From: Jannaschia sp. CCS1
GTDB lineage: Bacteria > Pseudomonadota > Alphaproteobacteria > Rhodobacterales > Rhodobacteraceae
Length of the DNA: 64,000 nucleotides
Direction of reading: 5' to 3'
Assembly (NCBI RefSeq): GCF_000013565.1
Contig: NC_007802.1
Location: 1,302,001 to 1,366,000 of the forward strand
Shown: one piece after another, positions 1-64,000 of the stretch
Numbering within the stretch: position 1 is the first letter of the stretch
Layout of the letters: every line of letters begins with the position of its first letter
The notes under the pieces: generated by a model
The model's input: the letters and a program-made list of their open reading frames with translations, nothing else
The model's database searches: none
What the model was told of the DNA's origin: nothing
Made by a program: the position numbers and the translations under genes

Positions 1-263
1 CAGACTTCGTGCGGCATCATGATCTGACCATTGATGGGGATTTTCCGCACAACACGTCTGGCGGGCAGTTGTCGGCGGGCCAGGCAGGCGCTGCGGGCGG
101 CTATATCGGCATGGTGGAAGCGGTGCGGCAGGTCACCGGGACCGCTGGCGGCACGCAGGTGGCAGATGCCAGGACGGCGATGGTGTCGGGGTTTGGCATG
201 ATCAACTATGACCGCGGGGTCTGTACCAGCGCCTCTATCCTGAAAACGGGGGGTCGGGCATGA
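1..263 (+). CDS. Thiolase / acetyl-CoA acetyltransferase-like protein, C-terminal end (partial)
   Basis: Only the last ~85 codons are in the window; the reading frame is open to the left edge, so the GTG at 9 is not a real start. The tail has a conserved thiolase C-terminal layout: an NTSGGQLSAGQAGAAGG stretch (the Asn-x-x-Gly-Gly region before the active-site loop), then GYIGMVEAVRQ. Thiolase-like proteins of the lipid-transfer/SCP2 type are commonly encoded next to a DUF35 zinc-ribbon/OB partner, and one starts here with a 4-base ATGA overlap. The role is probably C-C bond cleavage or formation on an acyl-CoA; the substrate cannot be read from this fragment. Confidence 0.75.
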   Translation, partial: DFVRHHDLTIDGDFPHNTSGGQLSAGQAGAAGGYIGMVEAVRQVTGTAGGTQVADARTAMVSGFGMINYDRGVCTSASILKTGGRA

Positions 264-1516
264 CCATTGAACTTACCCCTCCACCCAAAAAGAACCCGCA
301 GAAACGCTCCACCAGTGCGACCCGTCCGCCAGAGGCGCGGTCCCGTGCGGCGCTTGGCCTGAGCGCCGCCGCTGCTGAGGGACGCTTTGCGCTTCAGGTC
401 TGTGCGGAATGTCAGGCCGTGCAATACCCGCCGCGCGATGCCTGCGCGGCGTGCATCGGCACCGATTTGGTCTGGCAAGATATCTCCCCAGATGGCCACC
501 TGTTGGCCGAGACGACAATCCAGACCTCCACCAAGCTGTTTTTCCGCGAGCGGGCTCCCTGGCGAATGGGATCGGTCAAACTCACGGCGGGGCCCGTTGT
601 TCTGTGTCACGTTCACGGCGATTGCACCCGTGGCGGTCCAGTGAAGATATTGAACCGTTTGGATAAATCAGGCCAAGCCGTGCTAATCGCAATTCCCCCC
701 GAGAGGACCGAGCATATGGATGATGACCCCCAACTCCGCGCGATGTCCGCCAACCCCAAGCACCGTCGCATCCTGATCACCGACGCCTGGAACCCAAACA
801 CGCCCGCCTTGGCGAAGGCTCTGTTGGAGGCGGGGGCCGCGACGATCTTTGTGGGTGAAGCAGAAAGCTGGCGGCCCCATCCCAACCGCGACACGCTGGC
901 GGGGATGGAGAATGTGGACATCCTGCCGCTGGACGTGACCGACACGGCTTCGGTCCAGACACTTGCCGGAGAGATTGGCGGCAAGACCGACATCCTTATA
1001 AACAACGCCCGCTTCATGCGCCCGGGCGGCGTCCTGGCGCGCGGGGACACAGGGTTTGCCCGTGATGAGATGGAGGTGAATTACCTCGGGCTCATGCGGC
1101 TTGCGCAGGCCTTTGGTCCCGGCATGTGCGCGCGAATGGCAGATGGGGTGAACTCCGCCGCGGCCTGGGTCAACATTCTGTCCGCCCACGCGTTGTCCAA
1201 TGCGCCGGATTATGGGTGTTTCTCGGCCTCCAACGCCGCCGCCTACTCCCTCAGCCAATCGTTGCGTGGAGAGTTCCGCAGCGCCGGGCTGCGGGTCATG
1301 AACGTCTTTGTGGGACCGACGGACGATGATTGGTACGCCCCTTTGCCACCGCCCAAAGTGCTGCCCACAGGCCTGGCACGATCTGTCGTGGATGGTCTTC
1401 GCGACGGGCTGGAGGACGTCTGGTGCGGTGACATCGCCAAAGACATGCGCGACCGCTGGCGGCGTGATGCAAAGGTGCTGGAGCGGGAGATGACATTCGG
1501 GAGTGAAGGCGCATGA
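260..1516 (+). CDS. DUF35 zinc-ribbon/OB-fold protein fused to a degenerate SDR domain
   Basis: 418 residues in two modules. Residues ~35-150 are an acyl-CoA-associated DUF35 module: a zinc ribbon with Cys48, Cys51, Cys62 and Cys65 followed by an OB-fold-like segment. Residues ~168-400 are a short-chain dehydrogenase fold. The SDR hallmarks are missing: the TGxxxGxG loop reads TDAWNPN from Thr174, NNAG reads NNAR, and the YxxxK catalytic pair is Phe321...Asn325 in FSASN. The fold is recognisable but the catalytic Tyr and Lys are gone, so I infer a non-catalytic scaffold or ligand-binding role. It overlaps the thiolase by ATGA, and a G-rich ribosome site (GGGGGTCGGG) precedes the ATG. A stand-alone DUF35 protein would be about 130 residues, so this is a true fusion. 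Confidence 0.85.
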   Translation: MTIELTPPPKKNPQKRSTSATRPPEARSRAALGLSAAAAEGRFALQVCAECQAVQYPPRDACAACIGTDLVWQDISPDGHLLAETTIQTSTKLFFRERAPWRMGSVKLTAGPVVLCHVHGDCTRGGPVKILNRLDKSGQAVLIAIPPERTEHMDDDPQLRAMSANPKHRRILITDAWNPNTPALAKALLEAGAATIFVGEAESWRPHPNRDTLAGMENVDILPLDVTDTASVQTLAGEIGGKTDILINNARFMRPGGVLARGDTGFARDEMEVNYLGLMRLAQAFGPGMCARMADGVNSAAAWVNILSAHALSNAPDYGCFSASNAAAYSLSQSLRGEFRSAGLRVMNVFVGPTDDDWYAPLPPPKVLPTGLARSVVDGLRDGLEDVWCGDIAKDMRDRWRRDAKVLEREMTFGSEGA

Positions 1517-2289
1517 GCAACCTTGAAAGTTTGGCTGCGGACATCACCGCCGGCACCGTGCGCATCGTCGATCTGACCCACACATTGGACCCAGATTTTC
1601 CGGTTATCATCTTGCCGCCGGAATTCGGCCAATGTGCCCGGTTTCGCATGGAAGAGATCAGCGCCTACGACCATCGCGGGCCAGCGTGGAAGTGGCACAA
1701 CCTGACCTTGTCCGAGCATACGGGCACCCATTTCGACGCGCCGTCGCACTGGATATCTGGCCGTGATGTGCCCAACGGCTCGGTCGATGAAATCCCGGTG
1801 GAGGCGTTTGTCGGCCCGGTCGTGGTCATCGATTGCTCGGCGGGCGCTGCGGCAGACGATGATTTTGAGCTGACGCCAGAGGTTATCGAGGCGTGGGAGG
1901 CGGAGCACGGGGTGATCCCGATAGGTGCGTGGGTGTTGATGCGCACCGACTGGTCCAAACGATCCGGCGCGGCGTATCTGAACATGCGCGAGGATGGTCC
2001 ACATTCCCCCGGGCCGACCCCGGATGGCATTCGGTTCCTGGTTGAGCAGCGCGATATTCGAGGCTTTGGCACGGAGACCGTTGGCACAGATGCGGGGCAG
2101 GGGTCGCATTACACGCCGCCCTATCCGGCGCATTACGTCCTGCACGGTGCGGGGAAGTACGGGCTTCAGTGCCTCGCAAACCTTGACCAATTGCCGCCCA
2201 CTGGCGCCGTGCTGATTGCGCCGCCGCTCAAGATCAAGAACGGCACCGGCAGCCCGCTGCGTGTTCTGGCGATGGTGCCAAACCCATAA
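1513..2289 (+). CDS. Cyclase family protein (kynurenine formamidase-like metal hydrolase)
   Basis: 258 residues, the usual length for the cyclase/KynB-like fold. The metal-binding signature HxGTHxDxPxH is complete at His69, His73, Asp75 and His79. Members hydrolyse formamides, lactones or isatin-type rings with divalent metal. The start overlaps the preceding stop (ATGA), so it is the third gene of the thiolase/DUF35 operon and probably acts on a ring-opening or lactone intermediate of that pathway. The exact substrate is unknown; no kynurenine-pathway genes are nearby, so I do not call it kynB. It ends 2 bases before the convergent TRAP gene. Confidence 0.85.
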   Translation: MSNLESLAADITAGTVRIVDLTHTLDPDFPVIILPPEFGQCARFRMEEISAYDHRGPAWKWHNLTLSEHTGTHFDAPSHWISGRDVPNGSVDEIPVEAFVGPVVVIDCSAGAAADDDFELTPEVIEAWEAEHGVIPIGAWVLMRTDWSKRSGAAYLNMREDGPHSPGPTPDGIRFLVEQRDIRGFGTETVGTDAGQGSHYTPPYPAHYVLHGAGKYGLQCLANLDQLPPTGAVLIAPPLKIKNGTGSPLRVLAMVPNP

Positions 2290-2291
2290 GG

Positions 2292-3605
2292 CTACATCTG
2301 GCTTGGCAGGAACAGAACCAGGCCAGGCAGCGCCAGCAAAAGCAGCAGTCGCACGATATCAGCCATCCAGAACGGTGTGACCGCCCTGAAGATGGTGCCG
2401 GTGGACACGTCGCCCACCACGCCTTTCAACACGAAAACGTTCAGGCCCACAGGTGGGGTGATCAGGCTGATCTCCACCACCACGACGACGACGATGCCGA
2501 ACCAGACCGGATCGAACCCCAGGCCTGTGACGACCGGGAAGAAGATCGGCACCGTCAGCAGCAGCATCGAAAGGCTCTCGAACACGCAGCCCAGGACGAT
2601 GTAGATCAGCATGATGAGTGCCATGACGGCCCAGGGGGCGAGGTTGTAGGTTGTCACCAATTCGGACAGGCCCTGCGGCAGGCCCGCGACGTTGACGAAG
2701 TTTGAGAAAATCCAAGCGCCGATCAGGACCGCGAAGAGTGATGCGGTTGTCTTTGAGGTTTCGACCAATACCTCAACCGTGTCCGCGAAAGACAGGCGGC
2801 GCCGCGCGAGCGCGATCAGGAACGCGCCCATGGCGCCCATTCCGGCGGCTTCCGTGGGGGAGAAGGTCAGGTTCAGCGGCGCCACGTCGAACACGCCGTA
2901 AAGCCCGCCGATAACGAGGAAGAAAAGCAACAGGACCGCCCAAACCTCTCGCAGGCTTTTCAAGCGCGCGGGCAGCGGTGTTCTGGGGCCAGCGGGGCCA
3001 CTTTCCGGCTTGCGCCAAACGGAAAACCTGACCGCGCCGAGGTAGAAAACGATGCCAAGCGCCCCGGGGATGATCCCCGCAATGAACAGCTGGCCGATGG
3101 AGGTCTCGGTCAGCAGGCCATAGATGACAAGGATCACAGAGGGCGGGATCAGGATGCCGAGCGTGCCACCTGCCGCGATGGAGGCCGTGGCCAGCCCATC
3201 GGCATAGCCGTGGCGGCGCATCTCGGGCATTGCGACTTTGGACATCGTGGCGGCCGTGGCGAGAGAGGAGCCCGAGATGGCAGCAAACCCGCCACAGGCC
3301 ACGATTGTTGCCATTGCCAGCCCGCCACGCAAATGGCCAAGGAAGGCATTGGAGGCGGCATAAAGCTCTCGGCTGATGCCCGCCTTGTTGACGAACAGAC
3401 CCATCAGGATGAACAGCGGCACGACCGACAGGCCATAATTCTGGCTGGTGTCGATGATCAGCCGCGCGACCATGGAGATGGAGGCGCGGAAATTGCTGTC
3501 GATCATGAAGCCTATCATGCCGACGAACCCCATCGCGAAGGCGATTGGCAGGCGTAGCAAGACAAGCGCCAGGACGGCCACGAACCCGATCAGACCCTCA
3601 AACAT
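2292..3605 (-). CDS. TRAP transporter large permease (DctM family)
   Basis: About 437 residues from the ATG at 3605 (MFEGLIGFVAVLA). A longer frame to 3662 adds a non-hydrophobic, arginine/cysteine-bearing leader and is rejected. The protein is almost wholly hydrophobic, with about a dozen membrane segments and the family-typical glycine/proline-rich motifs, for example GGTLGILIPPS and the C-terminal ITPPVGLNVFVLKG. It forms the Na+-coupled translocation channel with the small subunit, whose gene it overlaps by 8 bases. It is the last gene of a DctP-DctQ-DctM operon read leftwards. Confidence 0.93.
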   Translation of the reverse strand: MFEGLIGFVAVLALVLLRLPIAFAMGFVGMIGFMIDSNFRASISMVARLIIDTSQNYGLSVVPLFILMGLFVNKAGISRELYAASNAFLGHLRGGLAMATIVACGGFAAISGSSLATAATMSKVAMPEMRRHGYADGLATASIAAGGTLGILIPPSVILVIYGLLTETSIGQLFIAGIIPGALGIVFYLGAVRFSVWRKPESGPAGPRTPLPARLKSLREVWAVLLLFFLVIGGLYGVFDVAPLNLTFSPTEAAGMGAMGAFLIALARRRLSFADTVEVLVETSKTTASLFAVLIGAWIFSNFVNVAGLPQGLSELVTTYNLAPWAVMALIMLIYIVLGCVFESLSMLLLTVPIFFPVVTGLGFDPVWFGIVVVVVVEISLITPPVGLNVFVLKGVVGDVSTGTIFRAVTPFWMADIVRLLLLLALPGLVLFLPSQM

Positions 3606-4110
3606 CAGATGGCACCAGTTGTGGCGCAAAGGCCCACATGAGCCCGCGCAAAATGAGGACAAGGGCGGTGATGCCGATCATGACGGCAATGAACCAGCCG
3701 AGATAATGCACGGACAGTCCAAGATATTCCATGACGTCCCCGTAAGATCTGCTGCGTTCGGCCAAGACCCAGACGCGCTGCGTGGGCCGGATCAACATCA
3801 CCCCGCAGGCCAGGTCCACCATCGCATTCCGCCAGCGCGCCAGGTTGAACCTGTTGAAAAATCCATCCAGGAGATCAACGCTGATCTGCCCCCCACGTGC
3901 GGACAGGATCGGCATCACCGAGAAGACAGTGACGGCCATCAGCACCCGCGTCAGGTCCGCGCGGGTCTCGATCGGGGCGTTGAAGATCGAGCGCAACATC
4001 ACGTCGGTGAAGGTGATGACCATCAGCGCGAACAGCGCCAGCGCCGCCATTGCGGTCGGCACTTGAACAACACGTTTGAAGAGGGTGGACACGGGCGAAC
4101 GCTCCGTCAA
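3598..4110 (-). CDS. TRAP transporter small permease (DctQ family)
   Basis: 170 residues with four hydrophobic segments (around 20-40, 55-75, 95-115 and 135-155) and the RGGQISVDL motif typical of DctQ after the second helix. It partners the large permease in the inner membrane. The frame opens with TTG at 4110; a GTG at 4092 with an upstream GGAG is an alternative start that would shorten it by six residues. It is separated from the binding-protein gene by a 47-base gap holding a strong stem-loop. Confidence 0.88.
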   Translation of the reverse strand: MTERSPVSTLFKRVVQVPTAMAALALFALMVITFTDVMLRSIFNAPIETRADLTRVLMAVTVFSVMPILSARGGQISVDLLDGFFNRFNLARWRNAMVDLACGVMLIRPTQRVWVLAERSRSYGDVMEYLGLSVHYLGWFIAVMIGITALVLILRGLMWAFAPQLVPSDV

Positions 4111-4116
4111 AGACAG

Positions 4117-4143
4117 GGCCCCGCCGATTTTGGCGGCGGGGCC
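4117..4143 (-). other. Stem-loop between TRAP binding-protein and permease genes
   Basis: A perfect 10-bp inverted repeat (GGCCCCGCCG / CGGCGGGGCC) with a 7-base loop lies between the dctP stop and the dctQ start. No good T-run follows in the direction of transcription. It is therefore more likely an mRNA-stabilising or partial-termination element than a full terminator, favouring binding-protein expression over permease. Confidence 0.6.
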
Positions 4144-4157
4144 AGGAGAAGCGGCGC

Positions 4158-5177
4158 TTATTCGGCAGACACTTCTGCCATTGCATCGACGACCAGCTGA
4201 TACGCGGCCTCGGCATCGACCCCGGCTTCGGACAGCTCAGCCAGCACGCCTTCGCGCACCGTTGCGGCGATCTCCGCGAAAGCGGCCTGATCTTCGGCGC
4301 TGGCTTCCACGGAGGTGGTGCCGTCCCCCATGGCCTCATAGGCCAGTTGATCGGACAGATCCCACGCGGCACCGGCCATGCGGCTGGCAGGCTCACCCAG
4401 GACCTGCTCGGCCAGGGCGGTTTGGACATCCTCAGGCAGGCCGTCAAAGGTTTCCTGGCTCATGATGATGGCGAAGGAGCCGCGATAGAAGCCACCGGGC
4501 ATTTCGTAGAGGGCAGGGGCGACTTCATTCAGGCGAAAGCCGATGCGCTCGCCCACGTTCATCGCCACGGCATCTGCGGCACCGGACTCAAGGGTTTCAT
4601 AGACCTGCGGGGCAGGGACGTTCACGCCCACCAGCCCGATGGCAGAGCCAACGTTGCCAGCCACGCCCCCGCCGATGCGGGTACGAAGACCGTCCAGGTC
4701 AGCCAACGCATAGGCAGGTTCGCGAAGGTGCAACTGACCCGGGCCGTGGGTGTTCAACGCGACGACGATCACGCCTCGGTGCTCATCCAGAGCGGCCAGA
4801 TGCGCCTCATGGGCGCGCCAGTAAGCGACGGACGCCGCCTCTGCGCTGCCGGTGTAGCCGGGCAACTCGATCAACTGCGTGCCGACGAAACGGCCGGGTT
4901 GATAGCCGTGGAAGATGATGGCCATGTCGGCCGCGCCATCCAGCACCAAGTCCATCTGTGCAGGCGGCGGGGCGAGACCGGACACCAACTCACCAGTGAC
5001 GGCCCCATCGGTGGCATCTTCGATCATCTCGATCAGGCCGCCGAAGATATTGGTGTTGATGCCGTGGGTGGGTGGCAGCCAGGTCGAAATGCGCAGGGTC
5101 GTGTCCTGAGCCAAAGCGGGGGCGGTCAGCGCGACGCTGACGAGGGCGGCACAGGCCCATCCTCTGGAAAAATTCAT
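4158..5177 (-). CDS. TRAP transporter substrate-binding protein (DctP family)
   Basis: 339 residues with a Sec signal peptide ending ALTAPALAQ, so it is periplasmic. The mature part has the DctP fold: ligand strand near the N-terminus (LRISTWLPPTHG), a central RIGGGV segment carrying the arginine that normally salt-bridges a carboxylate ligand, and a long C-terminal helix region. The ATG at 5177 is preceded by GGGAG. The likely ligand is an aromatic or other organic acid used by the neighbouring catabolic genes; this is inferred from context and from the shared MarR operator, not from binding-site residues. Confidence 0.9.
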   Translation of the reverse strand: MNFSRGWACAALVSVALTAPALAQDTTLRISTWLPPTHGINTNIFGGLIEMIEDATDGAVTGELVSGLAPPPAQMDLVLDGAADMAIIFHGYQPGRFVGTQLIELPGYTGSAEAASVAYWRAHEAHLAALDEHRGVIVVALNTHGPGQLHLREPAYALADLDGLRTRIGGGVAGNVGSAIGLVGVNVPAPQVYETLESGAADAVAMNVGERIGFRLNEVAPALYEMPGGFYRGSFAIIMSQETFDGLPEDVQTALAEQVLGEPASRMAGAAWDLSDQLAYEAMGDGTTSVEASAEDQAAFAEIAATVREGVLAELSEAGVDAEAAYQLVVDAMAEVSAE

Positions 5178-5236
5178 GTCGTTACTCCCTATTCAAAGAC
5201 GCATCGTTGCCCGGATTCTTTCCCATCCGGCGATTT

Positions 5237-5274
5237 ATATGAAAAATCATATGCATTTGCATGCACCCTGTCTA
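5237..5274 (-). promoter_or_regulatory. Promoter and MarR-type operator of the TRAP operon
   Basis: On the minus strand a -35 TAGACA (5274-5269) and a -10 TATGAT (5251-5246) are spaced by exactly 17 bases. The -10 lies inside a palindrome ATATGA-N4-TCATAT at 5237-5252. The same palindrome occurs at 5779-5794 on the other side of the marR gene, also on a -10. MarR proteins bind 16-20 bp palindromes of this kind and repress by covering the -10, so this is a strong candidate operator for the adjacent regulator. The -35 overlaps the last codons of marR. Confidence 0.75.
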
Positions 5275-5742
5275 GTCTGGCCCTTTGCTCTCTTCCAGAT
5301 GGGCCAGCAGCGTTTTGAGAACGGGCTTGATCCGTGCCGCGTCCGTGTCTGCGATTTTTGAGAGAACTCCGGTTTCATGCTGTTTCGCCGCGGCCACCAG
5401 GCGGTGGGCTATTCCTGCACCCTTGTCGGTCAACTCGATCCGCACCCGCCGTTTGTCCGTCTGATCCGATGTGCGCCGCACTAGACCGCGCTTGTCCATC
5501 TGATCAATGACCTTCGTCATCCGGGACTGTTCCATCAACGCACGGTTTGCCAGTTCGGTGATCATCGCGCCGTCGCGGTCATAGAGACACGCCAGCACGC
5601 GCCATTCCGGCACACGCAGACCTGCCTCGCGGACCGAGGCGTGGAATTGACCACTCGCGCGCTCGCTCGCAGCCGCCAGCAAGTACAACAGGTAGTCGTC
5701 TACGAAGCCTGCATCTGCGCTATCTTGGGGACCATCGGCCAT
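5272..5742 (-). CDS. MarR family transcriptional regulator
   Basis: 156 residues from the ATG at 5742 (GAGGG upstream); a GTG at 5757 would add five residues with no ribosome site. The winged-helix domain covers ~30-115, with the helix-turn-helix around MITELANRALMEQSRMTKVIDQMDKRGLVRR and a basic wing (TDKRRVRIELTDKG). MarR proteins are usually dimeric repressors released by small aromatic acids. The gene sits between the TRAP operon and the dioxygenase operon, with identical palindromes at both promoters. The simplest reading is that one aromatic ligand derepresses its own import and oxidation. Confidence 0.92.
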   Translation of the reverse strand: MADGPQDSADAGFVDDYLLYLLAAASERASGQFHASVREAGLRVPEWRVLACLYDRDGAMITELANRALMEQSRMTKVIDQMDKRGLVRRTSDQTDKRRVRIELTDKGAGIAHRLVAAAKQHETGVLSKIADTDAARIKPVLKTLLAHLEESKGPD

Positions 5743-5766
5743 GTCTGACGCCCTCACAGCAAAGTC

Positions 5767-5795
5767 TTGACAGAATATATATGAAAATTCATATT
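5767..5795 (+). promoter_or_regulatory. Promoter and MarR-type operator of the dioxygenase operon
   Basis: TTGACA at 5767-5772 and CATATT at 5790-5795 are spaced by 17 bases. The palindrome ATATGA-N4-TCATAT at 5779-5794 covers the spacer and -10. It has the same two half-sites as the site at 5237-5252. Transcription would begin near 5802, which rules out the upstream ATG at 5781 (inside the operator) and supports a start at 5802 or 5814 for the reductase. Confidence 0.75.
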
Positions 5796-5813
5796 AATTT
5801 GATGGACAAGTCA

Positions 5814-6749
5814 ATGATACCCTTCACAGTCACCGAGAAGACCGCTCTGACAAAGCGCATTTCCGCGTTCACATTGCAACCCGCAGATGGGGCGCGACCG
5901 TTGGGCTGGGCCGCGGGGGCCCATGTTGACGTGGATCTGGGGGAGGTGGGGGCGCGGTCTTATTCCCTTATTTCTTGGCCCGGAGTGGATACGAATTGCT
6001 ACCGGATCGCCGTGCAACGTGAAGAAAACGGCACCGGGGGCAGCGCTGCGATGCATGCGCTTTCGGTTGGTGCGACGGTTCCGATCTCTGCCCCCAAAAA
6101 CAGTTTCGCACTTGAGGATACAGACGATCCGGTCGCGCTCATTGCGGGCGGCATCGGCATCACGCCGTTGATCTCCATGGCGACAGAATTGCTGCAAGCC
6201 GGACGCCTGTTTGTGCTGCATTATGCGGGCCGGTCCGCTGAGGTTGTAGCTTATGAGCCTGAACTGGCGCAGATGTTGGGTGATAGGCTGATCAGCCATT
6301 TCGACGATACCACGCCGCTGGATTTGCCCGCGACACTGGCCATCCTGACCGACCATCGCCTCTATGTTTGCGGCCCCCGTGGTATGATTGATGCGACGCG
6401 CATTGCCGCCGAGGCCGCCGATATCCCTGGGTCCCGTGTCCATTTGGAGCTGTTCGCCAGCCCGGACGCGGATGGTGACGACGCCGCGTTCGAGGTCGAG
6501 ATATCATCTACCGGGAATGTCTACACCGTGCCCCCCAACGTCTCCATTATAGAGGCGCTGGAGGCGGAGGGCGTCGATCTTATGTATGATTGCCAGCGTG
6601 GCGATTGCGGCATTTGCCAGGTGGATGTGCTGGATGGCACGCCCGATCACCGTGACGTGGTGTTGAGCGATGCGGAAAAGCAAAGCGGCAAGGTCATGCA
6701 AATCTGTGTCAGCCGGGCGCTGTCCAAGCGCCTTGTTCTGGATATCTGA
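5814..6749 (+). CDS. Oxygenase reductase with flavin, NADH and plant-type [2Fe-2S] domains
   Basis: 311 residues from the ATG at 5814; in-frame ATGs at 5781 and 5802 lie in or at the edge of the promoter. Domain order is flavin-binding barrel (RSYS motif), NAD-binding domain (GGIGITPL) and a C-terminal plant-type ferredoxin with ligands Cys260, Cys265, Cys268 and Cys298. This is the phthalate-dioxygenase-reductase / vanillate-demethylase-reductase arrangement. It passes electrons from NAD(P)H to the Rieske oxygenase encoded next. It is the first gene of a four-gene operon. Confidence 0.92.
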   Translation: MIPFTVTEKTALTKRISAFTLQPADGARPLGWAAGAHVDVDLGEVGARSYSLISWPGVDTNCYRIAVQREENGTGGSAAMHALSVGATVPISAPKNSFALEDTDDPVALIAGGIGITPLISMATELLQAGRLFVLHYAGRSAEVVAYEPELAQMLGDRLISHFDDTTPLDLPATLAILTDHRLYVCGPRGMIDATRIAAEAADIPGSRVHLELFASPDADGDDAAFEVEISSTGNVYTVPPNVSIIEALEAEGVDLMYDCQRGDCGICQVDVLDGTPDHRDVVLSDAEKQSGKVMQICVSRALSKRLVLDI

Positions 6750-6766
6750 GGGGGGAGAGAAGAGTG

Positions 6767-8077
6767 ATGACACCCGATCAAATCCGGGGCCTCGTGCAAG
6801 GCCACCAGGTCCACCGCGATGTCTACACCAGCCAGGACGTCTACCGCGCAGAGATGCGGCACCTGTTCGCCAACACCTGGGTCTTTGTCGGCCACGACAG
6901 TCAGACGCCGGGCAAGGGCGACTATATCACCACGCAGATCGGCGATCAGCCGGTTATTCAAGTGCGCCATTCCGATGGAGAGATCAAAGTCCTCCACAAT
7001 CGCTGCCCCCACAAAGGCACAAAGATTGCGATTGATCGACAGGGCAACACCGGTAAGTTCTTTCGATGCCCCTACCATGCCTGGAGCTTCAAGACAGATG
7101 GCTGCCCTTTGGCGATCCCGCTGAAGAAGGGGTATGAAGGCACCGGCCTGCAACAGACGGAAAATGCGGGCGGCATCAAGCCTGTGGGTGCGGTGCACGT
7201 GTATCGCGGCTTCGTCTTCGCGCGTCTGGCGTCTGAGGGGATCGGGTTCGAGGCGTTTTTCGGCGATAGTCTCAGTTCTATCGACAACATGGTTGACCGC
7301 GCGCCAGAGGGGCGGCTGGAAGTCTCAGGACCGCCGCTGCGCTACATGCATAAGTGCAACTGGAAAATGCTGGTCGAAAACCAGACCGATACCTGTCACC
7401 CGATGGTGGCGCATGAAAGTTCGGCCGGGACTGCGATTGATATCTTCAAGTCCATGGGCGAGCCCGAGCCGCGCCCCGCTGCGATGCAGATCATAGCCCC
7501 CTTCATGTCGGCCTATGAGTTCTTTGAGGAGATGGGCATTCGCACCTGGCCCAACGGCCATGGGCACACCGGTGTCAACATGTCGATCCACTCCAACTAT
7601 GATGCCTTTCCCGGATATTTTGACGCGATGACAAAGGCCTACGGGGAGGATCGCGCCAAGGCTATTCTGGATGAGAACCGCCATAACACCGTTTATTTCC
7701 CGAATGTGATGGTCAAAGCGCCATTGGCACAATTGCGCAACTTCATCCCCATGGGCCCGAACAAGACGCTGGTGGAAAGCTATGTCTATCGCCCCGTGGG
7801 TGCGCCCGATGAGATGACCGCCATGTCGGCAATGTATAACCGGATGATCAATGCGCCGACCTCCATCGTCGGGCACGATGACCTGGAGATGTACGAGCGT
7901 GCGCAGGAGGGTCTGATGTCCAACGGGCTGGAGTGGGTGAACCTGCAACGCCTATACGAGGAAGATGAAGATTTCAGCGAAGAGGCGGTTGAGAACGGCA
8001 CGACCGAGCGGCAAATGCGCAATCAGTTCAACGCCTGGGTCAAGTTCATGACCGTGGACGCGGAGGCTGCGCCATGA
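6767..8077 (+). CDS. Rieske non-haem iron aromatic ring-hydroxylating dioxygenase, large (alpha) subunit
   Basis: 436 residues, the typical length. The Rieske [2Fe-2S] ligands are Cys80-x-His82 and Cys101-x2-His104. The mononuclear iron site shows Asp208, His211 and His216 (TDTCHPMVAH); Asp208 would be the residue bridging to the neighbouring Rieske centre. It adds O2 across or beside an aromatic ring, using electrons from the reductase. The ATG at 6767 is better placed than the GTG at 6764 relative to the GGGGGGAGAG site. It overlaps the beta-subunit gene by ATGA. The substrate is undetermined. Confidence 0.93.
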   Translation: MTPDQIRGLVQGHQVHRDVYTSQDVYRAEMRHLFANTWVFVGHDSQTPGKGDYITTQIGDQPVIQVRHSDGEIKVLHNRCPHKGTKIAIDRQGNTGKFFRCPYHAWSFKTDGCPLAIPLKKGYEGTGLQQTENAGGIKPVGAVHVYRGFVFARLASEGIGFEAFFGDSLSSIDNMVDRAPEGRLEVSGPPLRYMHKCNWKMLVENQTDTCHPMVAHESSAGTAIDIFKSMGEPEPRPAAMQIIAPFMSAYEFFEEMGIRTWPNGHGHTGVNMSIHSNYDAFPGYFDAMTKAYGEDRAKAILDENRHNTVYFPNVMVKAPLAQLRNFIPMGPNKTLVESYVYRPVGAPDEMTAMSAMYNRMINAPTSIVGHDDLEMYERAQEGLMSNGLEWVNLQRLYEEDEDFSEEAVENGTTERQMRNQFNAWVKFMTVDAEAAP

Positions 8078-8553
8078 CCATCACCCGGGATGACGTTGTC
8101 GACTTCATCTACGCCGAGGCGCGGATGCTGGACGAGGGGCGCTTTACCGAATGGTTGGGGCTTTGGCTGCCCGATGCCCATTACTGGATGCCGTTGGACT
8201 ACAATCAGATAGACCCGGTGAACGAGACGTCATTGCTCTATGAGGATCAGTTCATGCTTGGGCTGCGGGTGGAGCGTCTGAACGGCGCCCGCACGTTCAG
8301 CCAAAAGCCCAAAAGCCGCTGCCACCACGTGATCCAGCGCCCGTTTGTGGATATGTTTGACGTGGATGCCGGCACGTTCCAGACCAACACGGCCATGCAC
8401 TATGTCGAGACGCGGCTGGATGAACAGCAACTGCTTGCGCTGACCGCGGTTCATGATTTGGCGCTCGTCGACGGCGCGTTGCGGATCGCGGGCAAAAAGG
8501 TTGTGCTGCTAAACTCGGACGCCGCGTTCGGCAATATTCAGTTGCTGCCATGA
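8074..8553 (+). CDS. Aromatic ring-hydroxylating dioxygenase small (beta) subunit
   Basis: 159 residues of the NTF2-like cone fold of dioxygenase beta subunits (EARMLDEGRFTEWLGLWLPDAHYWMP near the N-terminus and the conserved HVIQRP segment). It has a structural role in the alpha3beta3 hexamer. It overlaps both neighbours by ATGA, showing translational coupling. Its presence makes this a true two-subunit dioxygenase rather than an alpha-only demethylase, despite the vanillate-type reductase. Confidence 0.9.
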   Translation: MTITRDDVVDFIYAEARMLDEGRFTEWLGLWLPDAHYWMPLDYNQIDPVNETSLLYEDQFMLGLRVERLNGARTFSQKPKSRCHHVIQRPFVDMFDVDAGTFQTNTAMHYVETRLDEQQLLALTAVHDLALVDGALRIAGKKVVLLNSDAAFGNIQLLP

Positions 8554-9275
8554 GCGATCTGACAGCCGTCATTACGGGCGGGAACAAGGGGATCGGCGCC
8601 GATCTGGCGCGCGCGTTGCTCGATCGGGACTACACCGTCGTCTCGGTCTCCCGCCATGCGCCCGATTGGACCCATCCGCGATTGTCCTCGGTGGAGGCGG
8701 ATTTGCTGAACGCGGAGACAGTCAAGCTCGCGGCGGACCATATCGCCGCAACCCATGACGTCAGCCATCTGATCCACAATGCAGGGATGATCTGGCCCAA
8801 TCTGGTGGAGGAGGCGCAGCCCTCGGACATCACCGGCCTGGCACAACTGCACCTCGGCTCGGCGCTAACGCTGCTGCAAGCCACGCTACCCTCAATGAAA
8901 GCGCGCGGCATGGGGCGGGTCATGTTCAATGCCTCCCGTGCGGCCCTCGGCGCGCCCACGCGCACGGCCTACAGCGCCAGCAAGGCAGGTATGATCGGCA
9001 TGGCGCGCACCTGGGCGTTGGAACTTGCGCCACATGGCATCACCGTGAACGTCGTCGCCCCCGGTCCGATCCTGACGGACAATTTCTGGGGCATCATAGA
9101 CAAAGACAGCCCCCAGCAAGAGGCGCTGGCCAAACGTATCCCGGTGGGTCGGCTTGGCACGGTCGAGGACGTCACCAACGCGTTCCTGTTTTTCTGCGAT
9201 CCGACCAATGGGTTCGTGACGGGGCAAACGCTCTATGTGTGCGGTGGGGCCAGCGTTGGGACGCTCCAGATCTAG
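8550..9275 (+). CDS. Short-chain dehydrogenase/reductase, probable cis-dihydrodiol dehydrogenase
   Basis: 241 residues, a classical SDR with all motifs: the cofactor loop GGNKGIG near residue 10, NAG at ~75, a catalytic Ser in NASRAAL and the YSASK catalytic Tyr/Lys, then the PGPILT segment. It is the last gene of the dioxygenase operon (ATGA overlap), where a dehydrogenase that re-aromatises the cis-diol is expected. That substrate is inferred from position. Confidence 0.88.
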   Translation: MSDLTAVITGGNKGIGADLARALLDRDYTVVSVSRHAPDWTHPRLSSVEADLLNAETVKLAADHIAATHDVSHLIHNAGMIWPNLVEEAQPSDITGLAQLHLGSALTLLQATLPSMKARGMGRVMFNASRAALGAPTRTAYSASKAGMIGMARTWALELAPHGITVNVVAPGPILTDNFWGIIDKDSPQQEALAKRIPVGRLGTVEDVTNAFLFFCDPTNGFVTGQTLYVCGGASVGTLQI

Positions 9276-10133
9276 CGCGCGCATCTCGATTGGGCGCGAA
9301 GGATGTCCTGACCCAGGCCCGCATGGTACTCATTTTGGCACCAACGAGGTCAAGACCAGGTTGCGCCAAATGGAACGCACATCTTCGGTCGACGTTCGTC
9401 CTCGACGAAAGCAAGGGTATCGAACGGGGAAGACTTGACAATCGGAGTGCTGAAAACCCCTGCAACCACAACAACATGGCCAATCTTGTGAAGTACGGCG
9501 AACTTCGGCTCTGAGATGATGTTAACGCAGACCGAGGTATGCGAAAGCGGCAGCTATGGCGCGTAACTTCTGTGCCGATGCCTCCCGTAGCCTCAGCACA
9601 GTGGACGGGGTCGCGGACAATTGAGGAGGAGCGTATCGGCCCGATGGGGCCAACATGCCCGCCCATGGAGCCGTTGCCAATGCGGGTGTCTTCGTGGAAC
9701 CGGGGGTGACCCGGCAATGCGCGCTGACCTGTCGCGCCACCGGCTGACGGGACGCTCGGCCTTAGCCGAAACCCCGCGACAACGTTTCCAAGTTTCATAC
9801 GACATCCGACCCGGACAGATCTTCAGGATCGGCAAATCTCGCACCAACCTCTCTCCCCACGAAGCCCAATCAAACCACTCTGTATGCAGATTGATCCGCA
9901 TCAGCGCGGTCTTAGCGATGGTTCAGGCCTTCGAGGCCGGGCACATTACCTGAGATGCGCCAAGGTGAATACCCGGCTGCCCCCGTGTTCATTGCGAAGG
10001 CGGCCCGGCTTGGGGATAGCTATGACCGTCTCAAATGCGATCAAATCAGGCACGACGCACAAACGGTGGACCAATGTCTGCAACGAGGTTGCGGCGGGAC
10101 GCCTTCGCGTCCGCGATCTGGCCCGCGAACCAG
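9276..10133 (+). other. Long gap without a convincing gene
   Basis: About 860 bases between the SDR and the LacI-type gene. Both strands have only short open frames with arginine/proline/serine-rich translations typical of out-of-frame GC-rich DNA. None has a ribosome site plus a recognisable motif, and I see no transposase motif, terminal inverted repeats or tRNA cloverleaf. It may be decayed coding sequence. Confidence 0.5.
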
Positions 10134-11159
10134 TCATCGGATCGCGGGTGGGCTGAGGGATCCACGGAGGCGAATATCCGCAACAAGCTCATGGCGGCGA
10201 AGGGGAGTTCCGTTCTCCAGAAGGTCGATCAGCGCCTTTGCGGCAAGACGCCCCATTTCGCTGTGGGGGACGTGAACGGTCGTCAGTTCGGGATGGGTGA
10301 CCTGTGTAAGCTCGATATCATCAAAACCGACGATTGATACATCGTCGGGGACAATCATGCCCATCTTCCGCGCCTCTCTCAGCGCGCCCACCGCAAGCAC
10401 GTCATTGGCGCAAAATACGACTGTCGGGCGTCTGGCCATCTGCATCACATCGGCAAATGCGCTCGCCCCCGTTTCGATACTGTAGTTGGTCACGACAAGG
10501 GTGAGGTCCTTCTCCGGCAGGCCCATTTCGCGAATGGCTTCGTACACGCCGTCTTCGCGCGCTGCGACACGGTCGTTTGACCCGCGGTCCACGGAAATCA
10601 TCGCAAGCCGCCGGTGACCGAGGCGCAAAACCTCGCGCGCCAGGCTTCGCATGGAGCCGCGATTGTCGAACCCGATAGAGGGCCGGGACTGCGACGCGTC
10701 AAACGCCCAGGTGACAAGGGCTGGGATGTTGCGGGAGTGCAGGTATTTGAAGATCTCGGGGTCCCGCTCGTAGCCGATGAGCAACAGCGCGTCGGCGCCG
10801 CGGGCCACCAGCGACCTGATCTGCCGCTCCTCCAGGTCCTGTTGGTAGGAGGAGCTTGCCACCAGGAGGGTGTAGCCGTTGGCGTCCAGCTCCTCCTGGA
10901 AGGCTTGGATGCCGCGCGCGAAAACCGCGTTCTCCATCGTCGGAATGATGGCACCGATGGTCTTGGTGCGCTGCGCCGCCATCACCCGCGCGCCGAAATT
11001 GGGAGTATAGCCCAAGGCGTCAATCGCGCTGTCGACTTTTTTGCGGGTCTTCATGGACACCTGATCCGGCAGGTTCAGGCACCGCGAGACTGTTGCCGTC
11101 GAGACCTCGGCCAGATCCGCAACGTCTTGCAATGTAGGAATGGCGCGACTGTCGTTCAT
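10134..11159 (-). CDS. LacI family transcriptional regulator
   Basis: 341 residues. The N-terminal helix-turn-helix TLQDVADLAEVSTATVSRCL and hinge (residues ~9-60) are followed by a periplasmic-binding-protein-like effector domain (GAIIPTMENAVFARGIQAFQ; C-terminal SIVGFDDIELTQVTHPELTTV). It is transcribed away from the second TRAP operon. Two LacI-style palindromes lie in the shared upstream region, so it probably represses that operon and itself until a sugar or organic acid ligand binds. Confidence 0.93.
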   Translation of the reverse strand: MNDSRAIPTLQDVADLAEVSTATVSRCLNLPDQVSMKTRKKVDSAIDALGYTPNFGARVMAAQRTKTIGAIIPTMENAVFARGIQAFQEELDANGYTLLVASSSYQQDLEERQIRSLVARGADALLLIGYERDPEIFKYLHSRNIPALVTWAFDASQSRPSIGFDNRGSMRSLAREVLRLGHRRLAMISVDRGSNDRVAAREDGVYEAIREMGLPEKDLTLVVTNYSIETGASAFADVMQMARRPTVVFCANDVLAVGALREARKMGMIVPDDVSIVGFDDIELTQVTHPELTTVHVPHSEMGRLAAKALIDLLENGTPLRRHELVADIRLRGSLSPPAIR

Positions 11160-11237
11160 CTGGGCTCAACCTGGGGGTGAAAGCATGGATGGCATGACAA
11201 TCGGCCAAAACCGCCACGGTTCCAATGCTACACGAAA

Positions 11238-11274
11238 TGTAAGCGCTTGCATTTTAAAATTGTAACAGCTTACA
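11238..11274. promoter_or_regulatory. Tandem LacI-type operators
   Basis: Two palindromes share one layout: TGTAA-GCGC-TTGCA at 11238-11251 and TGTAA-CAGC-TTACA at 11261-11274, centres 23 bases apart (about two helical turns). The first has the central GCGC core common in LacI-family operators. They sit between the divergent LacI-type gene and the TRAP operon. Confidence 0.7.
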
Positions 11275-11315
11275 TTGGCGAACAGGATTCGTATGTCGGG
11301 AGGGACAGACGAGCT

Positions 11316-11537
11316 ATGGCTTTCTTGGCAGCGGCTATTTTACTGGCGGCCTTCATCGGTAACGTCATCTTGGGAGCGTCATCCAACTCGGCCATCCTTG
11401 GCAATGTGGGGGAGATGTTGCTTCTGCTGTCGGCGTCGATTTTGTTCGTCATCGGGATCCTGAAAAAAGAAGCAGACGCCAAGGCAGAGGCCGCAGCAGC
11501 CCAAGCCCGCGTCGACGACGTCCAGGGAGGACACTGA
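11316..11537 (+). CDS. Small two-helix membrane protein ahead of the TRAP binding-protein gene
   Basis: 73 residues from the ATG at 11316, with GGGAGGG upstream. An earlier TTG at 11247 lies inside the operator and is rejected. Two hydrophobic stretches (about residues 2-20 and 25-43) are followed by a charged, alanine-rich tail (KKEADAKAEAAAAQARVDD). It ends one base before the TTG start of the TRAP binding protein, so it is co-transcribed and probably translationally coupled. I do not recognise the family. An accessory or assembly role for the TRAP system is only a guess from position. Confidence 0.65.
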   Translation: MAFLAAAILLAAFIGNVILGASSNSAILGNVGEMLLLLSASILFVIGILKKEADAKAEAAAAQARVDDVQGGH

Positions 11538-11538
11538 T

Positions 11539-12684
11539 TTGGATCACGACACTCAAGAGCTGAAGTCGGCAGAGCGCCGCAATTTCCTGAAGCTGACCGG
11601 CGCAGGTGCATTCACCGCCGCCATGGTCGCCGGTGGCGCGGGCATGCTGTGGTCGACTGAGGCCGCAGCCCAGACCCAACAGGAAGAGGCCGCGCGCGAA
11701 GCCGCAGCCGAGCACATTATGACGCTGGCCACGGCCTATGTTCTGGGTGCCTCGCGCAGCTATCCGATCATGCAACTGGACCTGAAAGAGAATATCCAGA
11801 ACATGACCAACGGCAAAGTCTATGTGCGTCTCGCGCCGGGCGGTCAGTTGGGGGCAGGGGGCGCTTTGGCTCAGGCCGTGCAATCCGGCACGATCCAATG
11901 CGCGCAGCACTCGCTGGCCAACTTCGCACCGTTTGCCTCCGCCGTTGATCTGATCAACCTGCCGTATTTCTGCGGCTCCAACCAGCGCTTCACCAACCTG
12001 ACCTCGTCGGATGCTTGGAAAGAAGAAGTGGACCCGCGTATCGGAGAGTCTGGTTTCAAAGCCCTGATGTATATCGTCATCGACCCCCGCGTCGTGGCCG
12101 TGCGCCAGGGCGGCGACGCGATCATCACGCCCGCCGACATGGAAGGCGTCAAGTTCCGCGTTCCCGGATCTGCAATGTTGCAGCAATACTACCGTATGGT
12201 CGGCGCCAACCCGACGCCCGTGGCCTGGGGTGAGACACCGTCCGCGATCCGCCAGGGTGTGGCCGACGCACTCGACCCGTCCGTGGGCGCATTGCACGTC
12301 TTCGGCTTTGGTGAAATCCTCAGCCATGTGACCTTCACGCAGGCCGTGCCCGACAGCCAAGTCTACTCGGTCAATCTGGAATGGTTCAACTCGCTGCCTG
12401 CCGACGTGCAGGAAGGCATTGAGTTTGCAGGCGAAGTCACCCAGCAGCAGAACCTGGCCAAAGTGCCCTCGGCGCGGTCCTACGCGATGTCCCAATTGTC
12501 GGCAAATGGGGTGGAGTTCCACTCCCTGTCGGACGATCAACTGGCCGAGTGGCAGTCCGTGGGCGGCTATCAATTGCCCGATTGGGACGAGTTCAAAGTC
12601 GATCTGGCCGGCTCCATGGAGACCTTCGCCCGTCTTGAGGAAGCCGCAGGCACCGCCAGCCGCTACTACGTCCACGACGCCTAA
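11539..12684 (+). CDS. TRAP transporter substrate-binding protein with Tat signal (DctP family)
   Basis: 381 residues starting at TTG, with GGGAGG eight bases upstream. No ATG can replace it without cutting the signal. The N-terminus carries a twin-arginine motif (RRNFLKLTG) and a hydrophobic core ending near AAAQ, so it is exported folded. The mature part has the DctP fold with KFRVPGS (ligand arginine) and PTPVAWGETPSAIRQGVADALD, similar to TRAP receptors that often dimerise. A stem-loop terminator follows before the permease genes. The ligand is unknown; regulation by LacI suggests a carbohydrate-derived acid. Confidence 0.92.
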   Translation: MDHDTQELKSAERRNFLKLTGAGAFTAAMVAGGAGMLWSTEAAAQTQQEEAAREAAAEHIMTLATAYVLGASRSYPIMQLDLKENIQNMTNGKVYVRLAPGGQLGAGGALAQAVQSGTIQCAQHSLANFAPFASAVDLINLPYFCGSNQRFTNLTSSDAWKEEVDPRIGESGFKALMYIVIDPRVVAVRQGGDAIITPADMEGVKFRVPGSAMLQQYYRMVGANPTPVAWGETPSAIRQGVADALDPSVGALHVFGFGEILSHVTFTQAVPDSQVYSVNLEWFNSLPADVQEGIEFAGEVTQQQNLAKVPSARSYAMSQLSANGVEFHSLSDDQLAEWQSVGGYQLPDWDEFKVDLAGSMETFARLEEAAGTASRYYVHDA

Positions 12685-12691
12685 CACCGAA

Positions 12692-12723
12692 GGGCCTCGC
12701 CGAATACCGGCGGGGCCCTTTTT
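12692..12723 (+). terminator. Intrinsic terminator between TRAP binding-protein and permease genes
   Basis: An 11-bp stem (12692-12702 with 12708-12718, one non-Watson-Crick pair) with a 5-base loop is followed by five Ts. It lies inside the operon, so it should attenuate rather than end transcription, leaving more binding-protein mRNA than permease mRNA. Confidence 0.75.
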
Positions 12724-12803
12724 CGGTCAAGACCGATCCAACACGCCAATGCCATTCCACCGCACGCCCGGCCCATGATTGCAGGGCTGGCCAGGGGGTC
12801 CCC

Positions 12804-13319
12804 ATGTCCAACTTTCTCAGTCACCTGAACAAAAACGCCGAACGTTGGCTGCTTTTGGTGTTCTACGTCATGCTTGTGGGGACCATGTTTATCGAGGTCG
12901 TGCGGCGCGAGGTCTTTGCCTATTCCTCCATTTGGGGGGAGGAGATGGTGCGCTATTCCTTCATCTACCTGGCCTGGGTCGGTGCGGCCTCGGCGGTGAA
13001 AGAGCGTGGGCACATCCGGATCGACGTGATCCTGAATTATGTACCGCCCACCGTGAAAACGCTGATCTACATCTTCGGCGACATCATCATGTTTGTCGTG
13101 GCCTGTATCGCGCTCTATTGGTCATGGGAGGCGGTGCATGTGTCGTGGAAATTCGGCTCCGTGACCCATGGCTTGCGCATCAGCCAAACCTTCTTCCTGT
13201 TCGCCGTGCCGTTTGGTTTTGCCCTGGTCATCCTGAGGCTCATCCAATCCTTCCTGCGCGATGTCTCCGACCTTCGTAACGGCCGTGCCGTCTACGAAGG
13301 CGACAAGCTGTTCGACTGA
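12804..13319 (+). CDS. TRAP transporter small permease (DctQ family)
   Basis: 171 residues with four membrane segments and the KERGHIRIDVI motif characteristic of DctQ between helices two and three. It is followed after 12 bases by the large permease. A weak ribosome site (AGGGGGT) precedes the ATG. It completes the second TRAP system. Confidence 0.9.
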   Translation: MSNFLSHLNKNAERWLLLVFYVMLVGTMFIEVVRREVFAYSSIWGEEMVRYSFIYLAWVGAASAVKERGHIRIDVILNYVPPTVKTLIYIFGDIIMFVVACIALYWSWEAVHVSWKFGSVTHGLRISQTFFLFAVPFGFALVILRLIQSFLRDVSDLRNGRAVYEGDKLFD

Positions 13320-13331
13320 GGGGGCAGGCAC

Positions 13332-14663
13332 ATGCTTTGGCAACAACTCCAACAACAAACTATTGAGCTTGGCTGGGATTTCTACGTCCCGATCATCGTC
13401 TTCGTGATCCTCGTCGCCCTGGCCGTTCCGGTCTGGGCCTCCATCGGGGCGGCGGCGATCATCATGTTGATGATGTCCGGCGCTTTGCCCCTGTCATTGG
13501 TCGGTGAAAGCCTGTTCCACGGCATTGACCACTTCGCCCTGACCGCCGTGCCGCTGTTTATTCTGACCGGTGACGTGCTGGTCCGAACGGGGCTGTCGAA
13601 GAAGTTTCTTGATGTGGCCGAAGCCATCACCTGTTGGGCCAAGGGGGGCTTCGGCTCGGCTACGGTTCTGGTCTGCGGCATGTTCGCCGCGATTTCGGGC
13701 TCGGACGCAGCGGGGGCCGCTGCCGTGGGTCGCATGACCATCGCGCGATTGGTGGAATCCGGCTATCCGCGCCCCTATGCCTGTGCGCTGGTCGCCGCGG
13801 GCGCCTGCACCGGTATCCTGATCCCGCCGTCGATTGCCTATATCGTCATCGGGCTGGTGCTGGGTGTGAACGTCTCCATCCTGTTTCTGGCGGCTGTGAT
13901 CCCCGGCACTTTGGTTCTGGGCGCGATCCTGTTGACCAACATCATTGTCAATCGCCGCCATGCCTATGAGGGCGGCGGGTTGATGACCGCCGGTGAGTGG
14001 GCCGCGAACCTTTGGAAGACGATCAAGTCCGGTTGGTACGCGTTTCTGGTGCCCGGCATCATCTTCTACGGTATCTTCTCTGGCCGTCTGACCCCGACCG
14101 AAGCCGGGGCCGTTGCCGTCGTGACCTGTATCGCCATCGGCTTCATTATCGGCACGCTGAAATTCAGCGACTTCCCCGCGATGCTGGTCAGTTCTGCCAA
14201 GGTGAACGGGGTGATCCTGCCGATCATCGCCTTCTCCCTGCCACTGGCCCAAGCCCTCGCCATTCTTGGTGTGCCGCAGGGGTTTGTTGCCGCCGCGACG
14301 GGTGTCAGCGATGATCCTCGTGTCTTGATCCTGATGATGATCCTGATCCTGATTGCGGCCGGTTGTGTGATGGAGACGACGCCCAATATCGTGATCCTGG
14401 CGCCGATCCTGTTCCCGCTGGCCCAGAACATCGGCATGAACGAGATCCAGTTCTGCGTCATGATGATCACCGCGCTCGGCGTGGGCTTTATTACCCCGCC
14501 GCTTGGGCTCAACCTATTCGTGGTGTCGGGGATAACGGGGGAATCGATCCTCAAGATCGCAGCGCGCGCCGTGCCGTTTGTGGGCTTCATGCTGATCGTG
14601 ACGCTGATGATTGCCTACATCCCCTGGATCTCAACGGCGCTTCTGCCTGATGTGTATCGCTAG
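13332..14663 (+). CDS. TRAP transporter large permease (DctM family)
   Basis: 443 residues, about 12 membrane segments. The family motifs GACTGILIPPSIAYIV and GFITPPLGLNLFVVSGI are present at the expected thirds of the protein. It forms the ion-coupled channel. It is preceded by GGGGGCAGG and followed by a UspA gene in the same operon. Confidence 0.93.
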   Translation: MLWQQLQQQTIELGWDFYVPIIVFVILVALAVPVWASIGAAAIIMLMMSGALPLSLVGESLFHGIDHFALTAVPLFILTGDVLVRTGLSKKFLDVAEAITCWAKGGFGSATVLVCGMFAAISGSDAAGAAAVGRMTIARLVESGYPRPYACALVAAGACTGILIPPSIAYIVIGLVLGVNVSILFLAAVIPGTLVLGAILLTNIIVNRRHAYEGGGLMTAGEWAANLWKTIKSGWYAFLVPGIIFYGIFSGRLTPTEAGAVAVVTCIAIGFIIGTLKFSDFPAMLVSSAKVNGVILPIIAFSLPLAQALAILGVPQGFVAAATGVSDDPRVLILMMILILIAAGCVMETTPNIVILAPILFPLAQNIGMNEIQFCVMMITALGVGFITPPLGLNLFVVSGITGESILKIAARAVPFVGFMLIVTLMIAYIPWISTALLPDVYR

Positions 14664-14705
14664 TTTGGAGCTGCCCCACGGCCCGTTTTTGAAAGGAGAC
14701 CTGCA

Positions 14706-15119
14706 ATGTACGACCACATTATCGTGCCAATGGCGCTGGATCATGGCTTTGGGGCAACGGCGCTGACACTGGCGCAAACGCTTCTGAATGAGGGCGGGCG
14801 GATCACGGTGCTTCATGTCTATGAGCAGCCGTCCGGCACAGTGAATGCCTATCTGGATGAGGGGACAGTGCGTCAGGCCTTTGCCGCAGCGGAGGCCAAG
14901 CTGGCCACCCGCATGACAAATGTTCCCAACGCCGAAGCTGTTGTCGTCAAAGGCCACAGCGGGCGCACGATCATAGACTTCGCAGCCAGCAAGAATGCCG
15001 ATTGCATCATCATCGGATCTCACAAACCGGGTTTGATTGACTACCTCCTCGGTTCGACCGCCGCCCGCGTCGTGCGCCACGCGCACTGCGCCGTGCATGT
15101 GTTGCGTGATCCCGAATAG
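14706..15119 (+). CDS. Universal stress protein (UspA family), TRAP-associated
   Basis: 137 residues, a single Usp domain. The ATP-binding signature is present towards the C-terminus (IGSHKPGLIDYLLGSTAARVVRHA, a G-x-x-x-x-G...GS/T pattern). An AAAGGAG site precedes the ATG. UspA proteins encoded directly after a DctM gene, such as TeaD of the ectoine TRAP system, modulate transporter activity in response to ATP. A similar regulatory role is likely here. Confidence 0.88.
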   Translation: MYDHIIVPMALDHGFGATALTLAQTLLNEGGRITVLHVYEQPSGTVNAYLDEGTVRQAFAAAEAKLATRMTNVPNAEAVVVKGHSGRTIIDFAASKNADCIIIGSHKPGLIDYLLGSTAARVVRHAHCAVHVLRDPE

Positions 15120-15128
15120 CGGTCATGT

Positions 15129-15145
15129 CCGGACGATCTGTCCGG
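15129..15145. other. Small hairpin between convergent genes
   Basis: A perfect 6-bp inverted repeat (CCGGAC / GTCCGG, 5-base loop) lies in the 53-base gap between the converging uspA and ABC ATPase genes. No T-run follows on either strand, so its use as a terminator is uncertain. Confidence 0.3.
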
Positions 15146-15172
15146 CGCGGCCCCGAGTGCCGCCAGATGGTT

Positions 15173-16207
15173 CTAATCTGACAGCACCGGTTCCGCCACG
15201 TTCGGGTTGGTCCGGATGCGCGCGCCCGATTGGTCGAAGCGATAGGTATCGGCGTCGTCAAACGTGATCGACGTGGCCTCATCGGGCGCGACATGGTGCT
15301 GGCCGAACAGCCGGACGGTCATCTGTGTGCCATCGGCAATCTCCAGCAGGACGTTAGTGTCCCCGCCCAGATTTTCCACATGGCTGACCACCGCCTTGAT
15401 CCGCCCATTGTCCGACAGGCGGATGTGTTCCGGGCGGATGCCAATGGTTGTGCCGGGGGTGCCGCCGACCGTCTCTGCGGGCAGAAAGTTCATCGATGGC
15501 GCGCCAAGGAAGCCCGCGACGAACTGGTTGGCGGGATTGTTATACAGCTCCATGGGGGAGCCGACCTGTTCCACCCGACCATCGCGCAGCACGACGATCT
15601 TATCGGCCAAGGTCATCGCTTCGGTCTGGTCGTGGGTGACGTAGACCATGGAGGCGTCCAGCGTGCGGTGCAGGCGCGCGATCTCGATCCGCGTGTTCAT
15701 CCGCAGCGCTGCGTCGAGGTTGGAGAGCGGCTCATCAAAGAGGAACAACTTGGGCTGGCGCACCACAGCGCGGCCAATGGCGACGCGCTGGCGCTGCCCA
15801 CCCGACAGCTCGGACGGACGCCGATCCAGATACTCGCCAAGCGATAGCATCCGCGCAGCCTCGGTCACACGCGCCTCAATCTCATCCTTTGGGCGCCTTT
15901 CCTGCTTGAGGCCAAGGGCCATGTTCCCTTTGACGGTCAGGTGCGGATAGAGGGCATAGGACTGGAATACCATCGCGATACCACGTTTGGCGGGCGGGAC
16001 GGCGTTAACAGCATCGCCGCCAATGCTGATCTCGCCGCTTGTGGCATCTTCCAGCCCGGAAATGACACGCAGCAGCGTGGACTTGCCGCAGCCGGACGGG
16101 CCGATGAAGACGACGAATTCTCCGTCCTCAACCTCCAGATTGATATCGTGCAGCACCTGCACCTTGCCGAAGGATTTGGTGACGTTTTTGAGGGTCAAAG
16201 CAGTCAT
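15173..16207 (-). CDS. ABC transporter ATP-binding protein (MalK/UgpC type)
   Basis: 344 residues. Walker [10 protein letters not shown] (~35-45), signature LSGGQRQRV, Walker [13 protein letters not shown] and an H-loop in VTHDQTEAM. The C-terminal ~100 residues form the regulatory OB/TOBE domain usual for CUT1 importers ([10 protein letters not shown]). It is the last gene of the murQ-binding protein-permease-permease-ATPase operon and energises uptake of an oligosaccharide or amino sugar. Confidence 0.93.
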
Positions 16208-16238
16208 GTCGGGACACTCCCAAGGTTGAGGACAGGGA

Positions 16239-17078
16239 TCATTTGACGGCGCCGGAGGTGATGCCGCGGATCAGTTGGCGTGAGAAGATGACGTAGAGGA
16301 CCATAACCGGCAGGATCGCCATCGACAGCGCGGACAGCACCGCGTTCCAGTCGGTCACGAACTGGCCGATGAAAACCTGAGAGCCAAGCGTGAGGGTCTT
16401 GGTTTCCTCCGCCGGGGCCAGGATCAGGGGGAACCACAGGTCATTCCAGATCGGGATCATGTTGAACACGGCGACGGTTGCCATGGCCGGACGGACCAGC
16501 GGCAAAACAAGGCGGAAGAAGATTGTGTATTCATTCAACCCATCAATGCGGCCCGCGTTTTTCAGGTCATCACTCACCTGTCGCATGAATTCCGACAGAA
16601 TGAAGACGGCCAGCGGCAGGCCTTGCGCGGTGTAGACCAGGATCAGCGCCCAGAGCGTGTTCACCAGACCGGTGGATACCATCATCTCAAGAATTGCGAC
16701 GGTGCCGATGCGGATCGGGATCATGATGCCGAGCGCCAGATAGAGGCCCATCAGCGTGTTGCCCTTGAACTTGTATTCGGTCAGCGCGAAGGCGGCCATG
16801 GCCCCGAACAGCAGGACAAGGAACAGGGAGGCGACGGTGACGATCAGCGAGTTCTGAAAGTAGAGGAAGAAATCGCCTTGGTTGAAGACCGTCTCGTATC
16901 CGACGGTTGAGAAACTTTCCCCATCCGGGAGGGCCAGAGGCTCACGAAAGATCGACCGCCGCTCCTTGAAGCTATTGATGAGGATCACAAACACCGGAAA
17001 CAGGGCGATGACCGTGTAGAAGATCAGGATGCCATGGGCGGCGAAGAGGTTGACGGGATTGCGGCGTGCTTTGTTCAT
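16239..17078 (-). CDS. ABC transporter permease, CUT1 family (MalG/LacG type)
   Basis: 279 residues with six membrane segments and the cytoplasmic EAA-type loop ([28 protein letters not shown]) that docks on the ATPase. It partners the MalF-type permease encoded 11 bases upstream. Its location in the amino-sugar operon suggests GlcNAc, MurNAc or chitobiose-like substrates. Confidence 0.92.
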
Positions 17079-17089
17079 CGTCCCACTCC

Positions 17090-18004
17090 TTAAAACTGAT
17101 ACCGGCGCATCCGGGATTGGATGGCGAAGAGGTAGAAGCAGACACCCACAAGGATGATCGCGAACATGGCGCTGGCGATGGCAGAGCCCATATGCGGGTC
17201 GCCCAATTGCAACTGGAAGCCGAAGAAGGTGCGGTACATGAATGTGCCAAGGATATCGGTGGCATAGTTCGGCCCGGCAAGCGCGCCCTGGGCGGCATAG
17301 ATCAGGTCGAAGGCATTGAAGTTACCCACAAACGTCAGGATGGAGATGATGCCGATGGACGGGAGGATCAGCGGCAGTTTGATCTTCCAGAAGGCGGAAA
17401 ATCCGGTGATCCCGTCACATTCGCCTGCCTCAAGGATCTCATCGGGGATCGACAGGAGCGCGGCGTAGATCAGCATCATCGGGATGCCGACGAACTGCCA
17501 GACGGAGATCAGGGCGAGGGTCGTCAGAGACGTCTCCTCCAGCCCCAGCCAGGGTTGATAGAGGAAGCCAAGGCCCACGGCGTCCAGCATTTCGGGCGCG
17601 ATGCCCCAGATCGGCGACAGGATCAGCTTCCACGCAAAGCCCACGATCACGAAGGACAGGATGGTGGGGACGAAAATCGCGGTGCGGTAGAAGGCGCTGA
17701 ACCGCAGGCGCGGGTTGCTAAGAAGCGCGGCCAGAAGAATGCCGATGGGATTTTGCACCAGCATGTGGACGAAGAAAAACCAGAAATTGTTGCCAAGCGC
17801 GTTCCAGAAGCTCTCGGACCAACGCGGGTCCCCGAAGAGCGTGCGGAAGTTATCGAGGCCCACGAAGATCCGTTCCTGATCCACCTCCGTGAACAGCGAC
17901 AGGCGCAGGGTGTTGAACAGGGGGACAATCATGATCGCGGTGTAGACGAGCACAGCCGGTGCCAGGAACACGATGATATGCCACTTGATACGCGATTGGC
18001 GCAT
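17090..18004 (-). CDS. ABC transporter permease, CUT1 family (MalF/UgpA type)
   Basis: 304 residues from the ATG at 18004, which has an excellent AAAGGAGG site. The longer frame to 18190 adds an arginine-rich leader running back into the binding-protein gene and is rejected. Six membrane segments and the EAA loop (EILEAGECDGITGFSAFWKIKLPLILPS) are present. It is the first permease after the binding protein. Confidence 0.92.
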   Translation of the reverse strand: MRQSRIKWHIIVFLAPAVLVYTAIMIVPLFNTLRLSLFTEVDQERIFVGLDNFRTLFGDPRWSESFWNALGNNFWFFFVHMLVQNPIGILLAALLSNPRLRFSAFYRTAIFVPTILSFVIVGFAWKLILSPIWGIAPEMLDAVGLGFLYQPWLGLEETSLTTLALISVWQFVGIPMMLIYAALLSIPDEILEAGECDGITGFSAFWKIKLPLILPSIGIISILTFVGNFNAFDLIYAAQGALAGPNYATDILGTFMYRTFFGFQLQLGDPHMGSAIASAMFAIILVGVCFYLFAIQSRMRRYQF

Positions 18005-18038
18005 GACAGCCTCCTTTAAAATCGGGTGAGGGTTGGGG

Positions 18039-18068
18039 TGATCCGGGCGAGACCTGCCGCCCGGATCA
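18039..18068 (-). other. Stem-loop between ABC binding-protein and permease genes
   Basis: A perfect 11-bp inverted repeat (TGATCCGGGCG / CGCCCGGATCA, 8-base loop) lies in the 83-base gap between the binding protein and the MalF-type permease. There is no T-run, so it is likely to stabilise the upstream mRNA, as the malE-malF repeat does in enterics. Confidence 0.65.
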
Positions 18069-18087
18069 AATGCAGCAAACTGGGAGG

Positions 18088-19344
18088 TTACTGCTGCGGT
18101 TCGTACCAGGAGGCGAGGCCTTCCTGCAGACGCGCGGCGGCGTCGGCGGGGGCTTCTGCGCCACGGATCACCTGGGTGGAGGCGTTCCACGTCTCGTTTT
18201 CCAGGTTCGGCGTGCCGCGCGACAGGATCTGGTAGGTGGACCGGATCGAGCTTTCACACTCCCCTCGCCAGGAAATCATTTCCTGCGCCAGCGGATCTTC
18301 CAGTTCAACCTCGGCGTTTGACAGCGGGAAGAAGCCCGGCAGCGCGTTGGCGTAGATGGAGGCAAACTCAGCCGAACCAACCCAATTGAGGAAGGTGCGT
18401 GCGGCTTCGGCATTGGGGGAGGCGGCGTTCAGACCGATGGCGATATCGGTGTGATCCGAGATGAAACACTCATCGCCCGCGTTCGGCACCGGCGGGGCGA
18501 AGGCACCCATAGCAAAGTCGGCCTGCGCGTTGAAGCCGGTGATTTCCCAGCTGCCTGCCGGATAAATCGCGGCGCGCCCCAAGGTGAACAGGTTTTGGCT
18601 ATCCGGATAGGTCTGTGCCTCATAGCCGCGGCCGAGGTAATCGCCCCAACGTGCAAGCTGTTCCAGCGGTCCGACCCATTCGGGATCCGTGAGTGATTGT
18701 TCACCGGCAATCAAGGCGAGGCGACCTTCTTCGCCGCGCCAGTAGTTTGGCCCGATATTGTTGTAGCCCATGGTGGCCGCTTCCCACTGGTCGGCGGTGC
18801 CCATGGCCATCGGGATGTAATTGCCGTCCTCCTCAATCGCGTCGAGCACGGCGAAGAATTCGTCAACGTTCGTGGGCTCTTCCAAGCCAAGCTCCGCGAA
18901 GGCGTCGGCGTTGTAGATGAAGCCGTGGATCACGGAGGCCATCGGCATGCAGAAGGTCGCCGCGCCATCATCGGTCTGCCATGCGGATTGCGCCACGTCC
19001 GAGAAGTTGGCCATCGCGTCCAGATCGCTGAGGTCGGTCAGGTGACCCGCCTCATAGAGCGCGAGGGACGCATCAAACGGACGGCAGGTGATCAGGTCAC
19101 CGGCGGAGCCTGCGTCCAGCTTCGAGTTCAGGACGGCGTTGTATTCCGCAGGCGCAGACGGCGTGAACTGAACCGAGATGCCGGGGTTTTCGGCTTCAAA
19201 CGCCGGGATAATGACGTCCTGCCAAAGCGTCAGGTCGTCGTTGCGCCAGCTTTCGATCGTCAGCGTCACATCCTGCGCAGATGCGGCGGTGCCGACCAGC
19301 ATGGTTGTGGCCAGCAGGCTGGCGGTAAGTTTCTTCATGGACAT
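18088..19344 (-). CDS. ABC transporter sugar-binding protein, CUT1 family
   Basis: 418 residues with a Sec signal peptide (hydrophobic core ~8-20, ending TAASAQ). The mature protein has the MalE-type two-lobe fold (LTIESWRNDDLTLWQDVIIPAFE at the start). The ATG at 19344 is chosen because GGGAGG lies seven bases upstream. The gene follows murQ by 39 bases. The probable ligand is an N-acetylated amino sugar or a peptidoglycan/chitin fragment, inferred from the surrounding enzymes. Confidence 0.9.
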   Translation of the reverse strand: MSMKKLTASLLATTMLVGTAASAQDVTLTIESWRNDDLTLWQDVIIPAFEAENPGISVQFTPSAPAEYNAVLNSKLDAGSAGDLITCRPFDASLALYEAGHLTDLSDLDAMANFSDVAQSAWQTDDGAATFCMPMASVIHGFIYNADAFAELGLEEPTNVDEFFAVLDAIEEDGNYIPMAMGTADQWEAATMGYNNIGPNYWRGEEGRLALIAGEQSLTDPEWVGPLEQLARWGDYLGRGYEAQTYPDSQNLFTLGRAAIYPAGSWEITGFNAQADFAMGAFAPPVPNAGDECFISDHTDIAIGLNAASPNAEAARTFLNWVGSAEFASIYANALPGFFPLSNAEVELEDPLAQEMISWRGECESSIRSTYQILSRGTPNLENETWNASTQVIRGAEAPADAAARLQEGLASWYEPQQ

Positions 19345-19383
19345 TTGGTTTCCTCCCTTAAGTCCTTTGATCCCGGTCGTTCA

Positions 19384-20280
19384 TCAGCGACGACCCATAA
19401 GTTCCGCCAAAGCAGGGCGGAGAATACCATCGGTCCGCGAAAGGCGGGCCATGGCGTCGTTCAAATCCGATGCGCCCGCGGCGAGCAGGACCGCAGGCTT
19501 CACCTCGTTCTCGGCTGTGGCAAGACAGTGTTCCGCGCGGGTCTCGGACACATTGGCAATGATCGCGATCATCCCAACCGCCCGCGCCCGCAACTTCGCA
19601 TTGTCGGCGCGCACATTGACCATCATCCCGTCATGCACATGGCCAAGCGCCAGGCCCATGACGGTTGACATGGTGTTGAGCGCCGCCTTCTGGGCCGTGC
19701 CCGCCCCCATCCGTGTTGATCCGGCGAGAACCTCTGCGGGCGTTGCCAAGCAGATGGCAATGTTCGCGAGGCCCAGAAGCGGCGTGCCCGCGTTGTTGGC
19801 GATGCAAATCGTTGTAGCGCCTATTGCGCGGGCCCGCTGTGCAGCTTCGACCGCGTAGGGCGTCGATCCGGACGCGCTCACCAGGATAACGGCATCGCGC
19901 GGGTTTATGGCGTCTGCAATCCGTTGCGCGGCTTCAGCGTCGTCCTCTGTCTCACCGGGCATGACTGCATCCGTCGGAATGCCGCCAGCCATATGAATGG
20001 TGATCTGGGCGAGGTCGATGCCGAAAGTGCCTGCCAGCTCACAGGCGTCCGCCATCGCCATCAAGCCGGACGAGCCCGCCGCAACATAATGAAGCGTTCC
20101 CCCGCTCTTGATCACGTCGGCCATACGTTCACCGGCGCACGCCAGTTCAGTTGCGCAGGAGGTGACAGCATCCAAAGCATCGCGATGCGCCCGTGCAAGG
20201 ATGAGGGCTGCGTCAGTCATCGGCAAGGCATCAAGGCCCTTCGCGGCCATATGCAATTGCTCTGTTTGACGCTGTAACAT
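19384..20280 (-). CDS. murQ: N-acetylmuramic acid 6-phosphate etherase
   Basis: 298 residues, the usual MurQ length. A SIS fold with the family signature PAEVLAGSTRMGAGTAQKAALN and the MVNVRADNAKLRARAVGMI block near residues 210-235. MurQ splits MurNAc-6-phosphate into GlcNAc-6-phosphate and D-lactate in the cytoplasm. Its product is the substrate of NagA, encoded in the divergent operon. The ribosome site GGGGGAGAG precedes the ATG. As first gene of the importer operon it indicates that MurNAc-containing material is a transported substrate or is recycled together with it. Confidence 0.92.
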   Translation of the reverse strand: MLQRQTEQLHMAAKGLDALPMTDAALILARAHRDALDAVTSCATELACAGERMADVIKSGGTLHYVAAGSSGLMAMADACELAGTFGIDLAQITIHMAGGIPTDAVMPGETEDDAEAAQRIADAINPRDAVILVSASGSTPYAVEAAQRARAIGATTICIANNAGTPLLGLANIAICLATPAEVLAGSTRMGAGTAQKAALNTMSTVMGLALGHVHDGMMVNVRADNAKLRARAVGMIAIIANVSETRAEHCLATAENEVKPAVLLAAGASDLNDAMARLSRTDGILRPALAELMGRR

Positions 20281-20308
20281 GATCTCTCCCCCAAGGATTC
20301 GTTATTTG

Positions 20309-20415
20309 ATACCTTTTTAATACCTTTGTGCCAAGAAGTTTCTTTTGCGGGCAAAAAAGGACTGTTTTTGGTAGCTTATTTTGCAGAAAAGTCTGGCATT
20401 CCACAAAATGGTATT
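20309..20415. promoter_or_regulatory. Divergent regulatory region with repeated AATACC/GGTATT half-sites
   Basis: The 148-base gap between murQ and the kinase gene is AT-rich and holds a direct repeat ATACCTTT at 20309-20316 and 20320-20327 (11-base period), with a GGTATT in opposite orientation at 20410-20415. These are candidate sites for the GntR/UTRA regulator encoded downstream. No single clear palindrome was found. Confidence 0.35.
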
Positions 20416-20428
20416 GTATTGGCTTTGT

Positions 20429-21310
20429 ATGGCTCATGTAAGCGATTCATCCATAATCGGCGTCGACGGCGGGGGAACGACCTGTCGCTTTGCGCTTGTG
20501 CATGGGGGTCGTCGATATGATGTTCAGAGGCGGGCGGCCAATGCGACCACCGATCCGGTTGGCGCGCTTGCGGCGCTGCAAGAGGGTCTGTCGGCACTCG
20601 CGCAGGCCGCCAATATTCCAATGACTGAGCTGGAGACGTTTCCCGCTTTCTTGGGGTTGGCGGGAGTTGTGGATGACACAATCGCACGTGATCTGGCGCA
20701 GGCCCTGCCGTTGCAAACTGTCCGGATCGAGGATGACCGTCGATCCGCGATGGTGGGCGCGCTCGGCACATCGGATGGATGCGTGATCGGGATCGGCACC
20801 GGGTCCTTTTTCGGCCGGCGGGTTGATGCGCGCGATCGGATAATCGGCGGATGGGGGTTTATCTTGGGTGATGCTGCATCGGGCGCCGATTTGGGACGGC
20901 ATCTGTTGCGATGTGTTCTGGAGGTGCATGACGGATTGCGGGACGCGACGGCACTCACCGACCATATGCTGGCGAAATTCGGTTCCGTTGCGGGCGTCGT
21001 CGCGTTCGCGACATCGGCCAAGCCGGGTGACTTTGCGGGCTTTGCGCCGCAGATCGTTGCTGCCGCGCAGGAGGGCGACAAGGTCGCCTGCCACCTGATG
21101 AACCAGGGTGCGCAAAACGTCAGTGATGCGCTGCGGGACCTTGGATGGCAGCAGGGGGAGCGGATCTGCGCCTTGGGCGGGCTTGCACCGCACTACGCCC
21201 CCTACCTGCCAGCCGACATCGCAGCCCATCTGGCGGAGCCTGCGGGCACAGCGCTGGACGGCACGCTGATCCTTGCGGCGCAATTGACCCCGATGGGAGA
21301 GACGGCATGA
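20429..21310 (+). CDS. BadF/BadG-type amino-sugar kinase (GlcNAc/MurNAc kinase-like)
   Basis: 293 residues from the ATG at 20429 (an in-frame ATG at 20381 gives a poor leader); no clear Shine-Dalgarno is visible. The ASKHA kinase fold shows phosphate-1 (GVDGGGTTCRFAL), the metal-binding block with a conserved Gly-Gly-Trp-Gly (IIGGWGFILGDAASG) and the adenosine region (ALGGLAPHY). GlcNAc kinases and the clostridial MurNAc/GlcNAc kinase MurK belong to this family. It would supply the 6-phosphates required by MurQ and NagA, which is needed because ABC import delivers unphosphorylated sugar. It overlaps gntR by ATGA. Confidence 0.87.
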   Translation: MAHVSDSSIIGVDGGGTTCRFALVHGGRRYDVQRRAANATTDPVGALAALQEGLSALAQAANIPMTELETFPAFLGLAGVVDDTIARDLAQALPLQTVRIEDDRRSAMVGALGTSDGCVIGIGTGSFFGRRVDARDRIIGGWGFILGDAASGADLGRHLLRCVLEVHDGLRDATALTDHMLAKFGSVAGVVAFATSAKPGDFAGFAPQIVAAAQEGDKVACHLMNQGAQNVSDALRDLGWQQGERICALGGLAPHYAPYLPADIAAHLAEPAGTALDGTLILAAQLTPMGETA

Positions 21311-22056
21311 GCATCACGGATTACCTGCGTGACGCGCCGCCGATCTTGTCGGGCAAGGGCCCGCGTTACATGCAGCTGCGCGAACGGTTGAGTGACGCCA
21401 TCGGTGCGGGTATCCTGACGCCCGGCAGCGCGCTTCCGTCGGAGCGGGAGATTGGCAATCTGACCGATCTGTCGCGCGTGACCGTGCGCAAGGCCATACA
21501 GGCGCTGGTGGACAGCGGCGATGTCGTCCAGCGGCAAGGGTCCGGGTCGTTCGTGACCGAACGGGCGGAGCGGTTGCAGCAATCCCTGTCGCACCTGACG
21601 TCGTTCTCCGAAGATATGGCCCGTCGCGGCATGTCCACCAAGGTTCAGATGCTGGAGCAAAGTGTTTGTCTGCCCTCCGCCGATGAGGTGGCGGCGCTCG
21701 GCATTGAGAATGGCGCGTCTGTCTCTCGGCTGGCGCGTCTGCGTATGGCCGATGGACGTCCCTTGGCGATTGAGCGGGCGTCGCTGCCTGTCGATATTCT
21801 GCCCAACCCCATGGAGGTCACGGCCTCGCTTTATGATGTGTTGGAGCGGCTCGACAGGCGTCCTGTTCGGGCCGTTCAGAAAATATCAGCGATCAATCTG
21901 CAAGAGGCGGACGCGAGCCTGCTGGGGGTGCCTGCCGGGGCGGCGGGGCTGCGGATCGAGCGTTTGTCCTATCTGGCGTCCGGCCAGATCGCGGAGTTCA
22001 CAAAATCCATCTATCGCGGCGATGCCTACGACTTCGTGGCAGAGCTGCGCCTTTGA
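21307..22056 (+). CDS. GntR family regulator, HutC/UTRA type (NagR-like)
   Basis: 249 residues from the ATG at 21307, overlapping the kinase stop; the frame open further upstream is a shadow. An N-terminal winged helix (PRYMQLRERLSDAIGAGILTPGSALPSEREI...VTVRKAIQALVDSGDVVQRQGSGSFV) is joined to a UTRA ligand domain ending FTKSIYRGDAYDFVAELRL. UTRA regulators of this type commonly sense GlcNAc-6-P or GlcN-6-P and control nag genes, which fits the operon. Confidence 0.92.
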   Translation: MSITDYLRDAPPILSGKGPRYMQLRERLSDAIGAGILTPGSALPSEREIGNLTDLSRVTVRKAIQALVDSGDVVQRQGSGSFVTERAERLQQSLSHLTSFSEDMARRGMSTKVQMLEQSVCLPSADEVAALGIENGASVSRLARLRMADGRPLAIERASLPVDILPNPMEVTASLYDVLERLDRRPVRAVQKISAINLQEADASLLGVPAGAAGLRIERLSYLASGQIAEFTKSIYRGDAYDFVAELRL

Positions 22057-22071
22057 GAAAGGCTGCCAATC

Positions 22072-23103
22072 ATGACTGAGACTACATCCCAGATGCGACG
22101 AGAGGTACTTGAGATCCCCGCCGCAATTGACCGATTGCTATCGCAAGGCACGCCGGAGATCGCGCGGATCGCCGCGGCGGTCGCAAAGGCGGACCCCAGG
22201 TTTGCCGTGACGGTTGCGCGCGGGTCGTCGGACCATGCCTGCACCTTCCTGAAATACGCGCTGGAACTGGAATTGGGCCTGCCGGTCGCCTCCATCGGGC
22301 CGTCGGTTGCATCGATCTACGGGGCGCAGCTGAAGCTTGCGAATTCGATCACCTTGTCCGTCTCGCAATCGGGCAAAAGCCCGGACATCGTCGCGATGAG
22401 CCGGGCGGCGACCGAGGGCGACAGTTTCACCGTGGCGATCACCAATGACGCGCAGTCTCCGCTGTCAGACGCCAGCAGCCATACGATCGACATCCACGCG
22501 GGCCCGGAGATCAGCGTTGCGGCGACCAAGACGTTCGTGACCTCTGCGGCTGCCGGTTTGATCCTGCTGGCGGAATGGAAGGATGACGACATCTTGCGGG
22601 CCGCCCTGCGTGGCTTGCCGGAGTGTCTGTCCAAAGCCGCGACCCATGATTGGCCGGACTTGCGCGCCGCGATTGGATCCGCGTCCTCTCTGTTCACACT
22701 GGGGCGGGGTCCGGCCTGGGCGATCTCGAACGAGGCGGCTTTGAAGTTCAAGGAAACCTGCCAGATCCACGCTGAAAGTTACTCCTCGGCTGAGGTTCTG
22801 CATGGCCCTGTCTCCATCGTTGGCGGTGGCTTCCCTGTCCTGTGTTTCGCCAGTGGCGATGCGGCAGAAGCCTCGGTCACCGACGTGGCAGACCAATTGG
22901 CCGCCAAAGGCGCGCGGGTGTTTGTGACGTCCGACAAAGCCGATACCGCCCATTGCCTGCCGCACGTCCGCACGGGCCACCCGTTGACCGATCCGCTGGC
23001 ATTGATCGTGTCATTCTACGCGATGATCGAGAAAGTTGCGGCAGAGCGGGGCGTGAACCCCGATGCGCCGAGGCACCTGAACAAGGTCACGGAAACCGTA
23101 TGA
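22072..23103 (+). CDS. SIS-domain glucosamine-6-phosphate deaminase (NagB-II, GlmS-isomerase-like)
   Basis: 343 residues: two SIS domains equivalent to the isomerase half of GlmS without the glutaminase half. Visible blocks are VARGSSDHACTFLKYALE, SQSGKSPDIVAMSRAA, ISVAATKTFVTS and the second domain KFKETCQIHAESYSSAEVLHGPVSIV. Stand-alone enzymes of this type deaminate GlcN-6-P to fructose-6-P, replacing classical NagB. It lies between the regulator and nagA, overlapping nagA by ATGA, which supports that role; an AgaS-like role is the alternative. Confidence 0.88.
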   Translation: MTETTSQMRREVLEIPAAIDRLLSQGTPEIARIAAAVAKADPRFAVTVARGSSDHACTFLKYALELELGLPVASIGPSVASIYGAQLKLANSITLSVSQSGKSPDIVAMSRAATEGDSFTVAITNDAQSPLSDASSHTIDIHAGPEISVAATKTFVTSAAAGLILLAEWKDDDILRAALRGLPECLSKAATHDWPDLRAAIGSASSLFTLGRGPAWAISNEAALKFKETCQIHAESYSSAEVLHGPVSIVGGGFPVLCFASGDAAEASVTDVADQLAAKGARVFVTSDKADTAHCLPHVRTGHPLTDPLALIVSFYAMIEKVAAERGVNPDAPRHLNKVTETV

Positions 23104-24260
23104 GTGGCGGCTTGCGCGCCCTGACCGGGGCTGAGATCTTTGACGGCACGACGCGTCATGCCCGCCACGCATTGGTATGGGATGGCGGGGTTGTGCGTGG
23201 CATCGTGCCCGAGGCAGAGGTGCCCGAGGCGGCAGATGTGACGTGTCTGACGGGTGGCCTCCTGTGCCCCGGGTTCGTTGACCTTCAGGTGAATGGCGGT
23301 GGGGGCGTCCTGTTCAATGACGACCAAAGCGTTGCCGCCTTGCGTATGATCGCCGCCGCCCATGCAGGCCTTGGGGCGACGTCCATTCTGCCGACGCTGA
23401 TCACCGATACGCCGGACCGGACCGACAATGCGATCTCTGCCGTGGCCGATGCGATTGATCAGGGCGTGGACGGCATTATCGGTCTGCATCTGGAAGGGCC
23501 GCATCTGTCGGTGCCCCGCAAAGGGGCCCATGATGCGACGCTGATCCGGGCGATGGACGACGCGGATTTGGCCCGCCTTCTGGACGCAGCCATTCGGTTG
23601 CCGCTCCTGAAAATCACCGTCGCGCCCGAGACGGTCACGCCGGATCAGATCGCAGCGCTTCACGATGCGGGTGTTCTGGTGTCGCTAGGCCACAGCGACG
23701 CGGGGTTCGCCACATGTCAGGCTGCGGCAAGCGCGGGCGCGCGATGTGTGACCCATCTGTTCAATGCGATGAGCCAGCTTGGCAACCGCGAACCCGGCCT
23801 TGTGGGCGCGGCCCTGACACTGGGGTCGCTGTCGGCGGGGCTGATTGCCGATGGCGTTCATGTGCACGAGGCCTCGGTTCGGGCGGCGATGGCTGCAAAG
23901 GCAGGTCCGGGGCAGATGTTCCTGGTCAGCGATGCCATGGCGGTCGCGGGATCTGACATCGACAGTTTCACACTGAATGACCGCCGGATCCTGCGCCGCG
24001 ACGGTCGTCTGACATTGGAGAATGGCACCTTGGCGGGGGCCGACCTTGACCTGCTGACAGCGGTACGAAATATGGTGCTGTGGGGCGCGGCATCGGAAGA
24101 GGTCGCCCTGGCGATGGCCACTTCGATCCCCGCTGACCTATGCGCCGCCGCGTGCAACGTTGGCCGGCTGGAAGAGGGGGCCAAGGCCGACATCCTGCAC
24201 CTGATGCCCGGCCAGACGACCTGTGCCGCGATCTGGCAATCGGGGCGGCAGATCGTCTAG
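23100..24260 (+). CDS. nagA: N-acetylglucosamine-6-phosphate deacetylase
   Basis: 386 residues from the ATG at 23100; the frame open from 22842 is a shadow of the upstream gene. An amidohydrolase fold with the NagA landmarks: GFVDLQVNGGGG, GLHLEGPHLSVPRKGAH, SLGHSDAGF, THLFNAMSQL and the catalytic aspartate in LVSDAMAVAG. It removes acetate from GlcNAc-6-P, feeding the deaminase encoded upstream. It is the last gene of the kinase-gntR-deaminase-nagA operon. Confidence 0.94.
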   Translation: MSGGLRALTGAEIFDGTTRHARHALVWDGGVVRGIVPEAEVPEAADVTCLTGGLLCPGFVDLQVNGGGGVLFNDDQSVAALRMIAAAHAGLGATSILPTLITDTPDRTDNAISAVADAIDQGVDGIIGLHLEGPHLSVPRKGAHDATLIRAMDDADLARLLDAAIRLPLLKITVAPETVTPDQIAALHDAGVLVSLGHSDAGFATCQAAASAGARCVTHLFNAMSQLGNREPGLVGAALTLGSLSAGLIADGVHVHEASVRAAMAAKAGPGQMFLVSDAMAVAGSDIDSFTLNDRRILRRDGRLTLENGTLAGADLDLLTAVRNMVLWGAASEEVALAMATSIPADLCAAACNVGRLEEGAKADILHLMPGQTTCAAIWQSGRQIV

Positions 24261-24287
24261 CACGTACATCTCGGCCTTACCGCCCCG

Positions 24288-24880
24288 TCAGATGCGAGAC
24301 ACACGCCAATCGGGGTAGAGCCCGGCATCCCGGCAGAAGGGCCCCGTATCGTGGCCCGAGAAGAGGCCATCACGGGTCACCAACACGGTTTTCCAGCCGC
24401 GTGCGGCAGCGCCCAGAATGTCGGTGTGAAGCGTGTCCCCGCACATGATGATCTGATCGGGGCGGGTGCCTGCCAGCGAACGTTCGATCAGGTCATAGAC
24501 CTCCGGGAATGGTTTGCCGAAAAAACGCACGTTGCTAAGGCCCTGATCCGCCAGCAGATGACCGAAGTGGCCCGGTTCGAGCGAAAATCCCGTGTCCCGT
24601 GGGGCCACAAGATCAGCGTTCGCAATCAGCACCGGGCGGTGGTGGCGCAGAAGGGACGCACTCAGCATCTCTTGCTGTGCATCCGTCCAGCCTGATGATG
24701 ACAGGAACAAGATCCCGTCCACTGCGTCATAGTCCGCCGCGGTGTCCCCCGGCCTGACGTGATCGGTTTGAATGTCGGACAACTCATCTTCGGGCGCGGC
24801 GATGATGCCCCAGACACCGGGTTCCAACGCGGCCAACGTCGCGTTTCGGCTGGTGATGATTTCATCTTCCAGCACCAACG
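24288..24880 (-). pseudogene. Truncated HAD superfamily phosphatase (class IIA, TIGR01459-like), N-terminus missing
   Basis: About 195 codons match the C-terminal two thirds of the HAD-IIA hydrolases (compare the intact gene at 61880). The lysine block FFGKPFPEVYD and the metal-binding GDTLHTDILGAAARG are present. The N-terminal nucleophile motif (DxWGVLxDG) and the SNSxKR block are absent. The homologous part begins at about 24878; upstream, the DNA codes in another frame for an unrelated fragment. It could be translated from TTG/GTG just after a CGGAGG, but without the catalytic aspartate it cannot be a phosphatase. Confidence 0.7.
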
Positions 24881-25089
24881 ACCTCCGGAGAAATGGTCGA
24901 CACGATCCGGCGGACGATGTCATCTTGGAGCATGAATATGTCGCCCAGATTGCGCGAATAGACTTCGGACCAACGATAATGCCGCGCCAGTGCATCAACC
25001 AGAAAAGGGTGCAACGCATCAGGCTTTCGCTCGTCTGCTGGCTTCGCCCATGAAAGTTTCGCGCTCAGCTTCTGCGAAGTCTCTGTCAA
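24862..25089 (-). pseudogene. Fragment of an adenylate-cyclase/TolB-TPR type regulator
   Basis: A stretch of about 50 codons (near 25015-24862) reads LVDALARHYRWSEVYSRNLGDIF then MLQDDIVRRIVSTISPEV. This matches the WxExYxRxLxDIFxLQDxI block found between the cyclase or winged-helix domain and the TPR repeats of class III adenylate-cyclase-like proteins. Everything else of that multi-hundred-residue family is missing. A stop falls 17 bases inside the neighbouring HAD fragment, so the junction is probably a deletion scar joining two unrelated genes. Confidence 0.55.
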
Positions 25090-25385
25090 ATGGAGCGGTG
25101 CGACCCTTAAGGCGCGTTGGCTTGGTGCCCGGACGGGCGGTGATCTTCTCCGACCTCACGCCACCAGATCCAACATCGAATATACCGTATCCAGAGGGAC
25201 ACGGTTGGTAAACTTGGGTCGGCCTCAGGAGCGCGCGTGGCCCGCCCTGAACGATTATCCCACTACCAGCTACATCGCAGGCTAGCGGGGCATCAAACGC
25301 AGTCTTCGACAAATCTGTTGAAGATTGCACGACTTGCAGCGCTAATGGTTTTCGGGAGAATCTGCTTACATCTTGGGAGGATACA
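25090..25385 (+). other. Gap with decayed sequence and the upstream region of the importer operon
   Basis: No convincing gene. On the minus strand a short readable peptide ends VPLDTVYSMLDLVA near 25140-25215, which may be a remnant of something I cannot name. The right-hand part carries an imperfect palindrome and the GGGAGG ribosome site of the next gene. Confidence 0.4.
25303..25324. promoter_or_regulatory. Imperfect palindrome upstream of the Afu/Fbp-like operon
   Basis: Arms TCTTCGACA (25303-25311) and TGTTGAAGA (25316-25324) are complementary with one mismatch around a 4-base centre, about 60 bases before the binding-protein start. It is a candidate operator for an unidentified regulator. 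It does not resemble the palindrome in front of the imelysin operon. Confidence 0.4.
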
Positions 25386-26408
25386 ATGCGGACAACGAAC
25401 CTAACGGCCATCCTGGTCGCCACGACGAGCTTATACGTGACCGCGCCGACGGCTGCGCAGGCCGATGAGCTGGTCCTATATTGCTCGGTGCAAGAGGAAT
25501 GGTGCCGCGCGATGTCCGAGGCGTTTGAGCGAGAGACCGGGATCGAGGTCCTGATGACCCGCCGGTCGTCCGGCGAGACCTTCGCGCAACTTGCCGCAGA
25601 GGCCGAACAGCCCCGTGGCGACGTGTGGTGGGGCGGCACAGGTGACCCGCATCTGCAAGCCGCGCAAGAGGGTTTGACCGAGGAATATCAGTCCGAAATG
25701 TTGGGCAACTTGCAGGATTGGGCCGTGCGTCAGGCCGAAACCGCGAACTACCGCACCGTTGGCATCTACGCCGGTGGGTTGGGCTTCGGCTATAATTCCG
25801 ATCTTGTAGACGGCGATGCGCCTGCGTGTTGGGCCGATCTGCTGGATGAACGCTTTGCCGATGACGTGCAGGTCGCCAACCCCAATTCGTCCGGCACATC
25901 CTACACGATGCTCGCCACGATGGTGCAGCTGATGGGCGAGGATGAGGCCTTCGCCTACCTGGCCGAATTGCACAACAACATCAGCCAGTACACGCAATCG
26001 GGCTCCGCTCCGATCCGCGCGGCAGCCACCGGCGAAACAGCCGTTGGCATCGTCTTCATGCACGATGCGGTGGCGCAGACGGTGCAGGGCGCGCCGATCG
26101 TGGCCGTGGCGCCGTGCGAAGGGACGGGGTATGAAGTCGGCTCCATGTCGATCATCGCGGGCGGTCCGAACCCGGACAGTGCGCGCACCTTCTACGACTG
26201 GGCCCTGACGCCCGAAGCGCAGGAGATCGGGGCGGCAAACAACAGCTTCCAGATCCCGTCGAACCTCGATTCCGCCACCCCCGAGGCCTCCCCGCGGCTG
26301 GAGGACATCACGCTGATCGACTACGACTTCGCGCTCTACGGCTCGTCCGAGGAACGCACCCGTCTGTTGCAGCGCTGGGACGCTGACATCGGCTCGCTCG
26401 CGCAGTAA
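25386..26408 (+). CDS. ABC transporter substrate-binding protein, AfuA/FbpA-like
   Basis: 340 residues with a signal peptide ending TAAQADE. The fold is the ferric-ion/phosphorylated-compound binding cluster (LVLYCSVQEEWCRAMSEAFERETGIEVLMTRRSSGETFAQL; VANPNSSGTSYTML; later GGPNPDSARTFYDWALTPEAQEIG). The tyrosine pair that binds Fe3+ in FbpA is not evident. The serine/threonine-rich SSG and NSSGTSY loops fit a phosphate-type ligand, as in AfuA (hexose-6-phosphates) or 2-aminoethylphosphonate binders. A GGGAGG site precedes the ATG. The adjacent phosphatase gene favours a phosphorylated ligand; iron remains possible. Confidence 0.82.
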   Translation: MRTTNLTAILVATTSLYVTAPTAAQADELVLYCSVQEEWCRAMSEAFERETGIEVLMTRRSSGETFAQLAAEAEQPRGDVWWGGTGDPHLQAAQEGLTEEYQSEMLGNLQDWAVRQAETANYRTVGIYAGGLGFGYNSDLVDGDAPACWADLLDERFADDVQVANPNSSGTSYTMLATMVQLMGEDEAFAYLAELHNNISQYTQSGSAPIRAAATGETAVGIVFMHDAVAQTVQGAPIVAVAPCEGTGYEVGSMSIIAGGPNPDSARTFYDWALTPEAQEIGAANNSFQIPSNLDSATPEASPRLEDITLIDYDFALYGSSEERTRLLQRWDADIGSLAQ

Positions 26409-26411
26409 AAC

Positions 26412-28598
26412 GTGCGATTTGCCCTGACATCTGACCGAGCTGGCGTGGCTTGGCTCGGTCTGCTCGCCCTCTCGCTGGTGGCGTTTCCCTGGTACAAGGG
26501 CGCGTCTTTGTGGACAGGTCCTGCGGTCTCTGCCTTGGTGGAGGCGATCTCGGGCCATGGCTGGCTCTGGCCGCTGATCCTTGTGGCGTCGGCCCTTGCG
26601 GGCGTGGCCTTCACGCGGCGCTGGCAGCAGTCCAACATCGCGCTTTGGCTGACCTTGGGCGCGTTTGCCCTGTTCCTTTGGCAAGGCTTTGCCGTGGGTC
26701 TTCGCGGCCCCTCGCAGGCCTGGGTCGGCGGCGTCTTTGAGGCGGCAGCCGAGGGACAATCGGGCCTTGGCTGGGGTGGCTTTCTGGCCGGCGCGGCCCT
26801 TGTGGGTCTGCTCTCGGACCTGATCGCATCGCGGGGGTTCTGCCGGGGCGAACGGTTTGCGTCGTTCTGCATCACGGCCATTGTCGCGGCGCTAACGGCC
26901 TTCGTCTTCTTCCCAATCCTGAAACTGGGCCTCGCGGCATTCGTCGACACCGATGGCAACCTCGCGCTTGCGACGTTCTGGGAACGGATCACCGCCCCGG
27001 GTCTTTGGGGCGTGAATTGCCTGATCGGCGCGGGCCGCTGTGGCGTCGTGATCAACACCGTGATCCTCGGCGTGCTATCCGCCACGCTCGCCACGCTTCT
27101 CGGCCTCGCGCTGGCGTTGTTGGTCAACCGCACCGACTTCCGCATGAAACGCGCGTTGCGGGCCATTTCCATCCTGCCGATCATCACGCCGCCCTTCGTC
27201 GTGGGCGTCGCGATTATCCTGCTGTTTGGCCGCACGGGCCTGATCACGTCCGGCGTGGCGGACCTGTTTGGCGTGCGCCCGGGTCGATGGGTCTATGGCC
27301 TGCCCGGCATCCTGATCGCGCAGGTTCTGGCCTTCGCGCCCGTGACCTTCTTGGTCCTGCTGTCGACGTTGGAGGCGATCAACCCGACGCTGGAGGAAGC
27401 CGCCCGCACCCTCGGTGCGAAGTCGATGAAGACCTTTCGCTCCGTCACCTGGCCGCTTCTGCGCCCGGGTCTCGCCGCCGCGTTCCTGCTGGCGTTCATC
27501 GAAAGCCTGGCCGATTTCGGCAACCCTATCGTGCTTGGTGGCGGGTATGAGGTGCTGTCGATCAAGATCTTCTTCGCCGTCGTCGGCGCGCGCTATGACC
27601 TTGGCAATGCCGCCACGCTGGCGATGATCCTGCTGGCCCTGACGCTGATCGCCTTCTGGCTGCAAATGCGCTGGATGGGCAACAAATCCTATGTGACGGT
27701 GACCGGTAAATCCGACGCGGGCCTCGCGTCGCCGCTGCCGAGCGCCCTGAAAATCGGCGTCTTTGCGGTCGTCATCCCCTGGGTCATCTTCACGCTGGCC
27801 GTCTACATCATCATCGTCACCGGCGGTTTCGTGACTGATGTGGGCCGCTGGGACCTGACGCCCACGTTTGAACACATCGAGACCGCCTTCCGGTTTGAAT
27901 TCGCGGAAGGGGGGCTGGAGCTTTATGGCTCCGCCTGGGACAGCATGATGACGACGCTTTGGGTGGCCGCGCTGGCCGCACCTTTGACCACGCTGATCGG
28001 CATCCTGACCGCCTGGCTCGTGGCGCGGCAGGATTTCGCGGGCCGTCGCGCGTTCGAATTCGGCACCATGCTGTCTTTCGCCATCCCCGGCACCGTCGTG
28101 GGCGTGTCCTATGTGGCCGCCTTCAACGTGCCACCTGTGGATATCACCGGGACGGCGGCGATCCTGATCATCTGTTTCGTCTTCCGCAACATGCCCGTGG
28201 GCATGCGCGCGGGGCTGGCCGCTTTGGCGCAGATCGACCGCAGTATGGAGGAGGCGTCGCAGACCATGGGCGCGGGCGGGCTGACAACCCTGCGCCGTGT
28301 GGTGTTGCCGCTGATCAAACCGGCAGTCTTCACCGCGCTGGTCTATTCCTTCGTGACCGCGATGACGGCCGTGTCGGCGGTCATTTTCCTCGTTTCTGCC
28401 CGCCACAACATGGCGACGGCCTATATCATGGGCCGGGTCGAGGCCGGAGAATACGCGCTCGCCATCGCCTATTCCGCCGTGTTGATGATCGTGATGATCG
28501 TCTGCGTCGTGGTGATCCAGGGCATCGTGGGCACACGGAAACTGGGGCGGCGCAAGGAATTGCAGGGTAAGGGCCAAGTCCCGGAACCGGCAGAATAA
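26412..28598 (+). CDS. Fused double permease of an AfuB/FbpB-type ABC importer
   Basis: 728 residues, GTG start three bases after the binding-protein stop. The N-terminal ~190 residues have extra hydrophobic helices. Two permease units follow, each with its own EAA loop: NPTLEEAARTLGAKSMKTFRSVTWPLLRPG near 330 and DRSMEEASQTMGAGGLTTLRRVVLPLIKPA near 620. One polypeptide thus replaces a permease dimer, as in FbpB and AfuB. There is no gap or stem-loop before it, unlike the other transporters in the window. Confidence 0.9.
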   Translation: MRFALTSDRAGVAWLGLLALSLVAFPWYKGASLWTGPAVSALVEAISGHGWLWPLILVASALAGVAFTRRWQQSNIALWLTLGAFALFLWQGFAVGLRGPSQAWVGGVFEAAAEGQSGLGWGGFLAGAALVGLLSDLIASRGFCRGERFASFCITAIVAALTAFVFFPILKLGLAAFVDTDGNLALATFWERITAPGLWGVNCLIGAGRCGVVINTVILGVLSATLATLLGLALALLVNRTDFRMKRALRAISILPIITPPFVVGVAIILLFGRTGLITSGVADLFGVRPGRWVYGLPGILIAQVLAFAPVTFLVLLSTLEAINPTLEEAARTLGAKSMKTFRSVTWPLLRPGLAAAFLLAFIESLADFGNPIVLGGGYEVLSIKIFFAVVGARYDLGNAATLAMILLALTLIAFWLQMRWMGNKSYVTVTGKSDAGLASPLPSALKIGVFAVVIPWVIFTLAVYIIIVTGGFVTDVGRWDLTPTFEHIETAFRFEFAEGGLELYGSAWDSMMTTLWVAALAAPLTTLIGILTAWLVARQDFAGRRAFEFGTMLSFAIPGTVVGVSYVAAFNVPPVDITGTAAILIICFVFRNMPVGMRAGLAALAQIDRSMEEASQTMGAGGLTTLRRVVLPLIKPAVFTALVYSFVTAMTAVSAVIFLVSARHNMATAYIMGRVEAGEYALAIAYSAVLMIVMIVCVVVIQGIVGTRKLGRRKELQGKGQVPEPAE

Positions 28599-28607
28599 GG
28601 AACGGGC

Positions 28608-29621
28608 ATGACCGAGACGGCAATCGAATTTGTGGACGTGATCAAGCGCTATGGCGACGCCACGGCGGTGGATCGCATCAACTTCTCCATCGGGAAGGGG
28701 GAATTGGTGACATTCCTTGGGCCGTCTGGCTGCGGTAAAACCACGTCCCTGCGTCTGATCGCGGGGTTGGAATTGCCCACGGACGGTCAGGTGAAGATCG
28801 CAGGCCGCGACGTCAGCCGCGACCCGGCGTCGGAGCGCAATGTCGGCATGGTCTTCCAATCCTACGCGCTGTTTCCGCATATGACGGTGCTGGACAACGT
28901 CTCTTACGGGCCGACGATCCGGGGCGTGTCCAAGGCCGATGCCCGCGATCAGGCGCGTGCGATCCTTGATCAGGTGGGCCTTGGCGGGTTGGAGGCACGC
29001 TTGCCGTCCGAACTCTCCGGCGGCCAGCAACAGCGCGTGGCCGTGGCCCGTGCCATCGTACAACAGCCCGATGTGTTGCTGTTCGATGAGCCGCTGTCGA
29101 ACGTCGACGCCAAGCTGCGCCGCAAGGTGCGCGCTGAAATCCGGGATCTGCAACAGCGCTTCGGCCTCACCGCCGTCTATGTGACCCACGATCAGGAAGA
29201 GGCGCTGGCCGTGTCAGACCGGATCGTGGTGATGAAGATGGGGCAGATCGCTCAGATCGGCACCCCGTCCGAGCTGTATGAACAACCCGCGTCGTCCTTC
29301 GTGGCCGACTTTATCGGCGATGCGAACCTGATCGAGGGGCGCATAGACACGGGCCGGTTCACCGCGGCGCATCTGGACCTGCCCGTGGACGCCCCCGACG
29401 GCACAACCACCGCCACGATCCGACCCGAACGGATCACGCTGACACCGGGTGGCGTGGCCACCATCACGTCGGCGAGTTATCTGGGCAGCCGGATGGAATA
29501 TGTGGTGCAGGACGAAGACCTCGAATTCCTGGTATCTCGCCCGATTTCTGAGGCGCGCCATCTGGCGGGGGATACGGTCAACCTGCAGATCGATCCCGCT
29601 GACCTGATCCTCGTGCAATAG
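28608..29621 (+). CDS. ABC transporter ATP-binding protein, FbpC/AfuC/PotA type
   Basis: 337 residues. Walker A GPSGCGKTT, signature LSGGQQQRVAVARA, Walker [13 protein letters not shown] and the H-loop in VTHDQEEAL. A C-terminal TOBE-like domain includes TATIRPERITL. It follows the permease by nine bases with AAGGAACGGG as ribosome site, and precedes the phosphatase by eight bases. It powers the importer. Confidence 0.92.
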   Translation: MTETAIEFVDVIKRYGDATAVDRINFSIGKGELVTFLGPSGCGKTTSLRLIAGLELPTDGQVKIAGRDVSRDPASERNVGMVFQSYALFPHMTVLDNVSYGPTIRGVSKADARDQARAILDQVGLGGLEARLPSELSGGQQQRVAVARAIVQQPDVLLFDEPLSNVDAKLRRKVRAEIRDLQQRFGLTAVYVTHDQEEALAVSDRIVVMKMGQIAQIGTPSELYEQPASSFVADFIGDANLIEGRIDTGRFTAAHLDLPVDAPDGTTTATIRPERITLTPGGVATITSASYLGSRMEYVVQDEDLEFLVSRPISEARHLAGDTVNLQIDPADLILVQ

Positions 29622-29629
29622 GACCCTCC

Positions 29630-30412
29630 ATGACCGATCCAATCGCCGCCCGCGCAACCCTCGCCTCTGACCTTGCTGCCCGGGCGGGGCAGGTGGCGCT
29701 GGAGTACTACCGCAACCGCGACGCGCTGGAGGTGGAGACCAAAAACGGCGAGTTGGACCTTGTGTCCATCGCCGACCGCGCCGTCGAAGACATGATCCGC
29801 GCTGAAATCACCACCAATTTCCCCAGCGATGCGATCCTGGGCGAAGAAGAGGGCGGAGTGGAGGGCACGTCGGGCCTCACCTGGGTGATCGACCCCATCG
29901 ACGGGACCGTGCCATTTCTGATGGGCCTGCCACATTGGTGCGTGGTCATCGCGATCACCCAGGGCGAGGACACGCTTGTGGGCGTTATTGATGTGCCCCT
30001 TCAGAGCGAACAATTCATGGCGCGCGCGGGGCAGGGATTCACCATCGACGGAGCTCCCTTCCAGATGGGTGAAGGCCGGCGGATCGACCAATGCCTTGTC
30101 GCGGTGGGGGCGTCTGACCGCACCGCGCCGGAACCGGCCGCCGCGATCCTGCTGGGATTGATGCGCGCGGGTGGCATGTTCTACCGCAACGGATCGGGTG
30201 CGAACATGCTGGCCAGCGTCGCCGCCGGACGGCTGGGTGGATATGTGGAGGACGGAATGAACCCGTGGGACAGCCTTGCGGGTTTGCTGATGATCCGGGA
30301 GGCCGGGGGGATCACGCATCCCTATCCGGCAACCACGAAGCTCGGCCTCTGCATGGGGGCCGCGCCGGGCGTCTGGGACGCTTTGACTGCCATCGTAGAC
30401 GCGAAAGTCTGA
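29630..30412 (+). CDS. Inositol monophosphatase family phosphatase
   Basis: 260 residues. All metal-site motifs of the lithium-sensitive phosphatase family are present: Glu72-74 in GEEEGG, Asp88-Pro-Ile-Asp91-Gly-Thr93, and Trp213-Asp214 in WDSLAG. Members hydrolyse inositol, histidinol, fructose-bis or nucleotide phosphates. It is the last gene of the importer operon (eight-base gap), so I infer it dephosphorylates the imported compound, or one made from it, in the cytoplasm. Confidence 0.92.
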   Translation: MTDPIAARATLASDLAARAGQVALEYYRNRDALEVETKNGELDLVSIADRAVEDMIRAEITTNFPSDAILGEEEGGVEGTSGLTWVIDPIDGTVPFLMGLPHWCVVIAITQGEDTLVGVIDVPLQSEQFMARAGQGFTIDGAPFQMGEGRRIDQCLVAVGASDRTAPEPAAAILLGLMRAGGMFYRNGSGANMLASVAAGRLGGYVEDGMNPWDSLAGLLMIREAGGITHPYPATTKLGLCMGAAPGVWDALTAIVDAKV

Positions 30413-30802
30413 CGCGAAGAACTCGCCAGTTAGGTCAGTTTGCGTGGACCCTCGGCGGCACAGGTTCGGTGGGCAACGACGTGTTGGCGAGGGCGCGACT
30501 GACGGGCAGCCAGCATCCAGCTCAAGACCTCCCGTGCGAATACGGGTGATATGTCTGTGGTGTTCAGACACGTGATCCCGACCGACCACTGGCTATCTCA
30601 ACGGCCGCGCAACGCATCGCCGGAGCGGCTCAATCAGCCTTCTGTCGGCCCCGCCCGCGTGGGCCTTTTGAGACACCTTTAATTAAAGCTCTTTGGAAGA
30701 AACGCAGTTTTGCCACCCCGTATTCCCGGGTCGCCGAAATCGTGCCGAACCTCGGCCCCGCCCAGATGGTCAATGGGTGCATCTACGCCGAAAGAGGAAC
30801 CG
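30413..30802 (+). other. Gap between the phosphatase and the RTX protein
   Basis: No gene is visible. A small 6-bp hairpin (TGTCTG / CAGACA, 30552-30570) and a weak terminator-like element occur. The segment from 30670 is AT-richer (TTTAATTAAAGC) and probably holds the promoter of the RTX gene. Confidence 0.45.
30647..30669 (+). terminator. Weak possible terminator of the importer-phosphatase operon
   Basis: GGCCC (30647-30651) pairs with GGGCC (30661-30665) around a 9-base GC-rich loop, followed by four Ts. The stem is short and it lies 235 bases after the phosphatase stop, so this is tentative. Confidence 0.35.
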
Positions 30803-33076
30803 ATGCAGAACCTGACCATCACCAACGTGACCTACACGGGTGGCACGTTGAATGCAGAGCATTTCAATGTGAACGTCCTTGTTGCAGCCAATACGGGCGA
30901 GACGCCCTTTGGTGGCAATGCGGGCAACGAGCTTGGTATCCCAACGGTCGAGTCCCTCGCGGCGATGGAGAAGTTCGGGGTTACGTCGGTTCGCTTTCCT
31001 GCTGGTCAGGCCAATGAAATCTTCTCTGCGACCGGATTGATTGTGAATGGGGACCTTCCGTCCTTCCTGCGGAACTTCCTTGTGCATGCGCAAGAAAACA
31101 ACCTGTCGGTGAACCTCGTGCTGCCGGTCGAGTCGCTGGAACAGTTTGGCGGGCCGTCGCAAGCGGAAATTCTGGAAGGCCTGCGGGACATCGCAGCGAT
31201 CGTGGCCGAAGAGTTCCCGAACGTTGTGACGGGCTATGAACTTGGGAACGAGTATTGGGGTGGGCGAGAGCGCGGAGATGACACGCGAGAGGCGGCCTAT
31301 GGCGAAGCCGCAGGGCTTGCAGCGGTTGCCCTGAGTGAAGGGGCCGCCGACTTCGGCATGGATCCCAACATCATCTTGCAGGCCAGCGGCAACCTGGGCG
31401 GGGCGTGGGACACGCTGACTGAAGCCAATGTCGCGATCCAAGATGCGTTTGAGGCGGTTGAAGGTGCCATGGAGACTGTGGATTCAGTGCTTCGGAACTT
31501 CTACTGGCGCGACGGGGGAACAGGAGCCTTCGACAACAGCACCGGTACCTTCCAGGAGGATCGGGGCCTGGACGAAAACCTGAACGGGTGGGGCGCGGCC
31601 AATTGGGACCTATGGGCCGGACGGGATCTCACGACATATGTCGGGGAGTACAACATCACCAACCGGCTTTCATTCGGCGAGGATGCCATCGATCTGGGCA
31701 TTCACGGCGCGTCGATGCTGTTGGAGCATTATACCAACATGGTTGAGGCGAACGTGGATGTCGCCTACGCGTGGCCATTTCTGCACGCCACGCGCAACTC
31801 ATTCCTCTGGCAGCATGAGGACATTGAAGTCGCAGACATTCATGGCATGGAGATTGTCACCAACACCACTCGCGGCGCGATGTATGATTTGCTGCGTCAG
31901 ACGGTTGCTGACGGTGAGTTGGTTGATCTGAATTGGGACACGAACAGCGCGGTTGAAGTGACGGCATTCCGGGATGTGCTGGGGGCCGGCAACGGCGATA
32001 CAATGACGTCTTACACGAAAACTGTGTTTCTCAGCTCTCGCAGCGATCAGTTCGAGACCCTGAATGTGGATCTGTCCCCGTTCGTCAACGACTACGCAAG
32101 CATGAGCGGGCTGAGCATCTTTTACGAAGATACGGGCGGCCATCACCGGGATGCCGTCATCACCGAGATCTCCGCCCTCGACCCGAACGGCGATGGTGTC
32201 TTTTCGATTGATCTGAACCCCTACGAGGTTGTGCAACTCACGTTCCAATACGGATATATGCACTCAACCGGGGGCACCCTCACCTCCAATACGGGAACCA
32301 CGGTTGATGGCGGCGGTGCCCCGGGCGAGACTTTCATCCGGGGTGACGGCGCGGACACGGTCTATGGAACTGACGGCGCCGACTGGATCGATGGTGGTAA
32401 CGGGAATGACCTTCTGGCCGGTGAAGGCGGCAACGACACCCTGATCGGTGGCGGCTCTGCAGACACACTCAATGGCGGTGCGGGGGATGACATGCTTCAC
32501 GGCAACTGGGGGCGCGACTTGATCAACGGTGATGACGGCGATGATACGGCCTATGCGGGCACCATGGACGACACCGTGAACGGTGGGCTCGGCGACGATT
32601 CCCTTTTCGGCGGGACCGGCAATGACGTGCTCCATGGGGATAGTGGACGGGATGTCCTCAATGGCCAGGACGGCGATGATGCCCTCTATGGTGACATGGA
32701 TAATGACGCCCTCAACGGGGGGCTCGGGAACGACACCCTGAGCGGCGGGACCGGGAACGACGCCCTTGATGGTGGCGCGGGATCTGATTTCCTTGACGGA
32801 GGAGCCGGAGACGACACGTTGTTCGGAAACGCCGATGCGGATGTGTTCGGTTTTGACGCGGGCCACGGCCACGATACGATTGGTGACTTTGATGCGCAGA
32901 ACGATCTTGAGGTGATCGATCTTTCTGGAGTTGGGCGGTTCAACTCTTTTGACGATGTTGCGTCGAACATGGTTGAAGATGGGACCGGTGTCACAATCGT
33001 GACATCCAGCTTCAGCAGCATCTTTTTGACGGGGGTTGAGGCCGCTGATCTCGATGCCAACGACTTCATTTTCTGA
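30803..33076 (+). CDS. Glycoside-hydrolase-like protein with C-terminal RTX calcium-binding repeats (type I secreted)
   Basis: 757 residues from the ATG at 30803 (GAGGAA upstream); the frame from 30710 has no ribosome site. Residues ~1-400 look like a clan GH-A type TIM barrel: Glu150 in YELGNEYWG is the expected acid/base (Asn-Glu at a strand end) and Glu282 in TYVGEYNITN the expected nucleophile. A beta-rich segment follows to ~510. Residues ~515-680 hold about a dozen GGxGxDxLx nonapeptide repeats, then a serralysin-like tail (DVFGFDAGHGHDTIGDFD). It has no Sec signal, consistent with C-terminal type I export. No type I secretion genes are in the window. The sugar substrate is unknown. Confidence 0.85.
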   Translation: MQNLTITNVTYTGGTLNAEHFNVNVLVAANTGETPFGGNAGNELGIPTVESLAAMEKFGVTSVRFPAGQANEIFSATGLIVNGDLPSFLRNFLVHAQENNLSVNLVLPVESLEQFGGPSQAEILEGLRDIAAIVAEEFPNVVTGYELGNEYWGGRERGDDTREAAYGEAAGLAAVALSEGAADFGMDPNIILQASGNLGGAWDTLTEANVAIQDAFEAVEGAMETVDSVLRNFYWRDGGTGAFDNSTGTFQEDRGLDENLNGWGAANWDLWAGRDLTTYVGEYNITNRLSFGEDAIDLGIHGASMLLEHYTNMVEANVDVAYAWPFLHATRNSFLWQHEDIEVADIHGMEIVTNTTRGAMYDLLRQTVADGELVDLNWDTNSAVEVTAFRDVLGAGNGDTMTSYTKTVFLSSRSDQFETLNVDLSPFVNDYASMSGLSIFYEDTGGHHRDAVITEISALDPNGDGVFSIDLNPYEVVQLTFQYGYMHSTGGTLTSNTGTTVDGGGAPGETFIRGDGADTVYGTDGADWIDGGNGNDLLAGEGGNDTLIGGGSADTLNGGAGDDMLHGNWGRDLINGDDGDDTAYAGTMDDTVNGGLGDDSLFGGTGNDVLHGDSGRDVLNGQDGDDALYGDMDNDALNGGLGNDTLSGGTGNDALDGGAGSDFLDGGAGDDTLFGNADADVFGFDAGHGHDTIGDFDAQNDLEVIDLSGVGRFNSFDDVASNMVEDGTGVTIVTSSFSSIFLTGVEAADLDANDFIF

Positions 33077-33360
33077 AAGCCGCACAGGAGCGTCGCAACC
33101 CACGAAGTGACGTCGACCTCTTCGGTGGTGAGATGCCGGTCGCTGTTCCCGGTCCGGTTGCTGCACCGATCCCCCGCCGGGTAAATGTCGCGTAGCTCCC
33201 CTGCGATAGCATCCGACAAGGTCCTGATTTCGCGACTGCATGTGTCGGATATTGCGACATGTTGGCGTCGCCTCAAAACACACTTTACATTATCTGACAA
33301 AACAAGTCAGGATTGCGCGCATAGGGCGACTTCGCCCCGGAGCATGCAAGGGCTGTGATT
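33077..33360 (+). other. Gap upstream of the imelysin operon
   Basis: No gene is seen between the RTX protein and the small ORF at 33361. The right half is the probable promoter region, with AT-rich sequence around 33275-33300 and an iron-box-like palindrome. Confidence 0.45.
33294..33310. promoter_or_regulatory. Iron-box-like palindrome upstream of the imelysin operon
   Basis: A perfect inverted repeat CTGAC-N7-GTCAG with an A-rich centre (CTGACAAAACAAGTCAG), preceded by an AT-rich stretch. From memory it resembles the Iron-Rhodo-box described upstream of iron genes in Rhodobacterales. The operon behind it encodes imelysin-type proteins, which fits iron control. The match to the published consensus has not been checked. 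Confidence 0.55.
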
Positions 33361-33549
33361 ATGGCGGATCGCGTCAAGGACGAGTGCTGCGACAGACGGC
33401 GAGAGCTTCTGTTGGAGTGTCTGGGCTCCGAGGCCGATCCCTCCCCATTATTTGAGCTTCTCATTGATCCGATCACTTCGACCCAGCCAGTGCCCGTGCC
33501 CAAGCCAGTCGACCCGAATGACCGCACAAAAAGGGACACTGCGCGATGA
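33361..33549 (+). CDS. Small hypothetical protein upstream of imelysin
   Basis: 62 residues from the ATG at 33361, with AAGGG upstream. It ends in an ATGA overlap with the imelysin start, which suggests coupling. Features are a CC pair and a third cysteine in an acidic/basic N-terminal half (KDECCDRRRELLLECLG), then a proline-rich segment (PVPVPKPVDP). No signal peptide or membrane segment. I do not recognise it. It could be a regulatory leader ORF rather than a stable protein. Confidence 0.4.
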   Translation: MADRVKDECCDRRRELLLECLGSEADPSPLFELLIDPITSTQPVPVPKPVDPNDRTKRDTAR

Positions 33550-34808
33550 CACGAACGATCCTTACGACAACAGCTTTGGCAAGCTTCCTGGCCGGACCGG
33601 CCCTGGCCCAGGATGCCGCTGACGTCCTGAACACCTACGCCGACATTGCGGCGGCGGGCTACGAGGATAGCCTGATCACGGCCCAGGCCCTTGAGCGCGC
33701 CGTAGATGCGCTGATTGCCGAGCCGTCTGCGCAAACGCTGACCGCTGCCCGCACGGCTTGGCTCCAGGCCCGCGTGCCCTATCAACAAACGGAGGTGTTC
33801 CGCTTCGGCAATGCCATCGTCGATGATTGGGAAGGTCGCGTGAATGCCTGGCCCTTGGATGAGGGTCTGATCGACTATGTGGACGGTGCCTATGGCGGTC
33901 CCACCGATGAGAACACGCTCGCCGCGGTGAACGTGATCGCCAATCCAACCTTCACGCTCTCGGGCTCCGAGGTTGATGCGTCGTCGATCACGCCCGCACT
34001 CCTCGAAGACACGCTGCACGAAGCTGATGGGGTGGAGGCTAATGTCGCCACCGGCTATCACGCCGTGGAATTCCTGCTCTGGGGCCAGGACCTGAACGGC
34101 CACGGCGATGGCGCAGGGAACCGGCCCTACACCGATTATGCCGCTGGCGATGACTGTACGGGCGGCAATTGTGATCGCCGGGCCGAATACCTGGCGGCGG
34201 CGACCGAGCTTTTGGTGTCTGACCTCGAATGGATGGCCGCGCAGTGGACCGCTGATGGGGACGCCCGAGCGGCCCTGATGGAGAATGAGCAGGCGGGCCT
34301 ATCTGCGATGCTGACCGGCATGGGCAGCCTCAGCTATGGCGAGACGGCAGGGGAGCGGATGCGCCTTGGCTTGATGTTGAATGACCCGGAGGAGGAGCAT
34401 TCCTGCTTCGCCGACAACACCCACAACGACCATTTCTTCAACGGTGTGGGCGTGCGCAATGTCTATCTGGGCAGCTATTCCCGGATCGATGGCACGCTTG
34501 TTTCTGGCCCGTCCCTCTCGGATCTCGTGATGGATGTAGATGCTGATCTGGATGCAGAGATGCGGTCGCGTCTGGCCGAGGCCGTTCTGGCCCTGGGTGA
34601 GATCAAGACCGCAGCGGAGGCGGGCTTTGCCTATGACGAGATGCTTGAGCGCGGTAATGAAGGTGGTGAGCTGCTCATCATGGGTGGCGTCAACGGCCTG
34701 ATCGAGCAGACCCGTTCGATCGAGCGGGTTGTGACGGCGCTTGGCCTGGATGGAATCGAATTTGAAGGCTCCGACAGCCTCGACAACCCCTCCGCCGTTT
34801 TCCAGTGA
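33546..34808 (+). CDS. Imelysin family protein (IrpA-like, iron-regulated)
   Basis: 420 residues with a Sec signal peptide ending AGPALAQ, so periplasmic. The all-helical imelysin/M75 fold has its signature GxHxxE intact: Gly170, His172, Glu175 in GYHAVEFLLWGQD. Other family blocks are RVPYQQTEVFRFGN and the HNDHFFNGVGVRNVYLG segment. Imelysins are iron-regulated and linked to iron (and sometimes haem) acquisition, although their exact chemistry is unsettled. It is the first large gene of a four-gene operon. Confidence 0.92.
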   Translation: MTRTILTTTALASFLAGPALAQDAADVLNTYADIAAAGYEDSLITAQALERAVDALIAEPSAQTLTAARTAWLQARVPYQQTEVFRFGNAIVDDWEGRVNAWPLDEGLIDYVDGAYGGPTDENTLAAVNVIANPTFTLSGSEVDASSITPALLEDTLHEADGVEANVATGYHAVEFLLWGQDLNGHGDGAGNRPYTDYAAGDDCTGGNCDRRAEYLAAATELLVSDLEWMAAQWTADGDARAALMENEQAGLSAMLTGMGSLSYGETAGERMRLGLMLNDPEEEHSCFADNTHNDHFFNGVGVRNVYLGSYSRIDGTLVSGPSLSDLVMDVDADLDAEMRSRLAEAVLALGEIKTAAEAGFAYDEMLERGNEGGELLIMGGVNGLIEQTRSIERVVTALGLDGIEFEGSDSLDNPSAVFQ

Positions 34809-34819
34809 GACAATCTGAA

Positions 34820-34841
34820 GGGGTGCGGTCCGCCGCGCCCC
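34820..34841 (+). other. Stem-loop between imelysin and di-haem protein genes
   Basis: A 9-bp stem (34820-34828 with 34833-34841, one wobble pair) and a 4-base loop lie in the 50-base gap. No T-run follows. It may tune relative expression within the operon. Confidence 0.4.
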
Positions 34842-34858
34842 TCCGCCAGAGATGACCA

Positions 34859-36412
34859 ATGACACCGCGCATGTTTTTTGCCGCCCCAATCGCGGCGGCC
34901 TTTCTCCTTCCTGCGATCATCGTCGCTCAATCGCCCGAGCCTCCTGCCTGGGCCGGTCTGGAGGATCTGCATCTTGATGTGATCCCACGCACGGAAGACG
35001 AGCGCGCACGCATCGCGGCGGTCACCGCCCTGCCCACCGATCTGTCCGCTCCCTTCGCGTTTGAGGAGAACTCGGGCGGTGCCGCCACGGTGCGGCCCCG
35101 CATGAATGCTGATGCGTTTTCCCAGCCGTCCGGCAATCTCAGCTTTGAAGATCAGCTCAATTTCCGTGTTGGCAATGGGCTGTTCCGGCGATTGTGGGTT
35201 TCGCCGCCGGCCTCCACACTGGCCTCTGACGGGCTGGGGCCGCTCTACAATGCCCGGTCGTGTCAGCGGTGCCATTTGAAGGACGGGCGCGGGCATCCGC
35301 CGGAAAGCCCAGACGATAGCGCCGTGTCGATGTTCCTGCGCATCTCCATCCCCGGGCCTGAGGACTTCGATGCCAGCGCGATCGAAGGATATTTCGCGAC
35401 ACTGCCGGACCCAACCTACGGCACGCAGTTGCAGGATTTCAGCTTGCTCGGGCATAACGCCGAATACGCGCTTGGTGTTGAGTATGACGAGATCGAAGTG
35501 CCGCTGTCCGGCGGCGAGGTGGCGATGCTGCGCGCTCCCACCTACACGGCGGACGATCTCGGCTATGGCCCGCTTCATCCTGACGCCATGCTCAGCCCCC
35601 GGGTTGCGCCGCAAATGATTGGCCTGGGTCTGCTGGAGGCTATTCCGGCGCAAGACATCCTCGCCTGGGCCGACCCCGATGATCTGGACGGGGATGGCAT
35701 TTCGGGCCGCCCGAACATCGTCTGGTCTATCGTCCATGATGCGCCGATGCTGGGGCGCTTCGGCCTGAAGGCGGGCAATCCAACGGTGCTGGAACAATCC
35801 GCCGGGGCCTTTGCCGGAGACATTGGCATCTCTAGCCCTCTGCATCCGAACGGCTGGGGCGAATGTACGAATGTGCAGGCGACCTGCCGCGATGCGATCC
35901 ACGGCGGGGACCCCGAACAGGACGGGTTTGAGATTGACCAGATCGGCCTCGACCTGGTGACGTTCTATAGCCAAAACCTCGCCGTTCCGGCCCGGCGGGA
36001 TGTGGATGACCCGGAGGTCCTGCGGGGTCGTGAGGTGTTTTACGAGACCAACTGTACCGGCTGCCATCGCCCGAATTACGTCACCAACCGCATCGAAGGC
36101 GACCCGGCGCAGAGTTTCCAGCTGATCTGGCCCTATACAGACATGCTGTTGCACGACATGGGCGACGGTTTGGCGGATCACCGGCCTGAGGCGCGGGCCT
36201 CCGGCGACGAATGGCGCACCCCGCCGCTGTGGGGGATCGGCCTGACGGAGCAGGTCTCGGGCCACACGTATTTCTTGCACGACGGGCGCGCGCGCAGCCT
36301 TCTGGAGGCGGTGTTGTGGCACGGGGGTGAGGCGCAAACCCAGCGGGATGCCGTTGTCGCCATGCCGCCAGAGGATCGGGCTGCCCTGATCCGCTTTTTG
36401 GAGAGCCTTTAG
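34859..36412 (+). CDS. Di-haem oxidoreductase family protein (DUF1111, c-type cytochrome)
   Basis: 517 residues with an N-terminal signal (hydrophobic ~5-22, ending IIVAQ). Two CxxCH haem-c sites are seen: Cys135-Gln-Arg-Cys-His and Cys399-Thr-Gly-Cys-His. A long beta-rich domain between them carries family blocks such as DGDGISGRPNIVW and FGLKAGNPTVLEQSAGAFAGDIGI. This family resembles di-haem peroxidases and is often found next to imelysin genes. A periplasmic redox step on iron is plausible. It abuts the next gene with no gap. Confidence 0.9.
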   Translation: MTPRMFFAAPIAAAFLLPAIIVAQSPEPPAWAGLEDLHLDVIPRTEDERARIAAVTALPTDLSAPFAFEENSGGAATVRPRMNADAFSQPSGNLSFEDQLNFRVGNGLFRRLWVSPPASTLASDGLGPLYNARSCQRCHLKDGRGHPPESPDDSAVSMFLRISIPGPEDFDASAIEGYFATLPDPTYGTQLQDFSLLGHNAEYALGVEYDEIEVPLSGGEVAMLRAPTYTADDLGYGPLHPDAMLSPRVAPQMIGLGLLEAIPAQDILAWADPDDLDGDGISGRPNIVWSIVHDAPMLGRFGLKAGNPTVLEQSAGAFAGDIGISSPLHPNGWGECTNVQATCRDAIHGGDPEQDGFEIDQIGLDLVTFYSQNLAVPARRDVDDPEVLRGREVFYETNCTGCHRPNYVTNRIEGDPAQSFQLIWPYTDMLLHDMGDGLADHRPEARASGDEWRTPPLWGIGLTEQVSGHTYFLHDGRARSLLEAVLWHGGEAQTQRDAVVAMPPEDRAALIRFLESL

Positions 36413-37429
36413 ATGCTACGTATGTTGATGGTTTGCTGCGCCCTTGCGATGCCGACGGCGGGTTTGGCCCTACCGATCCCGGAGGTCGTCGCGGACGCGG
36501 TGGAGGGGCACATCCTGCCGCGTTATGGGCAATTGGTACAGGACGCGGACACTTTGGCCCAGGTGGCGCAGGACGCCTGCGGACCCACTGACACAGTGCT
36601 GATCGCGGCCTTTCACGACGCCTTTGACGCCTGGATCAGCGTCAGCCACATCACCTTCGGCCCCGCTGAGGTGGACGGGCGCGCCTTCGCACTGGCCTTC
36701 TGGCCGGACACGCGCGGCATGACGGGCCGCAGCCTGTCTGGCTTGATCGCCAACGAAGATCCAGTCGTGGGCGATCCGGCGGATTACGCGACGGTCTCGG
36801 TCGCGGCGCGGGGATTTCATGCGCTGGATTTCCTGTTGTTTGATCCGCAGGTCTCCGTCGCCGGAGATGGAGCCTATCGCTGCGCATTGGTGCAGGCGAT
36901 CACGACCGACATCGCGCAGATGGCCCGCGCGATCCAAGAGGATTGGACGGAGGGGTTTGCCAATCTGATGCGGACCGCTGGATCGAATGAACGGTTCCAA
37001 AGCCCGGAAGAGGCCGCGCGGGCGCTGTTCAGTGCCTTGACTACCGGTCTGGAGTTCACGGCCGATCTGCGGATCGGGCGGCCCATGGGCAGCTTTGACG
37101 CCCCGCGCCCCAACCGGGCGGAAGCGCGACGTTCCGGGCGGTCGCTTCGCCATGTGGAGCTGTCGTTGGAGGCCCTCGCGGATCTCGCGCGCATCCTGTC
37201 CCAGGACTATCCGGAGCTTCAGGCGCAGTTGACAGATCAATTCGACACAGCCCTGGATCGGGCTCGCACGCTGGATGATCCTGTCTTCGCCGGTGTCGCG
37301 GACCCGTCGGGTCGCCTGCGTATTGAGGTGCTGCAACAACGCATCCGCGACGCCCGCGCCCTTGCGGCGACAGACCTTGGGCCGACCCTTGGGGTCGCGG
37401 CGGGGTTCAATTCGCTCGATGGAGACTGA
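36413..37429 (+). CDS. Second imelysin family protein
   Basis: 338 residues, shorter than the first copy. A signal peptide covers ~1-20 (CALAMPTAGLA). The imelysin signature is altered: Gly134-Phe-His136-Ala-Leu-Asp139 in GFHALDFLLFD, so the acidic residue of GxHxxE is Asp instead of Glu. Conserved blocks DAFDAWISVSHITFGP and RALFSALTTGLEFTADLRIGRPMG are present. Its start follows the previous stop directly. The two-imelysin arrangement suggests different partners or metal affinities rather than redundancy. Confidence 0.88.
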   Translation: MLRMLMVCCALAMPTAGLALPIPEVVADAVEGHILPRYGQLVQDADTLAQVAQDACGPTDTVLIAAFHDAFDAWISVSHITFGPAEVDGRAFALAFWPDTRGMTGRSLSGLIANEDPVVGDPADYATVSVAARGFHALDFLLFDPQVSVAGDGAYRCALVQAITTDIAQMARAIQEDWTEGFANLMRTAGSNERFQSPEEAARALFSALTTGLEFTADLRIGRPMGSFDAPRPNRAEARRSGRSLRHVELSLEALADLARILSQDYPELQAQLTDQFDTALDRARTLDDPVFAGVADPSGRLRIEVLQQRIRDARALAATDLGPTLGVAAGFNSLDGD

Positions 37430-37432
37430 GGT

Positions 37433-38509
37433 ATGAACCGCCGTGACCTGCTCGTCGGCCTTGGGGCTGCAACCCTTGTGCCAAAGGCGTCCTGGGCCGA
37501 TGCCCATAATCCGGCGTTCCTGTCAGCCGCCCAAGCCCCCGACGGCAATTATCACCTTTGCGGATTGGACCCCCGCGGCGACGTCGTGTTCAGTATACCG
37601 CTTCCCGGTCGTGGCCATGCGGCCGCAGCCCATCCCACCCGGCCGGAGGCGGTGGCTTTCGCCCGTCGCCCGGGCCGCTTCGCGCTTATCCTCGATTGTG
37701 TCACCGGGCAGGAAACGGCGCGTCTTCTGCCTCCGCCAAACCGCCACTTCTATGGCCACGGGACGTTTTCATCCGATGGCGATGTTCTGTTCACAACAGA
37801 GAATGACCTCACCACCCTCGAAGGACGGATCGGCCTATGGGATGCGGCGCATGGCTATGTGCGTCTCGGTGATGTGCCGTCTGGCGGCATTGGCCCCCAC
37901 GACATCGCGCGCCTGCCGGGCACGGAGACGCTGGTGATCGCCAACGGCGGGATCGCGACCCATCCTGATAGTGGTCGCACGCCGCTGAACCCGGCCACAA
38001 TGCGGTCCAACCTTGCCTATATGCGCACCGATGGCACCTTGTTGGAGCGCGTTGAGCTGGATGTGACACTGCGCCAGAACTCCATTCGCCATCTCTCCAT
38101 CCGCGATGACGGGCTGGTTTCGGCGGGGATGCAGTGGAACGGCGCCGAAGGGGAACACCCGCCGCTGACCCTTCTTCACCGCATCGGTGCCGCCCCTCGC
38201 TTGCTGGCCGCCCCAACCCAGACCCATCGACAGCTTGATGGCTATGTCGGCAGCATTTCCTTCGATCAGGCCGGAGCGCATGTGGCCGTGACATCGCCCA
38301 GAGGCGGCACGGTCCATATCTTTGACGTCAATAGCGGTGCCTTTGCAGGGCTGATCACTGCCGAAGACATCTGCGGGCTAGCCCTGTCGCACCGCGCGGG
38401 CCTGATCGCGACCACCGGGCAAGGTATCACCGGGTTTGTCGCCCAAGATGACCTGACCCAAATGCGGCATTCAAGCTGGAGATGGGACAACCACATTGTC
38501 GCGATTTGA
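37433..38509 (+). CDS. DUF1513 family protein, Tat-exported beta-propeller-like
   Basis: 358 residues. The N-terminus has a twin-arginine type signal (MNRRDLLVGLGAATLVP) ending near SWADA. The body is made of repeated beta-rich units with HP/GHG motifs (HPTRPEAVAFARRPGRFALILD; FYGHGTFSSDGDVLFTTEND), in keeping with a seven-bladed propeller. DUF1513 proteins are regularly the last gene of imelysin/di-haem operons; their function is not established. GGAGACTGAGG precedes the ATG. Confidence 0.88.
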   Translation: MNRRDLLVGLGAATLVPKASWADAHNPAFLSAAQAPDGNYHLCGLDPRGDVVFSIPLPGRGHAAAAHPTRPEAVAFARRPGRFALILDCVTGQETARLLPPPNRHFYGHGTFSSDGDVLFTTENDLTTLEGRIGLWDAAHGYVRLGDVPSGGIGPHDIARLPGTETLVIANGGIATHPDSGRTPLNPATMRSNLAYMRTDGTLLERVELDVTLRQNSIRHLSIRDDGLVSAGMQWNGAEGEHPPLTLLHRIGAAPRLLAAPTQTHRQLDGYVGSISFDQAGAHVAVTSPRGGTVHIFDVNSGAFAGLITAEDICGLALSHRAGLIATTGQGITGFVAQDDLTQMRHSSWRWDNHIVAI

Positions 38510-38577
38510 GTATGCGGCTTGCCTCATCGAAATGATGCCATAGCGGATCTCGCGGGCGTTGGCCTCATCGTCGAAGC

Positions 38578-39774
38578 CTACACCAAGAACCGGCGGCTGA
38601 GCGGCAGGCTGGCTGCACCCAATACCCGGGCATCCGCGCCAAGGGAGCCGTGCCGCACCTCGGGTCGGTGCATGCCCGTCATGCTGAATGCGGCCAATTC
38701 CCGTTGCACACGCTGGGTCACGGTCAGGCACAAGTCGCGGGGCAGCCAGCCGTCGATCAGCACCATCTCCAGGTCCAGGATCGTCTGCACGGACCGGATC
38801 GCATGGGCCAGTGCGGGCGCGCAGCTGTCGACCCAGGTGTTGAGCAGATCTTGCGGCACGTCCCAGCGCTCGGGGGTGTCCCACATCTTGCGGCGGGCCT
38901 GGCCGCGCGCCTCCATCGCGGCCTCCAGCGTGGCCAGCGACGCCAGCTCGATCAGCGGACGCGGAACGCCAGCCTGATCGGGGACGTGGAGCGGCCCCAA
39001 GCCCGCTGCATTGCCGGTGGTTCCGGTAAAGAGCGCGTTGTTCAGAACCAGTCCGCCGCCGACGAAGAACGCGATGTAAAAACACAGCGCATTGCGGGGC
39101 AGGGGATGTGTTCCGAAGACAAGCTCTGCGCTGCACGCCGACGTGGCGTCGTTCTGCAAGAAGACGGGCAGATCAAGTGCTGTCGCGACCTCCGCCTGCA
39201 GGTCGCGGTGCTGCCAATCGGCCATCTGGGATTGGTCCACGCCGATCTGTTCGGCCCAACTCCATAAGAAAAAGGGCATCGCGATGCCCATACCGGCAAT
39301 ACGTGTGCGCAGTGGGGCGGGCAGATGTGCTTTGAGGGCGGCCGCAGTCTGGGTCGCAAACCTCAACACGGCGTCGAAGTCGGGGTAGTCGTAGATCTCC
39401 TTCTCGCGGCCAATGATCTGCCCCATGAAATCCGTGGCGATCATTTCGACCGACCGGCGACCGACCTTCATCCCCAAAAACACTGCGCCGTCGGGGTTGA
39501 GGGACAAGGGCACGGATGGCTGTCCGATGCGCCCTTTCTGCGGCGTGCCGCGCACGATCAGACCATCGGCCTCCAGCGATCCGATCAGGCGGGCGACCGT
39601 CTGGGCCGATAGCCCAGTGCTCCGGGCAATGTCGGCTTTCGCCATATCTGACTGGCGTCTGAGCAATGTCAGGACCACGCGTTCATTCGATTCCCGCATA
39701 CCGCCCTGGTTCGTACCGCGCCCCACGGAGGCCGCATCGCGGGCACTAGGTGTATTGTCGGTGGGGTTCGTCAT
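38578..39774 (-). CDS. ROK family transcriptional regulator
   Basis: About 398 residues from the ATG at 39774; a GTG at 39792 would add six residues without a ribosome site. The N-terminal winged helix (~30-85, MAKADIARSTGLSAQTVARLIGSLEADGLI) is followed by a ROK sugar-binding domain. The usual ROK zinc-binding cysteine cluster is not evident. It is divergent from the FrcBCA-like operon with a palindrome between them, the layout of frcR-frcBCA loci, so it probably represses that operon. Confidence 0.9.
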   Translation of the reverse strand: MTNPTDNTPSARDAASVGRGTNQGGMRESNERVVLTLLRRQSDMAKADIARSTGLSAQTVARLIGSLEADGLIVRGTPQKGRIGQPSVPLSLNPDGAVFLGMKVGRRSVEMIATDFMGQIIGREKEIYDYPDFDAVLRFATQTAAALKAHLPAPLRTRIAGMGIAMPFFLWSWAEQIGVDQSQMADWQHRDLQAEVATALDLPVFLQNDATSACSAELVFGTHPLPRNALCFYIAFFVGGGLVLNNALFTGTTGNAAGLGPLHVPDQAGVPRPLIELASLATLEAAMEARGQARRKMWDTPERWDVPQDLLNTWVDSCAPALAHAIRSVQTILDLEMVLIDGWLPRDLCLTVTQRVQRELAAFSMTGMHRPEVRHGSLGADARVLGAASLPLSRRFLV

Positions 39775-39823
39775 CGGACAGCTTGCACTCACGCTTTAGG
39801 GTTCGGGCAGGGGTAGCATAATA

Positions 39824-39848
39824 AATAACTCTCTGGAAGTTAGTTATT
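39824..39848. promoter_or_regulatory. Candidate ROK operator
   Basis: A perfect inverted repeat AATAACT (39824-39830) and AGTTATT (39842-39848) with an 11-base spacer lies between the divergent ROK and binding-protein genes. It is the only strong palindrome in this gap. Confidence 0.55.
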
Positions 39849-39917
39849 GACTCTCTTTCCACGGTCGGTCAGATATCGCTTTGATTTTATCGTGATTAAC
39901 CTTGAGGGAGGATACTT

Positions 39918-40946
39918 ATGCGCAAATCAACCAAGACGGCCTTGATGGGCGGCGCAATTGCATTGGCAAGTTCTGGCGCGGCATTCGCCGATGCCCATGG
40001 CACGTCCGCATGCCTGATCACCAAAACCGACACCAACCCGTTTTTCGTGATGATGCGCGAAGGTGCGACGGCAGCGGCGGAAGAGCTTGGCATCACGCTC
40101 AACGCCTATGCCGGTGAGGTCGACGGTGACCATGAAACGCAAGTGGCCGCGATTGAGACCTGCATTGCCAACGGCGCGTCGGGCATCCTGATCACCGCCT
40201 CTGACACGTCCTCCATCGTGTCTGCGGTTGAGCAGGCGCGCGAAGCTGGCCTTCTGGTCATCGCGCTCGATACGCCGCTTGATCCGATTGACGCAGCCGA
40301 CGCGACCTTCGCGACGGACAATTTTGAAGCGGGCCGCCTGATCGGGGCCTGGGCCGCCGCCTCCCTGGGTGACGCCGCCGCTGATGCCCGTATCGCGATG
40401 CTGGACCTGGCCGTCAGCCAGCCCACCGTGGGCGTGCTGCGGGATCAGGGTTTCCTGGAAGGGTTTGGCATCGACATCGGCGACCCAAGCCGTTGGGGGG
40501 ATGAGGACGACCCCCGTATCGTCGGCAACGCCGTCACTGCGGGTAACGAAGAAGGCGGTCGCCGCGCCATGGAGGAGCTTCTGGCCCTCGATCCGATGAT
40601 CAACGTGGTCTACACGATCAATGAGCCTGCCGCGGCCGGCGCGTATGAGGCTCTGCGGGCCATCGGTCGTGAAAACGACGTGATGATCGTCTCGGTGGAT
40701 GGCGGTTGCCCCGGCGTGCAGAACATCGCCGACGGCGTCATTGGCGCGACGTCGCAGCAATATCCGCTGTTGATGGCGTCCCTCGGGATTGAGGCGATCG
40801 CCCAGTTCGCCGCTGACGGCACCGTGCCGCAACCCACGGACGGGCTTGATTTCTTCAATACCGGTGTGGCGCTGGTCACCGATCAGCCCGCTGACGGTGT
40901 GGACTCCATCTCGGTGGCGGAAGGTCTTGACCTCTGCTGGGGCTAA
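39918..40946 (+). CDS. frcB: Sugar ABC transporter substrate-binding protein (FrcB-like, CUT2)
   Basis: 342 residues with a Sec signal peptide ending GAAFADA. The ribose/fructose-type periplasmic-binding fold shows [49 protein letters not shown] and [14 protein letters not shown]. These blocks resemble rhizobial fructose binder FrcB. A GGGAGGATAC site precedes the ATG. Fructose (also ribose or mannose) is the likely ligand, but no frcK-type kinase follows, so this is not certain. Confidence 0.85.
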
Positions 40947-40969
40947 GCGTCACCTGATCTAGACTGACA

Positions 40970-41010
40970 GACCCGTCCGAAGCCATGGGCCTTGGGCGGG
41001 TCAATTTTTT
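40970..41010 (+). terminator. Intrinsic terminator between FrcB-like and FrcC-like genes
   Basis: A 9-bp stem (40970-40978 with 40994-41002, one G-T wobble) with a 15-base loop is followed by AATTTTTT. Lying inside the operon, it should give partial termination and so raise binding-protein output relative to permease. Confidence 0.75.
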
Positions 41011-41025
41011 GATAAAGGGGGGATC

Positions 41026-42078
41026 ATGTCCGATAGTTATGAGGCGGCCACGAACAAAAGCGAAAGCGTCGCGGAATTCGACCACGGCAAACGGACTTTT
41101 GTGGGCCAGGTGCAGCACACCCTCCATGTCTCCCCGTCGCTGGTGCCGCTGATGGTGCTGATCTCAGCCGTGATCGTGTTCGCACTGCTATTGGGGGATC
41201 GGTTCCTGTCTCCCTTCGCCCTGACACTGATCCTGCAACAGGTGCAGATCGTGGGGATCGTCGCCCTGGCGCAATCGCTGGTGATCCTGACCGCGGGGAT
41301 TGACCTGTCGGTGGGCGCGGTGATGGTCATCTCGTCCGTTGTCATGGGGCAATTCACGTTCCGCTACGGGTTGCCGCCGGAAATCGCCATCTTGTGCGGT
41401 CTTGCCTGCGGGGCGCTGTGCGGGTTCATCTCGGGCTGTCTGGTGGCCATCGTCAAGCTCCCGCCCTTCATCGTGACGTTGGGCATGTGGCAAATCGTGC
41501 TGGCCGCGAACTTTCTCTACTCCCGCAATGAGACCATCCGGTCCCAGGATATCGAGGCCGAGGCCGGGATCCTGCAATTCTTCGGCGAACGGTTGGAGAT
41601 TGGCGGCGCGATCTTCACCTATGGCGTGATCTTCATGCTGGTCCTGGCGGTCGTCCTGGCCTATGCGCTGCGCTTCACCGCCTGGGGGCGCCACGTCTAT
41701 GCCGTGGGCGATGACCCGGAAGCGGCAGAACTTTCGGGTGTGAACGTCAAGCGGACGTTGATTTCCGTCTACATGCTGGCGGGCCTCATCTGCGCCTTTG
41801 CCGGGTGGGCCTTGATCGGCCGCATCGGATCCGTGTCGCCCACATCTGGGCAATTGGCCAATATCGAGTCGATCACCGCTGTGGTGATCGGGGGGATCTC
41901 CCTCTTTGGGGGGCGCGGCTCGATCATGGGGGCGCTTTTTGGCGCGTTGATCGTGGGGGTCTTCACCCTTGGCCTGCGCCTTGCGGGGGCCGATCCGCAA
42001 TGGACAAACCTTCTCATCGGCCTGCTGATCATCGCAGCGGTCGGTGTCGACCAATGGATCCGGAGGGCCGCGGCATGA
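41026..42078 (+). CDS. frcC: Sugar ABC transporter permease (FrcC/RbsC-like)
   Basis: 350 residues with 8-10 membrane segments. CUT2 permease landmarks are ILTAGIDLSVGAVMV (~85) and the GISLFGGRGSIMGALFGALIVG block near the C-terminus. A charged N-terminal ~40 residues precede the first helix. AAAGGGGGGATC lies before the ATG. It overlaps the ATPase gene by ATGA. Confidence 0.92.
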   Translation: MSDSYEAATNKSESVAEFDHGKRTFVGQVQHTLHVSPSLVPLMVLISAVIVFALLLGDRFLSPFALTLILQQVQIVGIVALAQSLVILTAGIDLSVGAVMVISSVVMGQFTFRYGLPPEIAILCGLACGALCGFISGCLVAIVKLPPFIVTLGMWQIVLAANFLYSRNETIRSQDIEAEAGILQFFGERLEIGGAIFTYGVIFMLVLAVVLAYALRFTAWGRHVYAVGDDPEAAELSGVNVKRTLISVYMLAGLICAFAGWALIGRIGSVSPTSGQLANIESITAVVIGGISLFGGRGSIMGALFGALIVGVFTLGLRLAGADPQWTNLLIGLLIIAAVGVDQWIRRAAA

Positions 42079-42848
42079 GTGAACCAATTCTAAGTGCCCG
42101 CAACATCGTCAAACGATACGGTCGCGTGACGGCCATCGACCATTGTGATTTTGACCTGTTCCCGGGTGAAATCCTCGCGGTGATTGGCGACAACGGGGCC
42201 GGCAAATCCAGCCTAATCAAGGCGGTATCGGGGGCGACGATCCCGGATGAAGGGGAAGTGTGGCTGGAGGGGCAGAAAGTCTCCTTCCACTCGCCCAACG
42301 ATGCCCGCGCGGCGGGGATCGAGACGGTCTACCAGCAACTCGCCATGAGCCCGGCACTGTCCATCGCCGACAACATGTTCATGGGGCGCGAATTGCGCAA
42401 GCCGGGATTTGCAGGCAAATACCTGCGGATGCTGGACAAGAAGAAGATGGAAGACTTCGCGCGGGAGAAACTGACCGAGCTTGGGTTGATGACGATCCAG
42501 AACATCAATCAGGCGGTTGAGACGCTGTCCGGCGGCCAGCGGCAAGGCGTCGCCGTGGCGCGGGCGGCGGCATTCGGATCCAAGGTCATCATCCTCGATG
42601 AACCGACCGCGGCCCTGGGCGTCAAGGAAAGCCGTAAGGTGCTGGAGCTGATCCAAGACGTGAAATCGCGCGGCATCCCGATCATTCTGATCAGCCACAA
42701 CATGCCCCATGTTTTCGAAGTGGCAGACCGCATCCATATTCACCGTCTTGGCAAGCGGCTGTGCGTCGTGGACCCCAACGATATCTCGATGTCCGACGCG
42801 GTGGCCCTGATGACCGGCGCGATGACCCCGGATGAAATCGCGGCCTAA
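42075..42848 (+). CDS. frcA: Sugar ABC transporter ATP-binding protein (FrcA-like)
   Basis: 257 residues from the ATG at 42075; the frame open from 41805 is a shadow of the permease. It is a single ATPase domain with Walker A GDNGAGKSS, signature LSGGQRQGVAVARA, Walker B VIILDEPTAALG and H-loop ISHNM. CUT2 importers usually have a ~500-residue double ATPase; this half-length form is the FrcA type. It overlaps the convergent kinase gene by four bases. Confidence 0.92.
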   Translation: MSEPILSARNIVKRYGRVTAIDHCDFDLFPGEILAVIGDNGAGKSSLIKAVSGATIPDEGEVWLEGQKVSFHSPNDARAAGIETVYQQLAMSPALSIADNMFMGRELRKPGFAGKYLRMLDKKKMEDFAREKLTELGLMTIQNINQAVETLSGGQRQGVAVARAAAFGSKVIILDEPTAALGVKESRKVLELIQDVKSRGIPIILISHNMPHVFEVADRIHIHRLGKRLCVVDPNDISMSDAVALMTGAMTPDEIAA

Positions 42849-43780
42849 GCGGGCAGGACGCGGGTGGCCGTCTGGCGCAACGTCGCAATGAACCTGGCGT
42901 TGCGGGCGTGCCCGCCGTCTTCGTCCATTCGGGTGATGTTCCATCCCACATAGGTCGCGGCGCGCAGGGCCAGGAACAGATCCAGCTCTGTCACGTCCAA
43001 GGGGCGAGTGCTGTGATAACCCTCCAGAAGGGCTGTCTTCACCTGCGAAAAATGCGGCAAGTGCAGGTGCTTGAGCAGCGTCGTGGCCACGTCAAACAGA
43101 CGATATCCGAAGCCACCATCGTCAAAGTCGATCAGATGCAAGGCTGCGCCGTCCACCATCACATTGGCGGGCACCAGATCCGCGTGGATCAGCCCATAAT
43201 CAAGCGTTGGGCCAAGCTGCGAAAGGCGATCTGAGGCATAGTGCCGGAACGCCCGGAACAACTCATGGTCCGGCGCGTCCAAGGCAGGGTTGGCCCAAAA
43301 CCTGTCCCACAGCGGAGCCTCGCCCAGAAGGCCCTCGCGGTTCCAGTGAGGCCGGGTGAAGCCCTGCGGCGGGTCCCAGGTATCGGAGGCCGCGTGAAGG
43401 CGGGCCATGTCCTGGCCGAGCGTCCTGAAAACCTGCGCGTGCGCCTCGGGCCTCAGTCCCTCCAACGCGCCCTGCAACGTCTGCCCTTGCAACCACAGCA
43501 AAACATCGACCCGGACACCATTGATTGTGTGCAAAAGCCTGCCATCCCGGGCTGGCACCGGCGCGGGAACGGAAAGGCCGGCCCGCGCCAAGGCTGCCAT
43601 CCAATCCAGTTCTGACCGCAATTCCGTGTCGCTGCGATAGCCCTTGCGGTGCAGGCGCAGGGCAACCCGTGTGGGTCCGTTCGTAACCTCGTAGACGGCG
43701 TTTTCCCGCGCGGCCACAAGCCGATAGGCGGCGCCCGTCAGATCCCAAACGGCAAGCGCGTCGTCCACATCCCGGCTCAT
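42845..43780 (-). CDS. APH-family phosphotransferase (hydroxylysine-kinase / homoserine-kinase-like)
   Basis: 311 residues of the aminoglycoside-phosphotransferase/choline-kinase fold. The catalytic loop is GLIHADLVPANVMV with His199 and Asp201, and the metal-binding loop is IDFDDGG. It overlaps the aminotransferase gene by ATGA, so the two are co-expressed. Given its partner (a phospho-lyase-like aminotransferase), I infer it phosphorylates an amino alcohol such as hydroxylysine or a related hydroxy amine. Antibiotic resistance is unlikely. Confidence 0.82.
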   Translation of the reverse strand: MSRDVDDALAVWDLTGAAYRLVAARENAVYEVTNGPTRVALRLHRKGYRSDTELRSELDWMAALARAGLSVPAPVPARDGRLLHTINGVRVDVLLWLQGQTLQGALEGLRPEAHAQVFRTLGQDMARLHAASDTWDPPQGFTRPHWNREGLLGEAPLWDRFWANPALDAPDHELFRAFRHYASDRLSQLGPTLDYGLIHADLVPANVMVDGAALHLIDFDDGGFGYRLFDVATTLLKHLHLPHFSQVKTALLEGYHSTRPLDVTELDLFLALRAATYVGWNITRMDEDGGHARNARFIATLRQTATRVLPA

Positions 43781-45066
43781 GGGGACAGCGGAACGTGGCT
43801 CAACACCTCATCCAGTGTATCCAGCAGCAGATCCACATGTTCCACAGAAAATGGCATTGGCGGTCGGATCTTCAGGGTGTTCTTGTGACGGCCTAGTTTG
43901 GAATGCAGGATCCCGCGGTGCCGCATCTCGTTGATGATCTGGTCGGTGTAACCGCTCGCAGGGGCTTTGCTGGTCCGGTCCAGCACCAGTTCAGCCCCGA
44001 AGATCAGGCCCGAGCCGCGCACGTCGCCGATCACGTCGTGTTTTTCTCTCAACGTCAGCAACCTTCGGCGCGCGTGATCGCCGACACATTTGGCATTGGC
44101 GATCAAGTCGGCCTCTTGTAACTCCTCCAGCACCGCCATCGCCGCCGCGCAGGATACGGGATTTCCGCCAAAGGTGTTGAAATACCGATACCCCTCTCGG
44201 AACGTGGCAATCAGGTCGCTGTTGGCCACCACGCCACCCACAGGGTGACCGTTGGCCATCGGCTTACCGAGCGTCATGATATCCGGCACGACGCCCATCT
44301 TCTCATGGGCCCACATATGCGTGCCCGTGCGGCCAAAGCCAGATTGCACCTCATCGCAGATCAGCAACCCACCCGCTTTGCGCACCACGTCAGCCGTGGG
44401 TTTCAGCCATCCATCGGGGTGATCGGGGAAGCCTTCGTTCAGCATGTAGGGGCATATGATGAGAGCGGCAAAACCCGTACCATCCTCTTCCCACGCGGCG
44501 ATTTGATGGGCCACGCTGGCGGCAAAGATCTGACCATCATGGTCCGGCGTGCGGTAGCTGTCGGGGGCGTCGACAAAGCGGACATATTGGCCAAGACCAA
44601 AGCCCACCGCCGGCACGTTGGAGCGGCTCAACTGGCTCACGAGCGCTGTATTGCCATGATATGTGGCGTCCGTTGCGATGATCCCGCGTTTGCCGGTCAC
44701 AGCCTCTGCCGTGCGCAGCGCGATGTCGTTGGCCTCGGACCCGGTGCAGGTCAGGATCGCGGTGTTCAGGGATGGGGCCATGGTTGCCGTCAACGCCTCA
44801 ACATAGTCTAGAATGCCGTCGTGGAGGTATCGTGTGTGGGTATTGAGCGTACTGGCCTGCTGGCAGATCGCGTCAACCACGCGCGGATTGCAATGGCCCA
44901 CATGCGGGACATTGTTGTAACAATCCAGATACTTGCGCCCCTCCGCTTCCCAAAGCCAAACGCCATCGCCCTTCACGATATGCACAGGGTCATTATAGAA
45001 AGTCGAAACGTTTGGCCCAAGAAGCCGAGCGCGATCCGACAAAAGTTGTTGCTGCGTGCGTGCCAT
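43777..45066 (-). CDS. Class III PLP aminotransferase fold, phospho-lyase-like (AGXT2L family)
   Basis: 429 residues. The PLP lysine is Lys268 in LGKPMANGHPVGG, the cofactor-binding aspartate lies in LICDEVQSGFGRTG, and GSEAND contacts the PLP phosphate. The N-terminal block YLDCYNNVPHVGHCNPRVV plus LNTHTRYLHDGILDY is characteristic of ethanolamine-phosphate / phosphohydroxylysine phospho-lyases, which eliminate phosphate and ammonia instead of transaminating. Together with the kinase it would degrade an amino alcohol to an aldehyde. A 5-bp inverted repeat (GCTAT/ATAGC) lies just upstream. Confidence 0.85.
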   Translation of the reverse strand: MARTQQQLLSDRARLLGPNVSTFYNDPVHIVKGDGVWLWEAEGRKYLDCYNNVPHVGHCNPRVVDAICQQASTLNTHTRYLHDGILDYVEALTATMAPSLNTAILTCTGSEANDIALRTAEAVTGKRGIIATDATYHGNTALVSQLSRSNVPAVGFGLGQYVRFVDAPDSYRTPDHDGQIFAASVAHQIAAWEEDGTGFAALIICPYMLNEGFPDHPDGWLKPTADVVRKAGGLLICDEVQSGFGRTGTHMWAHEKMGVVPDIMTLGKPMANGHPVGGVVANSDLIATFREGYRYFNTFGGNPVSCAAAMAVLEELQEADLIANAKCVGDHARRRLLTLREKHDVIGDVRGSGLIFGAELVLDRTSKAPASGYTDQIINEMRHRGILHSKLGRHKNTLKIRPPMPFSVEHVDLLLDTLDEVLSHVPLSP

Positions 45067-45981
45067 AGGGCGCCCATTTAATTGCTATGTTAACTAATAG
45101 CGTGACAGTTGCGCCGTGCATAGCAGAAACTAGGGTGCTGATCGCGTTGCAAGCGGCGGCTTTGTCTATTCGATGGCCTGTTCTGCTCTTTGACCGTTGG
45201 GGTTCGTCCGTGGCAATCGCAACGCTTTTTGGTTGTTGGGAAAAGTGACCTAGTCCGGCGCGTTCCAGCGGGCCTAAAAACGCCTAAAATGCGCTGGTAT
45301 TGTCGGGACTCGGATCCCAGCAAAGACGACGGGCTCACGACTGAAAACCGCGACCACTGGAGCAGTCTACCCGATTTTTTCAAAGACAACAGATGGGGTT
45401 GACTATGCCGCCTCTCTGGAGGTCGTTTGGGGTGGAAGGAAATGGATACTGCCGTCATCGCATTGCTTGTTGCGCTGAGCAGCTTCTATCACACGCGTGT
45501 TGCCGTGGCGCATCTGCGTTGTCGGCCTGCGCCAATCTCGGGCGTGTACCTTTCCTATGGACGTCGCGGACCCAGAGATACCCGCTGAAATCCTCAACTC
45601 GCTGACAGATCAGTATGGCGGTCTAGAGGGCCAACAGAACTCAGATTGAGCGATGCAGGCGATTGGGTTTCAGGCGTAGTGTGGAGATGGCATCCAGTGT
45701 TGAGATATCGGAGCGGGATTTTGCGCGACGCATGGATGCGTCGGATGGGGTGCGCGCTGCGCGTCCGGGGGCAACAAACCCTGCAATTGCGTGTGCGGGT
45801 GGAAGATGAATGAACACGCCTTGCAGAGGACCGCGGGCTTCGCGGCGTTCGACAACTTCGCTGATTTCAAAGCGCTGGTGAAGGCGTTGGAGAACGCAGC
45901 GATGTGCGGTTCACTGACATCGTTCAACGCGATCAGGCCGGGCCCCGGTCAGGGGAGGCATGCGACGCGCTTTGGGTTATC
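45067..45981 (-). other. Long gap of low-confidence or decayed sequence
   Basis: About 915 bases. The first ~60 are the upstream region of the aminotransferase. I see no intact gene. A 48-codon frame at 45442-45588 (+) has GGAAGG upstream and a hydrophobic start (MDTAVIALLVALSSFYH). Another frame ends MDVADPEIPAEILNSL near 45555-45648. Neither can be assigned. No tRNA or IS ends were recognised. It is probably a scar of lost genes. Confidence 0.45.
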
Positions 45982-47340
45982 CTATGCGCTTAGCCTTTCG
46001 GGGCTGTCCATGGAGATCTGTGGTGCCGCGTAGCCGTCGATATGTGTCTGAAAATCCGATAGAACCTCTGTCAAATGTTTGGCATCCTTGGCCAACGTCT
46101 GCCCCGCCGCCGAGGTTTCAGCGACCATGGCCGTGTTTTGCTGGGTCACCTGATCCAGTTGCGACAGGCCGGTGTTGATCTCTGTCAGAGCGGTGGCCTG
46201 TTCGGTCGTCGTGTTGGCAATATCGCTGATATTGGACGAGATCTGGGAGACGCTTGAAATGATGTTGGACAGTTCTTTCCCAGCACGCCCGACCAGTTCG
46301 ACACCACTGGCCACATGCTCGGAACTCCCGGAGATCAGCGTCTTGATTTCACCGGCGGATTCTGACGCCCGTTGCGCCAGAGCCCGCACCTCTGACGCGA
46401 CGACCGCAAACCCGCGTCCCGCGTCGCCGGCGCGCGCGGCTTCCACGCCGGCATTCAACGCGAGGAGATTAGTTTGAAAGGCAATCTCCTCCATCACCGA
46501 GATAATGCGCGCGATGTCATGGGACGATTTCTCGATGAGCGACATGGCGTTGACCGCATTATCCACGACTTTGCCGCCGGTCTCGGCGGTGGCGGTCGCC
46601 GCCTTCGCGGCCCGCTCCACATCCTTGGTGCTGCCGACCGTGGCCTGTACCGTTGCCGACATCTCTTCCAGGGCGGCGGCTGTCTCTTCCAGGGTGGCGG
46701 CTTGCGTTTCCGTGCGTTGCGCAAGTGCACCGGAGGCCTGGCTGAGGTCATCCGCAGTCTGTTCCACCCCCGACGAGACGTCTTTGGCAATGTCCAGGGC
46801 CGAACTCAACTGTTCCTGGGCCAGATTGAATGCTGTCCCAAGTTTCGCCAGATCGTTGTGTTTGGAGACGGCGATCCGGTGCGAGAGGGTCTTATTACTC
46901 ATCTCTTCCAGACCCACCGCGATCTCGGCAATATCGCTCTGACGATCGGTGATGTCCGTGGCAATCTTGATCACGCGCGTCGGCGTGCCATCGGCTGCGA
47001 ATACCGGGGCGTATGCGGCCTGCATCCAGACAGTCGATCCGTCTTTTGCGATCCGGGGGTAGATGTCATCGAGAATCTCTCCCTGCCCCAGACGCTCCCA
47101 GAACTGTGCATATGCGGGGGTCTTTGCGAAACCGGGATCGACGAACATTGAATGGTGTTTGCCGACAAGCTCGTCCAGTGTGTAGCCCGTGGCGCGCAGC
47201 AGATTGGCATTGGCGTCGATGATTGTCCCGTCCAGTTCAAATTGAATGGTGGCCTGCGTGCGGTCGATGATGGCGATAAATGTCTCTGTGACGTCGTCGA
47301 CCTTACTCGGTTCGACGGGGTGCTTGGCCTTCCAAAACAT
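45982..47340 (-). CDS. Cytoplasmic PAS-domain methyl-accepting chemotaxis protein
   Basis: 452 residues from the ATG at 47340 (AGGAG upstream); the extra 15 residues of the longer frame are rejected. A PAS domain with PAC motif covers ~20-130 ([51 protein letters not shown]). A long coiled coil and the MCP hairpin tip ([35 protein letters not shown]) follow. No membrane segment is present, so it is a soluble receptor sensing an internal cue. No other chemotaxis genes are nearby. Confidence 0.92.
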
Positions 47341-47484
47341 CCAAGAGCTCCTGGCGGTTATTGCTGTTGAGCGCATCTGATCCAAAAGGTCCTTAAAAAT
47401 CGTGAACGGATGGGGGCTCCGTGCTTCATTTTTGATCCATGATCCGATACCTCAGCGCTTTCGGCCGCGAGAGGACTCCTTGTC

Positions 47485-48159
47485 ATGCAACCCTGGATAC
47501 ATCTGGCGACCGCAGCCACGCCGGAGGGCGATCTTTTGCGGCTGTCGCGCCGGGGGGTGGAGTATTCGATCCGGCTTGAGGGCGGAAATGAGCTGATGAA
47601 TTCGCGCCTTGGTGGCTCGGAGGAGGCATTGGCCACGCTGGCATTCGATCATTTGGCTCATAGGTCCGCCCCCCGGGTGTTGATCGGCGGTTTGGGCATG
47701 GGGTTCACCCTACGCGCGGCCCAGGACAGAGCCCCCGATGCCGCGCAACTGATTGTGGCCGAGATCGTTCCCGAGCTTGTTTTGTGGGCGCGTGAGCATA
47801 TGGGCCCCGTCTTTGGTACGTGTCTTGAAGATCCAAGGGTCAGCATCACGACAGGGGATGTCGCGACCCTGATCCGCGATGCCACAACACCATTCGACGC
47901 GATCTTATTGGACGTCGACAATGGTCCCGACGGGCTGACGCGGACGGAGAATGACGCGCTGTATTCCGTCGCAGGGCTGAAGACCGCGCGGCAGGCTTTG
48001 CGCGCAGGCGGCGTACTGGCCGTTTGGTCGGCCCATCCCGACGCGGCCTTTACCAAGCGTTTGGCGCTGTGCGGATACGACGTGACCACGCATAACGTGC
48101 GCGCCAGTCGGGCAAAACGGGGCAGTCGCCACACGATCTGGATCGCGCGCGCGGGTTAG
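47485..48159 (+). CDS. Spermidine-synthase-like / class I methyltransferase-fold protein
   Basis: 224 residues. The Rossmann motif I is VLIGGLGMGFTLRA (~72-85), an acidic motif II in IVAEIVPELVLWA, and ILLDVDNGPDGL at the position of the spermidine synthase DxxD region. It is shorter than true spermidine synthases (~280) and lacks their N-terminal tetramer strand. Many such proteins are annotated spermidine synthase-like without proven activity. It is divergent from the chemoreceptor and stands alone. Confidence 0.8.
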   Translation: MQPWIHLATAATPEGDLLRLSRRGVEYSIRLEGGNELMNSRLGGSEEALATLAFDHLAHRSAPRVLIGGLGMGFTLRAAQDRAPDAAQLIVAEIVPELVLWAREHMGPVFGTCLEDPRVSITTGDVATLIRDATTPFDAILLDVDNGPDGLTRTENDALYSVAGLKTARQALRAGGVLAVWSAHPDAAFTKRLALCGYDVTTHNVRASRAKRGSRHTIWIARAG

Positions 48160-48461
48160 CGGGTTCCGTGCTTTGGGCGGCCGTGTGCAACTATGCGGCG
48201 AGTGATGGGCCCAGGCGCTCCGTCAAGGGTGTTTGGACCGGCTTTCGGGGCTGATCTTTTTGCTTTGACCCCAGGAGATAGTCCCCAAAATGAAACATAA
48301 TTTTCAGAATTTTCGCGAGATTGTAAAGAAAGTAACACAATAATATTTCGTGATTGGCCTCGCGTTGATAATTATCGACGAGGCTGCGAACGTTCGTGCG
48401 GGTAGTTATTACCCTTGCCCAGATTGGGAGGTCTGGGTCTTTCCATTGAACGGAGGAAGAC
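48160..48461 (+). other. Upstream region of the HAAT transporter operon
   Basis: 302 bases without a gene. The central part (48285-48360) is markedly AT-rich, in contrast to its surroundings, and probably holds the promoter. A near-perfect palindrome lies at 48363-48380, and a CGGAGGAAGA ribosome site precedes the binding-protein gene. Confidence 0.6.
48363..48380. promoter_or_regulatory. Palindrome upstream of the branched-chain-type ABC operon
   Basis: CGTTGATAATTATCGACG is an 18-bp palindrome with one mismatched pair around a perfect GATAATTATC core, about 80 bases before the binding-protein start. No regulator gene is adjacent, so the factor would act from elsewhere. Confidence 0.55.
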
Positions 48462-49820
48462 ATGTCGAAAGGTAACTTTACCCGTCGAAACATGCTTAAG
48501 ACGGGTGTCGCCACTGGTGCCGCCCTTGCAGTACCGACAATTTTCACCGGCCAGGTCTGGGCCGATGGCCATACCGGTTTCACCAATGCGCCGGGTCCCG
48601 ACAGTGTGACCCTTGGGTTCAACGTGCCCCAGACAGGTGCCTATGCGGATGAGGGTGCCGACGAGCTGCGCGCGTTCCAGCTGGCGGTTCAGCACCTCAA
48701 CGGCGAGGGCGATGGCGGGATGATGAACACGTTCTCGTCCGATGCGCTCGACGGGACCGGTATCCTGGGGCGTCGCGTTGAATACGTCACCGGCGACACA
48801 CAAACGGCATCCGACGCCGCCCGCTCCTCCGCCCGGTCGATGATCGAGCGTGACGGTGCAATCATGATTTCCGGCGGATCGTCCTCTGGCGTTGCCGTGG
48901 CGGTGCAGAGCCTCTGTCAGGATGCAGGCATCATATTTATGGCCGGCCTGACCCACGCCAATGACACTACCGGCAAGGACATGCGCGCCAACGGCTTCCG
49001 TCACTTCTTCAACACCGAGATGACAGGCCGTGCGCTGGCGCCGATCCTTGAGGGTCTCTATGGCACGGACCGCAAGGTCTATCACTTGACCGCTGACTAC
49101 AACTGGGGCTGGTCGCAGGAACGGTCCATCCGTGCCTACACTGAAGGCATGGGTTGGGAGACAGTCAACAACGTGCTCACGCCTGTGGGCGCTGGCGACT
49201 TCTCGTCCTATCTGACGCCGGTTGCGAACTCGGGCGCGGATGTGCTGATCCTGAACCACTACGGTGGGGACATGGTGAACTCGCTCACGCAGGCGGTGCA
49301 GTTCGGTCTTCGCGACATGCAGGCCAACGGCAAGAATTTCGAGATCGTTGTGCCGCTGTTCTCCCGCCTGATGGCGCGGGGCGCGGGATCGGCAATTGCA
49401 AACATCCACGGTTCCACGAACTGGCACTGGTCCTTGCAGGACGAGGGCTCTCAGGCGTTTACACGCTCCTTCGGGACGGAGTACGGCTTCCCGCCGTCTC
49501 AGGCCGCACATACCTGCTATGTGCAGACCCTGCTCTATGCTGATGCCGTCGTCCGCGGTGGCTCGTTCAACCCCTGCTCGGTGGATGAAGCTCTCGCAGA
49601 CTTCGAGTTCGACGGAATGGGCAACGGTCCCACGCTGTACCGGGCCGATGACCACCAGTGCTTCAAGGATGTGCTGGTCGTCCGCGGCAAGGAGAACCCG
49701 GAGAACGAGTACGACCTTCTGGAGATCGTCGAAGTCACTCCGCGCGATGCCGTGACCTATCCGCCCGATCACCCGGACTTCGTGGAAGGCCAGTTGGGCG
49801 CCTGCAACCCCGGCGCTTGA
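48462..49820 (+). CDS. ABC transporter substrate-binding protein, HAAT family (branched-chain amino acid/amide type)
   Basis: 452 residues with a twin-arginine signal (RRNMLKTGVATG) ending near QVWADG. The mature fold is LivJ/UrtA-like (VTLGFNVPQTGAYADEGADELRAFQLAVQHLNG; GGSSSGVAVAVQSLCQDAGIIFM). It is longer than typical LivJ (~370), closer to urea/amide or aromatic-compound binders, so the ligand is open. Tat export is notable for a binding protein. Confidence 0.9.
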   Translation: MSKGNFTRRNMLKTGVATGAALAVPTIFTGQVWADGHTGFTNAPGPDSVTLGFNVPQTGAYADEGADELRAFQLAVQHLNGEGDGGMMNTFSSDALDGTGILGRRVEYVTGDTQTASDAARSSARSMIERDGAIMISGGSSSGVAVAVQSLCQDAGIIFMAGLTHANDTTGKDMRANGFRHFFNTEMTGRALAPILEGLYGTDRKVYHLTADYNWGWSQERSIRAYTEGMGWETVNNVLTPVGAGDFSSYLTPVANSGADVLILNHYGGDMVNSLTQAVQFGLRDMQANGKNFEIVVPLFSRLMARGAGSAIANIHGSTNWHWSLQDEGSQAFTRSFGTEYGFPPSQAAHTCYVQTLLYADAVVRGGSFNPCSVDEALADFEFDGMGNGPTLYRADDHQCFKDVLVVRGKENPENEYDLLEIVEVTPRDAVTYPPDHPDFVEGQLGACNPGA

Positions 49821-49830
49821 TCCACTCCGC

Positions 49831-49860
49831 GACTGCCCCGGCCTCCGTGTCGGGGCAGTC
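49831..49860 (+). other. Stem-loop between HAAT binding-protein and permease genes
   Basis: A perfect 10-bp inverted repeat (GACTGCCCCG / CGGGGCAGTC, 10-base loop) starts ten bases after the stop. No T-run follows. It is likely mRNA-stabilising or attenuating. Confidence 0.65.
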
Positions 49861-49922
49861 ACCTGCGTGCCCACCCTTGCCTGCGGCGGGGCACTTCTTT
49901 TGCCAAATGGACAGGGAAAATC

Positions 49923-50954
49923 ATGGAAGCGATCATCCTCCAAGTTCTCAACGGCCTGGACAAAGGGTCCGCCTACGCGCTGATCGCGCTGGGTCTGACC
50001 TTGATTTTCGGCACGCTCGGCGTCGTCAACTTCGCGCATGGGGCGCTGTTCATGTTGGGGGCGTTCATCGCCGTGACCCTGCGGCGTGTCCTGAACCTGT
50101 CATTTGAAACCATCGACGAGACGCGAACCGACTTTCTGGGCAATCCGATGGCGGTCGACACGCCTTATGTGGAGTATTGGTTTGGCCCGGAGATGGGCAG
50201 CGCGATCATCGACTGGTCCGTTCCCATCGCCGTCCTGCTCGCCATTCCGATCATGGCGCTGATCGGTGTCGCGATGGAGCGCGGCCTGATCAAACATTTC
50301 TACAAGCGCCCCCACGCCGATCAGATCCTCGTGACGTTCGGCCTCGCTATTGTTCTGCAAGAGATCATCAAGGCCTTCTACGGCGCGAACCCCATTCCCA
50401 CGCCCGCGCCGCAAGCCTTTGTTGGGTCCTTCGATTTCGGCGCGTTGATCGGGTTCGATCCCTTCACAATCATGTACCCCTATTGGCGTCTGGTCTATTT
50501 CGCCTTCTCGATGGTGATCATCGGTGCGGTCTTTGCCTTCCTGCGCTTCACGACCTTTGGAATGGTGGTGCGGGCGGGCATGGCCGACCGGGAGACAGTG
50601 GGCCTTCTGGGCATCGACATCGACCGGCGGTTTGTCATCATGTTCGCGATCGCCGCAATCGTCGCGGGACTGGCGGGTGTCATGTACACGCCGATCCTGT
50701 CGCCCAACTATCATATCGGCATGGAATTCCTGGTGTTGAGCTTCGTGGTCGTCGTTGTGGGCGGCATGGGATCTCTGCCCGGCGCCGTCGCTGCCGGGTT
50801 CCTGCTGGGTATCCTGCAAAGCTTCGCGTCGATGTCGCAAATCATCGAGATCATCCCCGGCATCAACCAGGTCATCATTTACCTTGTTGCCGTCATCGTT
50901 TTGTTGACCCGTCCCCGCGGCCTGATGGGCCGCAAAGGCGTGATGGAGGAATAA
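49923..50954 (+). CDS. livH: Branched-chain amino acid-type ABC permease (LivH)
   Basis: 343 residues with eight or so membrane helices. LivH landmarks are GLDKGSAYALIALGLTLIFGTLGVVNFAHGALFMLGAF at the N-terminus and GGMGSLPGAVAAGFLLGILQSF near the C-terminus. An extended loop of about 40 residues (~55-95) carries charged sequence, longer than usual. It is followed after three bases by livM. Confidence 0.93.
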   Translation: MEAIILQVLNGLDKGSAYALIALGLTLIFGTLGVVNFAHGALFMLGAFIAVTLRRVLNLSFETIDETRTDFLGNPMAVDTPYVEYWFGPEMGSAIIDWSVPIAVLLAIPIMALIGVAMERGLIKHFYKRPHADQILVTFGLAIVLQEIIKAFYGANPIPTPAPQAFVGSFDFGALIGFDPFTIMYPYWRLVYFAFSMVIIGAVFAFLRFTTFGMVVRAGMADRETVGLLGIDIDRRFVIMFAIAAIVAGLAGVMYTPILSPNYHIGMEFLVLSFVVVVVGGMGSLPGAVAAGFLLGILQSFASMSQIIEIIPGINQVIIYLVAVIVLLTRPRGLMGRKGVMEE

Positions 50955-50957
50955 GCC

Positions 50958-52157
50958 ATGCTAGGTCTCACGAAAACCGACGCCCGTCTGTATCTGATCG
51001 TCATCGGCATGCTGGTGTTCGCACCGTTTCTTCTGAACCCCTTTCCCGAGACCTCGGGGCTGGCGCAGTTCAATGCGGGCTATCCCGATCTGATGCAAAA
51101 GCTGGTGATCTTCGGTATCTTTGCAGTGGGTTACAACATCCTCTTCGGGCTGACCGGGTATCTGTCATTCGGCCACGCCGCCTTCTTGGGCATCGGCTCC
51201 TTTGCGGGCGTTTGGGTCATGAAGCTGCTGACGATGAACGTTATTCCGGCGTTGATCATCGCGATGCTGGTGGCCGGGGTGTTCGCCCTGGTGATCGGTT
51301 TCGTCTCGCTGCGGCGGTCCGGCATCTACTTCTCGATCCTGACCCTGGCTTTTGCGCAGATGTGCTACAGCCTCGCCTATTCCGTTCTGACGCCGATCAC
51401 CGGCGGTGAGACCGGTCTGACCCTTTCCCTTGACGATCCGCGCATTCTGGGGGTCAGCCAGACGGAAAGCGGCAACATTCCGGTGCCGCATCTCTTTGGG
51501 TTGGATATGGCCTCGGCCACCACGATTGACGTGGGCGCATGGAACTTCACATTCAGTGCGGGCTACTACTTTGCCGCGCTGATCATGGCGTTTGCCTTCT
51601 ACTTCTCGATCCGGCTGTTCCGCTCGCCCTTTGGCCTGATGCTGAGGGCGATCAAATCAAACCAGACCCGAATGAGCTACACGGGCCTGAACCCGCGCCC
51701 CTATACGTTGGCGGCGTTCGTCATTTCCGGCATGTATGCGGGGCTTGCAGGCGGCCTAATGGTGGCGATGGATCCCCTGGCCGGGTCCGAACGGATGCTC
51801 TGGACCGCCTCCGGTGAGGTTGTCCTGATGACGATCCTCGGCGGGGCAGGGACCCTGATCGGCCCGATCCTGGGCGCCGGTGTCATCGCCTATCTGGAAT
51901 CGATTATCTCCACCATCGGCTCCACCGTTCTCTACAACTGGTTCTCGGGCCTTCCCGACGGCATCGCCAACGTTCTGGTCAACGTGATCTATCCCTTCGT
52001 GGGCTCTGGCTGGCACCTGACGCTGGGTCTTGTGTTCATGCTGGTTGTGATCTTCCTGCCCGGCGGCATCGTCGAAGGGGGAAAGCGCATCGGCGGCCTC
52101 TTCCGTCGCAGACAGGACAAGACGTCTGCAACCACCACAGCCGAGCCTGGCGAATAG
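50958..52157 (+). CDS. livM: Branched-chain amino acid-type ABC permease (LivM)
   Basis: 399 residues. The LivM core [27 protein letters not shown] and [20 protein letters not shown] are present. A long insertion (~140-190) precedes [24 protein letters not shown]. The C-terminal tail is basic and cytoplasmic ([12 protein letters not shown]). It forms the permease heterodimer with LivH. Confidence 0.93.
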
Positions 52158-52168
52158 GAGCGACGGAT

Positions 52169-52927
52169 ATGGGTATCCTTGAAGTAAGTGGCGTCAACAA
52201 ACGCTTCGGTGGCCTGCAAGCCCTGGGAGACGTGAACCTTGATGTGCAGGAGGGTGTTTGCCACGCCATCATCGGACCGAACGGGGCGGGCAAGTCGACG
52301 CTGCTGAACGTATTGGTGGGCAAGCTGATCCCCGACAGCGGAACGGTGACGTTTGACGGCAAGAATGTGCTGGGGCGCAAGCCGCACCAGATCAATCAGA
52401 TGGGCATCAGCCGCGTATTCCAGACGCCTGAGATTTTTGCTGATCAGACGGTGCTGGAGAACGTGCTGATCCCCTGTTTTGCGGGCCGCGACGGGTCTTT
52501 CCGCATGCATGCCTATGAGAGCGTGGGCGACGAGAAAGACATCGTGTCCCAGGCGATGGAGATGCTGCGCGAAGTTGACATGCATACCAAGACCGAGATG
52601 CTTGCAGGCTCTCTGTCCCGCGGGGACAAGCGGCGGCTGGAAATGGCGATGTCGCTGGTACAAAATCCGCGCCTGCTGCTGCTGGATGAGCCGACGGCGG
52701 GCATGGCGCGGGCCGATACCAACAACACCATTGAACTGCTCAAGGAGATCCGAACCAACCGCAACATCACGATGTGCATCATCGAGCATGACATGCACGT
52801 CGTCTTCTCTCTGGCGGATCGGATCACGGTTCTGGCGCAAGGTACGCCACTGGTCGAAGACATCCCGGAGAACATCAAGGGCCACCCGAAAGTGCGCGAA
52901 GCCTATCTTGGCGATGCGCAGGTCTAA
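52169..52927 (+). CDS. livG: Branched-chain amino acid-type ABC ATPase (LivG) with atypical signature
   Basis: 252 residues. Walker A GPNGAGKST and Walker B LLLLDEPTAGMA are normal, and the H-loop is IEHDM. The signature motif reads LSRGDKRRLE instead of LSGGxxR, replacing the first signature glycine that contacts ATP. This change recurs in some HAAT ATPases and need not abolish activity, because the partner LivF has a normal LSGGEQQ. Confidence 0.92.
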   Translation: MGILEVSGVNKRFGGLQALGDVNLDVQEGVCHAIIGPNGAGKSTLLNVLVGKLIPDSGTVTFDGKNVLGRKPHQINQMGISRVFQTPEIFADQTVLENVLIPCFAGRDGSFRMHAYESVGDEKDIVSQAMEMLREVDMHTKTEMLAGSLSRGDKRRLEMAMSLVQNPRLLLLDEPTAGMARADTNNTIELLKEIRTNRNITMCIIEHDMHVVFSLADRITVLAQGTPLVEDIPENIKGHPKVREAYLGDAQV

Positions 52928-52960
52928 TCCTTTTGCCGACGGCTTGATCGGAGATCAAAC

Positions 52961-53716
52961 ATGAATACGACACCCAAACTTGACCCCAACGCCAACCGCG
53001 CGGCCACGGCACCGGCGTTCCTTTCGGTGTGGGAGTTGGAGGCCTATTACGGCGAAAGCTACATCGTCCAGAAAATCAGCTTCAACGTCCACGAAGGGGA
53101 GATTCTGGCGCTTTTGGGCCGTAACGGTGCGGGCAAGACCTCGACCCTGCGCGCCATCGCCCGCGTGGACGAGCCCGAGATGCGCCACGGTGAGATCTGG
53201 TTGGACCACAAGCCGCTGCATCAAATGAAAAGCCATCAGGCTGCCGGTCTGGGTGTTGCGCTGGTCCCGGAAGATCGCCGGATCATTCCCGGTCTCACGG
53301 TGGAAGAGAACCTGAAACTGGCCCAGATCGCACCGCCCGTGGGGTGGTCCCTGGAGCGGATCTATGAGCTGTTTCCCCGCCTGAAGGAGCGTCGCAAACA
53401 GGAAGGCGTGACGCTGTCAGGGGGCGAACAGCAGATGCTGTCGATTGCCCGTGCCTTGGCGCGCGACATCAAGATCCTGCTGTTGGACGAGCCCTATGAG
53501 GGCCTTGCGCCGGTGATCGTGCAGGAAATCGCCAAGACCCTGAATCTGATCCGTGACCAAGGCATCACGACGATCATCGTGGAGCAAAACGCCGTTGCGG
53601 CGTTGAAACTGGCGGACCGTGCCGTGATCCTCGATACCGGCAGCGTGGTCTTTGACGGCGATGCAAAAGAGGTGCTGGAGAATGAGGCGCTCCGCGAGGA
53701 ATACCTCGCGATCTAG
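52961..53716 (+). CDS. livF: Branched-chain amino acid-type ABC ATPase (LivF)
   Basis: 251 residues. Walker A GRNGAGKTS, signature LSGGEQQMLSIARAL and Walker B ILLLDEPYEGLAP. An N-terminal extension of ~20 residues precedes the first strand. A GGAGATCAAAC site precedes the ATG. It ends the operon, with a strong terminator 40 bases downstream. Confidence 0.93.
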   Translation: MNTTPKLDPNANRAATAPAFLSVWELEAYYGESYIVQKISFNVHEGEILALLGRNGAGKTSTLRAIARVDEPEMRHGEIWLDHKPLHQMKSHQAAGLGVALVPEDRRIIPGLTVEENLKLAQIAPPVGWSLERIYELFPRLKERRKQEGVTLSGGEQQMLSIARALARDIKILLLDEPYEGLAPVIVQEIAKTLNLIRDQGITTIIVEQNAVAALKLADRAVILDTGSVVFDGDAKEVLENEALREEYLAI

Positions 53717-53758
53717 GGGCCGTGAGGTATACGTAACGACCTAACGAAACCTCCATTG

Positions 53759-53791
53759 AAAAAGCCGCGTCCCGATTGGGCGCGGCTTTTT
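53759..53791. terminator. Bidirectional intrinsic terminator
   Basis: A perfect 11-bp inverted repeat AAAAAGCCGCG / CGCGGCTTTTT with an 11-base loop. The A-run and T-run flanks make it work on both strands, between the convergent livF and aldolase genes. Confidence 0.9.
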
Positions 53792-53813
53792 CGATATTTG
53801 GAAGCGCAGTGAT

Positions 53814-54479
53814 TTATCCAGCCGCGCGCGCATCCGCTGCCGTGCCGTATTGTGGCAGGTCCGCCTGGGTCTTGCCATGAGCGGCCATGAGGGTATCGCG
53901 GACATAGGCGATATGGGCTGTTTCCTCGATGATCTCTGCCAGATATTGCGCGGCCATCAGCGTCGGCCCGGCCCCGATCGTGCCGTGATTGGCCAGCACA
54001 GCGGCGCGAATGTTGGGGTCGCGGAACACGGGGCTGATCTCCACCTCCGTCTGGGGGCCGCCGTTCGATGACAGCGGGATCAGCGGCATCCGCCCGATCT
54101 TCTCGATGGTCTGGACCGTGAGGCACGGGATCTCAATCCCCGCGCTGGCATAGCCCGTGGCCCAGGGGCTGTGGCAGTGGACGATGGCGTTGATATCCTC
54201 TCGGATGCGGTAGAGATCCAGGTGGAAATCCAGGTCCTTGGACGGTTTCAGCGCCACCTCCGATGGCAGGATCGTCCCGTCCAGCATCACCACCTGCAGG
54301 TTATCGCGTGTGCATTCGTTGAACCCAACGCCGGACGGTTTGATGACGATGGCATCCCGGCTGGCCAGCCGCGCTGACAGGTTGCCGCCCGCATTGGTCT
54401 GCAAACCGCCCACAAAGCAGCGTTTTGCGGTGGCGATCAGGGCGTCCATGACGTCGTGGAGGTCGGGGTAGTCAGACAT
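53814..54479 (-). CDS. Class II aldolase/adducin family protein (fuculose-phosphate aldolase-like)
   Basis: 221 residues. The zinc histidines lie in HCHSPWATG and ANHGTIGAG, with a further His in DFHLDLY. The position of the catalytic glutamate in FucA (PSSEW...H) reads KPSKDLDFH, an acidic Asp or Lys-Asp variant. The GGNLSARLASRDAIVIKPSG phosphate-binding block is intact. It probably cleaves or decarboxylates a sugar (acid) phosphate. It overlaps the Tm-1-like gene by 8 bases and is last in the minus-strand operon. Confidence 0.88.
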   Translation of the reverse strand: MSDYPDLHDVMDALIATAKRCFVGGLQTNAGGNLSARLASRDAIVIKPSGVGFNECTRDNLQVVMLDGTILPSEVALKPSKDLDFHLDLYRIREDINAIVHCHSPWATGYASAGIEIPCLTVQTIEKIGRMPLIPLSSNGGPQTEVEISPVFRDPNIRAAVLANHGTIGAGPTLMAAQYLAEIIEETAHIAYVRDTLMAAHGKTQADLPQYGTAADARAAG

Positions 54480-55626
54480 GCTCGGTCCTTTGGGTTGTGC
54501 TGGCGTCCAGCGCGATGTTCAGCGCCTCGACAACCGCCTTGGCGGTTTCGGGCGTGTTGATGTGGTGGGGGATGCGGGTGACGCTATAGGCCTGAGCCTT
54601 CACCTCAAGCAGGTCTGCCGCGATGTCGCGCAGACCCGCATCTTCAATCGCGCCGCCGGGACGGTCTTCATGGCTGAACCCGCCCATGGGGATCAATACC
54701 TGGCAAGGCGCCATGGAACGGTTGAGAAGTCCGGCCAGGGCAGTCGCCTGATCCGCCATCTCGTCATGGGTGAGCTTCACATGGGTGAACTGGCTGGAAT
54801 GGCGATAATGGGGCCGTGCCAGATAGGCCTCGGGCACTGTTTCCACTGCGCCCAGACCAATGAAGTTGAGCGCGCCGGGCAGAACGACACGGGGCAGGCC
54901 GTCGGCGCTGGAAAACCGTGTGGGCATCGGCACATGGGCCCCGGCCAGCCGGATGCGCCCCAACTCATGAACATTCATGTCGATAACGCCCTGGACGTGG
55001 CCTTCCTCTATGAAACGGGCGAAGGCCGCGCCGCCGTAGCCATTGGCGTGAAACACCGTCGGCTCGAACCCCAACTCGGTCAACTCGGCCGAGATCGCGG
55101 CCCCCGCCTGTGCCGTGGCCCCCAGGGTCGTGACGGCAATGGTGCGGCGACCGTTGGGCGCGACCTGCTCGGACCGGGTCAGGCCGGACGCCATGGCGGC
55201 TGCGTTCTCGAACACCTGCCGCAATTGGGTGTTCAGCCCCTCGATATCGCACAGGGTGGGGATGATGGTTATGGAGCTGTCGGACAGCGCGGGACGCGGA
55301 TCGAATGCAAGGGTGGTGACAAGGATCTTGGGGTAGGTCGCGGCAAGCCCCTTCATGGCCGCCAGGACGATCTCTCCGCCGGTGCCACCACCGACACCGA
55401 TGGCCACTTTGCACTCCAGGCAGTGGCGCGAGATTTCGGCGGCAGCGGCTTCCGCGCGCGCGGCCATGCGGGCCAGTTTCTCTGCCCCGGACCACACCGC
55501 GCCGTTGGAGCCGAGGGAGACATCCATCAGCTCCACCTCCAATCCGTGGCGGCGCAGGCATGCCGCCATATAGGTCAGCTCCTGCCGCTTCGTTTCCAGC
55601 GTGCCCATCAACAGAACGCGCGCCAT
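54472..55626 (-). CDS. Tm-1-like ATP-binding domain protein (UPF0261)
   Basis: 384 residues, the full length of the bacterial Tm-1-like/UPF0261 family. Visible blocks are VLLMGTLETKRQELTYMAACLRRHGLEVELMDVSL at the start, GVGGGTGGEIVLAAMKGL (~78-95), and VLIPMGGFSHEDRPGG near residue 315. The plant relative Tm-1 binds ATP; the bacterial enzyme activity is not established. Its place between an ABC importer and an aldolase suggests a catabolic step. Confidence 0.88.
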   Translation of the reverse strand: MARVLLMGTLETKRQELTYMAACLRRHGLEVELMDVSLGSNGAVWSGAEKLARMAARAEAAAAEISRHCLECKVAIGVGGGTGGEIVLAAMKGLAATYPKILVTTLAFDPRPALSDSSITIIPTLCDIEGLNTQLRQVFENAAAMASGLTRSEQVAPNGRRTIAVTTLGATAQAGAAISAELTELGFEPTVFHANGYGGAAFARFIEEGHVQGVIDMNVHELGRIRLAGAHVPMPTRFSSADGLPRVVLPGALNFIGLGAVETVPEAYLARPHYRHSSQFTHVKLTHDEMADQATALAGLLNRSMAPCQVLIPMGGFSHEDRPGGAIEDAGLRDIAADLLEVKAQAYSVTRIPHHINTPETAKAVVEALNIALDASTTQRTEHV

Positions 55627-55629
55627 GGG

Positions 55630-56565
55630 CTACCCTTTCACGGCCCCTGCCGTCATTCCGGTGATGATCTGGCGCGAAGCGAACAACGTGAACAGGATCG
55701 GTGGGATCGCCAACAACATCCCCGTGGCCATGATCGTGCCCAATCCATCAAATTCAGAGGCATTGTTCACGATCAGGATCGGCACAGTCATGGTATCGCG
55801 ATCTGCGAGGGCTGAGGCCAGAAGGTATTCATTCCAGGCAATACGGAAGGTGAAGATCGATGCCGCGGCAAGGCCGGGTTTGATCAGCGGCAGCACGACT
55901 AGGAAGAACACCTGGAACGGTCCCGCGCCATCGACGCGGGCCGCCTCTTCCAAGCTGCGGGGGACTTGGACGATGAAGCTTTGCAGAATCCAGATCACAA
56001 ATGGCAGGTTCATCGCGACGTAGACAATAATGATGCCCGAATGCGTGCCCGCAAGGCAAACGTCCCCGCGCCCCCCGAAGGTGTCGCGGATCCACATGCC
56101 AAGGCCATAATCGTTGTCGAGGCAGAAGGCGTTATTCCACAGCGCAAAGACCGGGACCAGCAAGACGGCGGGGGGGATCATGCGAACAGCGAGGGTCGAC
56201 AAAGACGCCGTATCGCGGCCCATGAATTTGAAGCGGACCAGCGCATAGGCGGCCATGCAGCCAAATACCAGCGTCAATGCTGTGGAGATCAGGGCAATAA
56301 TCAGCGAGTTGATGAAGGCCCCGCCGAAGCGGATTGTGCAGAAGCGCAGGTGGTCGGGCTCGTACCACAGGATATCGCACAGCGCCGTCTCATAGTTGCG
56401 GATCGTCGGCATGAACAGCAGCCCGCCCGCGCCGCTGGTGATATCCACATCCAGCTTCAGCGAGTTGGTCAGCAGCAGGATGACCGGGCCGATGGACATA
56501 AAGATCAGAATCGCGATCAGCACGTAATAGGCGGGGTTCTGACGCTCGTAATTCGTGTCGGCCAT
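55630..56565 (-). CDS. ABC transporter permease, CUT1 family (MalG type)
   Basis: 311 residues with six membrane segments and an EAA loop (RSLEEAARVDGAGPFQVFFLVVLPLIKPG). An extra periplasmic insertion after helix two (~60-80) contains two cysteines (CDILWYEPDHLRFC), with two more later (FCLDNDYG...DVCLAG), suggesting disulfides. It starts three bases before the MalF-type stop. It is part of the second CUT1 importer. Confidence 0.92.
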   Translation of the reverse strand: MADTNYERQNPAYYVLIAILIFMSIGPVILLLTNSLKLDVDITSGAGGLLFMPTIRNYETALCDILWYEPDHLRFCTIRFGGAFINSLIIALISTALTLVFGCMAAYALVRFKFMGRDTASLSTLAVRMIPPAVLLVPVFALWNNAFCLDNDYGLGMWIRDTFGGRGDVCLAGTHSGIIIVYVAMNLPFVIWILQSFIVQVPRSLEEAARVDGAGPFQVFFLVVLPLIKPGLAAASIFTFRIAWNEYLLASALADRDTMTVPILIVNNASEFDGLGTIMATGMLLAIPPILFTLFASRQIITGMTAGAVKG

Positions 56566-56568
56566 CGC

Positions 56569-57492
56569 TTAACCCTCCTGCTCGGCGGCATATTTGATCT
56601 TGCGCGCGCGGGCCTCCTGCCAGCGGGTGAAGCCAAACATGAAAAACGTAAGGATCATCAGCATCATCAGAAGATAGATCGACATGGCCGAGGCCTCCCC
56701 CAACTCCCGGAACTCCCGGGCTGTGCGGGCAATGCGCAGGGCAAGGATTTCGGTGCTTAGGCCGGGTCCACCGCCGGTGAGGACAAGGATCACCTCAAGG
56801 ACCTTGAAGGCGTCGATCAGGCGCAACAGCATGGTGACGATCAGGACCGGCGCCATCAGGGGCAGCTTGATGTAGATGACTTGCTGCCAGCCCGTCGCGC
56901 CGTCAATGCGCGCGGCCTCCAGCGCGGAGCGGGGCAGCGATTGCAGGGCCGCCAGTGACAGGATGAAGATGAACGGGGTCCATTGCCAGATGTCGGCGAT
57001 TATGACCGAAAGAAGCGGATTCTGGCCCAACCAGTCGACCGTGCCGAGGCCCAACAGGCCGCCCAACCAGGTCTCTCCCGCCCATTCGAGGAAGCGGTTA
57101 AAGGTGCCGTAGGTCTGGTGATACATGAAGCGCCACACGAGGCCCACGACGACGGGGGCGATCATCATCGGCAGGATGAACAGCGTGCGCAGGACGGACA
57201 TGCCGCGAATGTTGCGGTCTAGCAAAAGCGCGAGGCCCACGCCGATCACCATCTCGGCAGTGACAACGACAAAGGCAAAAATCAGGGTGACGGAGAAGCT
57301 TTCCCAGAAGCTGGGGTCCATCCACAACCTGACATAGTTCTGGAGGCCGACAAATTCCGTCTCCGAGATGTTCTGGCTTGGATCCCAGTCGCGGAAGCTG
57401 CCCCAGATCATGTAGCCAATGGGGTAGAACAGCGCGAGGATCATGATCAGCGCGGCTGGAGCTATGAACATATATGGGGTTGCGCGGTTCAC
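56569..57492 (-). CDS. ABC transporter permease, CUT1 family (MalF type)
   Basis: 307 residues, GTG start at 57492. Six membrane segments and the EAA loop (RSALEAARIDGATGWQQVIYIKLPLMAPV). The N-terminus (MFIAPAALIMILALFYPIGYMI) is typical. It is separated from the binding-protein gene by 118 bases that contain stem-loops. Confidence 0.92.
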   Translation of the reverse strand: MNRATPYMFIAPAALIMILALFYPIGYMIWGSFRDWDPSQNISETEFVGLQNYVRLWMDPSFWESFSVTLIFAFVVVTAEMVIGVGLALLLDRNIRGMSVLRTLFILPMMIAPVVVGLVWRFMYHQTYGTFNRFLEWAGETWLGGLLGLGTVDWLGQNPLLSVIIADIWQWTPFIFILSLAALQSLPRSALEAARIDGATGWQQVIYIKLPLMAPVLIVTMLLRLIDAFKVLEVILVLTGGGPGLSTEILALRIARTAREFRELGEASAMSIYLLMMLMILTFFMFGFTRWQEARARKIKYAAEQEG

Positions 57493-57558
57493 GGGTCAGA
57501 CAGCCTTGTGCGTGCAGAGATGGGGGCCTCTGGCCCCCGGACGGTCAGGCCGCCCGGG

Positions 57559-57603
57559 GATCAGGGAGTGGTTTGCCCGGCAATTTACCAGGCAAACCTG
57601 ATC
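57559..57603 (-). other. Stem-loop between CUT1 binding-protein and permease genes
   Basis: An inner perfect 8-bp stem GGTTTGCC (57570-57577) / GGCAAACC (57591-57598) is extended by GATCAGG/CCTGATC arms outside it. A second small hairpin (GGGGGCC/GGCCCCC) lies nearby at about 57522-57538. It sits in the same position as the stem-loops of the other transporters. Confidence 0.6.
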
Positions 57604-57610
57604 ACTGGCG

Positions 57611-58945
57611 TTACTGCCAGGTATAGTAGCCTTCTTCTTCCATCAGCGTGCGTGTACGCTCCGCGATGCCGTCGAGGGCTTCCTGCGGGTCAAGACCCTC
57701 GGTCAGGACCTGAGACATCGTGGTGCCGATATCGGCGTTGATCCGGCCCCATGGCGGGATGATCGGACGCCAGTCGGGATCGGCATCGGCCAAGGCTTCC
57801 CCAAACGTCGCGGACCAGGGGTACTGGGCGTTCAGCTCTTCATTTGCATAGGTGGAGAAGCGCGATGGGTTACCACCGGCCATGGCCACGGCCAGATCGC
57901 CCTCACGGGAGGTCAGCCATTGCATCAGCAGGAATGCCGCTTCGGGGTTGGCGCCATTGCGGGGGATCGCAAGACCGAACCCGCCCGTCTGGGAGGCGCA
58001 TTGCTCCGCACAGGGATGCGGGGCCCACCCGACATTGCCTGCCACCTGGCTGCGGCTTTCGTCCTCAAACGTGCCCGCAAAAGCGATGCTGTCGATGAAC
58101 ATCGCGGCTTGCCCTTGGGCGAAGGCATTGGCCGCCTCGCTTGGACCGAACGCGGACGATCCTTCAGGACCGCACTCAACGATGGTGCGCAGGGCTTCTG
58201 CAGCCGCAACACCTTCGGGGGAGTTGATGGTCGGCTCCCATCCGTCACCGAACACGCGGCCGCCCAAGGGCGCCAGGTGCAGCAGGAACGCGTGGGAGGC
58301 CTGGTGGCCAGAGGCCGCGCGGGACGCAACACCGCCCATGCCGTCCACCTGCTCAGGGATCATGCAGGCCTGCTCCAGCAGCGTGTCATAGTCCGTGGCA
58401 GGTTCAAGACCCAGCTCTTCAAACACGTCCGTGCGATAATACATCACCGATGTCTCGGACCCGAACGGCAGACCGTAGAGCGACCCCGTGGGACCCGGCA
58501 GATAGCCACGCTCGCCACCGGCCACGCCGATGTTCTGGACGTAGCCGTCGATCAGGTCTTCGGCATCGTAGTCCGGATTGGCCAGACGCGGGTTCATGAA
58601 GAATGGCGCAAGGTTGTAAACCTGGTCCGCGTAGACGTAGTCGGCCTTGGAGAACACCACATAGGCGATCAGGTCATAGGCGCCTTCGTCGAGGCTCAGC
58701 TCGAGCGTCTGACGCTCGCGCATGTCAAGGTAGGGCAGCATGTCCACCTCAACCTCGATCCCGGTTTCCTCGGTGAACTGGGGCAGAACCTCCAGCACGG
58801 CGTTGTAATGGGGGTGCGCCGGGAAGTTCACGATCAGTGTCTCCCCCGCATAGGGGGCGTAGGGGCCCCCATGCCCGTCCGCGAGGGCAGCACCTGTGAA
58901 GGCAACCCCCGCGATCATTGTGGATGTCATTAAGGTCTTCAGCAT
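57611..58945 (-). CDS. ABC transporter substrate-binding protein, CUT1-like
   Basis: 444 residues from the ATG at 58945 (GGGAGG upstream), with a signal peptide ending GAALADG. A two-lobe MalE-type fold (YNAVLEVLPQFTEETGIEVEVDMLPY; LPGPTGSLYGLPFGSETSVMYYRTDVFEELG; later NGANPEAAFLLMQWLTS). The ligand is unknown; the nearby aldolases and FGGY kinase suggest a sugar, polyol or sugar acid. Confidence 0.9.
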   Translation of the reverse strand: MLKTLMTSTMIAGVAFTGAALADGHGGPYAPYAGETLIVNFPAHPHYNAVLEVLPQFTEETGIEVEVDMLPYLDMRERQTLELSLDEGAYDLIAYVVFSKADYVYADQVYNLAPFFMNPRLANPDYDAEDLIDGYVQNIGVAGGERGYLPGPTGSLYGLPFGSETSVMYYRTDVFEELGLEPATDYDTLLEQACMIPEQVDGMGGVASRAASGHQASHAFLLHLAPLGGRVFGDGWEPTINSPEGVAAAEALRTIVECGPEGSSAFGPSEAANAFAQGQAAMFIDSIAFAGTFEDESRSQVAGNVGWAPHPCAEQCASQTGGFGLAIPRNGANPEAAFLLMQWLTSREGDLAVAMAGGNPSRFSTYANEELNAQYPWSATFGEALADADPDWRPIIPPWGRINADIGTTMSQVLTEGLDPQEALDGIAERTRTLMEEEGYYTWQ

Positions 58946-58981
58946 ACCTATTCCTCCCAATTGCTGATTATCTGCTGCGCT

Positions 58982-60070
58982 TTACAGCGCCGCTTCCGTC
59001 TTCGGATCAAAAAAATGCAGCCCTTCCGGTCGCACCTTGAAACGTAGCGTCTCCCCGAGCGCGATGGGCGTCTCGGATTTCAGTTCCACCGTCATCTTGG
59101 CGTCTCCGCAGGCACAAATCAGCACCGATTGTGCGCCGATATATTCCGAGATGACGACATTGAGGTCGATGGATTGATCAGGGGCCGCGTCGGCCTGAAA
59201 CTCCAGATCTGACGGGCGCACGCCAAGTGTGGCCTTGGACATGGCCTTTTGTTTCGCGCGGTGGGCCAGATCGTCGGGCAGGCGGATGTCGAAGCCATCG
59301 CCCTTTGCATGCAGCTGACCACTTTCCTCGGTCAGCTGTGTATCCAGAAAATTCATCGGGGGAGAGCCCAGAAACCCCGCCACGAACTTGTTGGCCGGAT
59401 TCTTGAACAGCTCTGACGGGGTGCCCTGTTGTTGGATGTAGCCGCCGTTCATCACCACGATCCTGTCGGCCAGTGTCATGGCTTCGATCTGATCGTGGGT
59501 GACGTAGACCATGTTCTTTTTCACGTTCTGGCGCATCATCGCCAGCTCTGCGCGCATCTGGCCGCGCAACTTGGCGTCGAGGTTGGAAAGGGGCTCGTCA
59601 AACAGGAACGTGCTCGCGTCCCGGCACAGCGCCCGCCCCATGGCCACGCGCTGGCGTTGGCCACCGGACAGCTCGCCCGGTTTGCGGCCCAGAAACGGCG
59701 AAAGCCCCAACATTTCTGCAACCTCGCCGACCTTCTTGTCGATTGTGGCCTGCGGAGTTTTCTGTAGCCGCAGAGAGAATGACATGTTCTTCGCGACGTT
59801 CATGTGGGGGTAGAGGGCGTAGTCTTGGAACACCATCGCGATGTCGCGGTCCTTGGGATCAAGGCCGCTGATCGGGGTGTCGTCCATGTAGATCTCACCG
59901 CTGGAGACCGTCTCCAGTCCCGCAAGCATCCGCAGGGTGGTTGACTTACCACAGCCGGAGGGACCGACAAGGACCGTGAATTCATGCTCGGCCATATCCA
60001 GATCGATGCCGTGAAGAACCTCCACGGCGCCATAGCGCTTCACCAGCTTTTCGAGATGAATGTTCGGCAT
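58982..60070 (-). CDS. ABC transporter ATP-binding protein (MalK/UgpC type)
   Basis: 362 residues from the ATG at 60070 (GAGGGAAT upstream). Walker [10 protein letters not shown], signature [14 protein letters not shown], Walker [13 protein letters not shown]-loop VTHDQIEAM, and a C-terminal TOBE domain (LGVRPSDLEF). Unusually for CUT1 loci the ATPase is the first gene of the operon, ahead of the binding protein, next to the divergent GntR-type gene. Confidence 0.92.
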   Translation of the reverse strand: MPNIHLEKLVKRYGAVEVLHGIDLDMAEHEFTVLVGPSGCGKSTTLRMLAGLETVSSGEIYMDDTPISGLDPKDRDIAMVFQDYALYPHMNVAKNMSFSLRLQKTPQATIDKKVGEVAEMLGLSPFLGRKPGELSGGQRQRVAMGRALCRDASTFLFDEPLSNLDAKLRGQMRAELAMMRQNVKKNMVYVTHDQIEAMTLADRIVVMNGGYIQQQGTPSELFKNPANKFVAGFLGSPPMNFLDTQLTEESGQLHAKGDGFDIRLPDDLAHRAKQKAMSKATLGVRPSDLEFQADAAPDQSIDLNVVISEYIGAQSVLICACGDAKMTVELKSETPIALGETLRFKVRPEGLHFFDPKTEAAL

Positions 60071-60108
60071 CGATTCCCTCTTCACGTCCCGTCACAGCAT
60101 TCTGTATG

Positions 60109-60120
60109 CAAACACGTTTG
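60109..60120. promoter_or_regulatory. Candidate GntR operator between divergent genes
   Basis: A palindrome CAAAC-AC-GTTTG with flanking TATG and TAAATA lies 39 bases upstream of the ATPase start and before the GntR/FCD gene. The 10-mer TACAAACGTG from this site (on the reverse strand) recurs at 60912-60921 upstream of the next gene, apart from the flanking context. Confidence 0.55.
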
Positions 60121-60194
60121 TAAATATCCAAAATTGAAGTTTCCCGATGAATGATGTAGGTGAGGAGTCGAACAACAGGGAAGGCATGGGTGCC

Positions 60195-60860
60195 ATGGCG
60201 AAAACTTCCGATCAGGCTTTGGGCATGACGCGCGGGTCGACCGTGGGCCGGATTGAGGCCGCGTTGACGCAAGCGATCTCGGCGGGAGAACTTGCACCCG
60301 GCGAGCGCATTGACGAGGTCAAGCTGACCGAGCGGTTCGGCGTGTCCCGGACCCCGGTGCGCGAGGCGTTGTCGCGTCTGGTGGCGCAGGGGATCCTCAT
60401 TCCCGGAGAGAAGCGCGGCGTTCGCGTTGCAGAGTATACGCGAGAGCAATTGGCCCAGATTTTTGAAGCAATGCACGAGATTGAGGCAGCATGCGCCCGT
60501 GTCGCGGCGCAGCGCCTGACCCTTCTGGCGCGGGTCGAGATCGAGGGGGCGCAGGCCGAGTGTATGGCCGCCGCTGAGTCGGGCGACCGCAGTGCCTACC
60601 TGAAGGCCAATGAGGCGTTTCACCTGACGATCTACCGTGCGACCGGCAACCCCTACATGGCCGAGATCGCGTCTGAATTCCGCAATCGAACGGGCGCTGC
60701 ACGGGCCAAAAAATTTGCCACGCCCGAAGATCTTCTAACTTCCGCCCATAGTCATGCAGACCTGATCTCGCTGATTTTCTCGGAGGATTCGGATGCCGCA
60801 TCGGACGGTATGAGGGCCCATATGGCGCAGAGTTTCCGCGCGACGCTGGCCGCCAACTAG
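60195..60860 (+). CDS. GntR family regulator, FadR/FCD type
   Basis: About 221 residues from the ATG at 60195 (AGGGAAGG ten bases upstream); in-frame ATGs at 60147 and 60186 are possible but less well spaced. The winged helix covers ~10-75 (GELAPGERIDEVKLTERFGVSRTPVREALSRLVAQGIL). An all-helical FCD domain carries the metal/ligand histidines (NEAFHLTIYRATGNP; SAHSHADLISLI). It probably controls both the divergent importer operon and the downstream catabolic genes. Confidence 0.92.
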   Translation: MAKTSDQALGMTRGSTVGRIEAALTQAISAGELAPGERIDEVKLTERFGVSRTPVREALSRLVAQGILIPGEKRGVRVAEYTREQLAQIFEAMHEIEAACARVAAQRLTLLARVEIEGAQAECMAAAESGDRSAYLKANEAFHLTIYRATGNPYMAEIASEFRNRTGAARAKKFATPEDLLTSAHSHADLISLIFSEDSDAASDGMRAHMAQSFRATLAAN

Positions 60861-60906
60861 GGTCGCTGGTATTTTTCGGCTTGCATTCGCACGCAAGGAT
60901 GTCACT

Positions 60907-60921
60907 TTGCATACAAACGTG
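60907..60921. promoter_or_regulatory. Second candidate GntR site
   Basis: TTGCATACAAACGTG contains the 10-mer TACAAACGTG also found, inverted, at the site near 60109-60120, and both places also carry a TTTGCATAC element. It lies about 30 bases before the metallo-hydrolase start, where a repressor could block that operon. Confidence 0.5.
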
Positions 60922-60946
60922 ACTCGACAAGCGAATGGAGGCCCCA

Positions 60947-61873
60947 ATGGGCGTACAAGAGACCAAGATTTACCCTATCAATACCGGTTGGCTTGAAGCT
61001 GATCTTGGCACGTACATCTTCTGGAAGGGCCCCGCGGGTCAAAAAATCTGGAACCCGGTCTATTGCCATTACGTGGACACCGGCACCCACAAGATCCTGA
61101 TCGACACGGGCCTGTGCGATGAAGAGCGCGCCACCAAGTACCACCATAAATGCGACAAGCGCGGCTGCCTTCAGGTTCATGAACATCTGGAGCAGAAGCT
61201 TGGCGTGCACCCCGATGAGATCGACGCCGTCGTCTTTACGCATTTGCACTGGGATCACGTGCAGAACATGAAGGAATTCAAGAACGCCCGTTACATCGCG
61301 CCGAAGGCTGAGATCGAAATGGCGTTCAATCCGCTGCCGCTCTACTACCGCACCTACGAGTCCGGATATCTGGGGATCGAGCCTGCCTACACCGGCTGTG
61401 TGTTCGAGGCTGTGGAGGACGAATGCGAAGTTCTGCCCGGCATCACCATGTTCCACACGCCCGGCCATTCGGTCGGCCACATGGCGGTGACGGTCGCGAC
61501 GTCTGCGGGGGATATCGTCGTCGCCGGCGACGCCATCTTCCAGGAGCGCAACATGGAGCCGAACGAGGCGGAGGGCTGGCGCTACTGGGTGCCCGCGCGG
61601 TTCGTGAACTCCTACGAGGGGTGGAAATCAGTCGAGGAACTCGACAAGCGCGCCGACTATATCCTTGCGTGCCACGACAAGGTGGCCAATGCGCGGTCCA
61701 ATGTGTTCCCCTATGAGGGCATGCCGATCCGCAAGCGCCGCCAGCACATTCCGGGCTTCAAGTTCTACTTCGGTGATATGCCCGCCGGAGCCACCGATAA
61801 GGCGGCACCTGCGCTGACAGCAGATGAGGCGAAGGAGTATCTCGCGAACCTCGTGCCGCCGACCCCGGACTGA
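60947..61873 (+). CDS. Metallo-beta-lactamase-fold hydrolase (N-acyl homoserine lactonase family)
   Basis: 308 residues from the ATG at 60947, with GGAGG six bases upstream. The di-metal signature HxHxDH is His99, His101, Asp103, His104, followed by HTPGHSVGHMAV and GDAIFQ. It resembles AHL lactonases. Its place in a carbohydrate operon makes a sugar-lactone or related ester substrate as likely as a quorum signal. It is shorter at the N-terminus than secreted members and has no signal peptide. Confidence 0.85.
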   Translation: MGVQETKIYPINTGWLEADLGTYIFWKGPAGQKIWNPVYCHYVDTGTHKILIDTGLCDEERATKYHHKCDKRGCLQVHEHLEQKLGVHPDEIDAVVFTHLHWDHVQNMKEFKNARYIAPKAEIEMAFNPLPLYYRTYESGYLGIEPAYTGCVFEAVEDECEVLPGITMFHTPGHSVGHMAVTVATSAGDIVVAGDAIFQERNMEPNEAEGWRYWVPARFVNSYEGWKSVEELDKRADYILACHDKVANARSNVFPYEGMPIRKRRQHIPGFKFYFGDMPAGATDKAAPALTADEAKEYLANLVPPTPD

Positions 61874-61879
61874 CAAACC

Positions 61880-62716
61880 ATGACGCAAGTCATTGAAAGT
61901 TTGTCAGAAATATCTGATCGGTTTGACGCAATCGTGCTGGATCAATGGGGCGTGTTGCATGATGGCACCTCGCCCTATCCAGGCGCGGTTGCCGCCTTGG
62001 AGGCGCTGAACACCCGGTTGGCGGTGTTGTCGAACTCTGGCAAACGGTCCGATCCTAACGCCAGGCGGATCGCGGATATGGGGTTTGATGCGCGCTTGTT
62101 TGAGGTTGTGATGACGTCGGGTGAGGCGCTGTGGCAGGACATCGCCTCGGGGCGCGTCGGGCATTGTTCACTGTGCCCAATCACCCGCGGCGCGGGGGAT
62201 GCGGAGACTTGGGCAGAGGGGCTTGGCGTGACGCTGACCCAAAATCCGACGCAGGCCGATGCGATCCTGCTGATGGGCCTGCCGGATGACGGCCCGGGGG
62301 CCGCGGAGGACGTTCTAGAAATTGCACGTGCCAAAGGCATCCCTTTGCTGTGCACCAACCCGGACCGCGCATCGCCCCGCGCTGGCGGCGCTACGGTTGT
62401 CTCACCGGGCGCGCTGGCCCATGCCTATCAGGATGCCGGCGGCGAGGTTGAGTTTTACGGCAAGCCCCATGGTCCGGTGTTCGATGCGGTGGCCCATGCC
62501 TTGGGTGCCGAGCCAGAGCGTTTGCTGATGGTCGGTGATAGTCTTGAACATGACATCGCCGGAGGTCATGGCGCTGGATGGGCGACCTTGTTCATTCGCG
62601 GCGGTTTGCACGCAGGGGCCTTTGCGGATGGCGCTGACACTACACAGACCATCGCCGATCTTGCCGCCCTTGATGGCGCGCCGCTGCCCACCTATACCCT
62701 TGACCAATTGAGATAA
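61880..62716 (+). CDS. HAD superfamily class IIA hydrolase (TIGR01459 type)
   Basis: 278 residues. All motifs are present: nucleophile DQWGVLHDG (~18), LSNSGKR (~52), Lys in FYGKPHGPVFD and the metal site GDSLEHDIAGG. It probably dephosphorylates a sugar phosphate of the local pathway or prevents its build-up. It lies six bases after the metallo-hydrolase and four bases before the aldolase gene. The pseudogene at 24288 is a truncated relative. Confidence 0.9.
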   Translation: MTQVIESLSEISDRFDAIVLDQWGVLHDGTSPYPGAVAALEALNTRLAVLSNSGKRSDPNARRIADMGFDARLFEVVMTSGEALWQDIASGRVGHCSLCPITRGAGDAETWAEGLGVTLTQNPTQADAILLMGLPDDGPGAAEDVLEIARAKGIPLLCTNPDRASPRAGGATVVSPGALAHAYQDAGGEVEFYGKPHGPVFDAVAHALGAEPERLLMVGDSLEHDIAGGHGAGWATLFIRGGLHAGAFADGADTTQTIADLAALDGAPLPTYTLDQLR

Positions 62717-62720
62717 ATCC

Positions 62721-63683
62721 ATGATCGACCCGACCACCTTTAGCGCATTTCGCACCCTCTCGGCCCGGTTGGGTCAGGACCCGCTGCGGGTGCAGGGGCC
62801 GGGGGGGAACACGTCGATCAAGCAGGACGGGGTGATGTGGATCAAGGCGTCTGGCACGGAACTGGCCGATGCGGAGCGCGCTGACATCTTCGTGGCGGTG
62901 GACCGCGACGCCGCCAAATCGGAGGCCTATGGGGACGGCGACGGCAGCTGCAAAACGACGGTTCTGGACCCGGCAATCACCCTGCGCCCGTCTATTGAAA
63001 CGACCTTTCACGCGGCCTTGGACTGGGCCGTTGTGGCCCATACCCATTCCATCGCGGCGCTGACCCACGGCGTTTCACCGCAGGGGCGGACGGAGGCGGC
63101 TACGAAACTGGATGGGTTGCCCGTGGCCTTTGCTCCCTACGCCAAACCCGGTCTGCCCCTCACGCGCCAGATCCTGTCGAAGATCACGCCAGAAACCCGC
63201 GTGGTGGTCTTGGAGAACCACGGCTTGATCTGTTGTGGTGATACGGTCGAGGCCGTGGCCGAGATCACGGAGGAGGTGGAAACCCGCCTTGCCATGCCCG
63301 TGTTGCGTGGCGGTGAGACGCCGCGAGACCCTGCGCCAGAAGGGTTTTCCTGGGCGGCAGAGAGCTGGCTCGCCTGCGATCCCCTGTCGGCACAACGTGC
63401 CTTGGCGGGGTCTTACTACCCCGACCATGTCGTCTTTCTGGGGCCCGCTTTGCCGACGCAGGACCACAACGGTACGCCGTCCGCTATCATTCAGGCGGGC
63501 ACAGGCGTTTTGCTGCGGGATGGCGCGACGCCGTCCCAGACAGCAATGCTGACCTGCCTGGCCAACCTTTTGTCTCGTGTGCCCGATGCCTGGACGATGG
63601 AGCCGATTGGCGTGGAGGCAGAAGCGGAACTGCTCAACTGGGACGCCGAGAAATACCGCCAGGCTTTGGCTGCAAGATCATGA
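62721..63683 (+). CDS. Class II aldolase family protein, long form (RhaD/SDR-fusion N-half-like)
   Basis: 320 residues, longer than FucA-type enzymes (~215). GPGGNTSIKQDGVMWIKASGTEL is the phosphate block. The catalytic glutamate is in RPSIETTFHAAL, and zinc histidines are in AHTHS and ENHGL. The sequence resembles the aldolase half of bifunctional aldolase/dehydrogenases, here without the dehydrogenase. The two class II aldolases of this locus differ clearly in length and active-site sequence, so they likely act at different steps. Confidence 0.88.
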   Translation: MIDPTTFSAFRTLSARLGQDPLRVQGPGGNTSIKQDGVMWIKASGTELADAERADIFVAVDRDAAKSEAYGDGDGSCKTTVLDPAITLRPSIETTFHAALDWAVVAHTHSIAALTHGVSPQGRTEAATKLDGLPVAFAPYAKPGLPLTRQILSKITPETRVVVLENHGLICCGDTVEAVAEITEEVETRLAMPVLRGGETPRDPAPEGFSWAAESWLACDPLSAQRALAGSYYPDHVVFLGPALPTQDHNGTPSAIIQAGTGVLLRDGATPSQTAMLTCLANLLSRVPDAWTMEPIGVEAEAELLNWDAEKYRQALAARS

Positions 63684-63693
63684 AGGGCAGGGC

Positions 63694-64000
63694 ATGACCG
63701 ACCTTTCGCTTGGGATCGACCTGGGCACATCGGGCATCCGCTCGGCTGTGGTGAATGGCGCGGGAGAGGTCGTTTCTACCGCGCGTGGCACTTACGGTCC
63801 ACAAGACGCAGCCGCGATTGACGCCACCGTCTGGTGGAATGGCGTGTTGGAGTGCTTAACCAACCAGATCGCGGCGTTGTGCCGGGATGATGTTGACCCG
63901 GCTCGGATCAAGCGGGTTGGTGTCGATGGCACATCCGGCAGCATGGTTCTGACGGATGCAGACCTTGTGCCGGTTACGCGGGCGCTGATTTACAATTCGG
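63694..64000 (+). CDS. FGGY family carbohydrate kinase, N-terminal part (runs off the window)
   Basis: About 102 codons from the ATG at 63694 (GAAGGGCAGG upstream) to the right edge. The N-terminal ATP-phosphate motif LSLGIDLGTSGIRSAVV and the VGVDGTSGSMVL block identify the xylulokinase/FGGY family. It would phosphorylate the imported sugar or polyol ahead of the aldolase. It starts ten bases after the aldolase stop and so belongs to the same operon. Confidence 0.88.
   Translation, partial: MTDLSLGIDLGTSGIRSAVVNGAGEVVSTARGTYGPQDAAAIDATVWWNGVLECLTNQIAALCRDDVDPARIKRVGVDGTSGSMVLTDADLVPVTRALIYNS

Follow-up and report, generated by a model that had tools for sequence, protein, structure and literature searches.

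The window, that is, the whole 64,000-nucleotide stretch of Jannaschia sp. CCS1 DNA that was analysed, opens with the end of a gene for a thiolase-fold protein, followed by a gene that joins a DUF35 half (zinc ribbon and OB fold) to a domain of SDR fold. The surrounding genes resemble iad genes and form two runs, F-G-H-I and C-D-E-J, with a TRAP transporter and a MarR gene between them; the Rieske oxygenase alpha subunit is encoded about 5 kb past the fusion gene (Table 1).

Table 1. Genes and features at the locus, in window positions (aa, residues of the fusion protein)
Feature	Position	Strand	Basis or remark
iadG-like gene, 3' end; thiolase fold, aldolase-type motif	1..263	+	Overlaps the fusion start codon; whole gene at L077:7088-8263
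iadH, DUF35 / pseudo-SDR fusion	260..1516	+	ATG start, 418 aa
Zinc ribbon zf-ChsH2	365..469	+	aa 36-70; C48/C51/C62/C65; Pfam and fusion alignment
OB fold OB_ChsH2_C	473..649	+	aa 72-130; Pfam; PDB profile matches
SDR-fold pseudoenzyme domain	764..1495	+	aa 169-412
Former glycine-rich cofactor loop, now TDAWNPNT	779..802	+	aa 174-181
NNAR replacing NNAG	1001..1012	+	aa 248-251
FSASN replacing YxxxK	1220..1234	+	aa 321-325
iadI-like isatin hydrolase, cyclase family	1513..2289	+	PDB 5nnb isatin hydrolase A, E 1.1e-155; Pfam Cyclase
TRAP transporter genes between locus halves	2292..5177	-	ORFs 2292-3662, 3598-4110, 4158-5177; named by eye
MarR-like regulator	5272..5757	-	Named by eye
iadC-like reductase	5781..6749	+	Fer2, NAD_binding_1
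iadD-like Rieske oxygenase alpha subunit	6764..8077	+	PDB 9o71, E 5.3e-162
iadE-like Rieske oxygenase beta subunit	8074..8553	+	Pfam
iadJ-like intact SDR dehydrogenase	8550..9275	+	TGGNKGIG, YSASK

On the fusion protein, Pfam detected zf-ChsH2 (E 5.2e-10, 39.4 bits against a cut-off of 23.2), OB_ChsH2_C (E 3.6e-10, 40.1 bits against 27.1) and, in the same chain, adh_short at residues 183-356 (E 8.9e-16). The zinc-ribbon match is the only zf-ChsH2 match across its own genome. An AlphaFold2 model built from 40 sequences (pLDDT 83.9, pTM 0.87) was confident for both the SDR fold and the DUF35 part. Using Foldseek, we found that its top PDB fold match was the SDR 5u4s (TM 0.88 by target length), which is an NADP complex, whereas members of the fusion family have lost the cofactor motifs. 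The top sequence family of the SDR half was NF006118 of NCBIfam, a PRK08264-type family (E 2.4e-45), at 155 bits and thus below its cut-off of 279. Public records label the fusion as an SDR oxidoreductase, the Roseibium aggregatum record reading 'SDR family NAD(P)-dependent oxidoreductase'.

The fusion as IadH

The structure matched by the window's IadD, 9o71, is that of IadDE from Variovorax paradoxus CL014 according to a legend in PMC12633357. In Roseibium aggregatum the locus is a single run, MarR-C-D-E-F-G-H-I-J, with a TRAP transporter annotated near the iad genes and MarR placed relative to iadC as in the window, and Ruegeria pomeroyi DSS-3 has C-D-E-F-G-H-I-J. Variovorax gene numbers put iadH-J beside iadG (PMC10374108); read alongside the nine genes of the iadC-K2 region in PMC12633357, they point to an order from C to J there. 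By locus, IadD scored 630-632 bits against 9o71 in L166 and L160, 849 in L164 and 985 in L153. The IadD of genome G659 scored 986.6 bits against 7yls and 985.0 against 9o71, with 25 differences from 7yls over 437 positions; the G-H-I run of that genome carries the fusion, and its H-position gene has the same four Pfam families. Because of the IadD and isatin hydrolase matches, the gene order, and the presence in G659 of both a Variovorax-like IadD and the fusion at H, we take the fusion to be IadH. By these sequence comparisons it belongs, as IadH, to a locus of the iad type for catabolism of indole-3-acetate (auxin). The name iadH is also used in PMC8383072, for a gene of a cluster read as iac-like.

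In Variovorax paradoxus CL14, iadH occupies the same slot between iadG and iadI, and the available part of PMC12633357 describes its product only as an annotated alcohol dehydrogenase; we liken the two proteins by position and through the G659 locus. According to the first-pass annotation such a fusion is not known to have been described, and among the matching papers listed, judged by title and abstract opening, we found none on a DUF35-SDR fusion; the gene itself, however, has been named, and its knockout in Variovorax was reported (PMC12633357).

The genome-contig search returned 68 loci, 53 with the fusion (three of them partial) and 15 that matched in the SDR part only. Within the taxonomic family of the window, 34 of 295 genomes matched at E <=1e-20, 27 with the fusion and 7 with the SDR only; in one of the 27, G233, a contig end leaves the fusion visible only from residue 186. 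Across the phylum there were 23 matching genomes among 398 at E <=1e-30 (the fusion in 8, an SDR alone in 15), and in the family of G659 the figure was 16 of 200 at E <=1e-60. Among plasmids 52 records matched, 34 of them with a single place that spans no less than 80% of the query. For two Variovorax plasmids the match was partial and confined to the SDR region, which is unannotated in the record of one. With a gap of <120 bases counted as adjacency, all 89 distinct loci whose flanks were long enough have IadG directly upstream of the fusion, and 86 of the 89 have isatin hydrolase directly downstream (the misses being L096, L141 and L168).

Loss of SDR motifs across the fusion family

We compared 92 fusions of at least 390 residues that are distinct in their last 350 residues and carry both halves in a long frame at the locus; close relatives among them were left unthinned, and the counts are not counts of independent events. 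Short copies, such as L056, L059, L060 and L103, lie outside the set. Because the 92 were picked for both halves and a long frame, they show the fusion to be common but do not show split forms to be absent. A sequencing error, or two separate genes, is ruled out as the source of the fused frame by the 92 distinct full-length fusions.

The SDR columns were checked by aligning the fusions with 19 unfused SDRs, using what we take to be the numbering of the canonical SDR residues. The unfused rows retain the three loop glycines, the NNAG glycine and the lysine in 19 of 19 cases and the tyrosine in 16 of 19. The first-pass annotation had described one fused protein with an intact four-cysteine zinc ribbon and OB segment, and with TDAWNPN (residues 174-180), NNAR, Phe321 and Asn325 at SDR motif positions. 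These readings were confirmed by the open reading frame with its three Pfam domains in one chain and by the alignment, in which the affected columns are canonical in the unfused SDRs and each of the four zinc cysteines is present in 92 of 92 fusions.

In the cofactor loop, no fusion retains the first glycine (Asp in 89 of 92, Asn in 3), while the second is retained in 2 and the third in 37; the NNAG glycine is replaced in 90 and retained in 2. The catalytic tyrosine persists in 13 fusions and the lysine in 19. Among these 19, which comprise 16 members of the Variovorax-like family of G659 together with L051, L053 and L054, 18 read FxxxK and one YxxxK. This last, L144, is the only one of the 92 homologues with intact YxxxK, the feature that the first-pass annotation had named as counting against its reading, but it still has TDGKTAVG for TGxxxGxG and NNAE for NNAG. 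Of the six canonical SDR residues, none is kept in 46 fusions, one in 21, two in 23 and three in 2. Loss of the cofactor loop thus spans the whole fusion family, whereas Tyr and Lys have been lost to differing degrees, which corrects the first-pass annotation on this point. As judged from these sequences, and in agreement with the first-pass annotation, the SDR half is very unlikely to perform redox chemistry.

Constraint on and origin of the SDR half

Among the 92 fusions, Jensen-Shannon conservation was 0.598 for the SDR half versus 0.592 for the DUF35 half and mean pairwise identity was 0.587 versus 0.583, and the SDR half was the more alike of the two in 2235 of 4186 pairs. Furthermore, the SDR half has residues of its own. 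Asp175 is found in 89 of 92 fusions at a column that holds Gly in 19 of 19 unfused SDRs, and Arg or Lys at 177 in 86, with Trp there in the window protein and five others. Trp204 (89 of 92) and Arg/Lys205 (87 of 92) stand where the unfused SDRs have a gap (19 of 19 for Trp204). Arg254, Arg292, Asp295, Gly296 and Trp358 are each present in 92 of 92 fusions; Arg254 occurs in 3 and Arg292 in 1 of the 19 unfused SDRs, which have a gap at Asp295 and Gly296 and Met in place of Trp358 in every case. The SDR half, which equals the DUF35 half in conservation and carries family-specific residues, is therefore not in decay.

In a tree rooted at its midpoint, which also took in 15 unfused SDRs, 10 IadJ proteins and one other SDR of the window genome, 27 of 27 pseudo-SDRs formed one group (support 0.955) beside the unfused SDRs, a placement that is partly by choice, the unfused SDRs having been picked by likeness to the fusion. 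All 10 IadJ proteins lay apart, and since the pseudo-SDRs group apart from them, an origin by duplication of IadJ is excluded. A PRK08264-like reductase that later lost cofactor binding is the probable ancestor of the SDR half, which was probably retained in a structural or substrate-handling role as a pseudoenzyme, like the MaoC-like half of ChsH2.

The partner protein IadG

The first-pass annotation had tied the fusion to the thiolase encoded upstream. The tie holds: in addition to the constant adjacency, the same 27 of 295 family genomes have both the fusion and IadG (E <1e-140), the next IadG-like matches in family genomes being 4.5e-64 or weaker. The partner itself, however, looks aldolase-type in sequence rather than a thiolase. 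Its top PDB matches were 9myr_A (E 4.8e-52), 4u4e_A (3.1e-46) and 6ok1_A (TcLtp2; 7.6e-45), with the thiolase chains 7yvy, 7pxp and 6esq ranking after these (3.3e-38 to 5e-26). The structure 6OK1 is TcChsH2-DUF35-TcLtp2 (PMC12329534), and YDCY at the expected offset together with a second-chain DUF35 protein named acyl dehydratase suggests that 9myr is CtSal-CtShy.

We found the motif YDDY in 90 of 90 distinct IadG proteins. At the same column the aligned structures read YDCY in 9myr, YDHF in 6ok1 and HDAF in the benzoylsuccinyl-CoA thiolase subunit. The thiolase Cys column was fixed by pairwise alignment of IadG to 7yvy, whose cysteine there we presume from its motif to be the thiolase nucleophile; 90 of 90 distinct IadG proteins have glycine in it (Gly86), and one of the 90 has a cysteine two columns on. 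The motif YDDY and the glycine disfavour IadG as a true thiolase. A thiolase route is also disfavoured on chemical grounds, because a thiolase requires a beta-ketone, to which the tertiary alcohol of the proposed substrate could not be oxidised. In CtSal, Tyr302 is essential, Tyr302Phe abolishing activity, and Cys304Ala and Cys304Ser have no detectable activity, which Cys304His does not rescue (PMC12329534). In IadG, Asp284 stands in the column of Cys304, the second catalytic residue of Sal, and Gln332 in that of Sal Gln352; PMC12329534 aligns Gln352 with TcLtp2 Tyr344, the second catalytic residue there. Given the inactive Sal Cys304 variants, Asp284 is no more than a candidate for the second acid/base of IadG.

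A profile of the DUF35 half built from 16 sequences matched 6ok1_B (1.6e-9), 6esq_E (2.3e-9) and 9myr_B (3e-9), then PhlB, and reached 0.0017 with 7pxp_A, the benzoylsuccinyl-CoA thiolase partner. The aldolase entries 6ok1 and 9myr are thus each matched twice, in one chain by IadG and in the other by the DUF35 half. The DUF35 half by itself cannot separate aldolase from thiolase complexes, because 6esq_E, a chain of a thiolase complex, matches equally.

Comparison with known complexes

The Shy-Sal bile acid aldolase of Comamonas testosteroni (PMC12329534, PMC11321319) contains, like the pair studied here, a thiolase-fold aldolase with a YDxY motif and a DUF35 domain fused to an enzyme-fold domain, encoded by adjoining genes. 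The other domain of Shy is an active MaoC hydratase, modelled behind a flexible linker, whereas that of IadH is a cofactor-less SDR; Sal has YDCY where IadG has YDDY, and the Shy zinc finger is Cys3His1 where that of IadH is Cys4. In the steroid hydratase-aldolase ChsH1-ChsH2-Ltp2 (6ok1), too, DUF35 binds the aldolase and is joined to a domain that is related to an enzyme but not catalytic, an arrangement that IadH would share. It differs in the MaoC-like fold of that relative, in its C-terminal DUF35, in its steroid substrate, and in the YDHF motif and second catalytic Tyr of Ltp2. In this system, which an article names in its title for a catalytically inert partner domain, ChsH2 binds the steroid rings, the side chain reaches ChsH1 for hydration and the DUF35 domain binds the aldolase (PMC11321319). 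By analogy, IadH may follow the ChsH2 logic with another fold. Benzoylsuccinyl-CoA thiolase (7pxp) likewise combines a thiolase-fold protein with DUF35, but it has HDAF at the motif column and is a thiolase by name.

The first-pass annotation had suggested that the SDR half may dock to the thiolase or bind acyl-CoA; judging by Shy-Sal and ChsH2-Ltp2, it is the DUF35 half that should dock. DUF35 was nonetheless reported not to seem important for ChsH2-Ltp2 activity (PMC11321319), and for this reason the effect of deleting iadH may stem from the SDR half.

Proposed reaction and alternatives

Deletion of iadF, iadG, iadH or iadI in Variovorax significantly reduces anthranilate and leads to build-up of C10H9NO4, assigned as dioxindole-3-acetic acid (PMC12633357, a 2025 preprint). 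In the same work, C8H7NO2, the formula of dioxindole, was found in the iadI deletion and in the iadCDEFGH_JK2 strain, and both isatin and dioxindole were detected in Variovorax cultures (PMC9613470). The preprint calls side-chain removal reductive and derives a ketothiolase (IadG) and an alcohol dehydrogenase (IadH) from annotation; the word 'aldol' does not occur in its text. We likewise found no description of an aldolase in the iad pathway among the titles and abstract openings searched.

We consider it probable that IadH is not a dehydrogenase, and that its DUF35 half forms with IadG an aldolase of the Sal/Ltp2 kind, converting dioxindole-3-acetyl-CoA to isatin and acetyl-CoA, with the SDR half as a pseudoenzyme. 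Dioxindole-3-acetyl-CoA, which would be a tertiary beta-hydroxyacyl-CoA, would be formed by IadF, a CoA ligase, at the end of a route that also includes IadCDE as Rieske oxygenase and IadJ as dehydrogenase. With the DUF35 half of IadH acting as accessory subunit, Tyr282 of IadG, probably with Asp284, would then split it in a retro-aldol reaction that yields isatin and acetyl-CoA, and the isatin would be hydrolysed by IadI, encoded next. As this cleavage would be redox-neutral and lead straight to isatin, no dioxindole oxidase would be needed. Dioxindole (C8H7NO2) would putatively be a side product of isatin reduction. An aldolase predicts that isatin (C8H5NO2) appears first, whereas C8H7NO2 accumulates without iadI (PMC12633357) and dioxindole occurs in Variovorax cultures (PMC9613470); these observations, and the Tyr and Lys of L144, count against it. 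The isatin detected in such cultures and the C10H9NO4 common to the four deletions count in its favour.

That same accumulation, and the dioxindole in Variovorax cultures (PMC9613470), would be accounted for if IadH were an active, divergent reductase and, jointly with IadG, took off the acetyl side chain by reduction to give dioxindole, as proposed in PMC12633357. Some catalytic positions also persist among the 92 homologues, Asn274 in 80 and Ser308 in 85, besides the Lys in 19 and the Tyr in 13. Dioxindole, however, would have to be oxidised to isatin before isatin hydrolase could act, a step to which the available part of PMC12633357 assigns no gene. Moreover, the first loop glycine is replaced in every one of the 92 and the NNAG glycine in 90, and Tyr and Lys meet in only one, and we regard an active reductase as improbable. 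A similarly slight chance attaches to a mixed dimer of the pseudo-SDR half with the intact SDR IadJ, tethering IadJ to the aldolase, BbsCD being an SDR pair with one dead subunit. Of 54 distinct loci that extend 4.5 kb or more to either side of the fusion, 47 indeed have an IadJ match near it. The remaining 7 keep the pseudo-SDR while the sequence around it shows no IadJ match; this makes an obligate dimer of IadH and IadJ less likely, although IadJ could sit elsewhere in those genomes, and in the tree the pseudo-SDRs are not IadJ duplicates.

The SDR half could also be nothing but an inert dimerisation or stability module with its old cleft empty, which we hold to be possible but rather unlikely. 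The confident model of its fold next to DUF35 and the loss of the catalytic motifs agree with this, but near-invariant family residues (Asp175, Trp204, Arg254, Trp358 and, mostly, Arg/Lys177) would lie by the old cleft, a placement that comes from SDR topology and not from coordinates. A tentative reading, to which we give a minor chance, is that the emptied cleft was rebuilt with these residues to present the indole ring or the CoA of dioxindole-3-acetyl-CoA to IadG.

Implications for auxin degradation

The side-chain step of auxin degradation by iad genes had been inferred from annotated functions (PMC12633357). Our results suggest that one step of auxin breakdown is a simple bond cleavage, not a reduction. 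If IadG-IadH is an aldolase, dioxindole-3-acetyl-CoA would go straight to isatin without a reductant, which fits the adjoining isatin hydrolase gene, and the DUF35-aldolase type would extend from steroids to auxin with another fused fold. Public annotation would in that case name a family of pseudoenzymes as SDR oxidoreductases. If the cleft was indeed rebuilt, a dead dehydrogenase would serve as a substrate-presenting arm, and removal of the auxin side chain would be redox-neutral.

Tyrosine and lysine in the SDR domain

Among the 92 distinct full-length IadH fusions compared, only one, at locus L144 in genome G723, retained both the Tyr and the Lys of YxxxK. Because this fusion clusters with FSASK relatives in the tree, it is perhaps a reversion.

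Inspection by eye also revealed a peptide-type ABC transporter ATPase and an SDR in a single open frame (529-539 aa, stop to stop) at four of the collected loci. In L062, L104 and L105 the SDR Tyr is replaced by Leu (LCASK) and both TGxxxGxG and NNAG are intact; in L066 the Tyr is retained.

Coordinates of the features described in this section
Feature	Locus	Position	Strand	Remark
ABC ATPase-SDR frame	L062	291-1892		read by eye
ABC ATPase-SDR frame	L066	6134-7750		read by eye
ABC ATPase-SDR frame	L104	1489-3099	-	read by eye
ABC ATPase-SDR frame	L105	1486-3072	-	read by eye
Indolepyruvate:ferredoxin-oxidoreductase-like pair	L077	1777-3969 and 3825-5462		upstream of iadF

Gene content of iad loci

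Five loci, L154-L158, carry the G-H-I genes, and no matches to IadC, D, E or J were detected within the stretches examined. An IadF-like ligase lies close to G-H-I in L154, L156 and L157, is weak in L158 and was not found in the L155 stretch examined. By eye, the L154 genes adjoin others resembling those of an ABC transporter of the branched-chain amino acid type. An additional Rieske alpha/beta pair was observed past iadJ in L153, L159, L160, L161, L163, L164 and L166, and in genome G263 (contigs C12 and C31) the IadG and IadH genes were each matched twice.

In L077, the Jannaschia sp. CCS1 locus, the oxidoreductase-like pair contains POR and DUF6537 domains, and its TIGR03336 match falls under the family cut-off. 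Several other iad loci also adjoin matches to this pair, for which a possible, putative role would be the oxidation of isatinate, a 2-oxo acid, to anthraniloyl-CoA.
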